Positions 1 through 64,000 of a stretch of DNA of 64,000 nt are shown piece by piece; within the stretch, counting starts at the first letter, position 1, and every line of letters starts with the position of its first letter. The DNA is from Rhodoferax sp. GTDB lineage: Bacteria > Pseudomonadota > Gammaproteobacteria > Burkholderiales > Burkholderiaceae_C. The DNA lies in assembly GCA_029865845.1 (NCBI GenBank), contig JARXAM010000023.1:50663-114662 (forward strand), in the 5' to 3' direction. The position numbers were made by a program, and so were the translations under genes. The notes below the pieces were generated by a model. The model was not told where the DNA came from, made no database searches, and worked only from the letters and a program-made list of their open reading frames with translations.

Positions 1-545
1 CCCAACAGGGTGGCGGTGGCGGGCAGGCCCAGCGCCACCGGTGCGACCGACGCCACGACCACGCCCACCAGGCCCAGCCCCTCGCGCCACGCCACGACGC
101 GGCTGCGGTAGTGCGCGTTGCCGCCCAGCATGGCTCCCCAGCTTTGGTGGCTGATGCTCAGGAAGCTGTAGGCCGCATAGGTGAGCATGAGGCACAGGGT
201 GGCCCATACCAGCAAGGCATTGCTGCCATGTACCTGCGGGAAAAATAAAAGGTAAAAGCCCGTACCCAGCACGGCACACGCCGCCGCTGCACGCCCCAGC
301 AAGGCGGGTGCGCCTTGTTGATAGAGCGTGTCGCTCCAGCGGCCCAGCAGGGGGTCGATCAGGGCGTCCAGCAAGCGGGCCACGAGCAGCACCAGCCCCA
401 AAGTAGCCAGCGGCACCCCAAACGTCGTCGCATAGTGGTTGGGCAACACGACATACAAAGGCAAGGCGACAAAGGCCAGCGGCAGGCCCATCAGTCCGTA
501 GCGCCAGCCTTGGCTGGCCGCAAGCTGCGACGGTGTGCCGCTCAT
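1..545 (-). CDS. MFS / GPH-type sugar-cation symporter-like transporter, N-terminal part (runs off window start)
   Basis: Hand translation of minus strand from cat at 543-545: MSGTPSQLAASQGWRYGLMGLPLAFVALPLYVVLPNHYATTFGVPLATLGLVLLVARLLDALIDPLLGRWSD; hydrophobic helices and D-P-x-x-G-R-W-S-D loop motif. Confidence 0.75.
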   Translation of the reverse strand, partial: MSGTPSQLAASQGWRYGLMGLPLAFVALPLYVVLPNHYATTFGVPLATLGLVLLVARLLDALIDPLLGRWSDTLYQQGAPALLGRAAAACAVLGTGFYLLFFPQVHGSNALLVWATLCLMLTYAAYSFLSISHQSWGAMLGGNAHYRSRVVAWREGLGLVGVVVASVAPVALGLPATATLL

Positions 546-1114
546 GGCGCAACGCCCGACAGCAGATCGGCGCGCAAACGCGGCTCACTCGTGTGGTCGG
601 CCAGCCAGATGCCAAAAAAGAGACGACTGAAGGCGGCGTCCGGGATGGGCGGCCGGGGCTGGCCATTGAGCCAGAATGTCGCACCTTGGCCGGGCGTGTG
701 CATGCCGGTGAAGCGGTCCCCCGCCTTCACATCGGCGAAGGCCCCACGCATGGCCCCCAGCCACTGGTTCGCGGTGTCCGGCTCGATGGGGCCGCCCCGC
801 CGCATCTCGTCCAATGAGCGCTGCGCGATGGCTGACCCATTGAGGCTGCGCAGGTAGCTCAGTTCTAGCGCGAAGGGGTGTTGCCAGTAGGCAGCGGGTT
901 TGAAACCGGCAGTGACCCACAGGCGCGCATCGTAGATAGAGAGCCCCAAAAAGCGCATGCGCGCGCTGCCCGCCATGCGCGCCCCAGGCAGGGTGTTGCC
1001 GACTTCTTCAGGCGGGGCAAGGGTGCTTTGCGCCAAGGCAGGTTGCCACAGCGCGCACGCCCAACCGGCGACGTTGAGCGCGAGAAATGCACGGCGGGGA
1101 AGCGGGCGGGACAT
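542..1114 (-). CDS. Chalcone isomerase-like domain protein, exported
   Basis: 190 aa with N-terminal signal peptide; GARMAGSARMRFLGLSIYDARLWV pattern; sits in lipid-modification gene cluster. Confidence 0.7.
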   Translation of the reverse strand: MSRPLPRRAFLALNVAGWACALWQPALAQSTLAPPEEVGNTLPGARMAGSARMRFLGLSIYDARLWVTAGFKPAAYWQHPFALELSYLRSLNGSAIAQRSLDEMRRGGPIEPDTANQWLGAMRGAFADVKAGDRFTGMHTPGQGATFWLNGQPRPPIPDAAFSRLFFGIWLADHTSEPRLRADLLSGVAP

Positions 1115-1147
1115 GGGGAGTGCTTTGCGTGTGGAGCGGGCGCGGCA

Positions 1148-2395
1148 TCAGTCGGGCTTGCGCAGGGTGTACTGCACCACGTCTATGTTGTCTTCCAGGA
1201 ACGCGGCCTCGCAGTAGCAGAGGTAAAACTCCCAGATGCGCATGAAGCGCTCATCAAACCCCTGCTGAAGCACTTCGGTGCGTTTGGCCAGAAAGGCGTC
1301 GCGCCAGCGTTTCAGGGTTTCTGCATAGTCGTGCCCAAAGGAGAGTTCGTTCACCACGTCGAGTCCCGCAGCCCGTGCATGGGCTCGGAATTGGGCGGGG
1401 CTGGGCAGGCAACCGCCGGGAAAAATGTATTGCTGGATGAAGTCGGTAGAGCGGATGTAACGCTCAAAAAGCGCGTCATCGATCACGATGCTTTGGATGC
1501 AGGCCCGCCCGCCCGCCTTGAGCTTGGCCGCGAGGGTGGCGAAGTAGGTGGGCCAGTATTCGCGGCCCACGGCCTCCACCATTTCAATCGAGCAGATGGC
1601 GTCGAATGGCGCGTCGGCAATGTCGCGGTAGTCTTGCAAGCGCAGGTCTGCCTGCTGCTGTACACCGAGCATGCCCATGCGTTGTTGGGCAAAGGCAAGT
1701 TGCTCCACACTCAAGGTCACCCCGGTGGCGTGGGCCTTGAATTCGGTGATCGCCATTTCGGCCAACGCGCCCCAGCCGCAGCCGATTTCCAGCACCCGGT
1801 CGCCCGCCTGCACGCCCGCCTCTTGCAAGGCGCGGCGGACCTTGGCGTTTTGCGCGGCGGACAGGGGCTGGTTGTGGTTGGTGTCGAACCAGGCGGACGA
1901 ATAGTTCATCGTGTTGTCCAGCCACAGGCTGTAAAACGCGTTGCCCAGGTCGTAGTGGGCGTGGATGTTTTTTTGGCTGTTGGCTTTGGTGTTGCGGTTG
2001 AGCAGGTGCTTGACGCGGTACAGCAAGCGCCCCGCCCATGTTCCGTAAATCACGCCTTCGACGTGCGCGCGGTTTTTCACCAATACCCGCAGTAGCTCGG
2101 TAAGGTTGGGCGTGGTCCAGTCGCCGGAAAGAAAGCTTTCGGCAAAGCCGATGTCACCCGAGCGCAGGGCTGCGCTGCACACGTTCCAGTTGTGCAGCAC
2201 CAAGCTGGCGTGCGGGCTGGCATCTCCGCCAAAGCGATGTGCCGAGCCATCGGGCAACTGCACGGTCAGGCTGCCATGGCGGAGTTTTTGCAGCAGGTTG
2301 AATACGGTGCGGGCTGCGGCCGGTGTGCCGGGTGGCAAGGTGGCCGCAGCCAATGAAGGGGAGCTTAGGCCGGGGTTCATGGTGTTGGAGTTCAT
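1148..2395 (-). CDS. Cyclopropane-fatty-acyl-phospholipid synthase family SAM-dependent methyltransferase
   Basis: ORF track 1148..2413; ATG at 2395 preferred over TTG. Motifs VLEIGCGWGALAE, HYDLGNAFYSLWLDNTMNYSSAWF, YIFPGGCLPS typical of CFA synthases. Confidence 0.9.
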   Translation of the reverse strand: MNSNTMNPGLSSPSLAAATLPPGTPAAARTVFNLLQKLRHGSLTVQLPDGSAHRFGGDASPHASLVLHNWNVCSAALRSGDIGFAESFLSGDWTTPNLTELLRVLVKNRAHVEGVIYGTWAGRLLYRVKHLLNRNTKANSQKNIHAHYDLGNAFYSLWLDNTMNYSSAWFDTNHNQPLSAAQNAKVRRALQEAGVQAGDRVLEIGCGWGALAEMAITEFKAHATGVTLSVEQLAFAQQRMGMLGVQQQADLRLQDYRDIADAPFDAICSIEMVEAVGREYWPTYFATLAAKLKAGGRACIQSIVIDDALFERYIRSTDFIQQYIFPGGCLPSPAQFRAHARAAGLDVVNELSFGHDYAETLKRWRDAFLAKRTEVLQQGFDERFMRIWEFYLCYCEAAFLEDNIDVVQYTLRKPD

Positions 2396-2416
2396 GGAGG
2401 TCTCGGGCGTCAAGGT

Positions 2417-3244
2417 TCAGGGGAGTTCGGTAGGGGGTGGTGGCATATCGGCACCGGTGGTCCACAGGGCCGGGGGCGCGGGCTTGCGGAAGAAGGGCAC
2501 TTTTTTGACCCACAGTTTGAGCGCCTGCCAATGGATGCGTGCGACAACCCCCAGCGTCATGGCAGGGTAGCGCCACAGGGCGTGGCGTTGGTTTGCCGCC
2601 GTTAGGGCTTGCAGCCGTCCGCTGACACTGGTCTGGAGGAGCGGGCCGGCTGCGTCGTCATAGTCAATGCGCGCGACGGTGCGACGGTGGTCCGCCGTGA
2701 GCAGGAAGCGAAAGCGGTAGCCGCCTTCGACGCCACAGAACGGGGAGACATGAAACACTTTGTCGGCCCGCAGTTCTTGCCCGTAACGCGGGTGGTTCAG
2801 CAGGTAGCAGTGGCGCTCACCAAAGGTGTTGTTGACCTCCACGAGAATGGCGCGCAGGCTGCCATCGGGCCGGTGGCAGTACCAAAAACTGACTGGCTTG
2901 AAGGTGAAGCCCAGCACGCGTGGATAGCAGTGCAGCCAGACTTCACCGGTCGCGTCGGTGATGCCTTGGGATGCCAGCAGTTGGTCCAGCCAGGCCAACG
3001 CACCCCCTTGGGCGGCAGGGCGGCCATCTCCATGGTCGGTATCAAAAAAGCTCAGACCCGCGAAGCGATTGCGTGCCAGCGCGCCGCTGCCATGGCTTGC
3101 CATGCTGCGCAGTGGCAGCATCAAAAAGTAGGTGCCATAGACAAACGCATTGCCTACCGGCCTGAGTCGTGCATGGCGCACCTCTCCAAAGCCGATCAGC
3201 GGCAGGGCTGCAAGTGCGGGCACGTTGGCAAGGGAGGTTTGCAT
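2417..3244 (-). CDS. DUF1365 family protein
   Basis: 275 aa; GEVRHARLRPVGNAFVYGTYFLMLPL, FKPVSFWYCHRPDGSLRAILVEVNNTFGERHCYLL typical of DUF1365; between CFA-like and FAD oxidoreductase genes. Confidence 0.85.
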   Translation of the reverse strand: MQTSLANVPALAALPLIGFGEVRHARLRPVGNAFVYGTYFLMLPLRSMASHGSGALARNRFAGLSFFDTDHGDGRPAAQGGALAWLDQLLASQGITDATGEVWLHCYPRVLGFTFKPVSFWYCHRPDGSLRAILVEVNNTFGERHCYLLNHPRYGQELRADKVFHVSPFCGVEGGYRFRFLLTADHRRTVARIDYDDAAGPLLQTSVSGRLQALTAANQRHALWRYPAMTLGVVARIHWQALKLWVKKVPFFRKPAPPALWTTGADMPPPPTELP

Positions 3245-3255
3245 GGCGGTGTGTG

Positions 3256-4551
3256 TCAGGCCACTTGCAGGGCTCGCTGCGCCTTCAGGCGGCGGGCCAC
3301 GTCCAACCCGGACTTCAGGCCGTCTTCATGGAAGCCGTAGCCGGTCCACGCGCCGCAGAAATAGGTGTGTTGCATCCCCTGCAAGGCAGGCACTTTGCGT
3401 TGCGCCGCAATGGCTGCCAGGTCAAACACCGGATGGGCGTAGTCGAAACTGCCATGGATCTGTGCCGGGTCGATGTCGTTGACGGGGTTCAGTGACACGA
3501 CCACGCTTTGCGCAAAGGGCAACGGTTGCAGCATGTTGAGCAGGTAATGCAGGCATACACGGGCGCTGTCTTGGCCGGCATCTGCACTGCGTTGGTAATT
3601 CCATGCGGCCCAGGCACGGCGGCGTTGTGGCAACACACGCGTATCGGTGTGCAGCACCGCCCGGTTGGGTTGGTAGCGAATGGCACCCAAGACCTCGCGC
3701 TCTGCGGGGCTGGCGTCGCCCAGCAAGGCCAGGCTTTGGTCGGAATGGCAGGCCAGCACCACCGTGTCAAAGCGCTCGGTGTTGCCATGGATGGTCAGTG
3801 AAACGCCATGCGCGTCACGCGCAATGTGCTGCACCGGGGCGTTCAGCCGCTTGTCGGCGATCTGGGAGACAATTTTTTCTACATAGTGCCGGGCACCGCC
3901 GGACACCGTCCACCACTGGGGCCGATGGGTGACTTGGATCAGGCCGTGGTTGTGGCAAAACCGGATCATGGTGGCCACTGGAAACTGCAGCATCTGGTCG
4001 GTAGGGCAACTCCAGATGCACCCCAGCATGGGAAGGAAGTACCAGTCGCGGAACTCGGCCGAGAGTTGGTGCTGCGCGAGAAACTCGGACAGCGGTTGCA
4101 TGAGTTCGTGCTCTGCATCGCGCAGGGCTATGTCTGTAGCCAGCCGGTTGAACCGCAGCACGTCGCGCAACATGCGCAAAAAGCGTGGATTCACCAGGTT
4201 GCTGCGCTGGGCAAATACGGTGTTTAGAGAAGATCCACTCCACTCCAGTGCCCGCCTGCCGGGGGACGCGGGCACCTGCACCGAAAACGACATGTCCGAC
4301 TTGGCGGTGTCGACGCCCAATTCTGCAAAGAGCGCGATCAGGTGGGGGTAGGTGCGTTCATTGAAGACCAAAAAGCCCGTATCGACCCCGTGGGTTGTTG
4401 GGCCATTGCGGCCCGGCAGCGTGATGTCGACGGTGTGCGTATGCCCACCGAAATAGTCGCCCGCTTCCAGTAAGGTGATGTCTGCCAGACCACGCAGTTG
4501 GTGCGCAACGGAAAGGCCGGAAATGCCGGAGCCGACGATGGCAATCTTCAT
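3256..4551 (-). CDS. FAD-dependent amine-oxidase-like oxidoreductase
   Basis: 431 aa; MKIAIVGSGISGLSVAHQL dinucleotide fold, YFGGHTHTVD, C-terminal YFCGAWTGYGFHEDGLKSG. Confidence 0.88.
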   Translation of the reverse strand: MKIAIVGSGISGLSVAHQLRGLADITLLEAGDYFGGHTHTVDITLPGRNGPTTHGVDTGFLVFNERTYPHLIALFAELGVDTAKSDMSFSVQVPASPGRRALEWSGSSLNTVFAQRSNLVNPRFLRMLRDVLRFNRLATDIALRDAEHELMQPLSEFLAQHQLSAEFRDWYFLPMLGCIWSCPTDQMLQFPVATMIRFCHNHGLIQVTHRPQWWTVSGGARHYVEKIVSQIADKRLNAPVQHIARDAHGVSLTIHGNTERFDTVVLACHSDQSLALLGDASPAEREVLGAIRYQPNRAVLHTDTRVLPQRRRAWAAWNYQRSADAGQDSARVCLHYLLNMLQPLPFAQSVVVSLNPVNDIDPAQIHGSFDYAHPVFDLAAIAAQRKVPALQGMQHTYFCGAWTGYGFHEDGLKSGLDVARRLKAQRALQVA

Positions 4552-4764
4552 GGGCAGCCTCTGCGTACAGGAATGGTAGGTGGGGTCATGGATGGAAGTT
4601 TAAACCTCGCGGTAATTTTACGACTGATCGGTAATATATCGCAATGATGGGTTTTTCTTGGGTTTTTTTGCGTCGTGGGGGTTTGTGAAAAACCCTGTGA
4701 CTGAAATGTGTCAAGTGATTGACATACGCCACGACTAGAATTTGCGAAGTTTTGAAAGGTTGTC

Positions 4765-5628
4765 ATGCTCTACCCTGAACTATTTAAGCAGTTGGAATCT
4801 GTGCGTTGGGATATGGACAAAGACATTCCCTGGGATAGCTTTGATCCGACGCAGCTATCGGACGAGCAGGCGGCCACCATCAAAATGAATGCCATCACCG
4901 AGTGGGCGGCACTGCCTGCGACCGAGATGTTCTTGCGAGACAACCGGGGTGATAGCGACTTTTCGGCCTTCATGTCGATTTGGTTTTTTGAGGAGCAGAA
5001 GCACTCGCTGGTACTCATGGAGTACCTGCGCCGGTTCCGGCCCGACATGGTTCCTACCGAAGCGGAGTTGCATGCCATCCGTTTTGAGTTTGACCCGGCC
5101 CCCGCACTCGAAACCCTGATGCTGCATTTTTGCGGCGAGATCCGCCTCAACCACTGGTACCGCCGGGCCAGTGACTGGCACACAGAGCCCGTTATCAAGG
5201 CCATCTACACCAAGCTCAGCCAAGATGAGGCGCGTCACGGAGGCGCATACCTGAAGTACATGAAACGGGCCATTGGCAAGTTTGGCAGCGAAGCCAAGGC
5301 TGCATTCGCCAAGGTGGGTGTGCTCATGGCCAGTGCCCGCCGTACCGCGCAGGCATTGCACCCTACCAATCTTCACGTGAACAAGTCGCTATTTCCCTTG
5401 GATACCATCCAGAGCCGGTTGCCCAATCCTGAGTGGTTGGAGCATTGGCTGGACAAGCAAATCAACTTTGATGCGGTGTGGGAATCCAAAGTGGTGGATC
5501 GCATCTTGCACAACATGAGCCTTTTGCTGGAGCGTAGTTTTACGACCGTTCAAGAGCTCAACAAGTTTCGGCGCGAACTCACCAAAGAAGCGGCGCTGGC
5601 CGCTGGAGTGTCAGAGCAGCCGGTCTGA
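4765..5628 (+). CDS. Ferritin-like diiron protein (acyl-ACP desaturase-like)
   Basis: 287 aa; two Glu/His diiron-type motifs: EEQKHS and DEARHGG; divergent from the lipid cluster. Confidence 0.75.
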   Translation: MLYPELFKQLESVRWDMDKDIPWDSFDPTQLSDEQAATIKMNAITEWAALPATEMFLRDNRGDSDFSAFMSIWFFEEQKHSLVLMEYLRRFRPDMVPTEAELHAIRFEFDPAPALETLMLHFCGEIRLNHWYRRASDWHTEPVIKAIYTKLSQDEARHGGAYLKYMKRAIGKFGSEAKAAFAKVGVLMASARRTAQALHPTNLHVNKSLFPLDTIQSRLPNPEWLEHWLDKQINFDAVWESKVVDRILHNMSLLLERSFTTVQELNKFRRELTKEAALAAGVSEQPV

Positions 5629-6840
5629 GCGTGGCAGCGCTGTGAGCGGCAGCAGCTTGGCAAGGTTGATTTGCACCTTGACCTCGCTGTGCGGCACACT
5701 GGCCACGATGCGGTGCTCGGGCAGGTGCGTTTCGCGAATCACTGGGTCCACCGTGGGCAAGCCCGCGCGGTTGATCAACACGGCGACTTTGGGTGTTGTT
5801 GTGTTTTGCCCGCGCTGAATCACGACCGCGATTTCCTGGGTGGCCAGTCGCACAAAGGAGCCCGGTTGGCAAATCCCCACGGCCTTGATCAGCGCAGCGC
5901 CTGCCTCGTCAATGGCCTTGTTTTCATCGAAATAACACCCCTGCATCGCCATGGCCGGGGTGATGGGCTTGCGCGAGACACGTGGTGAGAGCCGCGCGGC
6001 AAACATGTCAGCACGCTGAATGAGGCGCGCAAACCTGCCACCGGCATCGCGGGGAGCGAGCGGCCCCGGCGCAGCCGTGTGGTGGTCCTTGACGGCCTTG
6101 AGCCAGTGGGCATCGTCAATGCCCATGGCCGCAAGCATGTGGGCGGACCGGTCTGCGTGTTGCCGTATATGAATCTGCTGCTCTTTGCTGGGTGGGGCGA
6201 CTTGTACGGCCAATTGGTCTTGCAACTCGGTCATGCCGTAGTTCATGGTGAGGGCGGCCAACCCCAAGGTTTGCACCTCGGCCTCGGGCCACTGCAACAC
6301 GTCTTTCGCTGCGAGCATGCACATGACGCTCACCAGCATCGCGTGGGTGGCGCTGTACATGCGCAACTCGTTGGCAGACAGATAGATCAAGGCGAACAAG
6401 GTGCCGTCTGGGTTGCGCAGGCAGTGCCGGGCCAATTGCCGCTGCAGTTGTTCCAGTCGCTCCATAAAAGTAGTGGCCTGCGAGTCCCGTAGCAAGAAAT
6501 TGGCAATGGTTTGAAGGTCCAGCCAGTCCAGGCGTTCGTCGGGCGCATCCTGCCGGTCCACGAACGCAAACCGGGAAATCTTGGTGTCTGCGATCATTTT
6601 GAGCGGCTTGTCATCGCGCACCATGCCATGCAGTCGGTCCACATAGGCACGGTGGTGGGCCTCGGAGTCCGCCACGTCGATGTAGAGGCCCCCGCCGCGC
6701 TGGGAAATATCTTCCAAATCGCCACGTGAGGGGATGACATAGCCCTTGCATGCCAGCAGCGTGCCTTCTCTGTCGCGGAGCGGGAAAGGCAGCGGGTGGG
6801 CAATGCGAATGGAATCGATACTGATGGTGACGAGGTGCAT
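5611..6840 (-). CDS. HD-GYP/HD-domain phosphodiesterase-like protein, apparently degenerate
   Basis: 409 aa; HD-GYP-like core YSATHAMLVSVMCMLAAK...LGLAALTMNYGMTELQ...EQQIHIRQHADRSAHML...KDHHTAAPG, but HD and GYP signatures not intact. Confidence 0.7.
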   Translation of the reverse strand: MHLVTISIDSIRIAHPLPFPLRDREGTLLACKGYVIPSRGDLEDISQRGGGLYIDVADSEAHHRAYVDRLHGMVRDDKPLKMIADTKISRFAFVDRQDAPDERLDWLDLQTIANFLLRDSQATTFMERLEQLQRQLARHCLRNPDGTLFALIYLSANELRMYSATHAMLVSVMCMLAAKDVLQWPEAEVQTLGLAALTMNYGMTELQDQLAVQVAPPSKEQQIHIRQHADRSAHMLAAMGIDDAHWLKAVKDHHTAAPGPLAPRDAGGRFARLIQRADMFAARLSPRVSRKPITPAMAMQGCYFDENKAIDEAGAALIKAVGICQPGSFVRLATQEIAVVIQRGQNTTTPKVAVLINRAGLPTVDPVIRETHLPEHRIVASVPHSEVKVQINLAKLLPLTALPRSDRLL

Positions 6841-6928
6841 ACGGCAGCGGGATTATGCAACGTCCATCGGCTGTTAACGGCCACTCTTGAATGGACAGCA
6901 CGCCCAGTGGAACTGATAGCATGCGCAG

Positions 6929-7429
6929 ATGACCGATACCGCCCAGTCCCCCGCATTTCTCCACAAAATAGTGTCTACCGACGACGTGGCTTCTGCCCTG
7001 TTGCGCTTGCCCCGCCCATGGGTCTTCACCAACGGGGTGTTTGATGTGTTGCACAAGGGTCATGTGATGTATCTCGCCCAGGCGCGCGCCTTGGGTGGAA
7101 GTTTGATCGTCGCACTCAATACGGATGCCTCTGCCAAGCGTTTGGGCAAGGGGGATGATCGTCCGCTGAACGCCGAATACGACCGTGCGGTGGTGATGGC
7201 CAGTCTGGGGGCGGTGGACTTGGTGACCTGGTTTTCGCAAGACACGCCACAGGCTTTGATTGCGACGCTTCGCCCCGACATTCTGGTCAAAGGCGGTGAT
7301 TACGACATGCAGCTATTGCCCGATACCCGGTTGGTGGAGTCGTGGGGTGGCAGGGCACTCGCACTGCCCTTTGTCAGTGGCTACTCCACCACAGGCTTGG
7401 TCAAGAAAATACGCGCTACCAGCGCCTAA
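6929..7429 (+). CDS. rfaE2: D-glycero-beta-D-manno-heptose 1-phosphate adenylyltransferase (RfaE2-type)
   Basis: 166 aa; VFTNGVFDVLHKGHVMYLAQARALG nucleotidyltransferase motif; YSTTGLVKKIR C-terminus. Confidence 0.92.
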   Translation: MTDTAQSPAFLHKIVSTDDVASALLRLPRPWVFTNGVFDVLHKGHVMYLAQARALGGSLIVALNTDASAKRLGKGDDRPLNAEYDRAVVMASLGAVDLVTWFSQDTPQALIATLRPDILVKGGDYDMQLLPDTRLVESWGGRALALPFVSGYSTTGLVKKIRATSA

Positions 7430-10146
7430 GTAATGTCCATGGCGTCACCAAACACGTGACGCCACAGGGTGATGCCCGCTTGCTGGGCAGATGCTGCATC
7501 GTCCGCAGGCAGACGCGGGGGCTCTTCGTTCAGGCGTGCAGTGTGTTGGATTTGTCGCAGTTGCCGGTAGGTGCTGGCGGCAGCTTCGCCTAAAGGTGCT
7601 GGCAAGAGTCCTGCGGCTTGCAGCCGATCCAAAAGGGCAATGTTGCCCACGTTTTCCAATAGGGCGGGATGGTCTGTGCCTGCGAGAAGCACCAGGTACT
7701 GGACGGCGAATTCAATGTCCACCATGCCGCCGGGGCTGTGTTTTACATCGAACCATTCGGGCGGTACCGGGTGCGCGCTGCGGACCCGGTTTCGCATGCT
7801 ATGAATTTCGGTGCGCAGGGCGTGCGGGTCACGCGCGCAAGCGATGACGGCGCGGCGCACCGCTTCAAAACGTTCGGCCATGCCGTGGCTGCCAAACACG
7901 CAGCGGGCTCTGGTGATAGCTTGGTGCTCCCACGTCCAGGCGGCATTGCTGCCACGCTGCTGCTGGTAGTTGGCATAGGCCTCCATGCTCGTGACCAACA
8001 GGCCGGCGTTTCCGTTGGGACGCAGCGCGGTATCGATCTCGTACAAGTCGCCTTCACCGGTTTGCACCGTGAGCCAGTTGATCAATTTGCGGACCAGGGC
8101 GGAATACACTTCGGAGGCGCGCTCGTGCGGGTCGTCGTATACGAACACGATATCGAGGTCGCTGCCGTACCCCAGCTCTTTGCCGCCCAACTTGCCATAC
8201 GCAATGATGCCGAATTGCAGCGTGGCGCTATGGCGCTTGGGGGTGCGGTCCCAGCACCAGCGGGTCGTGATGGATAACACCGACTGGGCCAATGCGCTCA
8301 GGTCATCGGCAACATGCTCCACCCCCAGTCGGCCTTCGATGTCGCGGGTCAGCGTTCTGAAAACTTCTGCATGGTGGGCGCGCCGCAGCAGGTTCAGCAG
8401 GCTCTCGTCATCGTCTTGCCCGCTTCCTTTGAGGGCCTGCATGCGCCGCTCCAAATCCGCTTCGAACACCGGGGCGTCAAAGCGCTCATCCAGGCCGCGG
8501 TTGTCTGCCAACTCATCGATGACGCCGGGGTGTTTCATCAGGTAGCGCGCGGGCCAGCGCGCAGCGCCCAGCATGCGCAAAAGACGTTGGTGCACCAGGG
8601 GGCGCTCAAGCAACATGGCCAAGTAGCTCTCGCGCCGCAGCAGGGGCTCGATCCAGTCGGCTAGGCGAACGGCCGCTTGCATTGAGGTCTCCCCGGCACG
8701 CAACCACTGGCCGGTGCGGTCAATCAGGTGGCTCAGGCGTTGGCGCGAGGCGTCTTTGAGTGCCAAAACTCTGGGGTGTTCCCTCCATAGGGCAACCCGT
8801 GTCTTGAACTCGCCGTCCAGCGATTCCAGCACACCGTCCAAGTCCGGTGCAGCCGCTTTGGCACCTTGGGTGCAGCCTTTGCAGCTTGGCTCGGTGCCCC
8901 CTAGCAGCGCATCAAATTCTTGCGCTACCAGTTCGCGGTGTTGGTCCAGGGCGCATAGCAGGGCGCTGCCCGATGCCAGACCCATGGTTGTCGCGATCCA
9001 TTGCAGGTCGGACGCATCGGATGGGAGCACATGCGATTGTTGGTCGTCCAGGTATTGGATGCGGTGCTCCACCTGTCGCAAGAACAGGTAGGCACTGGCC
9101 AGGCTTGCGGCCGTGGCCTCTGGCATCAGGCCGGCCTGGACCAAGCGCTGCAATGCATTGACCGTAGGGCGGGTTCGCAAATCGGGGAACTGTCCGCCGC
9201 GCACGACTTGCAGCAACTGAACAATGAACTCAATCTCGCGGATGCCGCCACGCGACAACTTGACGTCGTTGCTGCGCTCGGGTCGCCCCGCGCTGCGCTT
9301 GGCCGCGTGATCCCGTATTTGCCGGTGCAGCAAGCGCAATGATGCGAACACGTTGTAATCGAGGTAGCGCCGGAATACAAACGGCGTTACCAGGGCGCGC
9401 AGTTGGCGGGCAGCGGGGGACGCAATGGCCGTGGCGGGTGCCACAACCCGGCTTTTGAGCCATGCAAAACGCTCCCATTCCCGGCCCTGCACATGGAGGT
9501 ACTCTTCCAGGGCCCCCAGAGAGACCACAGGCGGGCCGGCATTGCCGTTCGGGCGCAGGGCGAGGTCCACCCGGAACACGAAACCGTGGTCGGTACTTTC
9601 ACCCACGACCCCGTACAGAGCCCTAACCATTTTTCCGAAGAACTCCTGGTTGGTAATGCGCTGTCTGCCCAGTGCGTCGCCGTCGGTCTCTCCGTCGTTG
9701 TCGTAGACATAAATCAGGTCAATGTCGCTGGACACGTTGAGCTCCCGTGCACCCAGCTTGCCCATGCCCACCACCATGAGTTGCGCAGGCGCGCCGTTCG
9801 CGTCGCGGGGCGTACCGTGCTGGGCGCAGAGTTGCTGCAAGCTCGCTGCATACGCGCGCTCCAGGGTCCATTGCGCCAGGTCGGACATCACGCGCGTGAC
9901 CTCTGTGACGCTGGCACACCCTGTGCAATCCAGGGTCATCACCCGCTCCAAGACCAAATGGCGGGTGATGCGCAAGGTCGTGGGAAGGTCGTGCCCTTGT
10001 TGTTCGAGGGTGGTCGTGAGTCGCTGCAGTTCCCCCATGTCGGGAATACCTGCGCGCAGCATGGCCATGTCAGTGGCGTACCGTCGCCGAATGCGCTGGG
10101 CGTAGCGTGACCCGGTGCTGTCCATGGTTGGATCGGGGCGGGTCAT
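7426..10146 (-). CDS. glnE: Bifunctional [glutamate--ammonia-ligase] adenylyltransferase/deadenylase
   Basis: Two nucleotidyltransferase signatures: GMGKLGARELNVSSDIDLIYVYD and YGKLGGKELGYGSDLDIVFVYDD; start taken at MTRPDP (ORF track opens at 10170). Confidence 0.95.
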   Translation of the reverse strand: MTRPDPTMDSTGSRYAQRIRRRYATDMAMLRAGIPDMGELQRLTTTLEQQGHDLPTTLRITRHLVLERVMTLDCTGCASVTEVTRVMSDLAQWTLERAYAASLQQLCAQHGTPRDANGAPAQLMVVGMGKLGARELNVSSDIDLIYVYDNDGETDGDALGRQRITNQEFFGKMVRALYGVVGESTDHGFVFRVDLALRPNGNAGPPVVSLGALEEYLHVQGREWERFAWLKSRVVAPATAIASPAARQLRALVTPFVFRRYLDYNVFASLRLLHRQIRDHAAKRSAGRPERSNDVKLSRGGIREIEFIVQLLQVVRGGQFPDLRTRPTVNALQRLVQAGLMPEATAASLASAYLFLRQVEHRIQYLDDQQSHVLPSDASDLQWIATTMGLASGSALLCALDQHRELVAQEFDALLGGTEPSCKGCTQGAKAAAPDLDGVLESLDGEFKTRVALWREHPRVLALKDASRQRLSHLIDRTGQWLRAGETSMQAAVRLADWIEPLLRRESYLAMLLERPLVHQRLLRMLGAARWPARYLMKHPGVIDELADNRGLDERFDAPVFEADLERRMQALKGSGQDDDESLLNLLRRAHHAEVFRTLTRDIEGRLGVEHVADDLSALAQSVLSITTRWCWDRTPKRHSATLQFGIIAYGKLGGKELGYGSDLDIVFVYDDPHERASEVYSALVRKLINWLTVQTGEGDLYEIDTALRPNGNAGLLVTSMEAYANYQQQRGSNAAWTWEHQAITRARCVFGSHGMAERFEAVRRAVIACARDPHALRTEIHSMRNRVRSAHPVPPEWFDVKHSPGGMVDIEFAVQYLVLLAGTDHPALLENVGNIALLDRLQAAGLLPAPLGEAAASTYRQLRQIQHTARLNEEPPRLPADDAASAQQAGITLWRHVFGDAMDIT

Positions 10147-10170
10147 AATTCTGGCAACCGTGCAGACCAC

Positions 10171-13100
10171 TTGATGAGCGACACCCCACCCGACTTTCCA
10201 CCCCGGCTCCGAGCCATGGCAACCCTTGCAACATGGGCCTTGCGCGCGTTAGTACTTGGGTGGGTGCTCATAGGGCTGCTCTGGTGCGGGCTGCATTTTG
10301 TCATTGTGCCGCGAATCGCCGAGTTTCGCCCGTGGATCCAAGAGCAGGCCTCACAAGCTTTGGGCTTGCGCGTGCAGATCGGCGCGATTGAGGCGCGCTC
10401 GAATGGGGTGATTCCGTCCATTGAGCTGCTTCGTGTATCGGTTGCCGACCAGGCGGGACGACAGGCGTTGCTTCTGCCCAGCGTGTCCGTGGCCCTGTCG
10501 CCACGCTCCTTGTTGGGCAAAGGATTTGAGCAACTCTATATCGACAGTCCCCAGCTAGACGTGCGACGCAGTGCCGATGGGGCATGGTGGGTGGCCGGCC
10601 TGCGGGTGGGCGATCCTGAAAACCCCGGCGGCACGCAGGCAGATTGGCTGTTTTCACAAACGGAAGTCGCATTGGTGAACGGACAGGTCACCTGGACCGA
10701 TGAGACCCGCGCCGTAGAGCCCGTGGTGTTTGGGCGGGTCAGTTTGGTCATTCGCAACCGATTACGCAGCCACACAATGCGACTGGACGCAGATCCCCCT
10801 GCCCATTGGGGGGCGCGCTTCGAGTTGCAGGGCCAGTTCAAGCAGGCATTGCTGTCGGGACATCCGGGAGACTGGAAGGCGTGGAGCGGCCAAGCTTATG
10901 CGCAGTTTTCTCAGGTGAATGTCGCAGAGCTTGGCCGCTATGTGGACCTAGGCGCCCAGGTGCGCCACGGGCAGGGAACACTGCGCGCCTGGGTAGACCT
11001 GCATCGTGGCGAGGCCCGTGCAGCGGTGGCCGACGTGCAGCTGGAGCATGTGGACCTGCATGCGGGGGAACCTTTGCAGCCGATCACGCTGGCGTCGGTG
11101 TCAGGGCGCATGGGCGTGCGCGCCATCGCGGGGGGGCACGAGTGGAGTACTGAATCCTTGCAGTTCACCACTGCAGATGGCCTGCATTGGCCGGGGGGCA
11201 ATGTGCGTGTGCAGCAGTGGGCTGCTGATGGCGCGGCCGCTGAGCATGGTTCCTTGCAGGCCGACAAGCTGGATGTGGGGGCCATGGCCATGCTGGCGGA
11301 CCGCCTTCCGGTGGCGCAAGGGCTGCATACGGCCTTGCGCCGCTTTGACCCCCGTGGTGTGGTGGATCAGGTGCAGGCCACGTGGACGGGGCCGATCGCG
11401 GACCTGCGCGAATTCAAGGTGACAGCCCGCATGCGCGGATTGCAGTGGGCATCGTGTCGCTGCGATGCAAGTAGCCTGCCCGGTGTCCGGGGGCTGGACG
11501 CCACACTGGACATGGATCAGTCCAGGGGCACCGCCACGGTGAGCCTGCGCAGAGGGGCAATCGACGCGCATGGCTGGTTGGTAGAGCCCGAGGTCGCTGT
11601 CGACCAACTTTCGGGGACCATCGAATGGACGCATGTCGATGGCAAGCTGGTGGTTCGTGGCAAGAACCTGCGGTTCGTCAATCCCGATGGCCAGGGTGAT
11701 CTGGCCTTGACGTGGCAGGGATACACACGGGGCGAGGCGGCGCAGTCACTTGGGCTATTGGACTTGCAGGGCAGCTTGAGTCGTGCCAATGCGGCGCAGG
11801 TGCATCGCTACCTGCCTGTGGAGGTGGAGCCCGACGTCCGGACCTATGTGCAAGAGGCCTTGTTGGGCGGCACAGCGACCCAAGTGCAATTCAAGTTCAA
11901 GGGCGACCTGGATCAGTTTCCCTATCGGAGCGGTGATGCAGGCGAATTCCGAATCGCCGCGAGCTTGGGCAACGCCACCTACGCATTTGCCCCCCATGGG
12001 GTACTGCCCAAAGACAGTTTGCCGTGGCCGGTGCTGGGTCAAGTACAGGGTGAGTTGGTGCTGGACAACGATGTGCTCAGGATCAAGTTGCTCAAAGGTA
12101 GCGTGGGGCCGACTGCGCTGGCCCTCGGGAGAACAGACATCGTCATCAGCCAGTTGTATGACGCATCCCAGTTGACGGTGGCGGCCGAGGCCAGGGGGCC
12201 GTTGCCCGACCTGCTCCGTGTTGTTGATGCCTCGCCATTGGGGGGGTGGATGGACCAGGCCCTTGCCCACACGACGGCCACCGGTGTGGCGGACTACAAA
12301 TTCAAGCTGGCCTTTCCGTTGGCCGATGTCAACCGGGCCACGGTGCAGGGCAGCGTTGTGCTGGCCGGAAACGACCTGCAGTTTTCCCCAGAGACCCCCA
12401 AACTGAGCCGCGCCAGGGGCGTGATTGCGTTCACTGACACCGGATTTTCGTTGGCAGGTGCGCAGGCCAAGATGCTGGGTGGGGACGTCAAGATAGAGGG
12501 CGGACTGACGTTTGGTGCACCTGCCGCCAGCCCAGCTGCCTTTGCGCGCGCGGCTGCGCAGCAGCTCAAGATCACCGGAGTGGCGACAGCGGAGGGGCTG
12601 CACCAGGCGGCTGAGCTGGGCTCCGCAGCCCGCTTGGCGCAGTTCATGACAGGTAGCGCCGGGTACAGCGCCACACTGGGATTTCGCTCAGGCGTTCCAG
12701 AGATACAGATCGCCACCAATTTGGTCGGCATGGCCTTGGCTTTGCCCCACCCGCTGGGCAAAGCTGCCGAGGTACCGTTGGCACTTCGGTTGGAAACTGC
12801 GGTGCTGAAAACCCCTGTGGGCACGGTCAGCACGCCCCTGCGCGACCGCTGGCAACTGGAGGTAGGAAAGTGGGCCTTGGCCACCTATGTGCGTGACCTC
12901 TCCGGGGTACAGCCGCGTGTGCAAAGTGGTGCCCTGGGAATTGGCCTAGGCCCCCAAGAAACCGTTCCCTTGCCCCCGGATGGGGTGGTGGCGCATCTGA
13001 ACCTGGCAACCCTCGACGCGGATACCTGGATTGCTGTCTTGGGCAAGCTCGCGTCCACCCCCTCGCAGTCCGTGGGGGGGATGGTGGGCGGATTGCCTCA

Positions 13101-14229
13101 GGAAGGTGACGAGGCCTATTTGCCCTCGGTACTGATCGTGCGCGCCGATGAGTTGGTCTTGTCCGGCTACCGGCTCCATCGGGTGACCGTGGGCGGAGGG
13201 CGTGAGGGAAGTTTGTGGAAAGCCAATGTGGACGCCAGCGAGATGAGTGGCTACCTTGAATACAGCATGCCGCGCGACACCAACGCTGGCAGGTTGTACG
13301 CGCGCTTGGCGCGGCTGTCTTTGGGAACCAGCGAAGCCCAAGATGTGGAGACCTTGCTGGATGGTCAGCCAGCGGCCATTCCTGCGCTCGACATTGAAGT
13401 CGAGGATTTCGTTTTGCGGGGCAAAAAAATTGGCCGTATCGATATCGAGGCGATCAATCTGGGTTCTGCCACGACGCGGGAGTGGCGACTCAACCGGTTC
13501 AACATCCAGAATGCAGAGGCTGAGCTGACCGCCGCAGGCAATTGGGCCACCGGATCGCCGCTGGCTGGTGCATCGGCTACACGCCCCAGCGAGCGGCGGC
13601 GCACGGCGTTGAACTTCAAGTTAGATGTGCGCGATGCCGGTGAACTGTTGGGGCGCTTGGGCATGCCGGGGGTGGTGCGCAAGGGCAATGGCAAGGTAGA
13701 GGGGAAGGTGTCATGGTCGGGCTCGCCCATCACGGTGGACTACCCCACCATGGGCGGGGCATTCAACGTCAATATCGAAAACGGACAATTCCTGAAGGCC
13801 GACCCCGGGATTGCCAAGCTGCTGGGGGTCTTGAGTTTGCAGAGCCTGCCGCGGCGACTGGCCCTGGATTTTCGCGATGTGTTCAGTGAAGGCTTTGCAT
13901 TTGATTTCTTCCGGGGCGATGTCTCGATCGACCAAGGCATGGCCAAAACCAGCAACTTGCAAATGAAGGGCGTGAACGCGGCGGTCATGATGGACGGGTA
14001 TGCAGATATCGCCAAGGAAACCCAAAATCTGCGGGTGGTGGTGGTGCCCGAGATCAATGCGGGCAGTGCGTCGTTGATCGCGTCCACCGTCAACCCGCTG
14101 GTAGGGCTGAGCACCTTCCTCGCGCAGCTGCTCCTCAGAGGCCCTTTGGTCAGTGCGGCTACTCAGGAATTTGTGGTGGACGGCACCTGGTTGGACCCTA
14201 AAGTGACGCAGGTGCCGCGCAAGCCTTGA
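10171..14229 (+). CDS. yhdP: YhdP family protein (AsmA-like large envelope protein)
   Basis: 1352 aa, N-terminal TM segment, repeated beta-rich architecture, C-terminal IASTVNPLVGLSTFLAQLLLRGPL; adjacent to glnE and nitrilase-family gene. Confidence 0.85.
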   Translation: MMSDTPPDFPPRLRAMATLATWALRALVLGWVLIGLLWCGLHFVIVPRIAEFRPWIQEQASQALGLRVQIGAIEARSNGVIPSIELLRVSVADQAGRQALLLPSVSVALSPRSLLGKGFEQLYIDSPQLDVRRSADGAWWVAGLRVGDPENPGGTQADWLFSQTEVALVNGQVTWTDETRAVEPVVFGRVSLVIRNRLRSHTMRLDADPPAHWGARFELQGQFKQALLSGHPGDWKAWSGQAYAQFSQVNVAELGRYVDLGAQVRHGQGTLRAWVDLHRGEARAAVADVQLEHVDLHAGEPLQPITLASVSGRMGVRAIAGGHEWSTESLQFTTADGLHWPGGNVRVQQWAADGAAAEHGSLQADKLDVGAMAMLADRLPVAQGLHTALRRFDPRGVVDQVQATWTGPIADLREFKVTARMRGLQWASCRCDASSLPGVRGLDATLDMDQSRGTATVSLRRGAIDAHGWLVEPEVAVDQLSGTIEWTHVDGKLVVRGKNLRFVNPDGQGDLALTWQGYTRGEAAQSLGLLDLQGSLSRANAAQVHRYLPVEVEPDVRTYVQEALLGGTATQVQFKFKGDLDQFPYRSGDAGEFRIAASLGNATYAFAPHGVLPKDSLPWPVLGQVQGELVLDNDVLRIKLLKGSVGPTALALGRTDIVISQLYDASQLTVAAEARGPLPDLLRVVDASPLGGWMDQALAHTTATGVADYKFKLAFPLADVNRATVQGSVVLAGNDLQFSPETPKLSRARGVIAFTDTGFSLAGAQAKMLGGDVKIEGGLTFGAPAASPAAFARAAAQQLKITGVATAEGLHQAAELGSAARLAQFMTGSAGYSATLGFRSGVPEIQIATNLVGMALALPHPLGKAAEVPLALRLETAVLKTPVGTVSTPLRDRWQLEVGKWALATYVRDLSGVQPRVQSGALGIGLGPQETVPLPPDGVVAHLNLATLDADTWIAVLGKLASTPSQSVGGMVGGLPQEGDEAYLPSVLIVRADELVLSGYRLHRVTVGGGREGSLWKANVDASEMSGYLEYSMPRDTNAGRLYARLARLSLGTSEAQDVETLLDGQPAAIPALDIEVEDFVLRGKKIGRIDIEAINLGSATTREWRLNRFNIQNAEAELTAAGNWATGSPLAGASATRPSERRRTALNFKLDVRDAGELLGRLGMPGVVRKGNGKVEGKVSWSGSPITVDYPTMGGAFNVNIENGQFLKADPGIAKLLGVLSLQSLPRRLALDFRDVFSEGFAFDFFRGDVSIDQGMAKTSNLQMKGVNAAVMMDGYADIAKETQNLRVVVVPEINAGSASLIASTVNPLVGLSTFLAQLLLRGPLVSAATQEFVVDGTWLDPKVTQVPRKP

Positions 14230-14261
14230 GCAAGCGCACCTGCCTATGCACGGAGTTGGAT

Positions 14262-15080
14262 ATGAAAGTAGCAGCCATTCAGATGGTGTCGGCCGCCAGC
14301 GTGGCGGACAACTTGGCCAGCGCGGCCCGACTTTTGGAGCACGCAGCGGCCCAAGGCGCAGAGCTCGCCGTGTTGCCCGAGTATTTTTGCTTGATGGGCC
14401 TGCACGACACCGACAAGGTCGCCATCCGGGAGCCATTTGGGCATGGCCCGATACAGGATTTTGTGGCGCAGCGCGCCCGCGCCCTGGGCCTGTGGATTGT
14501 GGCCGGCACACTGCCCTTGCAAGCCAGCCAGCCGGATTTGGTGTGCAACAGCTCCCTGGCCTACAGTCCGGATGGCGAATGTGTCGCCCGCTACGACAAG
14601 ATCCACTTGTTCCAGTTCGACAACGGACTGGAGCAGTACGATGAATCGCGTGTGCTGGAGCGCGGCAGCACGCCCACGGTATTTACCTTGCCGTCGGTAG
14701 ACGGCCATCGGTGGACGGTGGGCATGAGCGTGTGTTACGACCTGCGTTTCCCCGAGCTGTACCGTGAATACGCCAATCGCAGTGTGGACTTGCTGTTGGT
14801 GCCCAGCGCATTTACTTATACGACGGGCGAGGCCCATTGGGAGGTGCTGTTGCGGGCTCGCGCCATCGAAAATCTGTCCTTCGTAGCCGCCGCAGCCCAA
14901 GGCGGGCAGCACCCCAGCGGGCGCACAACCTGGGGCCACAGCCTCGTGGTGGACCCATGGGGCAAGGTGCTTGCGCAGCAAGCACAAGCGCCCGGTGTGG
15001 TGTTGGCGGATGCGGACTACCGGCAGTTGGCACATTGCCGCGCGCAGTTGCCAGCCCTGCAGCACCGCACGCTCGGCTGA
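14262..15080 (+). CDS. Carbon-nitrogen hydrolase (nitrilase/Nit2-like)
   Basis: MKVAAIQMVSA, LAVLPEYF (Glu), YDKIHLFQFD (Lys), GMSVCYDLRFPELYR (Cys); ATG at 14262 preferred over the track's TTG at 14226. Confidence 0.93.
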   Translation: MKVAAIQMVSAASVADNLASAARLLEHAAAQGAELAVLPEYFCLMGLHDTDKVAIREPFGHGPIQDFVAQRARALGLWIVAGTLPLQASQPDLVCNSSLAYSPDGECVARYDKIHLFQFDNGLEQYDESRVLERGSTPTVFTLPSVDGHRWTVGMSVCYDLRFPELYREYANRSVDLLLVPSAFTYTTGEAHWEVLLRARAIENLSFVAAAAQGGQHPSGRTTWGHSLVVDPWGKVLAQQAQAPGVVLADADYRQLAHCRAQLPALQHRTLG

Positions 15081-15089
15081 CTCCGTGCG

Positions 15090-15227
15090 CTACCGGTCTG
15101 ACGAATTGGTTTCTTTTGTCGACTCAGACGCAGGCTCCCCCCCTTTACGCCCGGAAAACATGGTCCACCACACAATACCCACTAACAGCAAGCCCGCCCC
15201 GAGGGCTTCCAATAACAACAAGATCAT
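15090..15227 (-). CDS. Small single-pass membrane protein (45 aa), hypothetical
   Basis: Minus-strand translation from cat at 15225-15227: MILLLLEALGAGLLLVGIVWWTMFSGRKGGEPASESTKETNSSDR; strong TM plus charged tail; fits the gap between nitrilase stop and mltA start. Confidence 0.5.
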   Translation of the reverse strand: MILLLLEALGAGLLLVGIVWWTMFSGRKGGEPASESTKETNSSDR

Positions 15228-16368
15228 GAACTGGCCTTTGAGGTGGATAGCATGGGGCGTCATTGTAGGCAGCATGGTGGGGTGCACCAGTACGCCGGTG
15301 GCAATACCGCCACCGCCACCTGGCAGTCGTGTGGCGGCGCCCGTCCCGGCTCCTTCGCCGGCACCAGCGTCCGTACCGCTTGCGCAGGGCCGCCACCGGT
15401 GGGTGCCCGTGCCGTGGGATGCTTTGCCGGGGTGGGGCAATGACCCACTGCATGAAGCCTGGAACGCATGGCTCAAGAGTTGCGAACGGCCGGTGGCGCC
15501 CACCGCGGCGTTGTGCAACGACGTCCGGCGACTCAGCATAGGCAGTGTGTCGGAGCAAATGGAGTGGATGTACGCCCGGCTTCAACCCTATCGGATCGAG
15601 ACGGCGCAAGGCGATGCCACCGGCTTGCTCACCGGGTACTTTGAGCCCACCTTGGAGGCAACCCGCCAACCCGCATCGGGGTTTTCGGTTCCGGTGTACC
15701 AGTTGCCCAAAGGGTTGGCATCCCGCAAGCCCTGGTTTACGCGCCAGGAAATGGACACCCTGCCGGAGGCACAAGCAGCATTGCAGGGGAAAGCCATCGT
15801 GTATCTTGCCGATCCTGTGGACGCGTTGGTCCTGCAGATACAGGGCTCTGGGCGTGTGCGGGTGACGCAGGCCGACGGGAGTCAGCGCTGGATTCGATTG
15901 GCCTATGCGGGCACCAATGATCAGCCCTATCGCAGCGTAGGCAGGTGGCTGCTGGACCAAGGCTTGGTGAAAGACGCGTCTTGGCCTGGCATCAAAGCGT
16001 GGCTCGCGCAGAATCCTCAGCGCCTGCAAGAATTACTGTGGGCCAACCCCCGCGTCGTGTTCTTCAAGGAAGAAGTACTCACGGAGCTGGATGCCGCTTT
16101 TGGTCCGCGTGGGGCCCAAGGCGTCGCACTCACACCCGGGCGGTCTATTGCCATTGATCCGGGCAGCGTTCCCTATGGGGCACCCGTGTGGTTGTCTTCG
16201 ACGGGGAATCAGATAAATTTACAAAAATTGGTAATCGCTCAGGATACGGGTACGGCGATCATCGGAGCGGTTCGCGCGGACTACTTTGCTGGGTGGGGAA
16301 GCGAGGCTGCCGACTTGGCTGGACGCCTGCGACAACCATTGCAAATGTGGATTTTGTGGCCCAAATAA
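15226..16368 (+). CDS. mltA: Membrane-bound lytic murein transglycosylase A (lipoprotein)
   Basis: LLTGYFEPTLEATR, VLQIQGSGRVRV, ALTPGRSIAIDPGSVPYGAPVWL, VIAQDTGTAIIGAVRADYFAGWG; lipobox GSMVGC supports start at 15226 within track ORF 14971..16368. Confidence 0.92.
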   Translation: MNWPLRWIAWGVIVGSMVGCTSTPVAIPPPPPGSRVAAPVPAPSPAPASVPLAQGRHRWVPVPWDALPGWGNDPLHEAWNAWLKSCERPVAPTAALCNDVRRLSIGSVSEQMEWMYARLQPYRIETAQGDATGLLTGYFEPTLEATRQPASGFSVPVYQLPKGLASRKPWFTRQEMDTLPEAQAALQGKAIVYLADPVDALVLQIQGSGRVRVTQADGSQRWIRLAYAGTNDQPYRSVGRWLLDQGLVKDASWPGIKAWLAQNPQRLQELLWANPRVVFFKEEVLTELDAAFGPRGAQGVALTPGRSIAIDPGSVPYGAPVWLSSTGNQINLQKLVIAQDTGTAIIGAVRADYFAGWGSEAADLAGRLRQPLQMWILWPK

Positions 16369-16426
16369 GCGATTAGCCGTTACCATGGATACATTGAATT
16401 CGTGATAATCGTAAAAGGATGGCCTC

Positions 16427-17377
16427 ATGAACAAAGAAATGCGTGATGTCGACGAGCGGACCAATCTGGCCGCCAACAGCATGTTCGAGCTTTTGCTGTT
16501 CCGACTGGGGGAGGCACCGGGTAGCCAGCGGCGGGAATTGTTTGGCATCAATGTGTTCAAGGTTCGCGAGATTTTGGTCATGCCGGAGATCACGGCCATG
16601 GTCAACTCGCCGCCTTCGGTTATGGGGGTGGCCAACATCCGGGGCCAAATGATCACCGTGATCAACTTGCCAGAAGTGGTGGGTTGCAAGCCCACCAAGG
16701 GCTTGGGGATTTTGTTGGTGACCGAATTCGCACGCACCACCCAGGCATTTGCGGTGGAGGAGGTGAATGAAATTGTTCGCCTGGAGTGGAAGCAGGTCTT
16801 GTCTGCCGAGAACGCGGGTGGGGGCTTGGTGACCAGCATCGCCCGTTTGGATGGCAACGTCGAAAACACCCGTTTGGCGCAAGTGCTGGATGTAGAGCAA
16901 ATTTTGCGCAATGTGTTGCCCCAAGACCCGCAGACCGCTGAGACGCACACCACCATCAAAGTGCATTTGCAGCCGGGGCAGGTGATATTGGCGGCCGATG
17001 ACTCTGCGGTGGCACGCCTGATGATAGAAAAAAGCCTCAAGGCGATGGATGTGTCCTACATCATGACCAAGACCGGCAAAGAAGCGTGGGAAAAACTGCA
17101 AGCTCTGCACGCACAAGCCCAGGCAGAAGGCAAGGGCATCCAGTCCAAAGTGGCGTTGGTGTTGACCGACTTGGAGATGCCCGAGATGGACGGATTTACC
17201 CTGACAAGAAACGTCAAGCAGGATGGCCGTTTCAGCCAGCTGCCCGTCATCATCCACTCGTCACTCACCGGCTCCACCAATGAAGGGCATGTGAAAAGTG
17301 TGGGGGCCGATGCCTACATTGCCAAGTTTGTCGAAGAAGAACTGGCGGTCACTATCCGCGACGTGCTGCACCCCTGA
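16427..17377 (+). CDS. cheV: CheV-type chemotaxis protein (CheW domain plus receiver)
   Basis: CheW-like GINVFKVREILVMPEIT...VMGVANIRGQMITVINLPEVVG; receiver VILAADDSAVARLMIEKSL...VALVLTDLEMPEMDGFTLT. Confidence 0.9.
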   Translation: MNKEMRDVDERTNLAANSMFELLLFRLGEAPGSQRRELFGINVFKVREILVMPEITAMVNSPPSVMGVANIRGQMITVINLPEVVGCKPTKGLGILLVTEFARTTQAFAVEEVNEIVRLEWKQVLSAENAGGGLVTSIARLDGNVENTRLAQVLDVEQILRNVLPQDPQTAETHTTIKVHLQPGQVILAADDSAVARLMIEKSLKAMDVSYIMTKTGKEAWEKLQALHAQAQAEGKGIQSKVALVLTDLEMPEMDGFTLTRNVKQDGRFSQLPVIIHSSLTGSTNEGHVKSVGADAYIAKFVEEELAVTIRDVLHP

Positions 17378-17572
17378 CAGCGTCAAGGCACCGCCTGCAA
17401 TGCCAGGTGTATACGCGGGCGAGATGCAGCTCGCCCTCCAGGGACCCTAACCATCTTCCCAACCTCGCGCAGGGGCGCATGGGTGGGCGCATACAATTAT
17501 TGGCTGTCCGGCGGGGTAGCTGCGCTGCGCCTGCCTTTTTTGTTTGTTTCCTTTTTGTGGAGTTTGCCTGTG

Positions 17573-17896
17573 ATGATTTCTTCTGCGTATGCCCAAACTG
17601 CACCTGCCGCTTCTGGCGACATGCAATCCTCCCTCATGGGCATGTTGCCGCTGGTGCTGATGTTTGTGGTGCTGTATTTCGTGATGATTCGCCCACAAAT
17701 GAAAAAGCAGAAAGAGCACCGCGCCATGATTGAGGCCTTGGCCAGCGGGGACGAAGTGGTGACCGTGGGTGGTGTTTTGGGCAAGGTGCGCCAGTTGACG
17801 GACACCTATGTCGGGCTGGAAGTCGCCAGCGGTGTTGAAATTCAGGTCCAGCGCAGTGCGGTGGTCCAAGTGTTGCCCAAAGGCAGCATCAAGTAA
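17573..17896 (+). CDS. yajC: Preprotein translocase subunit YajC
   Basis: LPLVLMFVVLYFVMIRPQMKKQKEHRAMIEALASGDEVVTVGGVLGKV; upstream of secD. Start at 17573 preferred over 17483. Confidence 0.95.
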   Translation: MISSAYAQTAPAASGDMQSSLMGMLPLVLMFVVLYFVMIRPQMKKQKEHRAMIEALASGDEVVTVGGVLGKVRQLTDTYVGLEVASGVEIQVQRSAVVQVLPKGSIK

Positions 17897-17923
17897 CCTG
17901 ACCATCGAAAGCAAAGCGCGATC

Positions 17924-19804
17924 ATGAACCGTTATCCGGTATGGAAGTACGCGATCATCCTGATCGCGCTGGTGGTGAGCGGCCTGTATGCGCTGCCCAA
18001 TGTGTTTGGGGAGGCACCAGCGGTGCAGGTGTCTTCCGCCAAGGCGTCGGTCAAGGTGGACGCAGCCCTGTTGTCCAAGGTGGAGCAAACGCTCCAAGCG
18101 GCGGGCCTTCAGGCCGATGCGGTGACCTTGGATGGCAACTCTGTCAAGGCCCGTTTTGCCGACACGGACATCCAACTCAAGGCCAAAGATGCGATTCAAA
18201 AGTCGCTGAACCCCGATCCTGCCGACCCCGCATTTGTCGTGGCCTTGAACTTGTTGTCGCGCTCGCCCGCGTGGCTGACCGCCTTGCATGCATCTCCCAT
18301 GTACCTCGGGCTGGATTTGCGGGGGGGAGTGCATTTCATGTTGCAAGTCGACATGCAAGCGGCCTTGACCAAGCGGGTCGAGTCGCTGGCGGGCGACCTG
18401 CGAACGGTGTTGCGCGAAAAGAATGTGCGTCATGGTGGCATTGCGCGCAATGGGCAGGTCGTGGAATTGCGTTTGCGTGATGCGGCGACCGCAGAGGCTG
18501 CCCAACGCATCCTCCAAGACCAGTTTGCTGATCTGGAAACCCGCACGGTGGTACAGGGCACCGAATTCACCCTGATAGCCAGCATCAAGCCGGTATCTGC
18601 GAAGACCATCCAAGACCAGGCGCTCAAACAAAACATCACGACGCTGCACAACCGCATCAATGAACTGGGCGTTGCAGAACCCGTGATCCAGCAGCAGGGC
18701 CTGGACCGCATCGTGGTGCAGTTGCCAGGTGTGCAAGACACGGCCAAAGCCAAAGACATTTTGGGCCGCACCGCCACACTGGAAGTGCGGATGGTGGACG
18801 AGAGCACCGAGGCCCGCGCCGCCGAAACCGGCACGGCACCCGTGCCCTTTGGAGCCGAGCGGTATTTGGACCGTGAAGGGCGGGCGGTGATTGTGAAAAA
18901 GCAGGTCATTCTGACCGGCGAAAACCTGACCGACGCCCAACCCGGATTTGACAGCCAAACCCAAGAGCCCACGGTCAACTTGTCCTTGGATGCCAAAGGG
19001 GCACGCATATTCCGCGATGTCACCCGAGAGAACATCAACAAACGCATGGCCATCCTGTTGTTCGAAAAGGGCAAAGGCGAGGTGGTCACAGCCCCGGTGA
19101 TTCGCTCCGAGATTGGTGGGGGGCGTGTCCAGATATCGGGGAGCATGACCACAGTCGAGGCGGCGGACACGGCACTGCTGCTGCGGGCAGGCTCGTTGGC
19201 TGCCCCCATGGAAATCATCGAGGAACGTACCATTGGCCCCAGCTTGGGTGCTGAAAACATCGCCAAAGGCTTCCAAAGCGTTACCTGGGGTTTCGCAGCG
19301 GTGGCAATTTTCATGTGCGTGTATTACATGCTCTTTGGCGTGATCTCTAGCGTTGCGCTGGCCTTCAACCTCTTGTTGCTGGTGGCGGTGCTGTCCATGT
19401 TGCAAGCCACGCTGACCTTGCCGGGCATGGCGGCCATGGCCCTGGTGCTGGGTATGGCCATCGACGCCAACGTGCTGATCAATGAGCGCATTCGCGAGGA
19501 ACTGCGAAATGGTGCCTCACCCCAAGCGGCCATTCACGCCGGATACGACCGGGCGTGGGCCACCATCATCGACTCCAACGTGACCACCTTGATTGCTGGT
19601 TTGGCCTTGTTGGCATTTGGCTCCGGCCCGGTGCGCGGGTTCGCGGTGGTGCATTGCCTGGGCATACTGACCAGCATGTTCTCCGGCGTGTTCTTTTCAC
19701 GTGGCGTGGTCAACCTGTGGTACGGCCGCCAGAAAAAACTCAAGGCAGTGTCTATCGGAACGGTATGGCGTCCTGACAGCGCGCCGCAAATCACGAGCCA
19801 TTAA
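17924..19804 (+). CDS. secD: Protein translocase subunit SecD
   Basis: 626 aa; YLGLDLRGGVHFMLQVD, GMAIDANVLINERIREEL; followed by secF. Confidence 0.97.
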   Translation: MNRYPVWKYAIILIALVVSGLYALPNVFGEAPAVQVSSAKASVKVDAALLSKVEQTLQAAGLQADAVTLDGNSVKARFADTDIQLKAKDAIQKSLNPDPADPAFVVALNLLSRSPAWLTALHASPMYLGLDLRGGVHFMLQVDMQAALTKRVESLAGDLRTVLREKNVRHGGIARNGQVVELRLRDAATAEAAQRILQDQFADLETRTVVQGTEFTLIASIKPVSAKTIQDQALKQNITTLHNRINELGVAEPVIQQQGLDRIVVQLPGVQDTAKAKDILGRTATLEVRMVDESTEARAAETGTAPVPFGAERYLDREGRAVIVKKQVILTGENLTDAQPGFDSQTQEPTVNLSLDAKGARIFRDVTRENINKRMAILLFEKGKGEVVTAPVIRSEIGGGRVQISGSMTTVEAADTALLLRAGSLAAPMEIIEERTIGPSLGAENIAKGFQSVTWGFAAVAIFMCVYYMLFGVISSVALAFNLLLLVAVLSMLQATLTLPGMAAMALVLGMAIDANVLINERIREELRNGASPQAAIHAGYDRAWATIIDSNVTTLIAGLALLAFGSGPVRGFAVVHCLGILTSMFSGVFFSRGVVNLWYGRQKKLKAVSIGTVWRPDSAPQITSH

Positions 19805-19816
19805 GAGGGTACCGCC

Positions 19817-20770
19817 ATGGAATTTTTCAAGATCCGTCGTGACATTCCGTTTATGCGGAATGCCGTGATTTTCAATGTGATCTCTTTGGCCACATTTTTG
19901 TTGGCCGTGTTTTTCTTGTTCTCCCGAGGTCTGCATTTGTCCGTGGAGTTCACGGGTGGCACATTGATGGAGGTCAGTTACGCACAACCTGCCCCCCTGA
20001 ACACCATTCGCAGCACGGTGGCGGGTTTGGGTATCCAAGATGTGCAAGTCCAAAACTTTGGAACTGCGCAGGACGTGCTTATTCGCATGCCGGTGCAAAA
20101 AGGCAGTACCTCGGGTCAGCAAAGTGAGCGCGTGTTGGGCGCACTCCAGGCGGCGGACCCCAGCGCCACCCTGCGCCGTACCGAATTTGTGGGCCCCCAA
20201 GTGGGCGACGAATTGGCCGCAGACGGCCTCAAAGCCCTGGCTTTTGTCGTGGCGGGCATCATGCTGTATTTGGCGATCCGCTTTGAGTGGAAGTTCGCTT
20301 TGGCCGCCATCATCGCCAACCTGCACGATGTGGTGATCATTCTGGGCTTCTTTGCGTTTTTCCAATGGGAGTTTTCGCTCCCCGTGCTGGCTGCCGTCTT
20401 GGCAGTGCTGGGCTATTCGGTCAACGAGTCGGTGGTGATTTTTGACCGTATTCGGGAAAACTTCCGCCGCTACCGCAAGATGAATACGCAAGAGGTCATC
20501 GACAACGCGATCACCTCCACCATCAGCCGCACCATCATCACCCACGGATCGACCCAACTCATGGTCCTGTCCATGCTGATTTTTGGCGGCGCAACGCTGC
20601 ACTATTTTGCGCTGGCGCTGACCATTGGTATTTTGTTTGGCATCTACTCGTCGGTGTTTGTGGCAGCGGCGATTGCCATGTGGTTGGGCATCCAGCGCGA
20701 AGACTTGATCAAGGCCCCCGTGAAAAAAGACCAAGACGCGTCGGACCCCAATGCCGGGGCCTCTGTTTAG
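19817..20770 (+). CDS. secF: Protein translocase subunit SecF
   Basis: 317 aa; VEFTGGTLMEVSY, VLGYSVNESVVIFDRIRENFRR. Confidence 0.97.
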   Translation: MEFFKIRRDIPFMRNAVIFNVISLATFLLAVFFLFSRGLHLSVEFTGGTLMEVSYAQPAPLNTIRSTVAGLGIQDVQVQNFGTAQDVLIRMPVQKGSTSGQQSERVLGALQAADPSATLRRTEFVGPQVGDELAADGLKALAFVVAGIMLYLAIRFEWKFALAAIIANLHDVVIILGFFAFFQWEFSLPVLAAVLAVLGYSVNESVVIFDRIRENFRRYRKMNTQEVIDNAITSTISRTIITHGSTQLMVLSMLIFGGATLHYFALALTIGILFGIYSSVFVAAAIAMWLGIQREDLIKAPVKKDQDASDPNAGASV

Positions 20771-20785
20771 CGATCTGATGGCAGG

Positions 20786-23320
20786 TTGATGGCTACTCCT
20801 CAGACGTTGACCGCTTCCAAGGAGCTCGCACGGACGGTGCGACAACAGTTTCTTGCACAGGCCACCGCTGCCCTTGCAGACATGGGTGCTGTGGTGCAGG
20901 AGCGACTCACTGAGCTGATGGACGAGATGACCAACGCACGGGAGTCGCAGACCCGCCGCGATGTGTGGATGGCCTTTCGCCAGAGCCGGTCCGCGTGGGT
21001 GGAGGCTACAGCCAAAGCCTGGCGCGAAAGCCTGCAGCCGATGCCCGCTGCCAAACGTGGCCCCAGTCTTGAGGCCGCCAGCTTCGAGTTGGTGGGCGCG
21101 GAGGTGGTGGAAAACAAAATTCTCGCCTCACGCATGGTGCTGTTTGTGCACGAAAAGGTGTTGCCCCAGCTCGATGACCTGCGTATCCGGATCAAGTATC
21201 TGGAGGCCAGGGAAGACTTGGAGGGCCACGACATCTTCCGTCCAGAAGTGCTGGTGGTCTTGTTGGTTGAGCACTGGACGAAGTCGGGCATGCGGGGTGA
21301 GGCCCTAACGATGGTGATGGACGTGGTTCAGCGCTTGCTGGTGGAGCGCCTGACCCATGCCTACCAAAAGGCCAACGACTACTTGATTCAACACGGGGTG
21401 ATGCCCCATATTGAACTGCATGACCGGGTGAAGATGCCATCCCGGCAAGCGCAAGCGCAGCGACCTGGAGCTGACGTAGTGCCGTCGGCCCCGCAGTCGT
21501 TGGATGGGCATGAGCCCCGAAGCACAGCGTCCGGCTATGCGGCAATCGCGCCGAGTCACCCTGCCCCGCCGCTGCCACGAGGAATGGGCCAGACCTTGCA
21601 GAGTTCGCGCGCGCCAACAATGGTAGCGTCGGGGCCCAACGCCCACAGCCCGACCGCGCCCTTTGGCGGCCGATTGGATTGGGGTGGTGGTACCGGTGTG
21701 CCCTTGGGGCCCGACGGGCCCGCGTCGTCACCAGCCAGTGTGGGGCTTGCGCCGTATTGGCACCAGTCGCTGCGCAGTGACAGTCTGCCAAGTCACCTCG
21801 TGGGCGAGGGGGGCGTTGCACAAGCGGCACCCATAGCAGCCACGCCGCGGACCCGGGCGCATCACCGCGCACAAGGTCTGGTGGGGCAACTGCGCAGATG
21901 GTTTAGCCACTACAGCGGCGTCGAGGGATGGGGCGCAGAGATTCCGCCAGCTTCTCCCGCCCTGAGTTTGGCGCTGGGCCCTGCAGGCACTATGCCCCAC
22001 GGCGACCTGATCGACCCACCGCTTGGCGTGGGGCAGGTTGCAGGCGCATTGCGGGAGCAATCCGAGGCCCTGAAGCAGAAGGCCGAAACCAAAAGCGAAA
22101 AGGCCACCATCGAAATTGTCGACCTGATGTTCCAGGCCATCTTGGCGGAAGAGCGGATTCCGCCGGGAGTGCGGGTGTGGTTTGCCCGGTTGCAGATGCC
22201 GGTGTTGCGTGTCGCACTGGAAGACCCCGACTTTTTGGGCACCACGACCCATCCGGCCCGTCTGCTGATTGACCGCATGGGCTCGTGCGTCATGGGTTTT
22301 GACGATGCGGATGTGCAGAGCCGCATCATCGAAGCGGAAATCCGGCGTGTGGTGCAAGTTGTCGAACAGTACCCAGAGACGGGCAAGCGCGTCTACCAAA
22401 TTGTCTACGACGAGTTCCAGAAATTCCTCTCCAAGTTCCTGACCGAAAGTGGGCCCGCACATCGGCTGGTTACTGTGGCGCAGCAAGTGGAGCAGAAGGA
22501 AGCATTGGCCATCCAATACACCATTGAACTGCGTGACATTCTGAAAGACATGCCGGTGCACGACACGGTGCGGGAGTACATGTTCAAGGTGTGGGCGGAG
22601 GTGCTGGCGGTGTGTGCCTTGCGAAAGGGTGCTCAACATGCCGATACCTTGCATTACAAAACGGCGGCCACCGATCTGATTTGGGCGGCTAGCGCCAAAA
22701 CGCAACGCAACGACCGCACCAAGGTCATTCAGGACTTGCCGGCGTTGCTGATGCGGTTGCGCATGGGCATGGATCTGCTGGGCATGCCAGCCCCGGAGCA
22801 GGAGTCCCACTTGAAGCGACTGAACGACACCATGGCAGATGCGTTTTTGTCCAAGACCCAGCCGGTGTCCCAGGCCACTATCGACGCCATGGCCCAGCGA
22901 CTCAGTCACCTCGAAGACGTGGTCACGGAAGACGGGATGGGTGACTTGCCCCTAGATGCCGAGAGTTTGGAGATGATGCTTGGAATCGATGCGTCGATGA
23001 TTAACGTCGTGTCCGATGGGGGGGCCAAGCCCACTGCGGTGATGCTGGCCTGGGCCCAGGAACTGGAGTTGGGAACGTGGTACACCCTGGACTTTGGGCA
23101 ACAGATCACCGTGGTGCAGTTTGTATGGCGCAGTGCGCGCAAGCACCTGAATTTGTTTGCGCAGGCCGGCGGTACCAGCTACCTGATTCAAGGCGGCCGG
23201 TTGGCCGCCTACCTGCAAGCCGGTTTGCTGCTGCCCCAAGAAGAAGAATCGCTAACGGCGCGCGCCACCCGCAACGCCTTAAGCAAACTAGAGGCAGAGC
23301 CCCAGCGGCTGCTCAAGTAG
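20786..23320 (+). CDS. DUF1631 family protein, function unknown
   Basis: 844 aa; TRRDVWMAFRQSRSAWVEATAKAWRESL and C-terminal LGTWYTLDFGQQITVVQFVWRS patterns; low-complexity Pro/Ser-rich middle. Confidence 0.75.
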   Translation: MMATPQTLTASKELARTVRQQFLAQATAALADMGAVVQERLTELMDEMTNARESQTRRDVWMAFRQSRSAWVEATAKAWRESLQPMPAAKRGPSLEAASFELVGAEVVENKILASRMVLFVHEKVLPQLDDLRIRIKYLEAREDLEGHDIFRPEVLVVLLVEHWTKSGMRGEALTMVMDVVQRLLVERLTHAYQKANDYLIQHGVMPHIELHDRVKMPSRQAQAQRPGADVVPSAPQSLDGHEPRSTASGYAAIAPSHPAPPLPRGMGQTLQSSRAPTMVASGPNAHSPTAPFGGRLDWGGGTGVPLGPDGPASSPASVGLAPYWHQSLRSDSLPSHLVGEGGVAQAAPIAATPRTRAHHRAQGLVGQLRRWFSHYSGVEGWGAEIPPASPALSLALGPAGTMPHGDLIDPPLGVGQVAGALREQSEALKQKAETKSEKATIEIVDLMFQAILAEERIPPGVRVWFARLQMPVLRVALEDPDFLGTTTHPARLLIDRMGSCVMGFDDADVQSRIIEAEIRRVVQVVEQYPETGKRVYQIVYDEFQKFLSKFLTESGPAHRLVTVAQQVEQKEALAIQYTIELRDILKDMPVHDTVREYMFKVWAEVLAVCALRKGAQHADTLHYKTAATDLIWAASAKTQRNDRTKVIQDLPALLMRLRMGMDLLGMPAPEQESHLKRLNDTMADAFLSKTQPVSQATIDAMAQRLSHLEDVVTEDGMGDLPLDAESLEMMLGIDASMINVVSDGGAKPTAVMLAWAQELELGTWYTLDFGQQITVVQFVWRSARKHLNLFAQAGGTSYLIQGGRLAAYLQAGLLLPQEEESLTARATRNALSKLEAEPQRLLK

Positions 23321-23340
23321 GGTGCTATAGCACTGCGTCC

Positions 23341-23835
23341 TTAATGCCATGTGCGGCACAGCCCGTCGTCGCAGAGTTCATCGAGCAACCATGTGTCGGG
23401 CGTGTGCCCCAAGGCCTTGAGTACCACCAAGATAACGAGTTTCAGATTGTCCACGGACAGTGGAAATTGGCCGACCGCCAGTGCCCGGTCCAACACCACT
23501 TCCCGCAGCGCGGGGGGCACCATGCCAGCCCGTTCCAAAAAAATCAGGTAGTCCAAACACGCCACGCCTAGCGCCTGTTCCGCGTCGGCATACGCCCGTG
23601 TGCTCAGCGCGCTGGGCCCATGCTCGCGCGTGCCCTTTGGCAGGGTACCCGCCAGGGGTGGCGCTGTGGCGGGGTATAAGGTCGTGCCATCCAGCCCACA
23701 GAGCCACTCCATCGCCTGCGTGACCGATTGGAAGTCAAAGCCTGCGGAGCACAAGGTGCGCTGCAGGCGGGCGGGCTCAGGGCGTGGACCCAGGGTGTTG
23801 AAATGGTGGTAAACAAAGGCAAGCACATCAAACAT
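23341..23835 (-). CDS. smg: Smg / DUF494 family protein
   Basis: 164 aa from ATG at 23835: MFDVLAFVYHHFN...; next to dprA. Longer track ORF (to 24378) overlaps dprA antiparallel-frame and is not credible upstream. Confidence 0.85.
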   Translation of the reverse strand: MFDVLAFVYHHFNTLGPRPEPARLQRTLCSAGFDFQSVTQAMEWLCGLDGTTLYPATAPPLAGTLPKGTREHGPSALSTRAYADAEQALGVACLDYLIFLERAGMVPPALREVVLDRALAVGQFPLSVDNLKLVILVVLKALGHTPDTWLLDELCDDGLCRTWH

Positions 23836-23924
23836 GGCAGCCAATGTAGCGTCAAAAAACGCATTGGACACCGGGCTCCAGAACAGCCGCGCTTTTCTGC
23901 GCTTTGCCTGACTCGCAGGGTTCG

Positions 23925-25163
23925 CTAGCCGGAGAAAATCCGCTGAAACCTGCCACCTGGAAGGCGGGCGACCCAACCGCCAATCTCCAAACCCATCAGC
24001 AATGCCTGCAAGGTGGCAGTGTCCATGCCGCAGCGGGCTTGCAGCGCATCCAGACCCATGGGGTCGTGCCCCAGCGCAAGGAGCAGGCCCGACTCCACGC
24101 CAGACAGGCCTGCCAGCGTATCCGCACCGTTCGCCGATGCTGGGTCCGTCGCCGCAGGAGCCAGGGGCGCACCCGTCAACGCAAACGCGTCCAGCACATC
24201 CTGCGCAGACTCCACCAAAGAGGCCCCTTGTTTGATCAGCGCATGGCACCCACGCGCTTGGGTGGAGTGGATGGAGCCGGGTATGGCGAAAACGTCTTTG
24301 CCTTGCTCGGCCGCCAACTGGGCAGTAATGAGCGACCCCGACTTGAGGGCTGCCTCCACGACCAAGGTGCCCTTGCACAAGCCCGCAATGAGGCGATTGC
24401 GCCTGGGAAAGTTGGCGGCCAAGGGGGGCGTACCCAGTGGATACTCGCTCAGTAGCAGGCCGCGCTGCGCGATGCGATGCGCAAGGTCGAAGTGCCCTTT
24501 GGGGTAGACCCTGTCCAGGCCCGTTCCCACCACGGCCACGGTTGCCCAGCCCGGTCCGGCATGCCCCGTGAGTGCGCCTTCGTGGGCTGCGCCATCGATT
24601 CCCAGGGCCAAACCGGACACTACGGTCAGGCCAGCTTGCGCCAGACTCTCTGCAAATTGCCGGCCGTTTTGCACACCTTGTGGCGTGGGGTTGCGGCTGC
24701 CCACGATGGCCACACCCGCGTCGGTGCAGTGCGCGAAACTGGCGGCCAAGTTGTGTGCCTGCCCCAAGGCGTACAGCAAGATTGGCGGGTCCTCGATGTT
24801 TAGCAACGCTTGCGGGTAGTCCACCTCGCCCAGGGCGACCACGCGGCGCTCCAGCGGCGACGCGCCAAGCCAGTCAAGGGTGGTGGACAACAGAGTCTGC
24901 AAGTCAGGGGGTTCGCTTCGCAGTGCGCGGGCCTGCGCTGCGGTCACACATCGCAATAGGGCCGATTCGCTGGCTTGGAAGATGTCCTCCACCAGTCCAA
25001 ACTGGCGCAGCAAGACGCGCCCTGTCGCCGGTCCGACACCGCTTGTGAGGCCCAGGCGCAGCCAGGCCCGTAGTTCAGAGTCTTCCAATGTCAGGGCCTT
25101 TGCGTCAATGGTTCCGGGGGGTGACCAAGCGCGCACCCACCCGCACGCCATCGGTGATTTCAA
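23925..25163 (-). CDS. dprA: DNA-processing protein DprA/Smf
   Basis: VAIVGSRNPTPQGVQNGRQFAESLAQAGLTVVSGLALGIDGAAHEGAL; FPRRNRLIAGL; exact start uncertain. Confidence 0.95.
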   Translation of the reverse strand: MKSPMACGWVRAWSPPGTIDAKALTLEDSELRAWLRLGLTSGVGPATGRVLLRQFGLVEDIFQASESALLRCVTAAQARALRSEPPDLQTLLSTTLDWLGASPLERRVVALGEVDYPQALLNIEDPPILLYALGQAHNLAASFAHCTDAGVAIVGSRNPTPQGVQNGRQFAESLAQAGLTVVSGLALGIDGAAHEGALTGHAGPGWATVAVVGTGLDRVYPKGHFDLAHRIAQRGLLLSEYPLGTPPLAANFPRRNRLIAGLCKGTLVVEAALKSGSLITAQLAAEQGKDVFAIPGSIHSTQARGCHALIKQGASLVESAQDVLDAFALTGAPLAPAATDPASANGADTLAGLSGVESGLLLALGHDPMGLDALQARCGMDTATLQALLMGLEIGGWVARLPGGRFQRIFSG

Positions 25164-26346
25164 GAATCAGCCCATAAGACACGCGTTCGTACACCGCAAA
25201 GACCATGAGCAAGCCGTTGCGTTCATCGGGCAGCTTCATCAAGGGCTTGGCCGGGTCGGTGCGGTCGATCAGGCGCTGCCCGTCCTTTTGGATCGCCAGC
25301 ACATGTCCAGATTCGATGCCGTCCCGGCGTCCCAAGTTCATGGCCACGACTTGGTTTTGGGATGCATTGAGGATGGAGGTGCTGCCGTAGACCGAAATAA
25401 TGCGCCCGCTCACGGGGCCCTGCGGTGCGCGTGGCGTGTAGCTGCTAAACCCTTTTGGGGGTTCGGGCAGTAAGCGGTCTCCTATCCGGATTTCTTCTTT
25501 GGCGGTAAGTATGTCAATGGTGGCGGGCACCTCGGCACTGACCATGCCACCCTCTGCGTTGCGAACCTCGGCGCTGGTCTCTCCCCGCACGACGGCAGCC
25601 CGCCCGATGTATTGGGCCTCGTAGGCCAGTATCTCTGCGGTGTCAGGGTCTTTGAGTGCAATCGCGTTGCGAAAGACACGCATCAGGGGCGACGGCATCT
25701 GGTCTTGCACGACCAATGGTGCTGCGGTGCCCCGCGCGTAGGCCCGGTCACCGCGCCCCAAGAGCACGCGCTCTTCTTGGGTTGCCACAATGCGCGCGGC
25801 CTGGCTCAAGCCCGCCGCATCAACGACCAGTGGCTCGGCCAAGAAGGCCTCTATGACATGGGTTCGCAAGGTGGGGAGTGCGTTATCGGGCAAGGCTTGG
25901 TTGCGTATGCCGGGGCTCATGCGCACCGTGGGAATGCCGGTGCCACTGCTTGCCGCATCCGACGAGCCCATCGGCTGCGCCAAGGACAGGGTTGCCACCC
26001 CGTTTGTGCGGTCCAACACCAGAATTTGTCCGGGGTAAATGCGATGCGGATTCCTGATGTCCTCCAAATTCATCCCCCACAACTCAGGCCACCGCCATGG
26101 ACTTTTCAGGTACATCGAGGCAATGCCCCACAAGGTGTCGCCCGGCACCACGGTATACCGTTCAGGGGCATTCGCAGAAAGCTCTCCGAGCGGCACGCCG
26201 TTTTGGGCGACTGCCTGAGCCGTTTGCCGCTGTGCCGGGGTAATCGGAAAATTTTGAGACCAAGCCTCTGTAGCCAGCCAAACGCCAGTGCATGCCACCA
26301 GTGCCCGAAGCGCTGGATGTGGATAGGCCAACAAGAATGTCGTCAT
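25105..26346 (-). CDS. LysM peptidoglycan-binding domain protein
   Basis: RYTVVPGDTLWGIASMYLKSPWRWPELWGMN...IYPGQILVL; signal peptide from ATG at 26346. Confidence 0.9.
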   Translation of the reverse strand: MTTFLLAYPHPALRALVACTGVWLATEAWSQNFPITPAQRQTAQAVAQNGVPLGELSANAPERYTVVPGDTLWGIASMYLKSPWRWPELWGMNLEDIRNPHRIYPGQILVLDRTNGVATLSLAQPMGSSDAASSGTGIPTVRMSPGIRNQALPDNALPTLRTHVIEAFLAEPLVVDAAGLSQAARIVATQEERVLLGRGDRAYARGTAAPLVVQDQMPSPLMRVFRNAIALKDPDTAEILAYEAQYIGRAAVVRGETSAEVRNAEGGMVSAEVPATIDILTAKEEIRIGDRLLPEPPKGFSSYTPRAPQGPVSGRIISVYGSTSILNASQNQVVAMNLGRRDGIESGHVLAIQKDGQRLIDRTDPAKPLMKLPDERNGLLMVFAVYERVSYGLILEITDGVRVGARLVTPRNH

Positions 26347-26486
26347 AAAGTGCAGAACGAAATGATTACGGGGACAGTACGCCCGATTTTGCGCCCAAGC
26401 CCTCGGGGGCGGCAATGTATTTGAAAGCCCGCGCGGAGGACGGATTCCAAAAAGGCGAAAATACCAAGCTCTCCTAGGCAGCATAC

Positions 26487-26996
26487 ATGGCAATACTCTC
26501 CATTCTCCAATTCCCCGATGCACGGTTGCACACTGTTGCAAAACCCGTGGCCCATGTGGACGATCGCATCCGTACTCTGACCGCCGACATGTTGCAAACC
26601 ATGTACGCAGCCCAAGGCATCGGTCTGGCCGCCAGCCAAGTGGACGTCCACGAGCGGGTCATTGTGATTGATGTGTCCGAGGAGCGCGATCAGCCCATGG
26701 TTTTGATCAACCCCGAATTGGTATGGACCAGCCCCACCACCCACCTCAATGAAGAGGGCTGTTTGTCTGTGCCCGGAATCTATGACGGCGTGACACGCTT
26801 TGACGCGGTGCATTGCCAGGCCATGGACGCCGATGGTCACAGCCGTGTCATCAAGGCTGAGGGCTTGCTGGCGGTGTGTATCCAGCATGAGATGGACCAC
26901 CTGTTGGGCAAGGTGTTTGTGGAATACCTCTCTCCGCTCAAGCGCAACCGCATCAAAACCAAAATGCTCAAGGCCCAGCGCGAGGGCGCGCGCTAA
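26487..26996 (+). CDS. def: Peptide deformylase
   Basis: 169 aa; [49 protein letters not shown]. Confidence 0.97.
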
Positions 26997-28028
26997 ATGT
27001 CGGCCTTGCAGCGCCCCTTGCGCATCATTTTTGCGGGCACGCCCGAGTTTGCCCGCGTGGCTTTGGCCGCGTTGCATGCAGCCGGTCACACCATTGCCTT
27101 GGTGATGAGCCAGCCCGACCGGCCCGCCGGCCGGGGCATGAAATTGCAAGCCTCCGCGGTCAAGCAGTTTGCAATCGAGCACGGCATACCGGTGTCGCAG
27201 CCCCGCAGCCTGCGCCTGGAGGGCAAGTTCCCCGAGGACGCCGCCCTGGCGCGCCAAGCCATCGCCGACGCACGTGCGGACGTGATGGTGGTGGCCGCCT
27301 ACGGGCTGATCTTGCCCCAATGGGTGCTCGACGACATGGGGGGCGTGCGCGACGGTGGACGCACCCGACTGGGTTGCCTGAACATTCACGGCTCGCTGCT
27401 GCCCCGCTGGCGTGGTGCCGCACCGATCCACCGGGCCATAGAGAGCGGCGATGCGCAAACGGGCGTCACCATCATGCAAATGGACGTGGGGTTGGACACC
27501 GGCGACATGCTGCTCACGCAAGCGCTGCCGGTGGCACAGGACGACACCACCGCCACCTTGCATGACAAGGTGGCGGCGCTGGGGGCTCGTATGGTGGTGC
27601 AGGCGCTCGACCTGGCAACGCAAGGGGCCCTGCGGCCTGTGCCTCAGCCGTCCGAGGGGGTCACTTACGCCCACAAAATTGAAAAAGACGAAGCACCCAT
27701 TCGCTGGACCGATGATGCCGCCTGCATCGTGCGTCGTATTCGTGCGTTCAACCCCTTTCCCGGTGCCACGACGGGGCTGCGCGGGGAGGCCATCAAGGTC
27801 TGGGCTGCCCACGTGGGTGCTGGCTCCGTGGCCGGGGCCGCGCACGGGCAGGTGATTGCGGCAGGGCCTGAGGGCATCGTCGTGGCGGCCCACGAGTCGG
27901 CGGTGGTCCTGACGGCGTTGCAGCGCCCTGGCGGCAAACGCATGGCGGTGGCCGACTTTGTGCGTGGCATGCCCTTGGAGCTGGGAGAGCGCTTGGACAT
28001 GCCGCCCGCACCGGTGCCCGTGGCCTGA
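26997..28028 (+). CDS. fmt: Methionyl-tRNA formyltransferase
   Basis: [47 protein letters not shown]; abuts def. Confidence 0.97.
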
Positions 28029-28768
28029 TGTTTTTTCTCTCTGCCATTCGTCGGCACCCGGAATTCCGGCGGGGCTTTTTCGACATGGCTGGCGTGGCCC
28101 CCGGCATTGCGGCCTGGGGCTTGATGACGGGCGTGGCCATGGTCCAGTCCGGCCTGAGCACCACGGAGGCACTGCTCATGGCCACCACTGTGTTTGCGGG
28201 CAGTTCCCAACTGGCGGCCATGCCGCTGATCCAGGCGGGCGCGCCCATGTGGGTCATCCTCGCCACGGGGTTTTGTGTGAATTTGCGGTTTGTGGTGTTC
28301 AGCGCCCACTTGCGCCCCTACCTGATGCATTTGCCGCGCTGGCAGCGTTTGGTGACAGGTTACCTGTCTGCGGACCTGACCTACGTGTTGTTCACCCAGC
28401 GCTACCCGCAGCCGGGCCCCAGCGCGCCTGCGCGGGAGGGGCAGATCGCCTACCTGGCCGGCAATGGTGGCATCAACTGGGCAAGCTGGGTGCTTAGCAG
28501 CGTGGCCGGGGTCATTTTGGCCAACTTTGTGCCGACCACATGGGGTCTGGGTTTTGCGGGAATTTTGGCATTGGTGGGCATGCTGGCCTCTTTGGCAGAC
28601 ACCCGCATGCGCTGGGTGTCTGCCGCAGTGGCGGGCGCCGCAGCCGTTGCCGCATTTGCGCTCCCGCTCAAGCTCAATATCTTGGTGGCCATTGCGGCGG
28701 CGGTGACGGCGTGCTTGTTGCTGGAGGCCCGTTTGCCCTCCCACGGCAATGATGGGCGAGGTGCCTGA
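28028..28768 (+). CDS. azlC: AzlC-family branched-chain amino acid exporter subunit
   Basis: 246 aa; VFAGSSQLAAMPLIQAGAPMWVILATGFCVNLRFVVFSAHLRPYL. Confidence 0.88.
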   Translation: MFFLSAIRRHPEFRRGFFDMAGVAPGIAAWGLMTGVAMVQSGLSTTEALLMATTVFAGSSQLAAMPLIQAGAPMWVILATGFCVNLRFVVFSAHLRPYLMHLPRWQRLVTGYLSADLTYVLFTQRYPQPGPSAPAREGQIAYLAGNGGINWASWVLSSVAGVILANFVPTTWGLGFAGILALVGMLASLADTRMRWVSAAVAGAAAVAAFALPLKLNILVAIAAAVTACLLLEARLPSHGNDGRGA

Positions 28769-29127
28769 TGGCTGACTGGTTTGCCGCTACGGATGCGTGG
28801 ACGGTACTCACCATCCTGGGCCTGGCAGGTGTGACGGTGGTAACGCGTTCGTTCTTTTTCATTTTCGACAAGGACTGGACCTTGCCCCCCTGGGCCCAGC
28901 GCGGCCTTCAGTACGCGCCCATCGCGGCGCTCTCCGCCGTGATCGTGCCGGAAATGGTGATGTTGCAGGGTCAGCTCATTCATACGCTGAAAGACGCACG
29001 GCTCTATGCCGTGGCGGCGGGGCTGGCCTATTTCTTTTGGCGGCGGGGGCAAGGGCAGGCCGTGTTGGGCACCATTTTGTCGGGCATGGCGGTGTACCTG
29101 CCGCTGCACATTGGGTGGGGTTGGTAG
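28768..29127 (+). CDS. azlD: AzlD-domain membrane protein
   Basis: 119 aa with several TM segments; GVTVVTRSFFFIF...PPWAQRGLQYAPIAALSAVIVPEM; overlaps azlC stop. Confidence 0.82.
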   Translation: MADWFAATDAWTVLTILGLAGVTVVTRSFFFIFDKDWTLPPWAQRGLQYAPIAALSAVIVPEMVMLQGQLIHTLKDARLYAVAAGLAYFFWRRGQGQAVLGTILSGMAVYLPLHIGWGW

Positions 29128-29286
29128 GCTGCGCGGCGCGGCTGTTCCTGCACAGGGGCGGTGTGGTACGTTGCTGTTACGAGGCGTTGCGGCAAGGCGC
29201 ACTTCTACAATGGGGGGCGTTGCCGCTCAGGGCGGAAGCAGCGTCTGAAATCCCCATTCCATTTCCATTTTTCCAAGGTTGATCTC

Positions 29287-30480
29287 ATGCAAGTGATCCG
29301 TTTCTCCGATCTGGTGGCGCAAGGCCAAGTGGCCGGCAAGCGTGTGTTTATCCGCGCCGACTTGAACGTTCCCCAGGACGATGCTGGCCACATTACCGAA
29401 GACACCCGCATTCGCGCCAGCATTCCTTGCATTGAGATGGCCCTCCAGGCCGGTGCCGCTGTGATGGTGACCAGCCACCTGGGACGCCCCACCGAGGGCG
29501 AGTTCAAGCCCGAAGATTCGTTGGCACCCGTTGCCCAGCGCATGGGCGAGTTGATGGGCCGACAAATCCCCGTGCTGGCCAATTGGACCGACGGCGTGAC
29601 GGTTGCACCTGGCCAGTTGGTGATGTTGGAAAACTGCCGCGTCAACAAGGGCGAGAAAAAGAACAATGAAGAACTGGCCAAAAAAATGGCGGCGCTTTGC
29701 GACATTTTTGTGCACGATGCTTTTGGCACCGCCCACCGCGCGGAGGCCTCGACCTACGGCATCGCCCAATTCGCGCCCATCGCTTGCGCCGGCCCCTTGT
29801 TGGCGGCCGAAATGGACGCGATCTCCAAAGCCCTACTGGCACCCAAACGGCCCCTGGTGGCTATCGTGGCAGGCTCCAAGGTGTCGACCAAACTCACCAT
29901 TCTCAAAAGCTTGGCCGCCAATGTGGACCAACTCATCGTGGGCGGCGGTATTGCCAATACCTTCATGCTGGCGGCCGGGTTGAAAATCGGCAAGAGCTTG
30001 GCCGAGCCTGATTTGTTGGCCGAGGCCACCGCAGTGATCGAGGCCATGAAGGCACGCGGCGCTGCCGTGCCTATTCCGACCGATGTGGTGACTGCCAAGA
30101 CCTTTGCGGCGGATGCGCCCGCCACCATCAAGGCCGCCACCGAGGTGGCTGACGACGACTTGATTCTTGACATCGGCCCCCAAACCGCCCAGGCCTTGGC
30201 CGAGCAACTCAAAAAAGCCGGCACGATAGTGTGGAACGGCCCGGTCGGTGTGTTCGAATTCGCCGCATTTGAAAATGGCACCAAGGTCATTGCCCACGCG
30301 ATTGCCGAGAGCAGCGCGTTCAGCATTGCCGGTGGCGGTGACACGCTGGCCGCGATTGCCAAGTACGGCATCGAAAAACAGGTGGGCTACATCTCCACGG
30401 GCGGCGGTGCGTTCCTGGAAGTGCTGGAGGGCAAGACCCTGCCAGCTTTTGAAATCTTGGGCAAACGCGCTGCAGGCTGA
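29287..30480 (+). CDS. pgk: Phosphoglycerate kinase
   Basis: [68 protein letters not shown]. Confidence 0.98.
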
Positions 30481-30526
30481 GTTTTTTCCATGCGCACAGA
30501 CGGTGCGCCGATTGGACGCGCGCCTA

Positions 30527-31501
30527 TCAGGCGGGCGTACGTGGGGCAGGGGGGGGCACGATGTTGCTGCGAACTTTTCCCACGCCCTCTGCTTTGGCCA
30601 AGTCGAGCTGGGTGCGTGCCTCCTGCAAAAAGCCGACAACGGTTCCCGGGCACGCATGGGTGCGGGTGACCACGCCGGCGCTCACCGTGATGTGTTGCAG
30701 TGACGCTTGGTGCGGCACCACGGAGCCCAGATTGCCGACCTGCCGAACCATGTCATGGGCAAGCGCGCGGGCGTCTGCGGGGGATGTGTCGGGCAACAAG
30801 CATGCAAATTCTTCCCCCGCAAAGCGGGCCACGACGTCCGCTGGCCGACGCACCACGGCCTTGAGCGTGGACGCAATGCGCCGAAGCCCTTCATCGCCCG
30901 CTTGGTGGCCGTAGCGCGCGTTGTAGGCACTGAAATGGTCGATATCGACCAAGATCAACGACAGGGGCATGCCGCTGCGCGTGGAGCGTGCCCACTCCGA
31001 TGCCAATTGGTGGTCAAAAAAGCGCCGGTTAAACACTCCGGAAAGCCCATCCCACAGTACCAGCTTGTCCAGCATGTCCGCTTGGAATTTCAGCGTCAGA
31101 TGGGTGTGTACCCTGGCACGCACTACGGCGGGCGTGATCGGTTTGGTCACGCAGTCGGCGGCACCCAGGCTCAAGCTATGGGTTTCTTGGCCCGGGTCTG
31201 ACCGTGCCGTCACCATGATGACAGGTACCTTCGCGGTGGATGGCGCAGCCTTGAGCGCCTTGCATACGGCAAACCCGTCCATGCCAGGCATTTGTACATC
31301 GAGCAAGATCAAATCCGGGACCACGCTTTGGCACAGCCCCAATGCCTGCGCGCCGCTGGTGGCCATGTACACCTGGTAGTCGTCACACAGCGCCTGAACC
31401 AATAGCTCCATGTGTGCAGGTTGGTCGTCTACCACCAGAACACTGGGCTTGCCATGGGTGCTGTCCAGCAGGGCAGAGGCGGAGGCCGAATCGGGGTTCA
31501 T
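30527..31501 (-). CDS. Response regulator with GGDEF-type diguanylate cyclase domain
   Basis: Receiver DLILLDVQMPGMDGFAVC; GGDEF domain DGLSGVFNRRFFDHQL, variant signature RFAGEEF. Confidence 0.9.
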   Translation of the reverse strand: MNPDSASASALLDSTHGKPSVLVVDDQPAHMELLVQALCDDYQVYMATSGAQALGLCQSVVPDLILLDVQMPGMDGFAVCKALKAAPSTAKVPVIMVTARSDPGQETHSLSLGAADCVTKPITPAVVRARVHTHLTLKFQADMLDKLVLWDGLSGVFNRRFFDHQLASEWARSTRSGMPLSLILVDIDHFSAYNARYGHQAGDEGLRRIASTLKAVVRRPADVVARFAGEEFACLLPDTSPADARALAHDMVRQVGNLGSVVPHQASLQHITVSAGVVTRTHACPGTVVGFLQEARTQLDLAKAEGVGKVRSNIVPPPAPRTPA

Positions 31502-31669
31502 AGTTCAATTGGTCGGGCCATTGAAAAAGAAAAAGGCCCCTATTGCAGCACGGTCTATGCAGTTGCCAACCCCGTAGTTACCCGTCGCCGCAGCGTCTTG
31601 TGCCTGCTATGTAACTGAGGTACGGGTAGGCGTGTGAGAATAGGTAACTACCCTCAAGGAGACTCATCT

Positions 31670-33103
31670 ATGCCGCGCCGCGCTACCAAAATTGTTGCCA
31701 CTCTCGGGCCTGCTTCCAGTGATGGAGCCATGTTGGAGCAAATGATCCGTGCCGGCGTGAACGTGGTTCGTCTGAACTTCAGCCACGGCAAAGCGCAAGA
31801 CCATATTGACCGCGCCCGTCTGGTGCGCGAAGCAGCGCAACGCGCCGGGCGCGAAGTGGCCATCATGGCCGACTTGCAGGGCCCCAAAATTCGCGTGGGC
31901 AAGTTTGCCGATGGCAAAGTGTTTTTGGAACAAGGCCAGAAGTTCGTGCTGGATGCCGCCCGCACCGAGTTGGGCGACATCGACGCCGTGGGTCTGGATT
32001 ACAAATCGCTCCCCAACGAAGTGAAGGCCGGGGATGTGTTGCTGCTCAATGACGGCCTGATCGTGATCACCGTGGACGCCGTCGTGGGCGACCAGGTGCA
32101 CACCACGGTCAAACTCGGCGGCGAGTTGTCCAATAACAAGGGCATCAACAAGCAAGGCGGCGGTCTGACCGCGCCAGCGCTCACCGGTAAAGACATGGAG
32201 GACATCCGCACCGCCATGAGCTTCCAGGCCGACTACGTGGCAGTGAGTTTCCCCAAGAACGCCACCGACATGGAAATGGCGCGCCAGTTGTGCAACGTGG
32301 CCGCCGCCGAATACAACCACAAGCCCGGCTTAATTGCCAAGATTGAGCGTGCCGAGGCGATCCCCAAGCTGGAAGAGATTTTGCTGGCTTCTGACGGCAT
32401 CATGGTCGCCCGTGGCGACCTCGCCGTGGAAGTGGGCAACGCCGCCGTGCCCGCGCTGCAAAAACGCATGATCAAGCTGGCCCGTGAGCACGACAAAGTG
32501 GTGATTACGGCCACACAGATGATGGAGTCCATGATCACCAACCCCGTGCCCACGCGCGCCGAGGTGAGCGACGTGGCCAACGCTGTGTTGGATGGCACCG
32601 ACGCGGTCATGCTGTCCGCCGAAACGGCGGCTGGCAAATACCCGCTGGAAACCGTGATCGAGATGGCCAAAATCTGCTTGGCCGCCGAAAGCAGCGAGAT
32701 GGTCAAGCTCGATGCCGACTTCACCGGCAAGACCTTCACCCGCATTGACCAGTCCATCGCCATGGGTGCCCTGTTCACCGCCCACCACTTGGGTGCCAAG
32801 GCCATTGTGGCCATGACGGACAGCGGAAGCACCGCCTTGTGGATGAGCCGCCACCTGATCCATGTGCCAATTTACGCACTCACCCCCAAGGTCAGCACCC
32901 AGCGCAAGATGACGCTGTACCGCAATGTGCGTCCCTTGCTGATGAGCACCAGCGCCGACCGCGACACCGCCTTGCTCGACGCAGAAAAGCACCTCAAAAC
33001 CCGCAGCATTGTGCAAAAGGGCGATATCTACGCCATCACCTGCGGTGAGCCCATGGGTGCGCCCGGCGGCACCAACATGCTCAAAATCTGCGCTGTTAGC
33101 TGA
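31670..33103 (+). CDS. pyk: Pyruvate kinase
   Basis: MPRRATKIVATLGPASS, VRLNFSHG, MVARGDLAVEVG, VVITATQMMESMI, DAVMLSAETAAGKYP; start at 31670. Confidence 0.98.
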   Translation: MPRRATKIVATLGPASSDGAMLEQMIRAGVNVVRLNFSHGKAQDHIDRARLVREAAQRAGREVAIMADLQGPKIRVGKFADGKVFLEQGQKFVLDAARTELGDIDAVGLDYKSLPNEVKAGDVLLLNDGLIVITVDAVVGDQVHTTVKLGGELSNNKGINKQGGGLTAPALTGKDMEDIRTAMSFQADYVAVSFPKNATDMEMARQLCNVAAAEYNHKPGLIAKIERAEAIPKLEEILLASDGIMVARGDLAVEVGNAAVPALQKRMIKLAREHDKVVITATQMMESMITNPVPTRAEVSDVANAVLDGTDAVMLSAETAAGKYPLETVIEMAKICLAAESSEMVKLDADFTGKTFTRIDQSIAMGALFTAHHLGAKAIVAMTDSGSTALWMSRHLIHVPIYALTPKVSTQRKMTLYRNVRPLLMSTSADRDTALLDAEKHLKTRSIVQKGDIYAITCGEPMGAPGGTNMLKICAVS

Positions 33104-33275
33104 GGGGCGCGCACGCGTTGCGGCCCTGCGCAGGCTGCAACGCGGCACTTTGTGTTTCGAGGCAAACACCTGCGCCAAGCCTGCGGATTTCTCGCGGTTA
33201 GAATCAGCCCAAGGTACTGGTTACCAAGCGGTTACAGCAGCCGCTACGGGTTTTTAACTTCCTGGGAATTGAAAC

Positions 33276-34355
<1,080 letters not shown>

Positions 34356-34375
34356 GCGCATTTAGAGCCATCTGT

Positions 34376-34402
34376 GAAAGGCCACCGTTCGGTGGCTTTT
34401 TT
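34376..34402 (+). terminator. Rho-independent terminator after fba
   Basis: aaag-gccacc-gttc-ggtggc-tttttt: GC stem followed by six T. Confidence 0.85.
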
Positions 34403-34451
34403 GCTGGAAATCACCCTAAACTCCAAGCCTTGCACGAGAGGGATGTGATGA

Positions 34452-37400
34452 ATGGCAACCAAGGTGAGTAAATCGCAAGACGCTACGCCGTCGCCTATTT
34501 TGAATGGGCCTTACAGCGAACCCGTGCAGCATTACGCTACCGCGCCTGACGGATCGTTGGACTATCAAGACCCACGCATAGGCCGCCGCATCTTTGTTCC
34601 GCAGACTCCCCAGGTGCCCATTGGCAAACAAGCACAAGGCAGCTTGTACGACGTCAATGATTTTTCCGCCGAATACCGCACCCATCTGGTCAACTTGCTG
34701 CGAGAGCACGTCGGTCGTTGGCGGCAATCTGGATATGCCGATGTCACTAGTCGCGTCACACGCGACTTATTGCAATACTGGTTCTGCAACGCGGACCGCC
34801 CAGACTGGAAACGCCTGTTCTTTGCACAGCAAGAAGCAGTAGAAACCGCCATCTGGCTCAACGAAGTGGCCCACAAATCTAACGTGGGCAGCCATGTACT
34901 CACCGAGTTGCTACAAGCCAATGCATCGGTAGAAGACCCTGCCAGCATCCTGCCACGTATCGCCTTCAAGATGGCCACTGGCACAGGCAAGACCGTGGTT
35001 ATGGCCTGCTTGCTGCTGTACCACTACCTCAACCGCAGCCAGTACCGCAATGACCCGCGCTACGCAGACTATTTCTTGTTGGTGGCGCCGGGGGTCACCA
35101 TTCGCGACCGCTTAAGCGTTTTGCGGGTGGATACCCAGGTTAGCAAAGATGCCGACGCTGCCGACTACTACCGTGAACGCCAACTTGTGCCGCCAGCGTA
35201 TGCCAGACTGTTGGCGGGGCTGAATGCCAAACTAGCTATCACCAACTACCATGCCTTCGAGCCACGCCTCATCAGCGGCAACAAGCGCAGCCCCATGGAC
35301 GGCAAGCTCGGCCCCAACGGGCAGAAGGTGGAAGCCCGCGAAGACACCACGCAAATGCTCAAGCGCGTGTTGGGCAGCTTCAAACCCGGTCGCCGCTTGG
35401 TAGTCATTAACGACGAAGCCCACCACTGCTACCTGCCCAGAGCTAAAGGCAAAGACACTGAAGAAGAAAATTCCGCCACTGAAAACGAACGCGCAGCCGT
35501 GTGGTTTAGCGGCTTGCGCGCCATGGCCAAGCGCTGGCAAGTGGGGGCGGTGTACGACCTCTCTGCCACGCCCTATTACCTGGCCGGATCTGGATGGCCA
35601 GCCTATTCGTACTTCCCGTGGCTGGTTTCGGACTTTGGTCTGATTGAAGCCATTGAAGCCGGGTTGGTAAAAATCCCCTTTTTGCCCGTGGGTGACACCT
35701 CGCAAGAGCTGGACGAGCCCAAGCTGCGTAACCTCTACGAACACTGCAAAGACGGCTTGCCTAAAAAGGGCCAACGCAAAGAGCGCCAAGAAGATCAGCA
35801 GGCGATGGGTAGTGGGGCTGGTGGCAAGCGGAAGAAAGGCGCAAGCCTTGCATCTCAGCCAGAGCGTCCGCCGGAGTTGCCCGCATTGCTCAAAACTGCC
35901 TTGCAGCAGTTTTACGCACATTACGCCGCTTATGAAAAAGGCTTGCGTGAGCAAGGCGAGCGTGGCAAAGACCTGCTCAGCTCGCCACCCGTGTTCATCG
36001 TGGTGTGCTCCAACACCACAGTGTCTAAAGAGGTGTACAAGCTCATCGCAGGCTATGAAACCGAAGACGATGCCGGCCACGCCTTTGCCGTGGAGGGCGT
36101 GCTGCCACTCTTTTCTAACTACGAACCCGTCACCCGTGCGCGCCGCACCAAACCGCCTACCCTGCTCATCGACTCCGACGCACTGGAAAACTCGGGCCAA
36201 GTCAACGACGAATTCAGGCGCGTCTTTGGCTCCGAGATCCAAACCTTCAAACGCGACTACCGCCTCAGCAACCCCGACAAATCGGTAGAAGCACTCACAG
36301 ACGGTGACCTCCTGCGCGAAGTCGTCAACACTGTGGGCCGCCCTGGCAAATTGGGCGAACACATCCGCTGCGTCGTCAGCGTGGGCATGTTGACCGAGGG
36401 CTGGGACGCCAACACCGTCACCCATATTGTTGGTGTGCGCGCTTTTGGCTCGCAATTGTTGTGCGAACAAGTAGCTGGCCGCGCCCTGCGCCGCAGGCAA
36501 TACTTTTTGGACCCCAAGACTGGCAAGTTCCCCCCCGAATACGCCCACATCATTGGCGTGCCCTTCAAGCTCTTCAAGGGAGGCGAAACCGTAGCCCCCA
36601 CCACGCAAGACATCCAGCACCTGCGTGCCTTGCCAGAGCGCGCTGAACTGGCCATCGACTTCCCCAACCTCGTGGGCTACAAAATCGCCCACAACGCAGA
36701 CGACATCCGCGCCGACTTCGCCGCCACGCCAGACTTTGTGGTCAACATGAACGAGCTGCCCACGCTCACCACCCTGCGCACCGCCTTCTCCGCACACGAA
36801 GAAGAGCTGCGCACCAATGTGGATGCCCTGCGTGACCAAGAGGTGGTGTACTGGATAGCGCAGCAAGTCATGTCCCGCTACTACCGGGGAGACAACGGCC
36901 TGGCTGAGATTGAAAAGTTCACCGACGTGCGCCGCATCGCCCAGCAGTGGTTCGACCACAAAATCGACCTCGTGGGCGAAACAGACCCCCGCTACAAGCG
37001 CATGGTGCGTCTGTATGACGGCACTGCCGTGGCCCGCGCGGTGTACCACGGCATAGAGGCCGCAGCCTTGCAGCGACATTTGGTCGACGGTGCCACTGCG
37101 CAGAGCGAGCACATCATCCCCCTCATCAACCACTACAACCCGCGCTCCAGCTCCGGTTATGTGCATGCAGCCACCGTCAAGCCCGTGTATGCCACCAAAA
37201 AAAGCCACGTTAATTTTGTGGTGGCCGACACCGACAGCTGGGAGCAAATTGCCGCCAAAACCTTTGAGCAAACCGAGGCAGTGCAAAGCTATGTGAAAAA
37301 TGCCTTCCTGGGCTTTGCCATTCCGTACGTGGACAAGCACGGCACAGACCGCCAGTACCAGCCCGACTTCTTATGCCGCATCAAAACCCCCGGCGGAGAG

Positions 37401-37700
37401 TTGTTCAACCTTATCGTTGAAATCACCGGCTTTGCCAAAGACAAAGAACTCAAACGCTACTTCACCACCCAGCGCTGGCTACCCGCAGTGAACGGCCAGC
37501 GCGACAAATTTGGCGGCCTACCCTGGCACTTCATCGAAATCACCGATATCGACCGCATCAAAAACGAGTTGCTGCCCGCCATAGAGCGCATCAGTGCCGA
37601 AGTGGACGACCAAGTGGAGCGCCACTTCTGGATGCATGCGCAATCTTCCACCCTGGAAACCATCTGGGGCGACGATGACGATCAACTCTTTTTTCACTAA
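34452..37700 (+). CDS. Type III-like restriction subunit: DEAH-box helicase with C-terminal PD-(D/E)XK-like region
   Basis: 1082 aa; Walker A FKMATGTGKTVVM, LVVINDEAHHCY, C-terminal YQPDFLCRI...NLIVEITG; adjacent DNA methyltransferase. Confidence 0.85.
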   Translation: MATKVSKSQDATPSPILNGPYSEPVQHYATAPDGSLDYQDPRIGRRIFVPQTPQVPIGKQAQGSLYDVNDFSAEYRTHLVNLLREHVGRWRQSGYADVTSRVTRDLLQYWFCNADRPDWKRLFFAQQEAVETAIWLNEVAHKSNVGSHVLTELLQANASVEDPASILPRIAFKMATGTGKTVVMACLLLYHYLNRSQYRNDPRYADYFLLVAPGVTIRDRLSVLRVDTQVSKDADAADYYRERQLVPPAYARLLAGLNAKLAITNYHAFEPRLISGNKRSPMDGKLGPNGQKVEAREDTTQMLKRVLGSFKPGRRLVVINDEAHHCYLPRAKGKDTEEENSATENERAAVWFSGLRAMAKRWQVGAVYDLSATPYYLAGSGWPAYSYFPWLVSDFGLIEAIEAGLVKIPFLPVGDTSQELDEPKLRNLYEHCKDGLPKKGQRKERQEDQQAMGSGAGGKRKKGASLASQPERPPELPALLKTALQQFYAHYAAYEKGLREQGERGKDLLSSPPVFIVVCSNTTVSKEVYKLIAGYETEDDAGHAFAVEGVLPLFSNYEPVTRARRTKPPTLLIDSDALENSGQVNDEFRRVFGSEIQTFKRDYRLSNPDKSVEALTDGDLLREVVNTVGRPGKLGEHIRCVVSVGMLTEGWDANTVTHIVGVRAFGSQLLCEQVAGRALRRRQYFLDPKTGKFPPEYAHIIGVPFKLFKGGETVAPTTQDIQHLRALPERAELAIDFPNLVGYKIAHNADDIRADFAATPDFVVNMNELPTLTTLRTAFSAHEEELRTNVDALRDQEVVYWIAQQVMSRYYRGDNGLAEIEKFTDVRRIAQQWFDHKIDLVGETDPRYKRMVRLYDGTAVARAVYHGIEAAALQRHLVDGATAQSEHIIPLINHYNPRSSSGYVHAATVKPVYATKKSHVNFVVADTDSWEQIAAKTFEQTEAVQSYVKNAFLGFAIPYVDKHGTDRQYQPDFLCRIKTPGGELFNLIVEITGFAKDKELKRYFTTQRWLPAVNGQRDKFGGLPWHFIEITDIDRIKNELLPAIERISAEVDDQVERHFWMHAQSSTLETIWGDDDDQLFFH

Positions 37701-37708
37701 GACCCGTT

Positions 37709-38065
37709 ATGCCAAGTAGTTACACCTGTGGCGACATATTGCATGTCAACTTCCCCATGGCAGAGGGCGATAGCGCCATGGGGCAACCCCGCTTCAAGGC
37801 ACGCCCCGCACTGGTAGTGACCGATGCCGACAGCAACGGCGACTTTGTGATGGTGGCCGTTACCAGCAAGGCCCATCATGCCTACTGCACCGAGCTACAC
37901 GCCAGCGACTTGGCCAACGGTCAACTCCGGCAAACCTCGTACGTGCGCGCCGACAAGCTCTTCTCGGTCAACACCCAGGCGGTGCAGGCCAAACTGGCAG
38001 TTGCCAAACCTGATTTGGTAGCACGGGTTCGCAAACTTTTGTGTCCAGCTGTCGGCTGCAAATGA
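37709..38065 (+). CDS. PemK/MazF-family-like toxin
   Basis: 118 aa; [44 protein letters not shown]: MazF/PemK fold landmarks. Confidence 0.8.
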
Positions 38066-38078
38066 AGGCGTAATACCC

Positions 38079-40754
38079 ATGGCCACCAAAAAACCATCCA
38101 CCTCTGCCACATCTCGCGCCAAAACACCCCGCGCAACCGCTGGCGAAACAGCGGTGGGCAGCAACAAACCTGTGGATGCCATCCGCCACAAGTTTGACCC
38201 CGACGACACCACCGCCCCTAAGCGCGTACACATCCCCAGCCGCGAAGAAGCAGGCCAAGAGGCCGATGCAGTACAGGGCTTGCCAACTATCAAAAATGTA
38301 GCGCTTAACCCAGTGACCACAAGGGGCCAAGACCCCGAGCTTTACTGGATGCACAAGTACGGCAGCGCCGACCAAGAGCGCGCGCTGCAAGTGGACATCC
38401 GCAGCCTCTACCGCCACGAACACATCGCGCCCGAGAAAGTCATGGCGCGGCTCTACCAGTTCAAAGAGCGTGATACGGCCCAAGACCAGTTGTTTGTGAA
38501 CGAACTCTTTGGCAACCCCCTGGCCATGGACGAGCTGGACAAACCCGGCAGCTACTACAAACACCCCGACAAATGGCAAAACCGCCTCATCCAGGGCGAC
38601 AGCCTGCTCACCATGACCAGCCTCTTGGAGCGCGAAGGCATGGCCGGCCAGGTGCAATGCATTTACATGGACCCGCCCTACGGCATCAAATACGGCAGCA
38701 ACTGGCAAATGCGGCTGAACGACCGCAACGTGAAAGACGGCGCGGACGAGAACCTGAGCGGCGAGCCCGAAGTCATCAAAGCCTTTCGCGACACCTGGGA
38801 GCTGGGCATTCACAGCTACCTGAGCTACCTGCGCGACAGATTGCTGGTGGCCAAAGACTTGCTATCCAACTCCGGCAGTTGCTTTGTGCAGATCAGCGAT
38901 GAGAACGTCCATCTGGTGCGTTGTTTGATGGATGAGGTGTTTGGTAGTGAGAATTTTGTAGCGCTCATCACGTTCAAAAAAACCGGTGGACAAACTTCAA
39001 ACTTACTTTCGCCAGTAAGTGACTATTTGGTTTGGTATGGGAAAGACGTTGAGCAGATCAAGTATCGCCAGCTATTTAAGGAAATCAAAGCCGGTGAAGG
39101 TCATAGCACAGGCGAGAGGTACGACCAAGCATTGCTCGTAGACGGCACAGTGGTAACGGCTGGATCACTAGACGATGTGCCGAAAGGGACACGTTTTTTT
39201 CGGCATGTCACGTTGTCCTCCAATCGACCCGCAAAAGAGCACGAAAAAATTGAGTTTGAATTTAAAGGTCGAAAGTTTCTCCCGCCTGCAAACAGAACGT
39301 GGACAACGACCGTTGAAGGTATGGGCAATTTGGTTAAGGCGGATCGAGTTCATGCTGGGGCAAAGAGTCTCAATTACGTCAAGTACCTCGATGATTTTCC
39401 GGCGTATCCAATTGGGAATTTATGGGAAGACGTTAGTGGAAGTGGGGAACGCCACTATGTTGTTCAGACGAGCCAACGGGTAATTGAGCGCTGTATCCTC
39501 ATGACCACCGACCCCGGCGACCTGGTGCTGGACCCCACCTGTGGCAGTGGCACCACCGCCCATGTGGCCGAGCAGTGGGGCCGGCGCTGGATTACCAGCG
39601 ACACCAGCCGCATTGCGCTCAACATTGCCAAGACCCGGCTCATGACCGCCACCTACCCTTGGTACAAGTTGGCCGACGTGGTGGGGCAAGATGTTCGCCA
39701 TGGCTTTGTCTATAAAACCGTGCCGCACATCACGCTCAAAAGCCTGGCCAACAACGAGCCGCCCGAGACCGAGACCCTGTTTGACCAACCCGAGCAAGAC
39801 AAAAAGAAGCTGCGCGTGGCTGGTCCCTTTACGGTGGAGACGCTGCAAAGCTTTGAGCCCCTGGCCCCCAGCCAGTTGGCTGCGGCCAATGCCGACATGG
39901 ACAATGTGCAGCGCTTTACCGAGCGCATTTATGAGCACCTGAAAACCGCAGGCATCAAGAACGGTGCCAAGAACGAAACGGCGGTGTTCAACCGCGTGGA
40001 CACCATCAACGATGCCGAGGGCGCCCTGCATGCCGAGGGCTGGTACGCCACGGCAGAGGGCGAACGCAAGGCCTACCTGTTCATTGGCCCGCAGTTTGGC
40101 AGCGTGAGCCGTGCGGCGGTGAATGCCGCCATCAAGGCCTGCAGCCGCCGGGCTGATGCGGATTGGCTCGTCATCTTGGGCTTTGCGTTTGAAAGCGATA
40201 TTGACAACCGCAACGTCACGCGCAAGGTGGGCAGCTTTGAAGTGACCAAGGCGCGCATGCATGACGACCTGATGCAAGACGGCTTGATCAAGAAAGACAA
40301 AAAAGCCGCCAGCTTTGTGACCATTGGCGAGCCCGATATTGGCCTAGTGCGTGCAGGAGGGGCTGGGCAGGGCGATACGGTGCAGGTGGAGATACGCGGC
40401 TTGGATATTTACGACCCGGTGAAAGACGAGGTGAAGGGCCGCAGCGTGGCCGACATTGCCTACTGGATGCTGGACGACGACTACAACGGCTCAGACTTTG
40501 TGCCCACGCAGGTGTTTTTCTGCGGCGGTGACAAGGATGAGTTTGACAAGTTCAAACGCGGCTTGCATTCCCTGGCCGTAGCCAGCACCAAGAAGGCGGC
40601 GGAGCGCACGCTCAAGATTGAGCTGGACGATGAAGCCTTTGAGCGTGTGTATGGCCACCTGTCGCACCCTGTGCCTGCCGCCAAAGGGCGCAAGCTGGCG
40701 GTGCGGGTGGTGAGTCAGTTTGGCGAAGAGAGCACCAAAGTGCTCACGCTGTAG
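38079..40754 (+). CDS. Site-specific DNA-methyltransferase, beta-class adenine-N6-like (Mod)
   Basis: 891 aa; catalytic [14 protein letters not shown] precedes SAM motif [25 protein letters not shown], i.e. beta-class motif order. Confidence 0.9.
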
Positions 40755-40768
40755 GAGTGGTGGGCTGC

Positions 40769-42634
40769 ATGAACAGCGTAGTGCCTGAAATCACCGCCGC
40801 TTGGGCAGCTATCGACTGGGCCAGCGCCCTGTCAGACACCGCACTGTGTGACTTGGCAGGCGCGGGCGTGTTCCAGCGCGGACAGACTTACGCGGCCAGC
40901 GGCGCGGTGCAAGAGGCGGCGCTGGAGCCCCTGCAGGATGGCGGCGTTGAGTTTCGTGCCTGCGTCATGGGAACCCAGCCCTATACCTGCGAGGTGCAGC
41001 TCACGATAGCTGCCGAGGTACAGGGCGAATGCGATTGCCCGCATGCGCAAGACGGAAACTTTTGCAAGCACCAAGTGGCCTTGGCTTTGTTGTTGCGTGG
41101 TTTGCTGGGCGGCGCAGTGATTGAGCAAACCCCCGAAACACAAAAAAAGGTGGCCGCTGCCGCCAAACGTGCACAAACACAGGCCAAAAACCGGGATGCG
41201 CTGCACGCCTTTGTGCGCCGCCAAAGCGCCGCTGTGCTGGCCGAACGCCTGTTGCAATGGGCCGAACGTGACCGCAATTTACTCGCCGATCTGAAAGCTT
41301 GGGCCGCCCAAGCGCAAGCGGCGGATGACCCCAAAGCGTTGCGAACGGTGCTGGGCGAGCTGCTCAAGCACAGCGGTTTTTTGGACTGGCATGGCAGCGG
41401 GGTGTATGCGCGCCGTGCTGAAAAAGTTTTGCCCTTGCTGGAGCAGGCACTGGAGAAAGACCCCATCCAGGCGCGTAGCTTGTGCGACTATGCCTTGCGC
41501 CGCTTGTACAAGGTGGGGGAGCAAGCGGACGACTCCAACGGTGAGATCGGTGAGCTGATGGGCGGCGTGATGGGACTGCTGCTGCGCAGCTTGCAACTGG
41601 CCCCGCCCCCCGCACAGTGGGTGGATGACTGGTTTGCCTTGATGGAGGCCGACCCCTGGGGCCTGTGGCACGAGGACGCGGTGCTCAAGGTGGCAGGCTC
41701 TGCGGTGCAGCAACGCTTCAGCCAGCGCGTGCAAAAAGACTGGCTGGCGTGGGTAGGGGCGCATTCCCAAGATGCGACAACGCGTGCGGGCAAGAAGCAT
41801 GTGGCGGTGACAATGGGAGGGCGCTGGGACTATGAGCGCTCCAAGCTTCGCAAACGCTACTTGGAAGACCTGAAGCGCCAGGGCGATGTAATGGCGGTGA
41901 TAGAGGCCATGCGTACCTCCATGCATGAGGCGTATGAGCATGGCGAGCTGGTGGCCTATTGCGAATTGGTGGGCAAGATGCGCGAGGCATTGCAGTACGC
42001 ACAGGCTGCGTACAAACTGTTTCCGAATGACTGGCGCAGCGAGGCCGATGTGTTGCGCTGCTACGAGCGCGATGGCTGGGATGCTGAGGCGCTTTTCATC
42101 CGGCGCAAGCAGTTGGAAAAGAACCCCTCGTCGGAACATTTTCACGCTGTGCTGAAAGCCGCCCAAGCAGCGGGGCAGGATGTGCACACCTACCGCAATG
42201 CACTGTTTGCCTGGGCCGCAGAGCAAGAGTTGCACACCGAGCCCCGCGCACTGGTGGGCTACCAGCGGCGCATCGTGGCGCAAGCGGCGGGCCGTAATGT
42301 GAGTGTGCGGGTGGCATGGCTGCTGTCAGAAAAAGCGTGGGAGCAAGCGCTGCAGTTGGTGCAGCCCCCGCATGTGTGCGCGCCAGATTTGTTGCAAACC
42401 TTGGCCAAAAAGTTACCCAAAGCGCAGGCACCGCAAGCGGTGGCCCTGCTACAGCGGGTGTTTGCGGTGGCCATGCCTGGGGCCAGCACGCCCTACACCG
42501 ATGTGTTGGCACTGGTGGCCGATATGGCAGCCCGCATGGAGCGCGAGCCACGCAGCCACTGGCTTGCATGGCTGCGGGCCGAATACAAAGCGAAGCGCAA
42601 CTTCATCAAGGGGCTGGACGCTCTGCGTGCGTGA
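40769..42634 (+). CDS. SWIM zinc-finger family protein with repeat-rich helical C-terminus
   Basis: CDCPHAQDGNFCKH matches CxCx(n)CxH; ORF track 40757..42634; follows mod by only a few bases. Confidence 0.75.
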   Translation: MNSVVPEITAAWAAIDWASALSDTALCDLAGAGVFQRGQTYAASGAVQEAALEPLQDGGVEFRACVMGTQPYTCEVQLTIAAEVQGECDCPHAQDGNFCKHQVALALLLRGLLGGAVIEQTPETQKKVAAAAKRAQTQAKNRDALHAFVRRQSAAVLAERLLQWAERDRNLLADLKAWAAQAQAADDPKALRTVLGELLKHSGFLDWHGSGVYARRAEKVLPLLEQALEKDPIQARSLCDYALRRLYKVGEQADDSNGEIGELMGGVMGLLLRSLQLAPPPAQWVDDWFALMEADPWGLWHEDAVLKVAGSAVQQRFSQRVQKDWLAWVGAHSQDATTRAGKKHVAVTMGGRWDYERSKLRKRYLEDLKRQGDVMAVIEAMRTSMHEAYEHGELVAYCELVGKMREALQYAQAAYKLFPNDWRSEADVLRCYERDGWDAEALFIRRKQLEKNPSSEHFHAVLKAAQAAGQDVHTYRNALFAWAAEQELHTEPRALVGYQRRIVAQAAGRNVSVRVAWLLSEKAWEQALQLVQPPHVCAPDLLQTLAKKLPKAQAPQAVALLQRVFAVAMPGASTPYTDVLALVADMAARMEREPRSHWLAWLRAEYKAKRNFIKGLDALRA

Positions 42635-42712
42635 ACAGAATGCATGCGGCCCGCAGGAGGGAATGTGGGGATAATTCGCCCTCTGCTTTTCGGTTTCATC
42701 ACTCCACACCCC

Positions 42713-43618
42713 ATGACTTCAGCTTTGCACACCTCCGCTTTGTCCCTTCCCTTGCTTGCCCGTGGCAAGGTGCGTGATAACTATGCGGTGGGTGAAGACC
42801 GCATCCTGATGGTGGCCAGCGACCGGCTGTCTGCCTTTGACGTGATCATGGGCGAGCCCATTCCGGGCAAAGGCGCGTTGCTGACCCAAATGGCCCTGTT
42901 CTGGTTTGACAAGCTGGGCAAAAACGGCGCAGACGTGTGCCCCAATCACCTCACCGGCGAAGCCCCGGAGAGCGTGGTTACACCCGCAGAGATTCCCCAG
43001 GTCACCGGGCGCTCGATGCTGGTCAAGCGCCTCAAGCCACTGCCCGTAGAGGCGGTAGTGCGCGGCTATTTGGCCGGCAGCGGTTGGAAGGAATACCAGC
43101 ACAACGGCGCGGTCTGCGGGGTGCCCTTGCCTGCGGGCCTGCAGAACGCCAGTAAATTACTTGCGCCCATCTATACGCCAGCGGCTAAGGCGGCCGTGGG
43201 TGATCACGACGAGAACATCACGTTCGAGAAAACGGTGGAGATGATTGGCCTGGACTTGGCCACCCGCGTGCGCGACCTCAGTATCCAGATCTATCAGGTC
43301 GCTGCGGAGTTCGCCCTGACCAAAGGGATCATCATTGCCGACACCAAGTTCGAGTTCGGCTTGGACCGGGACGGCACGCTGACCCTGATGGACGAGGTGC
43401 TCACCCCAGACTCCAGCCGCTACTGGCCAGTGGAAAGCTACCAGGTGGGCACCAACCCCCCCAGCTACGACAAGCAGTTTGTGCGCGATTGGCTGGAGCA
43501 AGCGTTGGTGGACGGAAAGCCCTGGGACAAGACGCCGCCCGCGCCCCGTGTACCCCGCGACGTGATCGAGAAAACGGCGGCCAAGTACCGCGAAGCGCTC
43601 ACCCGGCTGACGACCTGA
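42713..43618 (+). CDS. purC: Phosphoribosylaminoimidazole-succinocarboxamide synthase
   Basis: [52 protein letters not shown]-like [13 protein letters not shown]; start 42713. Confidence 0.97.
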
Positions 43619-43706
43619 CGCGGCCCCGGTGTCACAACCGGGTACCACCACGCGCGGCGAGCCTCGCCCAACAATGGATCTCCCAACCCACAACAAGGAG
43701 AGAGAC

Positions 43707-44288
43707 ATGGCGGGCAAGAAAATTTTGATGATTTGCGGTGACTACTGCGAAGACTACGAGACCATGGTGCCTTTTCAAGCATTGCTGGCCGTGGGCCATA
43801 CCGTGCATGCGGTGTGCCCCGAAAAAAAATCGGGCGACCAGATCAAGACGGCCATCCATGACTTTGAAGGGGCCCAGACGTACAGCGAAAAGCCGGGGCA
43901 CAACTTTGCCCTCAATGCGACCTTCGCCGACATTCGCGCCTCGGACTACGACGCCTTGGTACTCCCCGGAGGCCGGGGCCCTGAATACCTGCGCACCTAC
44001 CCCGCTGTGGTGGCTGCCGTGCGCCATTTTTTTGATACCAACAAACCCGTGGCCGCCATCTGCCACGCAGCCCAGTTGCTGGCGGGTGCCAACGTGCTTG
44101 CGGGACGCCACTGCGCGGCCTATCCGGCGTGCCAGGTCGAGGTGGAAATGGCGGGTGCAAGCTATGCCGCCATTGCCGTGGACAGTGCCGTCACGGACGG
44201 CAACCTGGTGACAGCGCCCGCGTGGCCCGCGCACCCGGCATGGATTGCGCAGTTTCTTGCGCTGCTGGGTACGCGTATCTCCCATTGA
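43707..44288 (+). CDS. DJ-1/PfpI family protein
   Basis: KILMICGDYCEDYETMVPFQAL, DYDALVLPGGRGPEYLR, VAAICHAAQLLAGA. Confidence 0.9.
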   Translation: MAGKKILMICGDYCEDYETMVPFQALLAVGHTVHAVCPEKKSGDQIKTAIHDFEGAQTYSEKPGHNFALNATFADIRASDYDALVLPGGRGPEYLRTYPAVVAAVRHFFDTNKPVAAICHAAQLLAGANVLAGRHCAAYPACQVEVEMAGASYAAIAVDSAVTDGNLVTAPAWPAHPAWIAQFLALLGTRISH

Positions 44289-44341
44289 CCGGACGTGGGG
44301 TGTCCGCACACCATGGGGCACCCCTACCGTCGGAGACAACC

Positions 44342-44719
44342 ATGTGCCAAGTCTTTGTCAGCGCCGACCCCGGCCTGTATGCCAGCAAAGCCCGCTCCGT
44401 GCGCCTGCACGGCGTGGCCACCAGCATCAAACTCGAAAACCTCTTTTGGCAGGTGCTTGAAGAGATTGCGCAGCGGGACGGCATGGGCGTGCCCCAGCTC
44501 TGCACCAAGCTCTACGACGAGCTGGTGAGCGAGCGTGGTGAAGTGGACAACTTCGCCTCGTTCCTGCGGGTGTGCTGTGGGCGGTACATGGCGCTTCAAT
44601 TGAGCGGCGGCATACCGCAGGACGCCAGCATCCCCATTGCCAGCCTCAATGCACGCTCTGTGCTTGCCACCGAGCGCAAGGGCACAGCGCACCACGGGCT
44701 GCATGTGCGTGCGGCATAG
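44342..44719 (+). CDS. Ribbon-helix-helix domain protein
   Basis: 125 aa; RSVRLHGVATSIKLENLFWQVLEEIAQRDGMGVPQLCTKLYDEL resembles RHH_4-type proteins. Confidence 0.7.
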   Translation: MCQVFVSADPGLYASKARSVRLHGVATSIKLENLFWQVLEEIAQRDGMGVPQLCTKLYDELVSERGEVDNFASFLRVCCGRYMALQLSGGIPQDASIPIASLNARSVLATERKGTAHHGLHVRAA

Positions 44720-44744
44720 TGCGAAGGGTAGGGCGCTGTCGCCT

Positions 44745-45701
44745 TTAGTTCAGCGCCATGCTGAGTTTGCGGCGGTAGCTGGCCACTAGCTGGGCTTGCG
44801 GGTCTTGTTCGGCAACCACTTTGCCCAGCACCTCAATACCACCGGCCGCCTTGTTGGCCGCAGCCGGATCGGCTTTGGGTTTGGGGGGCGTCAGCAATTC
44901 GAGGATGGCGACAAAGGTCTTGCGGGGCACCTCGCCGTTCCACGCCTTGTCGCGCATGATGATTTCCAGCAACTCGTCCATCGCGCCCGTCCAGTCGCCG
45001 CCCACCATCAGCACGCGGGCTTTGGCCAAGCGGGTGTCAAAGTCGCGCTTGTTGGCGGCAATCAGTTCGTCAAACTGGGCCGGGGTCCACAGGCCCTTGT
45101 CGTCCGTCAGTGCAAACTTGATCGCATCCAAAAACTGCGCCAAGGCCTCGAAGCGTTGTTGCTTGGGGATGTAAGCCAGCGTCGGGGCCAGAGCGGCCTC
45201 GGCGTCTTCGATCATGTCGCTTTCAATCAGCAGCTTGACGTAGTCATAGCGCGCGTCGTCGTTGCCGGGGTTCAGGGTCAGGGCTTCGTGCAGCTTTTGC
45301 AATGCCGCGTGCGGATCGCCCGCCTCCGCCAGTGACTGCGCATCTTCGACATCGGCCTCGGCCTCCAGCACGTTTTCTGAGGGGACGTGCTTGTCCAAAA
45401 ACTCGGTGAGCTTGCTCTCGGGTACCGCACCCATGAAGCCGTCGGCCGGCTTGCCATTGATCATTAACACGCAGGTGGGAATGCTGCGGATGCCGAAAGC
45501 TTGGGCCAGTTGTTGTTCTTGGTCGGAGTCAATTTTCACCAGCTTGAAGCGGCCGCCGTAGTCGGCTTCTACCTTTTCCAGCAGTGGCCCCAGCGTTTTG
45601 CAAGGCCCGCACCAAGGCGCCCAGAAATCGACCAAAACGGGCACCTGGTGTGAGGCGGCGATGACTTCGGTTTCGAAGTTTTCTAGGGTGACGTCGATCA
45701 T
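44745..45701 (-). CDS. Thioredoxin-domain co-chaperone with TPR region (YbbN/CnoX-like)
   Basis: VLVDFWAPWCGPCKTLGPLLEKV (CGPC) followed by TPR-like helices, 318 aa. Confidence 0.88.
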   Translation of the reverse strand: MIDVTLENFETEVIAASHQVPVLVDFWAPWCGPCKTLGPLLEKVEADYGGRFKLVKIDSDQEQQLAQAFGIRSIPTCVLMINGKPADGFMGAVPESKLTEFLDKHVPSENVLEAEADVEDAQSLAEAGDPHAALQKLHEALTLNPGNDDARYDYVKLLIESDMIEDAEAALAPTLAYIPKQQRFEALAQFLDAIKFALTDDKGLWTPAQFDELIAANKRDFDTRLAKARVLMVGGDWTGAMDELLEIIMRDKAWNGEVPRKTFVAILELLTPPKPKADPAAANKAAGGIEVLGKVVAEQDPQAQLVASYRRKLSMALN

Positions 45702-45738
45702 GGGAGGTTAGCTCGGGGTGAAAAAGTAAAATTCAACA

Positions 45739-46242
45739 ATGAAATCAATTCAAATCGGCGTCGTCATGGGTTCCAACTCGGATTGGGACACCATGCAACA
45801 CGCAGTCCAGATTCTCCAACAGTTTGGTATCGGCTTTGAGGCGCGCGTCATTTCCGCCCACCGCATGCCCGACGACATGTTCCGCTACGCCGAGTCCGCT
45901 GTGGGCCGGGGCCTGAAGGCCATCATCGCAGGGGCCGGCGGCGCAGCCCACCTGCCCGGCATGCTGGCGGCCAAAACCACGGTGCCCGTGCTGGGCGTGC
46001 CAGTGCAGAGCAAAGCGCTGTCGGGGGTAGATTCTTTGCACAGCATTGTGCAAATGCCCAAGGGTATTCCGGTGGCCACTTTTGCCATTGGCAACGCGGG
46101 TGCGGCGAACGCAGCCCTGTTTGCCGTGGCGCTCTTGGCCAACGAAAGCCCTGCGCTACGCAGTGCGCTGGACGCGTTTCGCGCCGACCAGACCGACACC
46201 GCCCGCAACATGACCCTGCCGGTGACCGGCAGCGACGCGTAA
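45739..46242 (+). CDS. purE: 5-(carboxyamino)imidazole ribonucleotide mutase
   Basis: [37 protein letters not shown]. Confidence 0.97.
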
Positions 46243-47462
46243 TGGGCGCACCGGCAAGGCCCACCGGCGGGCTGGGCAGCTCCAATGAGATGACGCTGGG
46301 CGTCATGGGCGGTGGTCAGTTGGGCCGCATGTTTGCCCATGCTGCGCAGCAGATGGGTTTTTTTACCGCTGTGCTGGACCCGGATGCCACCAGTCCGGCT
46401 GGGCGCATCAGCCACCACCATGTGCAGACGGCCTACACCGATGCCGATGGATTGGCACGGCTCGCGTCGGTGTCCGCGGCCATCACCACCGAGTTCGAGA
46501 ACGTGCCGGCCCAGGCGCTGAACCAACTCGCGCGCACCCGCCCGGTGTCGCCCAGTGGTGCTGCCGTTGCAATAGCCCAAGACCGCGCGGCCGAGAAGGC
46601 GCACTTTGTGCGATGCGGCGTGCCCTGTGCGCCCTATGCCGTGATACAGACGGCTGAACAATTGGCCGCCGTGGTGGATGCCGAGGCCAGCGCCGCGCAG
46701 GGCTTGCTGTTGCCCGGCATTTTGAAGACCGCCCGCATGGGCTATGACGGCAAAGGCCAGGTGCGTGTCACCACGCCGGCTGAACTGGTGGCTGCCTGGG
46801 CCGCCTTGAAGCAGGTGCCGTGTGTGTTGGAAAAAATGCTGCCCCTGCAGTGGGAGTGCAGTGTCATCGTCGCGCGCGGCGCGGACGGCACCTGCGTGAA
46901 CCTGCCGGTGCAGCGCAATTTGCACCGTGACGGAATTTTGGCGGTTACCGAGGTGTACGAAGGCAATGTGCCCCAGGCGCTGGCCCAGCGTGCGGTAGCG
47001 GCTGCGACATCGATCGCACAGGGTGTGGACTACGTGGGTGTGCTGTGTGTGGAATTTTTTGTGCTGGACGAATCCCACCCCGCCGCCGCAGGCTTGGGTG
47101 GACTGGTGGTCAACGAGATGGCCCCCCGCCCCCACAACAGCGGCCACTACAGCATGGACGCCTGCGACGTATCGCAGTTCCACCTGCAGGTGCGCACGCT
47201 GGCCGGTTTGCCGCTGGTGCAGCCGCGCCAGCACAGCCCGGCCATCATGCTCAATCTGTTGGGCGAGGTGTGGCCCGAAGGCGGCGTGCCTGACTGGGCG
47301 GCCGTGCTCGCGCTGCCCGGTACCCACTTGCACCTGTATGGCAAGCTGGACGCCAAAAAAGGCCGCAAGATGGGCCACCTCAACATCACCGGTGCCACCA
47401 TCGAACAGGTGCGCGCCACTGCACTGGAGGCGGCCCGCATTTTGGGCATTGCCGCGTTTTGA
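46242..47462 (+). CDS. purK: 5-(carboxyamino)imidazole ribonucleotide synthase
   Basis: LGVMGGGQLGRMFAHAAQQMGF; ATP-grasp motifs, EMAPRPHNSGHYS; overlaps purE stop. Confidence 0.97.
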   Translation: MGAPARPTGGLGSSNEMTLGVMGGGQLGRMFAHAAQQMGFFTAVLDPDATSPAGRISHHHVQTAYTDADGLARLASVSAAITTEFENVPAQALNQLARTRPVSPSGAAVAIAQDRAAEKAHFVRCGVPCAPYAVIQTAEQLAAVVDAEASAAQGLLLPGILKTARMGYDGKGQVRVTTPAELVAAWAALKQVPCVLEKMLPLQWECSVIVARGADGTCVNLPVQRNLHRDGILAVTEVYEGNVPQALAQRAVAAATSIAQGVDYVGVLCVEFFVLDESHPAAAGLGGLVVNEMAPRPHNSGHYSMDACDVSQFHLQVRTLAGLPLVQPRQHSPAIMLNLLGEVWPEGGVPDWAAVLALPGTHLHLYGKLDAKKGRKMGHLNITGATIEQVRATALEAARILGIAAF

Positions 47463-47488
47463 ATGCCCGCTACTCCGTTGCCCCGCGC

Positions 47489-48550
47489 ATGATTGTTTCT
47501 GCCTACCAATTCGCCGACGGGGTGGAGCTGGCACCCGATGCCATTGCCAGCGCCGCAGATGCTGTGCGCGCGGGACGCCTGATTGGCTTACCCACCGAGA
47601 CGGTGTATGGCCTGGGTGCGGATGCGTCTGACCCGGTGGCCGTGGGCAAGATATTTGGCGCCAAGGGCCGCCCGGCCGACCACCCGCTGATCGTCCACGT
47701 GGCTGCGTTTGACGGCGGCATGGGCGGCGTGGCGCATTACTGCGCCCGTGTGCCTGCATTTGCGCAGCAACTCATGTCGGCCTTCTGGCCGGGTCCACTC
47801 ACCCTCATCCTGCCGCGCAAAGAAGGTGTGGGCGAAGCCGCTGCTGGTGGCCAGAACAGCATTGGGCTGCGTTGCCCGGCGCACCCGGTTGCCCAAGCTG
47901 TGCTGGACTCGTTGCGCAAGCCCTTGCCTGGCAGTCGCGAGGTGTGGGGTATCGCGGCACCCAGCGCCAATAAGTTCGGCCGCGTAAGCCCCACCACCGC
48001 CGCCCACGTGCACAGCGAGTTTGGCGACGATTTGCTGATTCTGGACGGTGGCCCCTGCGAAGTGGGCATCGAGTCCACCATCATCGACTGCACCCGCGGT
48101 GCGCCCGTGTTGCTACGCCCCGGCTCCATCACCGCACAACAGGTGGAAGACGCGTGCGGACGCGCGCTGTTGTCCAAAGAAGCGCTGCAGGTGCAGGGTC
48201 AACATGCGCCACGCGCCTCGGGTACCTTGGAGTCGCACTACGCGCCCCGTGCCACCGTGCGGCTGATGGATGCCAAAGCGTTACAGGCAGCACTGGATCT
48301 GTTGGGTAGCACCGCCTCGCCGGACAAGCGCCCCTGCATTGCGCTCTACCACCGAAGCCCCTTGCATGTGCGCTCACCGATGGTGCTCGCCCATCGCATG
48401 CCGACGCACGCGCAGCCGGCGGCACACGAGCTGTTCTCCAAGTTGCGGGAAATGGACGCACAAGGCGTTGGCCTTATATGGGTGGAAACCCCGCCCACTG
48501 CCCCAGAGTGGGACGGTGTGCGCGACCGCCTCACGCGCGCGGCCGCCTAG
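47489..48550 (+). CDS. L-threonylcarbamoyladenylate synthase (YrdC plus Sua5 domain)
   Basis: GRLIGLPTETVYGLGADA, KGRPADHPLIVHV, SANKFGRVSPTTA; 353 aa from ATG 47489. Confidence 0.93.
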   Translation: MIVSAYQFADGVELAPDAIASAADAVRAGRLIGLPTETVYGLGADASDPVAVGKIFGAKGRPADHPLIVHVAAFDGGMGGVAHYCARVPAFAQQLMSAFWPGPLTLILPRKEGVGEAAAGGQNSIGLRCPAHPVAQAVLDSLRKPLPGSREVWGIAAPSANKFGRVSPTTAAHVHSEFGDDLLILDGGPCEVGIESTIIDCTRGAPVLLRPGSITAQQVEDACGRALLSKEALQVQGQHAPRASGTLESHYAPRATVRLMDAKALQAALDLLGSTASPDKRPCIALYHRSPLHVRSPMVLAHRMPTHAQPAAHELFSKLREMDAQGVGLIWVETPPTAPEWDGVRDRLTRAAA

Positions 48551-48565
48551 GCCGCGCCGCGCGCA

Positions 48566-48602
48566 CACAAAAAAAGGCCGCTTGCCCAGGGGCTGCGGCC
48601 TT
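48566..48602 (-). terminator. Rho-independent terminator for the OmpW-like gene
   Basis: On minus strand aaggccgc-loop-gcggcctt followed by T-run (poly-A on + strand at about 48568-48575). Confidence 0.75.
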
Positions 48603-48622
48603 GCACGTGGGTCCAAAAACAA

Positions 48623-49294
48623 TCAGAACTTGTAGCCAACGGTCAGGCCATAAGCGCTGGGGTCCAGGGTGATATCCATGGACTGCCCGGTGGACAATTT
48701 GGTTCTGGTTTTCAAGGGCGTGAAGCTGTAGAACACATCCACAAACCATTGCTTGTTGATGGCCACTGTGGACCCGATCTGCGCGGTGTAGGTCAGTTGC
48801 GGATCGATGGTGATTTTGGTTGCGCTCCCGCCCGGATTGGTGAGGGCGGTCAAGGCCCCGGAACCTGTTTCATTGAAGAAGTAGGCATAGGTCAGGCCCA
48901 AGCCCACATAGGGGCGCCACGCTGCTGAGGGCTCCATCCACCGGTATTGCACCAGCGCACTGACAGGCAGGGCCGACACCTTGCCGATTTGGCCCACCCC
49001 CGCCAGCGCGCCCGCGCCCGAGAGTTTGTGCTCAAAGGGCAAGGCCAGCGGAACGTCCACGGACACATGGTCGGTCACCATGTAGCTCACGCCGCCAATC
49101 ACTTGGCTGGCCGCGCTCACATCGGCTTTGGAGTTGCTCAGGCTGGGGGCGCTCAGGCTCCCGCTGTCTACGTGGGGCGCGATGGTGCCAAACCCACCGC
49201 GCGCCATCCAGGTGCCTGCACTCTGGGCCCATGCGCCAGAACCCGCAGCGGCCACCAAAACAGCCCCCGCAAAAAACTGTGTTGTGACTTTCAT
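48623..49294 (-). CDS. OmpW family outer-membrane protein
   Basis: Signal peptide, beta-barrel pattern, YVGLGLTYAYFFNE, C-terminal aromatic VGYKF; ATG at 49294. Confidence 0.88.
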   Translation of the reverse strand: MKVTTQFFAGAVLVAAAGSGAWAQSAGTWMARGGFGTIAPHVDSGSLSAPSLSNSKADVSAASQVIGGVSYMVTDHVSVDVPLALPFEHKLSGAGALAGVGQIGKVSALPVSALVQYRWMEPSAAWRPYVGLGLTYAYFFNETGSGALTALTNPGGSATKITIDPQLTYTAQIGSTVAINKQWFVDVFYSFTPLKTRTKLSTGQSMDITLDPSAYGLTVGYKF

Positions 49295-49320
49295 GATGTG
49301 TCTTTCCAAAGATGGAGGTC

Positions 49321-50496
49321 TCAGAGCCAACCGGCAGCGGCCAATTCTTTGGCCACGAGCTGCGCTAACAGTTGGTACCCGTAGGGCGTGGGGTGGACAG
49401 AGTCGGCAAACAAGTACTTCGACACATCACCGCTGTTCACGTTGCTGGCATTGCACACCAAAGAACTGCCCAGCACATTGGGCGCGGGCGTGGCCAAATT
49501 GCAGGCGGTGCCGGTGACGTTGCTCAGGCCGTATTGGGGCGGGTTGGCGACCTGGTCGGTGCTGACGGTATAGGCATCTACCAGCCGGACCCGCGCGTCC
49601 TGGCCCAAGCCCGCAGCCAGTGCGGCATTGAATGACTGCGACAGTGCATTGACAATGGCGCGCATGCCCGGATTGCTGGCCTCTTGCGCATCGGCAAAGG
49701 GCGTGCGGCTCAAATTGGGCATGTTGATCACCACCACCCGCGTGGCCCCTTTGGCCAGCAACTGGGTTTTGACGAGGGTGGCCAGTTCGGTGCCGGCGGC
49801 AGCCATTTTTGCGGCCAAAACTCCTGCCGTCACAGTCAGCACATTGGCGCCTGCGCCGCCAACAGTGGCCAGATCGGTACCGGTCCAGCCTGCAACCCCG
49901 GTGGCGTAGGTGGGCAAGGACGCATTTCCCAGCAAGCCTAAAACGCCGAGTTGAACAAAGGCATCGTTGCCGCCAGCCATCACCGTGACGAGCTCAGTGC
50001 CCTTGAAGTCGCCATGCCGGGTCAGGTGGTCGTTGATCTGGAATGCCACGGGCTCGGTCAACTGGCCCAGTGCGGCGCTGTCGGGTAGGTTTCTGTTGCC
50101 AATGCCCACGACCCCAGTCACCCGTGAGCCGCCCTGGGCATAGTTGGTACACGCCGCGTTGGCCTGGCGCGCCACCACAAAGTTCAGCCCCATCGCCGCC
50201 ACCGAGCCATCACCGTTCAAGCCCGTCACGGCCGGACACGGTGCCGTTAGTCCCAACTGGGTGGCAATGCGTTGGGTCCAGTTCTGGGCCGACGCGCCGT
50301 TGACGGTGTATTTGCCACCCCCCAGGGTTGCGATAGAGCCCACGCCATGGGTGCCCACATCGCTCAAACTGTCCCCAAAGGAGACCAAGCTGCTGTACCT
50401 GACCTTGGGGGCTTGGTCACCATCACCGCCCCCGCCGCAGGCCACTAGCATGGAAGCAGCGATGCAAGCGGCAACGCCCGTTTTGCGTATACCCAT
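49321..50496 (-). CDS. SGNH/GDSL hydrolase, lipoprotein-like
   Basis: Lipobox-like MLVACGGGG; SLVSFGDSLSDVGTHG; VMAGGNDAFVQLG; DSVHPTPYGYQLLAQ. Confidence 0.9.
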   Translation of the reverse strand: MGIRKTGVAACIAASMLVACGGGGDGDQAPKVRYSSLVSFGDSLSDVGTHGVGSIATLGGGKYTVNGASAQNWTQRIATQLGLTAPCPAVTGLNGDGSVAAMGLNFVVARQANAACTNYAQGGSRVTGVVGIGNRNLPDSAALGQLTEPVAFQINDHLTRHGDFKGTELVTVMAGGNDAFVQLGVLGLLGNASLPTYATGVAGWTGTDLATVGGAGANVLTVTAGVLAAKMAAAGTELATLVKTQLLAKGATRVVVINMPNLSRTPFADAQEASNPGMRAIVNALSQSFNAALAAGLGQDARVRLVDAYTVSTDQVANPPQYGLSNVTGTACNLATPAPNVLGSSLVCNASNVNSGDVSKYLFADSVHPTPYGYQLLAQLVAKELAAAGWL

Positions 50497-50617
50497 AAAA
50501 CTCTCCTAAGAATAAAAAAAGAACGACCGTGCTTTTGTACTCAGGATGTTAGGCCTTTGCCCATGGGTTGCGCACTAGGGTAAGTACGTCTAGGCGCATG
50601 CGCTTCGTGCAGTGCGT

Positions 50618-52096
50618 TCAATCGCGCGCGGCCCACTCCACCAGGGCTTCCACGGCCGGTCGGGCTTCTTCCGCGCGGGGATGGTTGACAAACGCCACCA
50701 GCACATAGCGTTTGCCACTTTGTGCGTGCACATAGCCTGCCAAGGCAACCACGCCGTTGAGGCTGCCGGTTTTCAGGTGGGCCACGCCGGCGCGGGGTGT
50801 TTTCAGTCGTCTGAGCGTGCCGTCAACGCCGCTGATGGGCAGCGAGGACATGAGCTCGGGCATGAACGGTGCCGCATAGGTTTTGAGCAATAAACGGCCC
50901 ATCGCCTGCGCCGAGATGCGCTCATGGCGCGAGAGGCCGGAGCCGTTGTCCACCGTGGGCGCATCGTCGTCGCCCAACCACCCTTTCCACCACCGTTGCA
51001 CGCGCGTGCGGCTGGCAGCAAAGCTCCCGGCAGGCAGTTGTACGTTGGCCACCACATCGGGCGGCAGGCCCGGGGGCGTGTCTGCCACGCGGCCCAGGGT
51101 CAGAAACACCTGCTGGGCCATGACGTTGTTGCTGAATTTGTTGATGTCGCGAATCAGCTCTGCCAGGGGGGCAGAGGTAGTAACCAGAGTGGGTTTGCGG
51201 ACCAGCAAGCCCTCCGGTACCGTACCGCGCCGCACCTGTCCCCGCAACACGCCGCCCATGCTCTCCCACATGCCCCGCACGGCCCGTGTGCCAAACAGTT
51301 GGGGGTCTGCATACGCCACAGGCCACGCCCGCTCTTCACACGCCGCCGGATAGCTTCCTGCAAATTGGACGCGCAGCGGGTTGGAAAAGTCCGCCCGCAG
51401 TGCCGCCCGGTAGTCTCCACATTCCGCAGGTTTGGTACTGAGCGCTACCGTGGATGGCAGGGCCACGCCCGCCAGTGGCGGGTCGTACTGCACATACGCT
51501 ACCTTGCCTTCTGGGCTTGGCGTAAATGTCATGACCATGGAGTGAAAGTTCAGCAGCAAGGCATCGGGTGCCACGTTGTAGGGGCGCTGGCCTTCGCCAT
51601 CGAACGCGGCGGGGTTGGGGGGCGGCAGGTCCCACGCGTCATGGTCCAGCACCACATCGCCGGTAATGGTCTGGATACCCAGCCCTTGCACCCGGCGCAG
51701 CAGCAGCCACAAGCGCTCCATGACCAGCTTGGGGTCCCCCAAGCCTTTGAGGTACACATCGCCTTGCAGCACCCCCTTGTGCACCTTGCCGTCTACGTAC
51801 ACCGGGGTGGCCCAGGTGTAGGCCGGGCCCAGCAGGTCCAGGGCTGCCACGGTGGTCACCAGTTTCATGGTGGAAGCCGGGTTCATCGGGGCATTGCTGC
51901 GGTGCGCGAGTCGGGGGGGCGTGCCGCCTTGGGCATCCGTCACCAAAAACGACACCGCGTCCAGCGGCACTTTCGCGCGGGTTAGCGCGGCGTCAACCTC
52001 GGGCGGGAGGGCTTGGGCGGTGGCGCTGGCAGAGAACAGCGTTGTTGTGAACAGCGCGGCACCAAGCAGGACACAGCGAGTAAAGGTGAAGTGCAT
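50618..52096 (-). CDS. dacB: D-alanyl-D-alanine carboxypeptidase/endopeptidase (PBP4-type)
   Basis: NPASTMKLVTTVAALDLLG (SxxK), DNGSGLSRHERISAQ, AHLKTGSLNGVVALAGYV (KTG). Confidence 0.93.
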   Translation of the reverse strand: MHFTFTRCVLLGAALFTTTLFSASATAQALPPEVDAALTRAKVPLDAVSFLVTDAQGGTPPRLAHRSNAPMNPASTMKLVTTVAALDLLGPAYTWATPVYVDGKVHKGVLQGDVYLKGLGDPKLVMERLWLLLRRVQGLGIQTITGDVVLDHDAWDLPPPNPAAFDGEGQRPYNVAPDALLLNFHSMVMTFTPSPEGKVAYVQYDPPLAGVALPSTVALSTKPAECGDYRAALRADFSNPLRVQFAGSYPAACEERAWPVAYADPQLFGTRAVRGMWESMGGVLRGQVRRGTVPEGLLVRKPTLVTTSAPLAELIRDINKFSNNVMAQQVFLTLGRVADTPPGLPPDVVANVQLPAGSFAASRTRVQRWWKGWLGDDDAPTVDNGSGLSRHERISAQAMGRLLLKTYAAPFMPELMSSLPISGVDGTLRRLKTPRAGVAHLKTGSLNGVVALAGYVHAQSGKRYVLVAFVNHPRAEEARPAVEALVEWAARD

Positions 52097-52115
52097 AAGT
52101 GGATTCCGGAAACAT

Positions 52116-55100
52116 TCAGGGCTTGGCGCAGTCGATGACCAGTACCGTGATCTTGTGCTTCAACTCGCGGGGTACGGTGGCAGTCAGTCGTTGTTGGAGT
52201 TCGTGCGGGGTTTTGGGCTTGTGTCCGCCGTCAGCAGCTGTGATATTTTTGAAAGCTCCGGTGAACCAAAAGACGATGTACACCCCATACCCATCGCTGC
52301 CACGCTCGCGGCTGTATTTGGCGATGAGTTGCTCGTGAACGGCTTTCCATACATCTCTATGTGAGTCTCGTTTGATCTCTATGGGTATCTGGTTCGCTCC
52401 ATACATAACTTTGATGTCTGCGCGCTTGTGCTCTGCATACGCGCCCTCTTGCTCTGCATGGACCTTTAGTGGGCCAAAGACCTTCTTGAGGTCCGACAGT
52501 AAGGCGTCACGGCAGTCGTTTTCTAGCCGAGGTGTGTCCGCGTTCCAGTACTGTGTGTAGTCGTTGGTGTTTCCGTGGCGGATTTCTCTTGCCAGTAGGT
52601 TCAACTGGTCTACCACCAGCGCATGCAAGTCTGCTGCGTTGGCCGGCTCCAGGTTGGCCAGGGTGTGGCATACCTCGGTGACGGAAGCGGGACGGAAGAG
52701 GGCTTTGCGGCGCAGGATGTTTTGTTCATAGCGCGCACGTTGGAGTCTTTCTTCCCATGGCTTGAGGGCACGCCGCCCAATCAGGTTGTCCAGCAAGCCT
52801 TGTGCTTCGTTTGAAGGACTTGATGCGAGGGCATTGATGAGATGCTGCACATAGCGAACAGTTTCTCTGGCAGGGGTCACTGTGTGAATTTCTCCGGTTT
52901 CCGTATCTTCGGGTGGCGTGAAATTTGGACCCAAATGTTCAATGAATAGTGCCGCCGCATCTAAGCTCAGCGTTGTGGAGTCATCAGATTCAAGAAAATG
53001 TCCCCTCAGCAGATCGGATGCATGTGCAGCACGAGACTGGTTGGTTCCAAGGTACTGTTTCAATTGGCTCAAGTAGAGCGTTGGTGCAACCTGAACACCT
53101 GCGGTGAGCCAATACACGCGTTGTGCAACATCCAGGTTAGCCATCGCAAGACGTTTTGCGATGAGAGAAAGTTGCTCTGAACGCGGTAGCTCGGGGAGCA
53201 CGCGCTTGATCAGCGATCGCACATACTGCAGTTGGGTTGCAGTAAGTCTGGTTGGTAGTGATTCGATAATGCTGGCTGCGATGGGGAGGCGAATGGCGTG
53301 GAGGACATCGTCATGGATAAAAGCATTCAGCCCGGACAAATGTGTAGCCTTTTTTGAAAGTTCTTTTTGGACCAAGGTTTGCAAAATGGGGGTTACCAAG
53401 TCCGGCCGTTCTTCGGTTAACTTGGCGAACCAAGTTGGCGGCGTCCGGTCTCTGCTGGTCAGCCGAAATGCAATCAGTGTTCGAAGTAGTTCCTGACGGA
53501 GGTTCAGCGCATCTGACGGTGACTCTTGAAACCTCAAATGCATTGCTGCCAAGCACGCAGCCGAGATACGAAGAAATCGACTCTCTACATGCAAATCAAG
53601 AATTTGCTTTGCATCCGGGAGATCAGTCCGATGCAAGCATTGGCGCAGCCCTTCCAGAGCCAAGTCCACCCAGTAGGTGTTTTCTTGGCAAAGTTTGAGC
53701 AATCTTTCCTCAGGGGATTTCAGGTTGCTGTTGTGCAAGGCATCCAGGTAGGCTTGCCCGATTTCTCTGAGTAAATCGAAGTGTGCTTCTTGGGTGGAGA
53801 GTTTGGGGAGCTCGGCGGCAAGAAACAGCCGCCTTTTTTGTTGGCGTTGCGTTGTCTTGTATGTGTTGTTCTGCTCGTTGATGGATAGCTGGACTTCATC
53901 AGGCGGGTAAGGTGACGACAAGATAGCGGTGTTGATCCAGTCGAGATCATTCGGGTGGTTTTCTGCCCATGACGACAAGCGATCGATTGCTGCTTCACTT
54001 CCGTCAATTTGTTTGGCAATTTCAAATGACTCGCGGATCAAGACCTTCCTCAGCTCTTCATTGCAGCTTTCGGCAAGGTGCAGATACCAGCTGGGTGCGT
54101 CGCTTGATTGGGGGGCGTTGCATAACGTGTTCCATAAGGTTTGCACGTACTTTCTTGCTAAACCTTGGGAGCCGTCAAACTTTGTTAGTCCGTATTCGAA
54201 GAGCGCTTTGTAATGTGCCGGGTGATCAATAAACCATTGGCTTAGTGCCTCGCGGTTGTCCTGTTCCAAGCCGTTTTCTCCGTAATCGCCCACGCCAAGT
54301 GATAGCCATTGGTAGACCGTTGCGGTGTCACTTATCTCGCCAAAATGAGTAACGGTTTCTACAAGCAGGTTCCCCACCATTGCAGATAGCTCATATTCAC
54401 CGCCGTCTGAGCTCAACCGGATGTTGCTTGTGACCAAGGAGTCCATCAGGTCGGGGAGCGCCTCGCGCGGTGTGTAACGCGACAGATGGCTCCAGAATTC
54501 CCATTGGCTGTTGTTGAGCTTGAGTGATCTGGGGGTGAAGTAGCCCCAGATTTCTTGGGTAGAGAGGCTGTTCGGATAAAGGTGCTTTAACAGCTCGCCC
54601 AATAGAGCGTCGTCACCGTCCTCAATGCTCTTGTTCCAGACTTGCTCCAGAAGTTCTCTTGTGATCGTCCAATCGTGGTTCGTTTGGCCTGTGATGCACA
54701 GCACTCCCAATGCGCTCTGCCGTATCTCCGAGCGGTAGGTCGCATCGCTGACTAACCGAACTAACTCGCCAGTCAAGCCCGGCATGGCTTGCCCATGCTC
54801 CATCGCCTCCAACACACAGTCCAACACCGCTTGGTGTGCGGGGCTGCGGTCAGGAGATTCGAGCCATTCCCGGAACGTGGCTTCCATGTCGGGTGTGGCC
54901 AATGCACCAAACGGTCTGCTGGCCCAGTTCTGGCTGCGAAAGTGCGCGTAGCGTTGGGCCTCGCGCTGCAAGGCTTGGAGGATGTGCTTCTTTTCGGCCA
55001 CGCTGAATCGCAACACATCGCCGTGTAGCACCAGCCCGAGTGCATCCTGGTCTATCAAGGTACGCCGGACGCTCTCATCTGTCACGACCGCCAACCATGC

Positions 55101-56156
55101 ATGCAACCCCCGCAGTTCGGGCACTACGCCACCGTCTTCGCCCTGGATGAGTGCGAGCACGCGGTTCGCGGGCAGGTGACTGCGTATCCGGTCGGCCAGA
55201 TACGTCGCGCCCAAATACTCCGCCACGGTGCGGTGCACGGGGGTGAAGTTCCCTTGGCCGTCGCTGGAAAAAAGGTGGGTATCTAGTGCTTTGTTGCAGG
55301 CATCCGTGCTCGGTGTGCCCGCACCGCCGGAAAGTAGCATGGTCAGCACCATCGTATGCGGGGTGTCCTGTTTTGGGCGCTGAAATGCAATGGCAGAGCT
55401 ACCGGATAGCAGCATGACTGCGCACAGGTAGCCTGCAGCATTTAAGAGCTGTGCATCGGGGATGGAGTTGCGGCGCTGCGCGTCGAGGTGAACTTGGTTT
55501 TGTTCTTGGACCAGTTTGGTGCAGGCTTTTTCGTACACCTCCGCCTTGCTGCGGGGCCAGCGCTCTGCGGAGTTGCCTACCGCCTCCACCAACATGCGCA
55601 GGGTTTGCGGGTTGGTGAGCAGGCCGCCCAAGTCTTTGTGATGGGCTTGGTCTACAAAAGCTTGTGCGTCTGCTTCGCTCGCTTTGAGCCAAAGGGCTGT
55701 GAATTGCAGAATCTGTGCATCGTTGAGTTCTGTCAGATGAAGCTCTGCAAACTCACCTTCGCCCGCCAGCCGCTCCAAGGCGTCGCTGTCGGTACTGCCG
55801 CGCCAGTCGGCTTCGCGGCACGAAAGGCGAAAGGGCGGGGTGTCCATAGCATTGAGTTTGATGCGGATGTCCTTCAAAGGGGATCGCCCCTCCAGTGCGG
55901 CCGCTTCATCCAGACCGTCAATGAAGATGGGGTGTCGGTAGCCGTCGGGCGGCGTGAGGTCCAGAAAGTCGCTGGCTTTGAGGTATTCGCCCCCTTCTTG
56001 TTCGGCCAAGATTTTGAAAGTCGTGGTCTTTCCTGCGCCAGGGTCCCCCAGCAGCACCCACGCGCGCAGGCTTTGGTAGTCCGCCAACGGCCTGGCCTCG
56101 GTGAGTGAGCCATCCGGCTTTCTTGCACAAACTGTCCGCTCGATGGCTAACCTCAT
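52116..56156 (-). CDS. NACHT/STAND-like P-loop NTPase with long helical region and C-terminal PD-(D/E)XK-like nuclease motif
   Basis: 1346 aa; Walker A VLLGDPGAGKTTTF, Walker B-like PIFIDGLDEAA, C-terminal RADIKVMYGANQIPIEIKRDSHRDVWKAVHEQLIAKYS...GYGVYIVFWF. Confidence 0.75.
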   Translation of the reverse strand: MRLAIERTVCARKPDGSLTEARPLADYQSLRAWVLLGDPGAGKTTTFKILAEQEGGEYLKASDFLDLTPPDGYRHPIFIDGLDEAAALEGRSPLKDIRIKLNAMDTPPFRLSCREADWRGSTDSDALERLAGEGEFAELHLTELNDAQILQFTALWLKASEADAQAFVDQAHHKDLGGLLTNPQTLRMLVEAVGNSAERWPRSKAEVYEKACTKLVQEQNQVHLDAQRRNSIPDAQLLNAAGYLCAVMLLSGSSAIAFQRPKQDTPHTMVLTMLLSGGAGTPSTDACNKALDTHLFSSDGQGNFTPVHRTVAEYLGATYLADRIRSHLPANRVLALIQGEDGGVVPELRGLHAWLAVVTDESVRRTLIDQDALGLVLHGDVLRFSVAEKKHILQALQREAQRYAHFRSQNWASRPFGALATPDMEATFREWLESPDRSPAHQAVLDCVLEAMEHGQAMPGLTGELVRLVSDATYRSEIRQSALGVLCITGQTNHDWTITRELLEQVWNKSIEDGDDALLGELLKHLYPNSLSTQEIWGYFTPRSLKLNNSQWEFWSHLSRYTPREALPDLMDSLVTSNIRLSSDGGEYELSAMVGNLLVETVTHFGEISDTATVYQWLSLGVGDYGENGLEQDNREALSQWFIDHPAHYKALFEYGLTKFDGSQGLARKYVQTLWNTLCNAPQSSDAPSWYLHLAESCNEELRKVLIRESFEIAKQIDGSEAAIDRLSSWAENHPNDLDWINTAILSSPYPPDEVQLSINEQNNTYKTTQRQQKRRLFLAAELPKLSTQEAHFDLLREIGQAYLDALHNSNLKSPEERLLKLCQENTYWVDLALEGLRQCLHRTDLPDAKQILDLHVESRFLRISAACLAAMHLRFQESPSDALNLRQELLRTLIAFRLTSRDRTPPTWFAKLTEERPDLVTPILQTLVQKELSKKATHLSGLNAFIHDDVLHAIRLPIAASIIESLPTRLTATQLQYVRSLIKRVLPELPRSEQLSLIAKRLAMANLDVAQRVYWLTAGVQVAPTLYLSQLKQYLGTNQSRAAHASDLLRGHFLESDDSTTLSLDAAALFIEHLGPNFTPPEDTETGEIHTVTPARETVRYVQHLINALASSPSNEAQGLLDNLIGRRALKPWEERLQRARYEQNILRRKALFRPASVTEVCHTLANLEPANAADLHALVVDQLNLLAREIRHGNTNDYTQYWNADTPRLENDCRDALLSDLKKVFGPLKVHAEQEGAYAEHKRADIKVMYGANQIPIEIKRDSHRDVWKAVHEQLIAKYSRERGSDGYGVYIVFWFTGAFKNITAADGGHKPKTPHELQQRLTATVPRELKHKITVLVIDCAKP

Positions 56157-57430
56157 GCTGCCTCTAGCCAGTGCGTTAGCGGATACGACAAAAACTCCGT
56201 CAGGTTTACGCCACCCGTGCCCACCAGCAGCGTGTTGCTGCCGTTGTGCTGCTTGGCGAACTCGTTCATACCGCCGAGGGCGCCTACGCTGGGGCCGCTC
56301 TTCACTTCGATGGCAGTGCGGCGCAGTGCGTCGTTGATGACAAAGTCAACTTCATAGGGGCTTTCGCGCCAGTAGCCGATCTCCTCATGGGGGCGAGCGC
56401 TGTTACAAAGGTGTGCGCCAACACTACTCTCTACCAGTCGGCCCCAGTAGCTGCGATCGGCTTGCGCTTGGGCAAATGTGTAGGGTGTGGCGCTGGACAT
56501 GAGCGCCGTGTTGAGTACCTGAAACTTGGGCGCCGACGCACGTTTGCGGGCTGCTCCTACGTGGTACTTTTGCAAGCCCATGAGCAGGCCCGCATTTCCC
56601 AGCAGATCTAGATAACCCGCCAGCGTGGTTTCGTTGCCCGCGTCTTGCAATTGGCCTTTCACTTTGCCCAGCGCCAAAATTTGGCCGGAGTAAATGGAGC
56701 CTAAGGTGAATAGCTGCTTGAGCAGCGCGGGTTTATCCACGCGCGCCATTTGAAGAATGTCGGTTTCAATGCTGGGCTGCACCAAGCTGGCCAGCACGTA
56801 GTTACGCCAGCGCTCTTCGTCTCGGATGAGTGGGGCGCTGCCGGGATAGCCGCCAAAATAGATGTACTCATGGAGGTTGAAGTCAAAGGCGTGGTGCATT
56901 TCTACAAAAGACCAATGTGCGGCGCGAATCAGCTCGTAGCGTCCGGTCAAACTTTCGGTCAGGCCCTTTTGAAGGAGAAGGGGCGAACTGCCCAGTAGCA
57001 CCACGTGCATGGGCAGGCCACGTGCGCGGTCGGCGTCCCATAGGCCCTTGACGGTGTCGGGCCAGCGGGGAATCTTCTGAATTTCATCCAGAACCAACAC
57101 GAACGGCGAACTCGGGTTCCTTTCATGGTGTGCTTCGCACTCCGCGCGAGCGGATTGCCAGGTCCTAACCAGCCACGCGGCATTGCGGGGGATGCCGTCT
57201 ATGTCGGCTGTTTCATACCCGTTGATTCCCCAAGGAGGCATTGACAAGTTGCGTGTCCAAGGCTCTCCATCGGGGTCTACCGACACAAAGCGGTGCGCCA
57301 GGTCTTCAATCGCTTGGCGAACCATCGTGGTCTTTCCGACTTGGCGAGGCCCCGCCACCATCGTTATGAAACGAGGGACTTCTTGCAGTCGGTTTTTGAG
57401 CGTTTGAACGTGTGGACGTTGAAAGTTCAT
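56153..57430 (-). CDS. AAA ATPase with DUF4143-type C-terminal domain
   Basis: 425 aa; Walker A VAGPRQVGKTTMV, Walker B FVLVLDEIQKIPRW, YWRESPYEVDFVINDALRRTAIEVKSG. Confidence 0.88.
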   Translation of the reverse strand: MNFQRPHVQTLKNRLQEVPRFITMVAGPRQVGKTTMVRQAIEDLAHRFVSVDPDGEPWTRNLSMPPWGINGYETADIDGIPRNAAWLVRTWQSARAECEAHHERNPSSPFVLVLDEIQKIPRWPDTVKGLWDADRARGLPMHVVLLGSSPLLLQKGLTESLTGRYELIRAAHWSFVEMHHAFDFNLHEYIYFGGYPGSAPLIRDEERWRNYVLASLVQPSIETDILQMARVDKPALLKQLFTLGSIYSGQILALGKVKGQLQDAGNETTLAGYLDLLGNAGLLMGLQKYHVGAARKRASAPKFQVLNTALMSSATPYTFAQAQADRSYWGRLVESSVGAHLCNSARPHEEIGYWRESPYEVDFVINDALRRTAIEVKSGPSVGALGGMNEFAKQHNGSNTLLVGTGGVNLTEFLSYPLTHWLEAA

Positions 57431-57460
57431 ACATTGTGAGTAAATTTACTCACAATGTAT
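57429..57460. promoter_or_regulatory. Perfect 32-bp palindrome at the start of the DUF4143/NACHT operon
   Basis: ATACATTGTGAGTAAATTTACTCACAATGTAT is identical to its reverse complement; includes first two bases of the start codon at 57430. Confidence 0.95.
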
Positions 57461-57483
57461 TCTCTTTGTGCTGGGTGCGTCAA
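57454..57483 (-). promoter_or_regulatory. Candidate sigma70-type promoter for the DUF4143/NACHT operon
   Basis: Minus strand TTGACG - 18 nt - TACATT; -10 box lies inside the palindrome. Confidence 0.45.
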
Positions 57484-57566
57484 CGTGAACCGCTCGCCGT
57501 GGAGGTATTGGCTATTGATGTAAGTTGCCGAGAGGCGCGCAGACATATCCCTTTTAAAATCCGCCG

Positions 57567-58316
57567 ATGAACCTCCTGGCCCTGGACACCGGAACCGAAT
57601 ACCTCTCCATCGCGCTGCGCACCGGCGAGGCCGGGAGCACGCGGGTGGTGGAGCACCACGGACCTGGCGGTGCGAAGGCCTCTACCGATGTGTTGGCCGC
57701 TGTGCAGCGCATGGTGGAGCAGGCGGGCTTGCGGTTTAACCAGCTCGATGCCATCTGTTTCGGCAGTGGGCCTGGCTCGTTCACGGGGCTGCGCACCGCC
57801 TGCTCGGTGGTGCAAGGGCTTGCTTTTGGTGCAGATGTGCCGGTGCTACCGGTGGACTCGCTGCTCGCCGTGGCAGAAGACGCCCGTTGGCGCGCGGCAC
57901 CGCATGCCGCCAGCGTGCAGGTGACGGCCTTGCTGGACGCCCGCATGGATGAGATGTACGTGGGCGAGTACCTGTTTACCCAAGGGCACTGGCAGGTCGT
58001 GCAACCCGCCACTTTGTTGCGTCCGCAAGACCTGCATGTGCAGCAGGCCCATGCCAATGGGCCGCACCTGCTGGCGGGCAACGTGTTCGAGGTGTATGCC
58101 AACCACCTGCGTGCATGGGCTGCGCCCGCCCAACAGCGTGCGTCGGCCTTGCCCACGGCGGCAGCCATGCTGCGCATGGCACCAGCGATGCTGGCCCAAG
58201 GCCTTGCGGTCGACGCCGCATTGGCCATGCCCCGCTACATCCGCGACAAGGTTGCCAAAACCACCGCCGAGCGTGAGGCTGAGAAGGCCGCCGCCCACGC
58301 GGTTGCTGCACTATGA
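57567..58316 (+). CDS. tsaB: tRNA threonylcarbamoyladenosine biosynthesis protein TsaB
   Basis: NLLALDTGTEYLSIAL; ICFGSGPGSFTGLRTACSVVQGLAFG. Confidence 0.95.
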   Translation: MNLLALDTGTEYLSIALRTGEAGSTRVVEHHGPGGAKASTDVLAAVQRMVEQAGLRFNQLDAICFGSGPGSFTGLRTACSVVQGLAFGADVPVLPVDSLLAVAEDARWRAAPHAASVQVTALLDARMDEMYVGEYLFTQGHWQVVQPATLLRPQDLHVQQAHANGPHLLAGNVFEVYANHLRAWAAPAQQRASALPTAAAMLRMAPAMLAQGLAVDAALAMPRYIRDKVAKTTAEREAEKAAAHAVAAL

Positions 58317-58804
58317 GCGGTGCCTCCCTGCGCGCCATGGAGGCTGCGCAGCAAGAAGCTACGTTTGTGCCGCTGGTGGCCGACCAGCTGGACCGGGTGC
58401 TCCACGTAGAGCACCAGGCTTACTCGCACCCCTGGAGCCGCGCCAACTTTATGGACACGCTGCACAGTGGCTACCAAGCCCAATTGCTGATTGCCAACGA
58501 CCACGTGCTGGGCTACTTTGTGGCCATGAAAGGCGTAGACGAAGTGCATTTGCTCAACCTCACCGTGGCACCGGCCTTCCAGCGTCAGGGCTGGGCACGG
58601 GTCCTGTTGGATGCATTGGCGGTTTGGTCGCGTGGCCAAGGCGCGCAGTGCCTGTGGCTGGAGGTGCGGGCTGGCAACATGCGGGCCTTGCAGATTTATG
58701 AAACCCATGGCTACGTGCGCATGGGTGTGCGCAAAGCGTATTACCCCGCCGCAGCCGGGCAGCGTGAAGACGCGGTGGTCATGCGCCTGGCGCTGGAGCA
58801 CTAA
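58313..58804 (+). CDS. rimI: Ribosomal protein S18 alanine N-acetyltransferase
   Basis: GNAT motif LLNLTVAPAFQRQGWARVLLDAL; LEVRAGNMRALQIYETHGY; overlaps tsaB stop. Confidence 0.92.
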   Translation: MSGASLRAMEAAQQEATFVPLVADQLDRVLHVEHQAYSHPWSRANFMDTLHSGYQAQLLIANDHVLGYFVAMKGVDEVHLLNLTVAPAFQRQGWARVLLDALAVWSRGQGAQCLWLEVRAGNMRALQIYETHGYVRMGVRKAYYPAAAGQREDAVVMRLALEH

Positions 58805-58808
58805 GCCC

Positions 58809-59696
58809 ATGGCACTGCACCTTGACAAGCGCCAACGCGCCATGCTGCTGGAGATGGGGGTACACGTCTGGCTGCCGGGCACCGACTTTGGGGTGGTGCC
58901 CGATGCGGCGGGGCTAGACGCCGCCCCTGCACAGCCCGCCCGTCCGCAGCCCCCCCTGGCGGTGCCGTCCGCGCCACCCGCGTCGGCAGGGGCCACCCGA
59001 GCGGCTGCGCCGCTTGCACCCCCCACACGTCCGGCACGCCCCGCACCGTCATCACCGTCTGCCCCGCCCCCGGTTTCCGCACCGGTTTCGATGCAAGCGC
59101 CTTCGCTAGAGGGTTTGGACTGGGCGGGCATGGCAGATGTGGCGGCACGCTGCCAAGCCTGTGGATTGTGTGCGGGCCGCAAGCACGGCACCCTGAGCGC
59201 CGTGGCCCCGCCCCAGGCGGATTGGATGGTGGTGGGCGACCCGCCCGACGAGCACGAAGACAGCGCGGGCCAGCCATTTGTGGAAGACCCCGGCCTGCTG
59301 CTGGGCAACATGCTCAAGGCGGTGGGCGTGAGCCGCACGGGCCAGGGCGCGACAGGGGCCTATGCCACCAACATTGTCAAATGCCGCCCGCCTTACGGAC
59401 GCAACCCCTCGCCCGCCGACCTGGCCCAATGCGCGCACTTCCTCCAGCGGGAAATAGCGCAGGTTCAGCCCAAAGTCATCTTTGCCGTCGGGCGCTTTGC
59501 CATTCAAACCCTGCTCTCTGAGCATGGCGCCTTGGCCACCCAGCCCTTGGGCAAATTGCGTGGCACGGTATACCGTTATCGCGGCATCCCGGTGGTGGTG
59601 AGTTACCACCCGCAGTTGCTGCTGCGCAATAGCGCAGACAAAGCCAAGGCCTGGGCCGACCTGTGCCTGGCCATGGACACCCTGCCTCCTTCTTAA
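58809..59696 (+). CDS. Uracil-DNA glycosylase superfamily protein (family 4-like)
   Basis: CQACGLCAGRKHG...WMVVGDPPDEHEDSAGQPFVEDPGLLLGNML...NIVKCRPPYGRNP; Pro-rich N-terminal linker; ATG at 58809. Confidence 0.85.
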   Translation: MALHLDKRQRAMLLEMGVHVWLPGTDFGVVPDAAGLDAAPAQPARPQPPLAVPSAPPASAGATRAAAPLAPPTRPARPAPSSPSAPPPVSAPVSMQAPSLEGLDWAGMADVAARCQACGLCAGRKHGTLSAVAPPQADWMVVGDPPDEHEDSAGQPFVEDPGLLLGNMLKAVGVSRTGQGATGAYATNIVKCRPPYGRNPSPADLAQCAHFLQREIAQVQPKVIFAVGRFAIQTLLSEHGALATQPLGKLRGTVYRYRGIPVVVSYHPQLLLRNSADKAKAWADLCLAMDTLPPS

Positions 59697-59705
59697 AATC
59701 ACCCC

Positions 59706-60554
59706 ATGACATTTCTTGACCAGTTGCGCAACGCCGAGCGCCAAAACGGCTCCCTGTTGTGCGTGGGCCTGGACCCCGAACCCGCCAAATTTCCAGACCA
59801 CCTGCGGGGCGACGTCAGCAAGATCTACGACTTTTGCGCTGCCATCGTGGACGCCACCGCCGACCTGGTAATTGCCTTCAAACCCCAGATCGCCTACTTC
59901 GCTGCGCACGGCGCCGAGGCACAATTAGAAAGGCTCATGGTCCACATGCGCCGTGTGGCACCCCACGTGCCCGTCATTCTGGATGCCAAACGTGGCGACA
60001 TTGGCAGCACGGCCGAGCAGTACGCCAAAGAAGCATTTGAGCGCTACGGGGCTGACGCAGTCACCCTCTCGCCCTTCATGGGATTTGACTCGGTGCAGCC
60101 CTATCTGAAGTACCACGGCAAAGGAGCGTTTTTGCTGTGCCGCACCTCCAACCCCGGAGGGGACGACTTCCAGCCCCAGCACCTGCGCGACCTGCCCGGC
60201 CAGCCGCGCTTGTACGAGCACATTGCGGCGCTGGCCCAAGGCCCTTGGAACCTCAATGGCCAGTTGGGTCTCGTGGTGGGGGCGACCTACCCGGCAGAAA
60301 TTGAGCGCGTGCGCGCCTTGGCCCCTACCGTTCCGCTACTCATACCCGGCGTGGGCGCCCAAGGCGGCGACGCCGTGGCCACGGTGCGGGCGGGCTGGCG
60401 GTCGGAACAAGGCCAGACGACGGCACCCATTGTGGTGAACTCGTCCCGCGCCATCCTGTATGCCTCTGCAGCCGCCGACTTTGCTGCGCTGGCCCGCCAA
60501 GCGGCCATGCACACGCGTGCGGTGCTCAACGCGGCCGCTGACGACTGTAAATAG
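59706..60554 (+). CDS. pyrF: Orotidine 5'-phosphate decarboxylase
   Basis: [46 protein letters not shown]. Confidence 0.96.
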
Positions 60555-60663
60555 TGGGTAAGCAGATGTAAGACCTTTAGGCCCAACCGCCCTTCGTGTC
60601 TATTCTGGCCACTGCGCATGGTGCATGCGTGTGGCTCAGGTAGACAAATAAGGGAGGGCCCTC

Positions 60664-62481
60664 ATGGCAACAGAGCGGGTATCCGGTCGTGCATCTGACG
60701 ATGTACAGGACCATGGCGAGACTAGGCGTTTGGCGCCCATGGCCGCCGTGGTGGGCAGCACTGCGGGCCTGGCCGCATGTGGTGGGGGTGGCAGCGATAG
60801 TGGCTCCGGTGTTCTGGGTGGCACCGATGGCAACCTGTTGGGCAGCTCCACCACCCCTTCCCCTTTGGTGCCGGCTACTGACGCGCAAGCAGCGCGCTTC
60901 TTGCTGCATGCCAGCTTTGCCGTTACCGATGCTGACATCGCTGCGCTGCGCAGCCTAGGGTACTCCGCCTGGCTGGACGCAGAGATTGCCAAAGCACCCG
61001 GCACCAGTGGTTGGGACTGGCTCAACAGCGAGGGCTACAACAACATCCAGAGCCCGAGCAACTTTTACGACACCACCGCCGCTGGCGACTACATGGTGTG
61101 GGGGCAATTAATGTCTGCGCCCGACCCGGTGCGCAAACGCGCCGCCTTGGCGTGGTCCGAACTGATGGTGGTGTCCCTCAGTGGCATCTCTACCATCTGG
61201 CGCATTTACGCCATGGCGGGGTATTGGGACACGCTGGTGACGCATGCCTTGGGCAACTTTCGCGACCTGCTGGAGGCGATCACCCTCAACTCCGCCATGG
61301 GCCACTACCTCAATACCAAGGGCAACCTCAAAGAAAACACGGCCACCGGACGCCAGCCTGACGAAAACTACGCCCGTGAGGTGATGCAGCTATTTAGCAT
61401 TGGTCTGTACCTGCTCAAGCCCGATGGCACGCTCGATCTGGACGCCCAGGGCAACCCGCAGGAAACCTATGGCGCAAGCGACGTGAGCCAACTGGCGCGG
61501 GTCTTCACCGGCTACGACGTGGACATGAGCCAAAGCCCGTACACCCCAGTGCCCCAAGTTGGAGGTGGCAGCCGCAACATTCCTGCGCCCGCATTTCACC
61601 GCCTGCCGCTCAAGCTCAACCCGGCCAACCATTCCACCCTGGAGGCCACTTTTTTGGGTGTCACGATACCGGCCAACACGCCCGCCGACGAGGCCCTGAA
61701 AACGGCGCTGGACACGCTGTTTCTTCACCCCAACACCGCCCCCTTTATTTGCAAGCAACTCATCCAGCGCCTGGTCACCAGCAACCCCAGCCCGGCCTAC
61801 GTGGGGCGTGTGGTGGCGGTGTTTGCCAACAACGGCAAAGGAGTACGAGGCGATCTTGCACAAGTGTTCAAGGCGGTCGTGATGGACAGTGAAGCCCTGA
61901 GCGCAGACGGCCTGACTGACCCCGAGTTCGGCAAGCTGCGCGAGCCGATGCTGCGCTTGTTGCAGTGGGGGCGCACGTTTGGCGTGGGTTCGGCCAACGG
62001 TACCTGGAAGATCAGCGACCTGAGTACCGCCGGCGACGAACTCGGCCAAAGCCCGCTGCGCGCGCCCTCGGTGTTTAACTTCTTCCGGCCAGGCTATGTG
62101 CCAGCCTCCACCGTGTCAGCACCTGCCACCGGCTTGAGCGAGGGCAAGGTGGCTCCAGAGTTCCAAATCGTCAATGAAACCAGCGTGAGCGGTTACCTGA
62201 ACTACATCATGGGTGTCATCGACGGTGGCATTGGCGGGGGCGACATCAAGGTGGCCTACACCGCCGAGTTGGCCCTGGTGTTGGACCCCGCCGCTTTGGT
62301 GCAAAGGCTGAATCTCTTGCTGACGGCGGGGCAGTTGTCGCAAGGCACCATGGACCTGATTGCCGCCACGCTACGAACGGTGCCCGTCACGGCCAGCAGC
62401 ACCGCTACGCTCAAACGTAACCGGGTTTGTGCAGCCGTGTTCATGGTCATGGCCAGTGTGCAGTACCTGGTTCAAAAGTAG
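60664..62481 (+). CDS. DUF1800 domain protein, lipoprotein-like
   Basis: 605 aa; ARFLLHASFAVTDADIAALRSLGYSAWLDAEI; NYAREVMQLFSIGLYLL; lipobox-like AGLAACGGGG. Confidence 0.88.
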   Translation: MATERVSGRASDDVQDHGETRRLAPMAAVVGSTAGLAACGGGGSDSGSGVLGGTDGNLLGSSTTPSPLVPATDAQAARFLLHASFAVTDADIAALRSLGYSAWLDAEIAKAPGTSGWDWLNSEGYNNIQSPSNFYDTTAAGDYMVWGQLMSAPDPVRKRAALAWSELMVVSLSGISTIWRIYAMAGYWDTLVTHALGNFRDLLEAITLNSAMGHYLNTKGNLKENTATGRQPDENYAREVMQLFSIGLYLLKPDGTLDLDAQGNPQETYGASDVSQLARVFTGYDVDMSQSPYTPVPQVGGGSRNIPAPAFHRLPLKLNPANHSTLEATFLGVTIPANTPADEALKTALDTLFLHPNTAPFICKQLIQRLVTSNPSPAYVGRVVAVFANNGKGVRGDLAQVFKAVVMDSEALSADGLTDPEFGKLREPMLRLLQWGRTFGVGSANGTWKISDLSTAGDELGQSPLRAPSVFNFFRPGYVPASTVSAPATGLSEGKVAPEFQIVNETSVSGYLNYIMGVIDGGIGGGDIKVAYTAELALVLDPAALVQRLNLLLTAGQLSQGTMDLIAATLRTVPVTASSTATLKRNRVCAAVFMVMASVQYLVQK

Positions 62482-62490
62482 GAGATTCAG

Positions 62491-63996
62491 ATGGCTCACC
62501 ACGCTACCCACGACGCCCAACGCCGCCAGTTTCTGCGCCGAACCGCGCAAATGGCATTGGGTGGTACCGCCCTTCCGCTGGCCCTGAACATGGCCGCCAT
62601 GGGCGAAGCCGCCGCCTTCAACGCACCTGCCGGTGACTACAAGGCACTGGTGTGCATCTTCCTGACCGGCGGCAATGACTACGCCAACACCCTGGTCCCG
62701 TTTGATGACGCTAACTACAACCTCTACAGCACCATCCGGGGCGGGGGGGCAGGCCAAACCGCAGGGGGCATCGCCTTGGCCAAGTCGTCCCTGGCAGCCA
62801 CCTTGCTCACGCCCCTGAGCCCACCGCTAGACAGCCAGGGCCAGGCCGGGCGCCAGTTTGCGTTGCATCCATCCATGACCGCGCTGGCGCAGCTCTTCAA
62901 TACCGGCAAGATGGCGGTACAGCTCAATGTGGGGCCCTTGGTCAAACCGCTGACGCGCACCCAGTACGTGAACGCGGACAAGCGTCTCTACCCCCGCCCA
63001 CGGCAGTTGTTTTCTCACAATGACCAGCAAAGCGTGTGGCAGTCCTCGTCGCCCGAAGGGGCCAAAGCGGGGTGGGGCGGACATTTGGGCGACAAGGCCC
63101 TGGAAAACAGCCTGAATGCCACGTCGGTGTTTACCAACATCTCGGTGGCGGGCAATGCGGTGTATTTGTCAGGCGACATGGCCCTGCAATACCAAGTGAG
63201 CACGGGCGGTGCCATCAAGATCAAGGCCGCTACCGCATCCACCGCGTTGGGCCATGCCGCACTGCCGGCGGCGGTGTACAGCATGTTGCACAACCAAACC
63301 AGTGCCCATAAATTGGAGAATGAATACTTGGCCATCACCCGGCGGGCGCTGGACTCCGAGACCACCGTCAGCGCAGCGCTGGCGGCCCCCGCCCCAGCCA
63401 CGGTGTTTCCGGCAGATGCGCTGGGCAAGCAGTTGCAAATGGTGGCGCGCCTGATCCAGGGCCATACCGTGCTGGGGGTACGCAGGCAGGTGTACTTTGT
63501 GTCCATCGGTGGCTTTGATCTGCACGACAACCTGATTCGCGACCACGGCGGACTTCTGGGCAGCGTCAGCGATGCGATGGCGGCGTTCTACAACGCCACG
63601 GTCGCGATGGGGCTGGAGCGGCAGGTGACCGCGTTCACCGCGTCTGACTTTGGTCGCACGCTCACCTCCAACGGCGATGGCTCCGACCACGGCTGGGGCG
63701 GGCACCATTTTGTCGTGGGCGGAGCCGTGAATGGCCAGCGCTTTTATGGCGAGGCACCGCCCATCAACGTGACCGATGGCGCGGGCTCGCCCAAGGTCTA
63801 TGCCCCCGCCGAGCAGTGGCATGTGGGGCAGGGGCGTTTGCTGCCCCGCACCTCGGTGGACCAGTACGCGGCCACCTTGGCCAAATGGTTTGGTGTGACC
63901 GACGCCGAAATGCCCCAGGTGCTGGCCAACATCAACAACTTTGGTGTGCCAGCGGGCCGGCCCGATTACCCGTGGGACTTGGGCTTTATGGCCTGA
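62491..63996 (+). CDS. DUF1501 domain protein with Tat-like signal
   Basis: 501 aa; RRQFLRRTAQMALGGTALPLAL leader; VCIFLTGGNDYANTLVPFD; SDFGRTLTSNGDGSDHGWGGHHFVVGGAVNG. Confidence 0.9.
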   Translation: MAHHATHDAQRRQFLRRTAQMALGGTALPLALNMAAMGEAAAFNAPAGDYKALVCIFLTGGNDYANTLVPFDDANYNLYSTIRGGGAGQTAGGIALAKSSLAATLLTPLSPPLDSQGQAGRQFALHPSMTALAQLFNTGKMAVQLNVGPLVKPLTRTQYVNADKRLYPRPRQLFSHNDQQSVWQSSSPEGAKAGWGGHLGDKALENSLNATSVFTNISVAGNAVYLSGDMALQYQVSTGGAIKIKAATASTALGHAALPAAVYSMLHNQTSAHKLENEYLAITRRALDSETTVSAALAAPAPATVFPADALGKQLQMVARLIQGHTVLGVRRQVYFVSIGGFDLHDNLIRDHGGLLGSVSDAMAAFYNATVAMGLERQVTAFTASDFGRTLTSNGDGSDHGWGGHHFVVGGAVNGQRFYGEAPPINVTDGAGSPKVYAPAEQWHVGQGRLLPRTSVDQYAATLAKWFGVTDAEMPQVLANINNFGVPAGRPDYPWDLGFMA

Positions 63997-64000
63997 GGCC

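Follow-up and report, generated by a model that had tools for sequence, protein, structure and literature searches.

A two-gene candidate defence operon pairing an EruA-like NACHT protein with a PDC-S01 ATPase in Rhodoferax sp.

Results

An EruA-like protein and an upstream ATPase gene lie between dacB and tsaB

We analysed a window of 64,000 nucleotides from Rhodoferax sp. (GCA_029865845.1 JARXAM010000023.1:50663-114662), in which two overlapping genes stand between the core genes dacB and tsaB (Table 1). The larger is one uninterrupted reading frame, found where the first-pass annotation had placed a 1346-aa open reading frame; its strand, left unstated there, is minus. The NCBIfam profile EruA (NF058535, 'NACHT domain-containing antiphage protein') matched the protein at 945.8 bits (E = 5.4e-284). 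This match was collinear and full-length, with protein residues 7–1343 aligned to model positions 1–1317 of 1318; the first-pass annotation had missed that the family was already catalogued. By curated score, the protein falls about 54 bits short of the EruA cut-off of 1000 bits, a threshold that the partner-carrying clade straddles (members score 945.6 to 1067.6 bits). All 20 aligned homologs matched NF058535, and near-full-length matches above 890 bits occurred in 13 of 398 genomes in the order, 9 of them exceeding the cut-off.

Other resources were less informative for this protein. The window protein itself had no significant Pfam domain, NACHT included; PADLOC (2023) has no model for an EruA-like protein among its profiles, and none of its Avs models matched the window protein or its 20 homologs. 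No paper on EruA or HyoA was found in the open-access literature, so the 'antiphage' label rests on the name of the NCBIfam entry.

Table 1 Features of the locus, in coordinates of the window
Feature	Position	Strand	Basis
dacB, core gene flanking the insertion	50618..52096	-	start 19 bp past the EruA stop
EruA-like NACHT-solenoid-nuclease protein, 1346 aa	52116..56156	-	single ORF; full-length NF058535 match
C-terminal PD-(D/E)XK nuclease-fold domain (predicted), residues 1146-1346, core about 1212-1342	52119..52721	-	model, PDB matches
D1247 ... E1260-I-K1262 catalytic motif (predicted)	52371..52418	-	invariant in 20/20 homologs and a second set of 14
All-helical HEAT-like solenoid, residues 456-1145, presumed sensor, exchanged segment	52722..54791	-	model; jump in synonymous divergence versus L002
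NACHT/STAND NTPase region, about residues 1-360	55077..56156	-	model of 1-1150 matches NLRC4, NOD2, NLRP3; NACHT Pfam in 3/20 homologs
Walker B IFIDGLDE, residues 77-84	55905..55928	-	D80, D83, E84 invariant in 20/20
Walker A GDPGAGKT, residues 37-44	56025..56048	-	G40, G42, K43 invariant in 20/20
ATGA start-stop overlap, partner/EruA	56153..56156	-	4-nt overlap in 11/12 pairs
Coupled partner AAA_14-DUF4143 ATPase, 425 aa (PDC-S01)	56153..57430	-	Pfam, PADLOC, pairing upstream of EruA
Perfect 32-bp palindrome overlapping the partner start, core TGAGTA-N4-TACTCA, candidate operator	57429..57460	.	sequence
Sigma-70-like promoter TTGACG-18-TACATT, -10 inside the palindrome	57454..57483	-	consensus match only
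tsaB, core gene flanking the insertion	57567..58316	+	often directly adjacent to dacB in genus relatives

The NTPase comes first and the nuclease last

The wider Walker A stretch, LLGDPGAGKTTTF, occupies residues 35–47, and the C-terminal stretch RADIKVMYGANQIPIEIKR carries D1247, E1260 and K1262. In an alignment of 20 homologs, several only 18–24% identical overall to the window protein, the residues G40, G42, K43, D80, D83, E84, H308, D1247, E1260, K1262 and Q1276 were invariant. A further 14 C-termini, mainly from viral contigs, likewise showed no variation at the nuclease residues. Judged by this invariance across divergent homologs, the Walker and D…ExK motifs are not chance occurrences. 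All three lie where the first-pass annotation had claimed them.

In an AlphaFold2 model of residues 1–1150 (mean pLDDT 80.6), a P-loop alpha/beta domain leads into an all-helical solenoid, in agreement with the helix-rich middle noted earlier. The best fold matches of this model in the PDB were NLRC4 (2.5e-6), NOD2 (4.8e-6), NLRP3 (6.3e-5) and NLRP9, and along the solenoid it also matched HEAT-repeat proteins (CAND1, CRM1 and karyopherins); TM-scores were modest, at 0.10–0.28 over the query. Pfam NACHT was significant in 3 of the 20 homologs (best 2e-6). With its invariant motifs and fold match, the window protein thus has the NACHT NTPase with Walker A and B that is a feature of bNACHT proteins and NLRs.

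The model of residues 1085–1346 (mean pLDDT 82.3) has an alpha-beta-beta-beta-alpha-beta core, as in PD-(D/E)XK nucleases, and its PDB matches were mostly PD-(D/E)XK enzymes (PspGI, Can1/Can2, Hjc, Mus81, RecU and EcoRV), each single match being weak (TM at most 0.32, E no better than 7.5e-3). This core fold, together with the invariant D1247, E1260 and K1262, is the feature that marks the PD-(D/E)XK superfamily, and the C-terminus is predicted from the model to be a DNA-cutting domain of that type. For both protein halves fold comparison alone worked, a plain sequence search against the PDB giving nothing useful for either. The first-pass annotation had anticipated both similarities, NACHT/STAND and PD-(D/E)XK, as well as the inverted order with the NTPase first and the nuclease last, which motif positions and models bear out. 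The domain order is NACHT, solenoid, nuclease, the reverse of the textbook bNACHT order; going by the alignment, it is common to the aligned EruA homologs and not specific to the window protein.

A second ATPase is coupled to EruA

The upstream gene encodes AAA_14 (3e-20) and DUF4143 (4e-22) domains. It matches the PADLOC PDC-S01 model PDLC04791 at 3.3e-159 and has both the domains and the model match of a PDC-S01 protein. Its Walker motifs and D362, E375 and K377 were invariant across eight partner sequences. Including the window, we found 12 pairs, spanning several orders, in which this gene immediately precedes the gene for an EruA homolog (the window, L002, L007, L008, L009, L010, L012, L013, L123, L126, L131 and L132; L123 is a viral-collection contig, L126 comes from another order of the class, and L131 and L132 come from a wider phylum sample). 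In 11 pairs the two genes share a four-base overlap (ATGA or TTGA), and the L123 pair abuts. Among the 398 genomes of the order, the partner profile exceeded 750 bits in seven, in each case directly upstream of EruA; the next matches scored at most 535 bits and lay away from EruA in the flanks read. The partner belongs to the locus as a conserved and coupled component and is not a bystander. The first-pass annotation was right about the gene positions in describing a protein that sat alone with an ATPase partner between dacB and tsaB, and these pairs revise its picture of a mere neighbour. As a separate observation, a caspase-domain (Peptidase_C14) gene lies directly downstream of a coupled EruA in L037 (6306–7700).

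On the tree, coupled members cluster (2 changes versus 8.7 expected by shuffling), a pattern compatible with one gain and one loss. In L011/L041 the partner gene is deleted save for its 3' end (around 12026–12115 in L041), and EruA is intact, with its start-stop overlap with the remnant kept. Because EruA was retained there after the partner was lost, the partner is not strictly needed to retain it.

This loss bears on the rival reading that the EruA-like protein suffices by itself as a defence system, the partner being an independent PDC-S01 defence gene that simply rides on the same transcript. That reading also draws on the absence of the partner from most EruA-group homologs, namely the more distant ones and all plasmid copies read, and on PDC-S01 relatives that occur without EruA. 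The partner subfamily above 750 bits, always directly upstream of EruA, and the four-base overlap kept across several orders argue against it. We regard the single-gene reading as quite possible, if somewhat short of an even chance.

A palindrome overlaps the partner start and a promoter-like site

The palindrome core lies 5–18 bp before the partner start codon, with 0–2 mismatches, in the eleven readable coupled loci, and 2–29 bp upstream of nine PDC-S01 genes without EruA. Random windows of the same loci reached two or fewer mismatches in 93 of 20000 draws, and, with up to 2 mismatches allowed, TGAGTA-N4-TACTCA occurs just once in the 2.7 Mb assembly. The phylum sample also includes three PDC-S01 genes from a different lineage (L128–L130), at which the palindrome was not found (3–5 mismatches). 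A literature search for the palindrome sequence found no paper. Across the collection, the core precedes PDC-S01 genes in L095–L104, L109, L126, L131 and L132, with or without EruA.

We propose this core as a candidate family-wide operator of PDC-S01 genes, through which, we infer from its position, the partner may regulate its own expression. We also considered an RNA hairpin: the palindrome folds very well, yet transcription is predicted to start within it, which makes a DNA operator likelier.

A palindrome overlapping the promoter, a partner gene placed first and translational coupling would all suit an addiction or toxin-antitoxin-like module, with EruA as toxic nuclease and the partner as operator-binding antidote. 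However, partner-less EruA homologs are common, which indicates that the nuclease is not constitutively lethal, and the palindrome is likewise found in front of PDC-S01 genes that lack an EruA. We consider such a module unlikely.

Two related species share the operon at one site, with a diverged solenoid

Many relatives in the genus have dacB right next to tsaB, leaving an empty site. The operon was seen at this site only in the window genome (G000) and in G456 (L002), and a sample of 36 further genomes of the genus lacked it. Its local GC is low (0.51–0.60 versus 0.63–0.66). No shared target-site repeat of at least 7 bp was found at the insertion ends. In L086 (G412), the dacB–tsaB gap holds an EamA-like transporter gene, and similar-sized gaps occur in further genus members; insertions may recur at this position. 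EruA and dacB share a strand, and dacB begins 19 bp past the end of EruA (window 52096–52116), so dacB may now depend on transcription of the operon.

We compared four-fold degenerate sites between G000 and L002, counting only codons for identical residues. The partner and dacB each differed at 45% of these sites; since their synonymous divergence is equal, the operon appears to have been inherited vertically for some time in the two species. Within EruA, 37% of sites differed in residues 1–450 and 44% in residues 1146–1346, versus 73% in residues 456–1145 (p = 2e-7 against dacB). Protein identity followed the same pattern, at 86% in the N-terminal, 43% in the middle and 82% in the C-terminal part. 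Because only identical-residue codons were counted, the divergent middle is unlikely to reflect misalignment. Fast protein evolution of the middle was ruled out, as synonymous divergence is raised too (73% versus 37–45%). These comparisons are most simply read as an operon that already occupied the dacB–tsaB site before the species split, with the EruA middle later replaced in one species by a long-diverged version. The solenoid-coding segment would then probably have been exchanged as a sensor cassette, and the exchanged solenoid probably marks where target recognition lies.

EruA homologs are patchily distributed among defence genes

Elsewhere, EruA homologs occupy unrelated sites; they are patchily distributed, in places plasmid-borne, and found beside restriction systems and other defence genes. 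On plasmids, the Pantoea homolog neighbours Ppl and Abi, the Agrobacterium homolog two restriction endonucleases, a reverse transcriptase and AbiEii, and the A. vitis homolog TIR proteins. Among other loci, L123 has HsdM (Pfam) and an HsdS-like ORF of a type I RM system, L042 has HsdR and RhuM/Fic, L034 has HipA and L038 has a NERD-UvrD protein. At the window locus itself no other defence gene adjoins, and this copy stands among core genes. Separately, TnsD/TniQ Tn7-like transposition genes lie beside an uncoupled EruA homolog in L044 (778–7616), which is possibly transposon cargo.

This distribution is partly plasmid-borne and linked to defence genes, and is not that of a vertically inherited single-copy gene. 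It joins the NLR and PD-(D/E)XK fold matches and the EruA profile in supporting the STAND-type defence candidate put forward in the first-pass annotation. A housekeeping NTPase-nuclease of the dacB–tsaB region, to which the shared site in two related species and the equal divergence of partner and dacB could point, is rejected as highly improbable on the empty sites, the patchy distribution, the low GC and the defence neighbours of homologs at unrelated sites.

Discussion

The window protein is an EruA-like bacterial relative of the NLR immune receptors of animals, in a two-gene variant, and very probably serves in anti-phage defence. The EruA group is already catalogued; here its member and a second ATPase make up a pair that is conserved and tightly coupled. 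We think it likely that the locus is a two-gene anti-phage operon that combines an EruA-group NLR, comprising solenoid sensor, NACHT oligomer and nuclease, with a dedicated partner.

What the analysis shows directly are the genes and their domains, the invariant catalytic residues, the coupling, the palindrome, the solenoid exchange and the genomic setting. For the mechanism of the operon, we infer phage sensing, oligomerisation, DNA cleavage, an abortive outcome and a role for the partner. The HEAT-like solenoid (about residues 456–1145) would recognise a phage-made molecule, and recognition would switch the N-terminal NACHT ATPase to an oligomer. Oligomerisation would in turn bring together and activate the C-terminal PD-(D/E)XK domains, and the resulting DNA cutting would stop the infection or kill the infected cell. 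The partner would be made from the same message as EruA, in coupled amounts, and its most likely role would be to restrain expression and/or activity of the nuclease, with the promoter palindrome as operator. By analogy, solenoid sensing, NACHT oligomerisation and C-terminal DNA cleavage likely follow established NLR and bNACHT biology. The reversed order raises the question of how a NACHT oligomer activates an effector across a solenoid of roughly 700 residues.

More tentatively, the two genes might form a two-component NLR system. An operator-linked PDC-S01 ATPase would regulate or license a reversed-order NLR, and copies of that NLR resident at one fixed place in the chromosome would exchange their sensor solenoid as a cassette; we lean against this fuller version as a whole. 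The coupling of PDC-S01 to EruA gives a handle on the role of one PDC-S01 branch.

Among known families, EruA (NF058535) is closest, sharing the full-length match, domain order and motifs. Above-cut-off members such as L003–L006 have no partner, whereas the window clade has a coupled AAA_14-DUF4143 protein. HyoA (NCBIfam NF058534) resembles the window protein in part only (residues 131–775, 180 bits, far below its cut-off of 1200). Avs (AVAST) proteins combine a STAND ATPase with a repeat sensor and, in some, a nuclease. They resemble the window protein in these parts; however, the nucleases known in Avs proteins sit N-terminally, and the window protein had no PADLOC Avs match.

PDC-S01, abundant but uncharacterised, is reported to rank fourth among prokaryotic defences by frequency, and most such candidates await experimental validation (PMC12988326). 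The partner shares with other PDC-S01 members its match to PDLC04791 and the upstream palindrome, and differs in being the first gene of a coupled pair. The canonical bNACHT order is effector, NACHT, sensor (PMC12169576; PMC10952713), and bNACHT25 and bNACHT32 (clade 6), with a PD-(D/E)XK DNase at the N-terminus, bring about DNA degradation on phage infection (PMC12169576). The window protein, like these two, joins a NACHT ATPase to a PD-(D/E)XK nuclease. Its arrangement is not effector-first and sensor-last: where bNACHT25 and bNACHT32 have an N-terminal nuclease and a C-terminal sensor, the window protein has NACHT at the N-terminus (Walker A from residue 37), the solenoid in the middle and the nuclease at the C-terminus (residues 1146–1346).

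Follow-up and report, generated by a model that had tools for sequence, protein, structure and literature searches.

A conserved palindrome at the start of AAA_14-DUF4143 (PDC-S01) genes, a probable autoregulatory operator

Results

A perfect palindrome covers the start of a DUF4143 gene

A DUF4143 gene of Rhodoferax sp. begins within a perfect palindrome, the core of which, TGAGTAAATTTACTCA, is found at the starts of homologous genes in many phyla. We infer, at a probability of about 0.77, that the palindrome is an operator and that the DUF4143 protein binds it and thereby represses its own gene. The analysis was centred on a stretch of 64,000 nucleotides, called the window below, in which the following features were located.

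52116-56156, minus strand: EruA-like NACHT NTPase, 1346 aa (NCBIfam NF058535; pair kept in relatives)
56153-57430, minus strand: AAA_14-DUF4143 ATPase, 425 aa, PADLOC PDC-S01, proposed autorepressor (Pfam AAA_14 3e-20, DUF4143 4e-22; PADLOC PDLC04791)
56219-56455, minus strand: PD-(D/E)XK nuclease-like region, residues 326-404, activity predicted (model; alignment invariants E360, D362, E375 and K377 in 66 sequences)
56567-56731, minus strand: predicted winged helix-turn-helix, residues 234-288, with recognition helix 267-279 (AlphaFold2 model and alignment)
57428-57430, minus strand: start codon (ATG) of the DUF4143 gene, sharing its first two bases with the end of the palindrome (ORF and alignment)
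57429-57460, no strand: perfect 32-bp palindrome, the extended operator dyad (exact match, unique)
57437-57452, no strand: operator core TGAGTAAATTTACTCA, half-sites TGAGTAA / TTACTCA (the sole longer block identical in the upstream DNA of the 91% and 75% orthologues; many phyla)
57454-57459, minus strand: putative -10 box TACATT, within a palindrome arm (promoter scan, 9/12 matches, predicted)
57478-57483, minus strand: putative -35 box TTGACG (promoter scan; TTGAC kept in both close orthologues)

The palindrome, ATACATTGTGAGTAAATTTACTCACAATGTAT, equals its own reverse complement over all 32 bp, as the sequence-only reading had claimed, and is the best inverted repeat of the whole 64 kb. No further copy within 3 mismatches was present in the window, and shuffles gave 0. 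By our own arithmetic, a perfect 32-bp palindrome is expected by chance at 4^-16 per position, or about 1.5e-5 per 64 kb; its 18-bp core occurs only once in the 2.7-Mb host assembly, even when 3 mismatches are allowed.

Three further statements of that reading were also confirmed for the minus strand: the palindrome ends in the A and T that open the start codon of ORF 56153-57430, a TTGACG-N18-TACATT promoter candidate is present at 57483-57454, and no Shine-Dalgarno lies directly upstream of this ATG. The start codon is supported because it is closely followed by the conserved residues R5, R14 and E17 (each at least 90% in 66 homologues) and because there is no upstream in-frame start. Taken by itself, the putative -10 box is weak (4/6). 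An intrinsic terminator, as which a scan calls the palindrome on the plus strand, was rejected, since the T-rich tail is inconsistent among homologous sites and tsaB is divergent from the DUF4143 gene.

The DUF4143 protein matches PADLOC model PDLC04791 over its full length (3.3e-159, residues 1-422 of 425), and its Walker A/B residues G27, G32, K33, D115 and E116 are invariant in 66 sequences. PDC-S01, a PADLOC candidate in which an ATPase is fused to PD-(D/E)XK, is a single-gene system, whereas the copy in the window has a NACHT partner, the gene of which overlaps the DUF4143 stop by 4 nt and belongs to the same operon. The NACHT protein matches NF058535 (EruA) end to end (7-1343 of 1346, 945.8 bits) and, falling below the curated cut-off of 1000 bits, is called EruA-like and not filed as EruA; this NACHT antiphage family is unrelated to the E. 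coli regulator that bears the name EruA in papers. Unlike EruA as such, the NACHT gene of the window follows, and is coupled to, a PDC-S01 gene that has an operator of its own.

Two species of this genus and two less closely related Pseudomonadota retain the DUF4143-NACHT pair; in L167, one of its loci, it occupies the same position, between tsaB and dacB. A comparison of the window (52116-57430) with L167 (5784-11122), from another species of the genus, gave 91% identity for the DUF4143 protein but 63% for the NACHT protein, with the flanking dacB and tsaB at 71.5% and about 70%, so that the proposed regulator is more conserved than its housekeeping neighbours and the NACHT protein diverges faster. 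The tsaB gene of L167 (5003-5674) is apparently frameshifted (two frames), perhaps through an assembly error.

The core recurs at PDC-S01 genes in many phyla

Little of the upstream DNA is shared with the orthologues of 91% and 75% identity beyond TTGAC, TGAGTAAATTTACTCA and a few bases at the ATG, and the outer palindrome arms differ. The unit kept between close orthologues is the 16-bp core at 57437-57452, narrower than the full 32 bp.

An unbiased pattern scan for KTGAGTAAAWTTACTCAM in the GTDB collection (one genome per species, about 85,000 species) returned at least 115 stretches from many phyla. A profile was built from the first matches and a DUF4143 gene start was accepted at -60 to +200; by this measure 78 of the 117 core sites among the matches listed lie directly upstream of an AAA_14-DUF4143 gene. 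Several more of these 117 adjoin truncated DUF4143 genes or remnants, and many of the 39 listed sites with no detectable intact gene are probably due to chance. The sequence-only reading had proposed to check whether other DUF4143/NACHT operons are preceded by the palindrome, and such sites were found.

Sites at up to 2 mismatches were rare in 101 relatives, the best of them being at the DUF4143 gene, and in 14 gene- or motif-bearing genomes nearly all sites with 0-1 mismatch adjoined the gene or what remains of it, with one site in G179:C230 as the exception. Judged by the site distribution in these 14 genomes, the TGAGTAA operator has a regulon of one. From sequence, TGAGTAAATTTACTCA is read as a pan-bacterial cis-element of one AAA_14-DUF4143 clade (PDC-S01).

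Two slices of 8 kb, L122 and L098, have two motif sites each, more than 1 kb apart, with an intact gene start at just one of them. In L018 (1480-1700), an orphan operator array is followed by a frameshifted, decayed PDC-S01 remnant, RIQIVSGPHGVGKTTAVQQ, read by eye. A phage origin was considered and rejected: viral contigs yielded few loci (15) with relatives of the protein, even the closest being mostly below 30% identity, and none of 100 site-bearing stretches of viral contigs carried the DUF4143 gene.

Two operator layouts and their relation to the promoter

In most relatives (class I), the operator is a tandem array in which the half-sites TTACTCA/TGAGTAA recur at exactly 22 bp (consensus TTTACTCAATGTATTGAGTAAAtTTACTCAATATATTGAGTAAA). 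Over 60 loci, the median distance from the ATG to the dyad centre is 31 nt, TGAGTAA being found at offsets -27, -5, +17 and +39 and TTACTCA at -40, -18, +4 and +26. The period was also found in homologues fetched by protein and not by motif: for 11 of these 16, lag 22 came out best among lags 12-39. A -35 box (at least 5/6) lies 17-18 nt upstream of the dyad-centre TAAAWT in 13 of 51 class I loci, compared with at most 2 elsewhere; therefore, the dyad centre is the likely -10.

Class II, to which the window belongs, has one long dyad instead (consensus GATTACGCTATTGAGTAAATTTACTCAATAGCGTAAT) and forms a single clade (100/100) with members in Pseudomonadota, Actinomycetota, Nitrospinota, Chloroflexota and Binatota. 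A NACHT gene lies downstream in 13 of 13 testable class II loci, the retrieved slice of the 14th being too short to tell, and none was seen at any class I locus. The outer arms vary between class II loci and yet are self-complementary (symmetry 0.88 within versus 0.52 between, 0/10000 permutations), a pattern that fits a symmetric protein-bound site and that a hairpin or quasi-palindrome correction could also yield. By these sequence comparisons the NACHT gene appears as a clade-specific passenger, associated with a different operator layout. The term toxic effector operon, applied to the locus earlier, fits just partly: the gene is NACHT-coupled in the clade of the window, but the operator mostly accompanies DUF4143 genes that stand alone.

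Other palindromes occur at the starts of DUF4143 genes. The second DUF4143 paralogue of the host has a different one, TGGTTGAAAATCAACCA, about 20-40 nt before its ATG (L166, G000:C80), and other DUF4143 clades show further ones: in 16 of 61 upstream regions the best palindrome was reached by none of 20 shuffles, with about 3 such regions expected. Clade-specific operators may be general in PDC-S01. Unrelated start-proximal palindromes, such as AATAGTCTTGACTATT and ACAGATTGTAAGTTGAACTTACAATCTGT, were seen in L208, L215, L219 and L227, and also in L173, L155, L245 and L246. In L255, a relative from a viral contig, three TTTGAGAATTTT repeats at 22-bp spacing upstream of 336 replace the TGAGTAA dyad.

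A predicted winged helix accompanies the operator

The AlphaFold2 model of the DUF4143 protein (mean pLDDT 91.4, pTM 0.90) contains a helical triad (234-246, 254-260 and 267-279) and a strand (283-288) ahead of the PD-(D/E)XK-like domain, together read as a predicted winged helix. The nearest solved folds are the archaeal AAA+ ATPases 2qen and 2fna, followed by the Orc1/Cdc6 family, some of them DNA-bound.

Where the half-site is TGAGTAA, the recognition helix is near-constant, NTTTLAHYL. Three divergent members have NTDLVKHYL, NTDLIKHYL and NVEIIKHYL with half-sites CTAGTAA, CTATCA and CCTAT-ATAGG, respectively, and keep the 22-bp period despite the altered half-sites; as the three form one clade, the change in helix and half-site counts as about one event and is phylogenetically confounded. 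Order-level and viral searches for further members of this variant-operator clade (L011-L013) added almost nothing, with one extra order-level match. At helix position 272, 13 of 14 class II proteins have R or G and class I proteins have H, N, A, E or T, a contrast that comes from one clade, class II.

Autorepression and its alternatives

The features expected of an autoregulatory operator are thus found together: an inverted repeat over the predicted promoter of its own gene, conserved in relatives, and a predicted DNA-binding domain, the winged helix 234-288, in the product. The earlier proposal of such an operator finds strong comparative support in the same core at homologous gene starts in many phyla and in half-site variants that track recognition-helix variants. 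Its remark that there is no separate repressor gene agrees with the relatives, in which no regulator gene is conserved beside the core: when neighbouring ORFs of the motif-selected loci were clustered, nothing besides NACHT was conserved in more than two loci, and a separate regulator is therefore unlikely. Under autorepression, the protein would contact both inverted TGAGTAA half-sites through its winged helix, in the form of a symmetric dimer or a higher oligomer, the tandem array at a 22-bp period (about two helical turns) suggesting oligomeric binding. The bound protein would cover the -10/transcription-start region and repress its own promoter, in the window together with the coupled NACHT gene, and ATP or infection might relieve the repression.

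The palindrome could also act in the mRNA, as the sequence-only reading had suggested in parallel, with a hairpin hiding the start codon and providing translational control. The strand in the window does fold well (-23.3 kcal/mol, z -5.5), as does that of L017 (z -4.4), and the arms of the NACHT clade covary as those of a hairpin would. This mechanism is nevertheless highly unlikely, because the hairpin is lost in the closest orthologue, the 91% orthologue L016 (z -0.73), which nonetheless keeps the 16-bp core, and because the predicted transcript starts lie inside the dyad or at its right edge; the 5' arm would therefore be untranscribed, and the truncated RNA does not fold. Moreover, the conservation covers the TGAGTAA sequence itself, beyond mere pairing, a hairpin would have no use for direct repeats of the half-site every 22 bp, and the central dyad of the relatives is the likely -10.

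It is improbable that the operator serves another, host-encoded regulator instead of the DUF4143 protein. Binding by the latter is our reading of the locus, and in any single genome a global regulator could take its place, but the site adjoins the DUF4143 gene in many phyla with no other conserved neighbour, and per-genome sites are almost exclusively at this gene. The different palindrome at the paralogue in the same genome also argues against a host regulator, and operator variants follow the clade of the DUF4143 protein. Quite improbable, too, is that the site is mainly one for autoactivation or loading, comparable to the origin boxes beside Orc1/Cdc6 genes, and not for repression. An AAA+ protein with a winged helix and matches to the Orc1/Cdc6-like fold would suit such a role, and an array of several sites could seed an oligomer of the ATPase; against it, the dyad of many loci extends over the likely -10, which is the usual place for repression, and there are no distal sites. 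Barely credible is a mobile-cassette end or insertion target, or a functionless perfection produced by quasi-palindrome correction. The family is patchy and decaying, as in the orphan operator of L018 with its frameshifted remnant, and template switching could perfect outer arms; however, a second copy at the 3' end is absent from the window at up to 3 mismatches, the position relative to the ATG is fixed across phyla and flanks, and both the 22-bp architecture and the core sequence are conserved.

Autorepression may have a further side, which we consider unlikely, namely that the operator doubles as a defence sensor. Healthy cells would hold oligomers of the PDC-S01 ATPase on their own half-site array, and phage takeover, through ATP loss, DNA modification or degradation, or competing DNA, would dislodge them. 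This would at once derepress the gene (and the NACHT partner where present) and free the nuclease-domain protein to act, and the co-divergence of operator and recognition helix would insulate paralogues of the same cell from each other.

Discussion

PDC-S01 is reported to rank fourth in frequency among the defence systems of prokaryotes, and most such candidates await experimental validation (PMC12988326). No account of its operator, regulation or working mechanism was found in a literature search that covered few subscription journals.

Repression of a defence-operon promoter by a DNA-binding protein through inverted repeats is known from AbiE, with AbiEi, and from the controller proteins of R-M systems. 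The same is described for the autoregulated defence module RptR (PMC12255303). In contrast to these three, the putative repressor here is an ATPase that also has a nuclease-like domain, and its gene makes up the whole system in most relatives. The AAA+ plus winged-helix fold is shared with archaeal Orc1/Cdc6 and archaeal AAA+ ATPases (2qen, 2fna, 2qby and 2v1u), but identity to 2qen and 2fna is 14-15% and the DUF4143 protein adds a C-terminal nuclease-like domain. The boxes bound by Orc1/Cdc6 are inverted repeats too, often close to the gene that encodes it; the site of the DUF4143 protein, by comparison, lies on the promoter. Autoregulated defence operons are already known; an ATPase-nuclease with an operator of its own in many phyla is a new variation on them.

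The conserved operator supplies a candidate specific DNA ligand of the protein, a likely oligomeric spacing (22 bp), a recognition helix and a reporter-ready promoter, and offers a first handle on the control of a very common candidate anti-phage family. Given this operator, the PDC-S01 ATPases, annotated just as ATPase-nuclease fusions, are probably transcription regulators as well.
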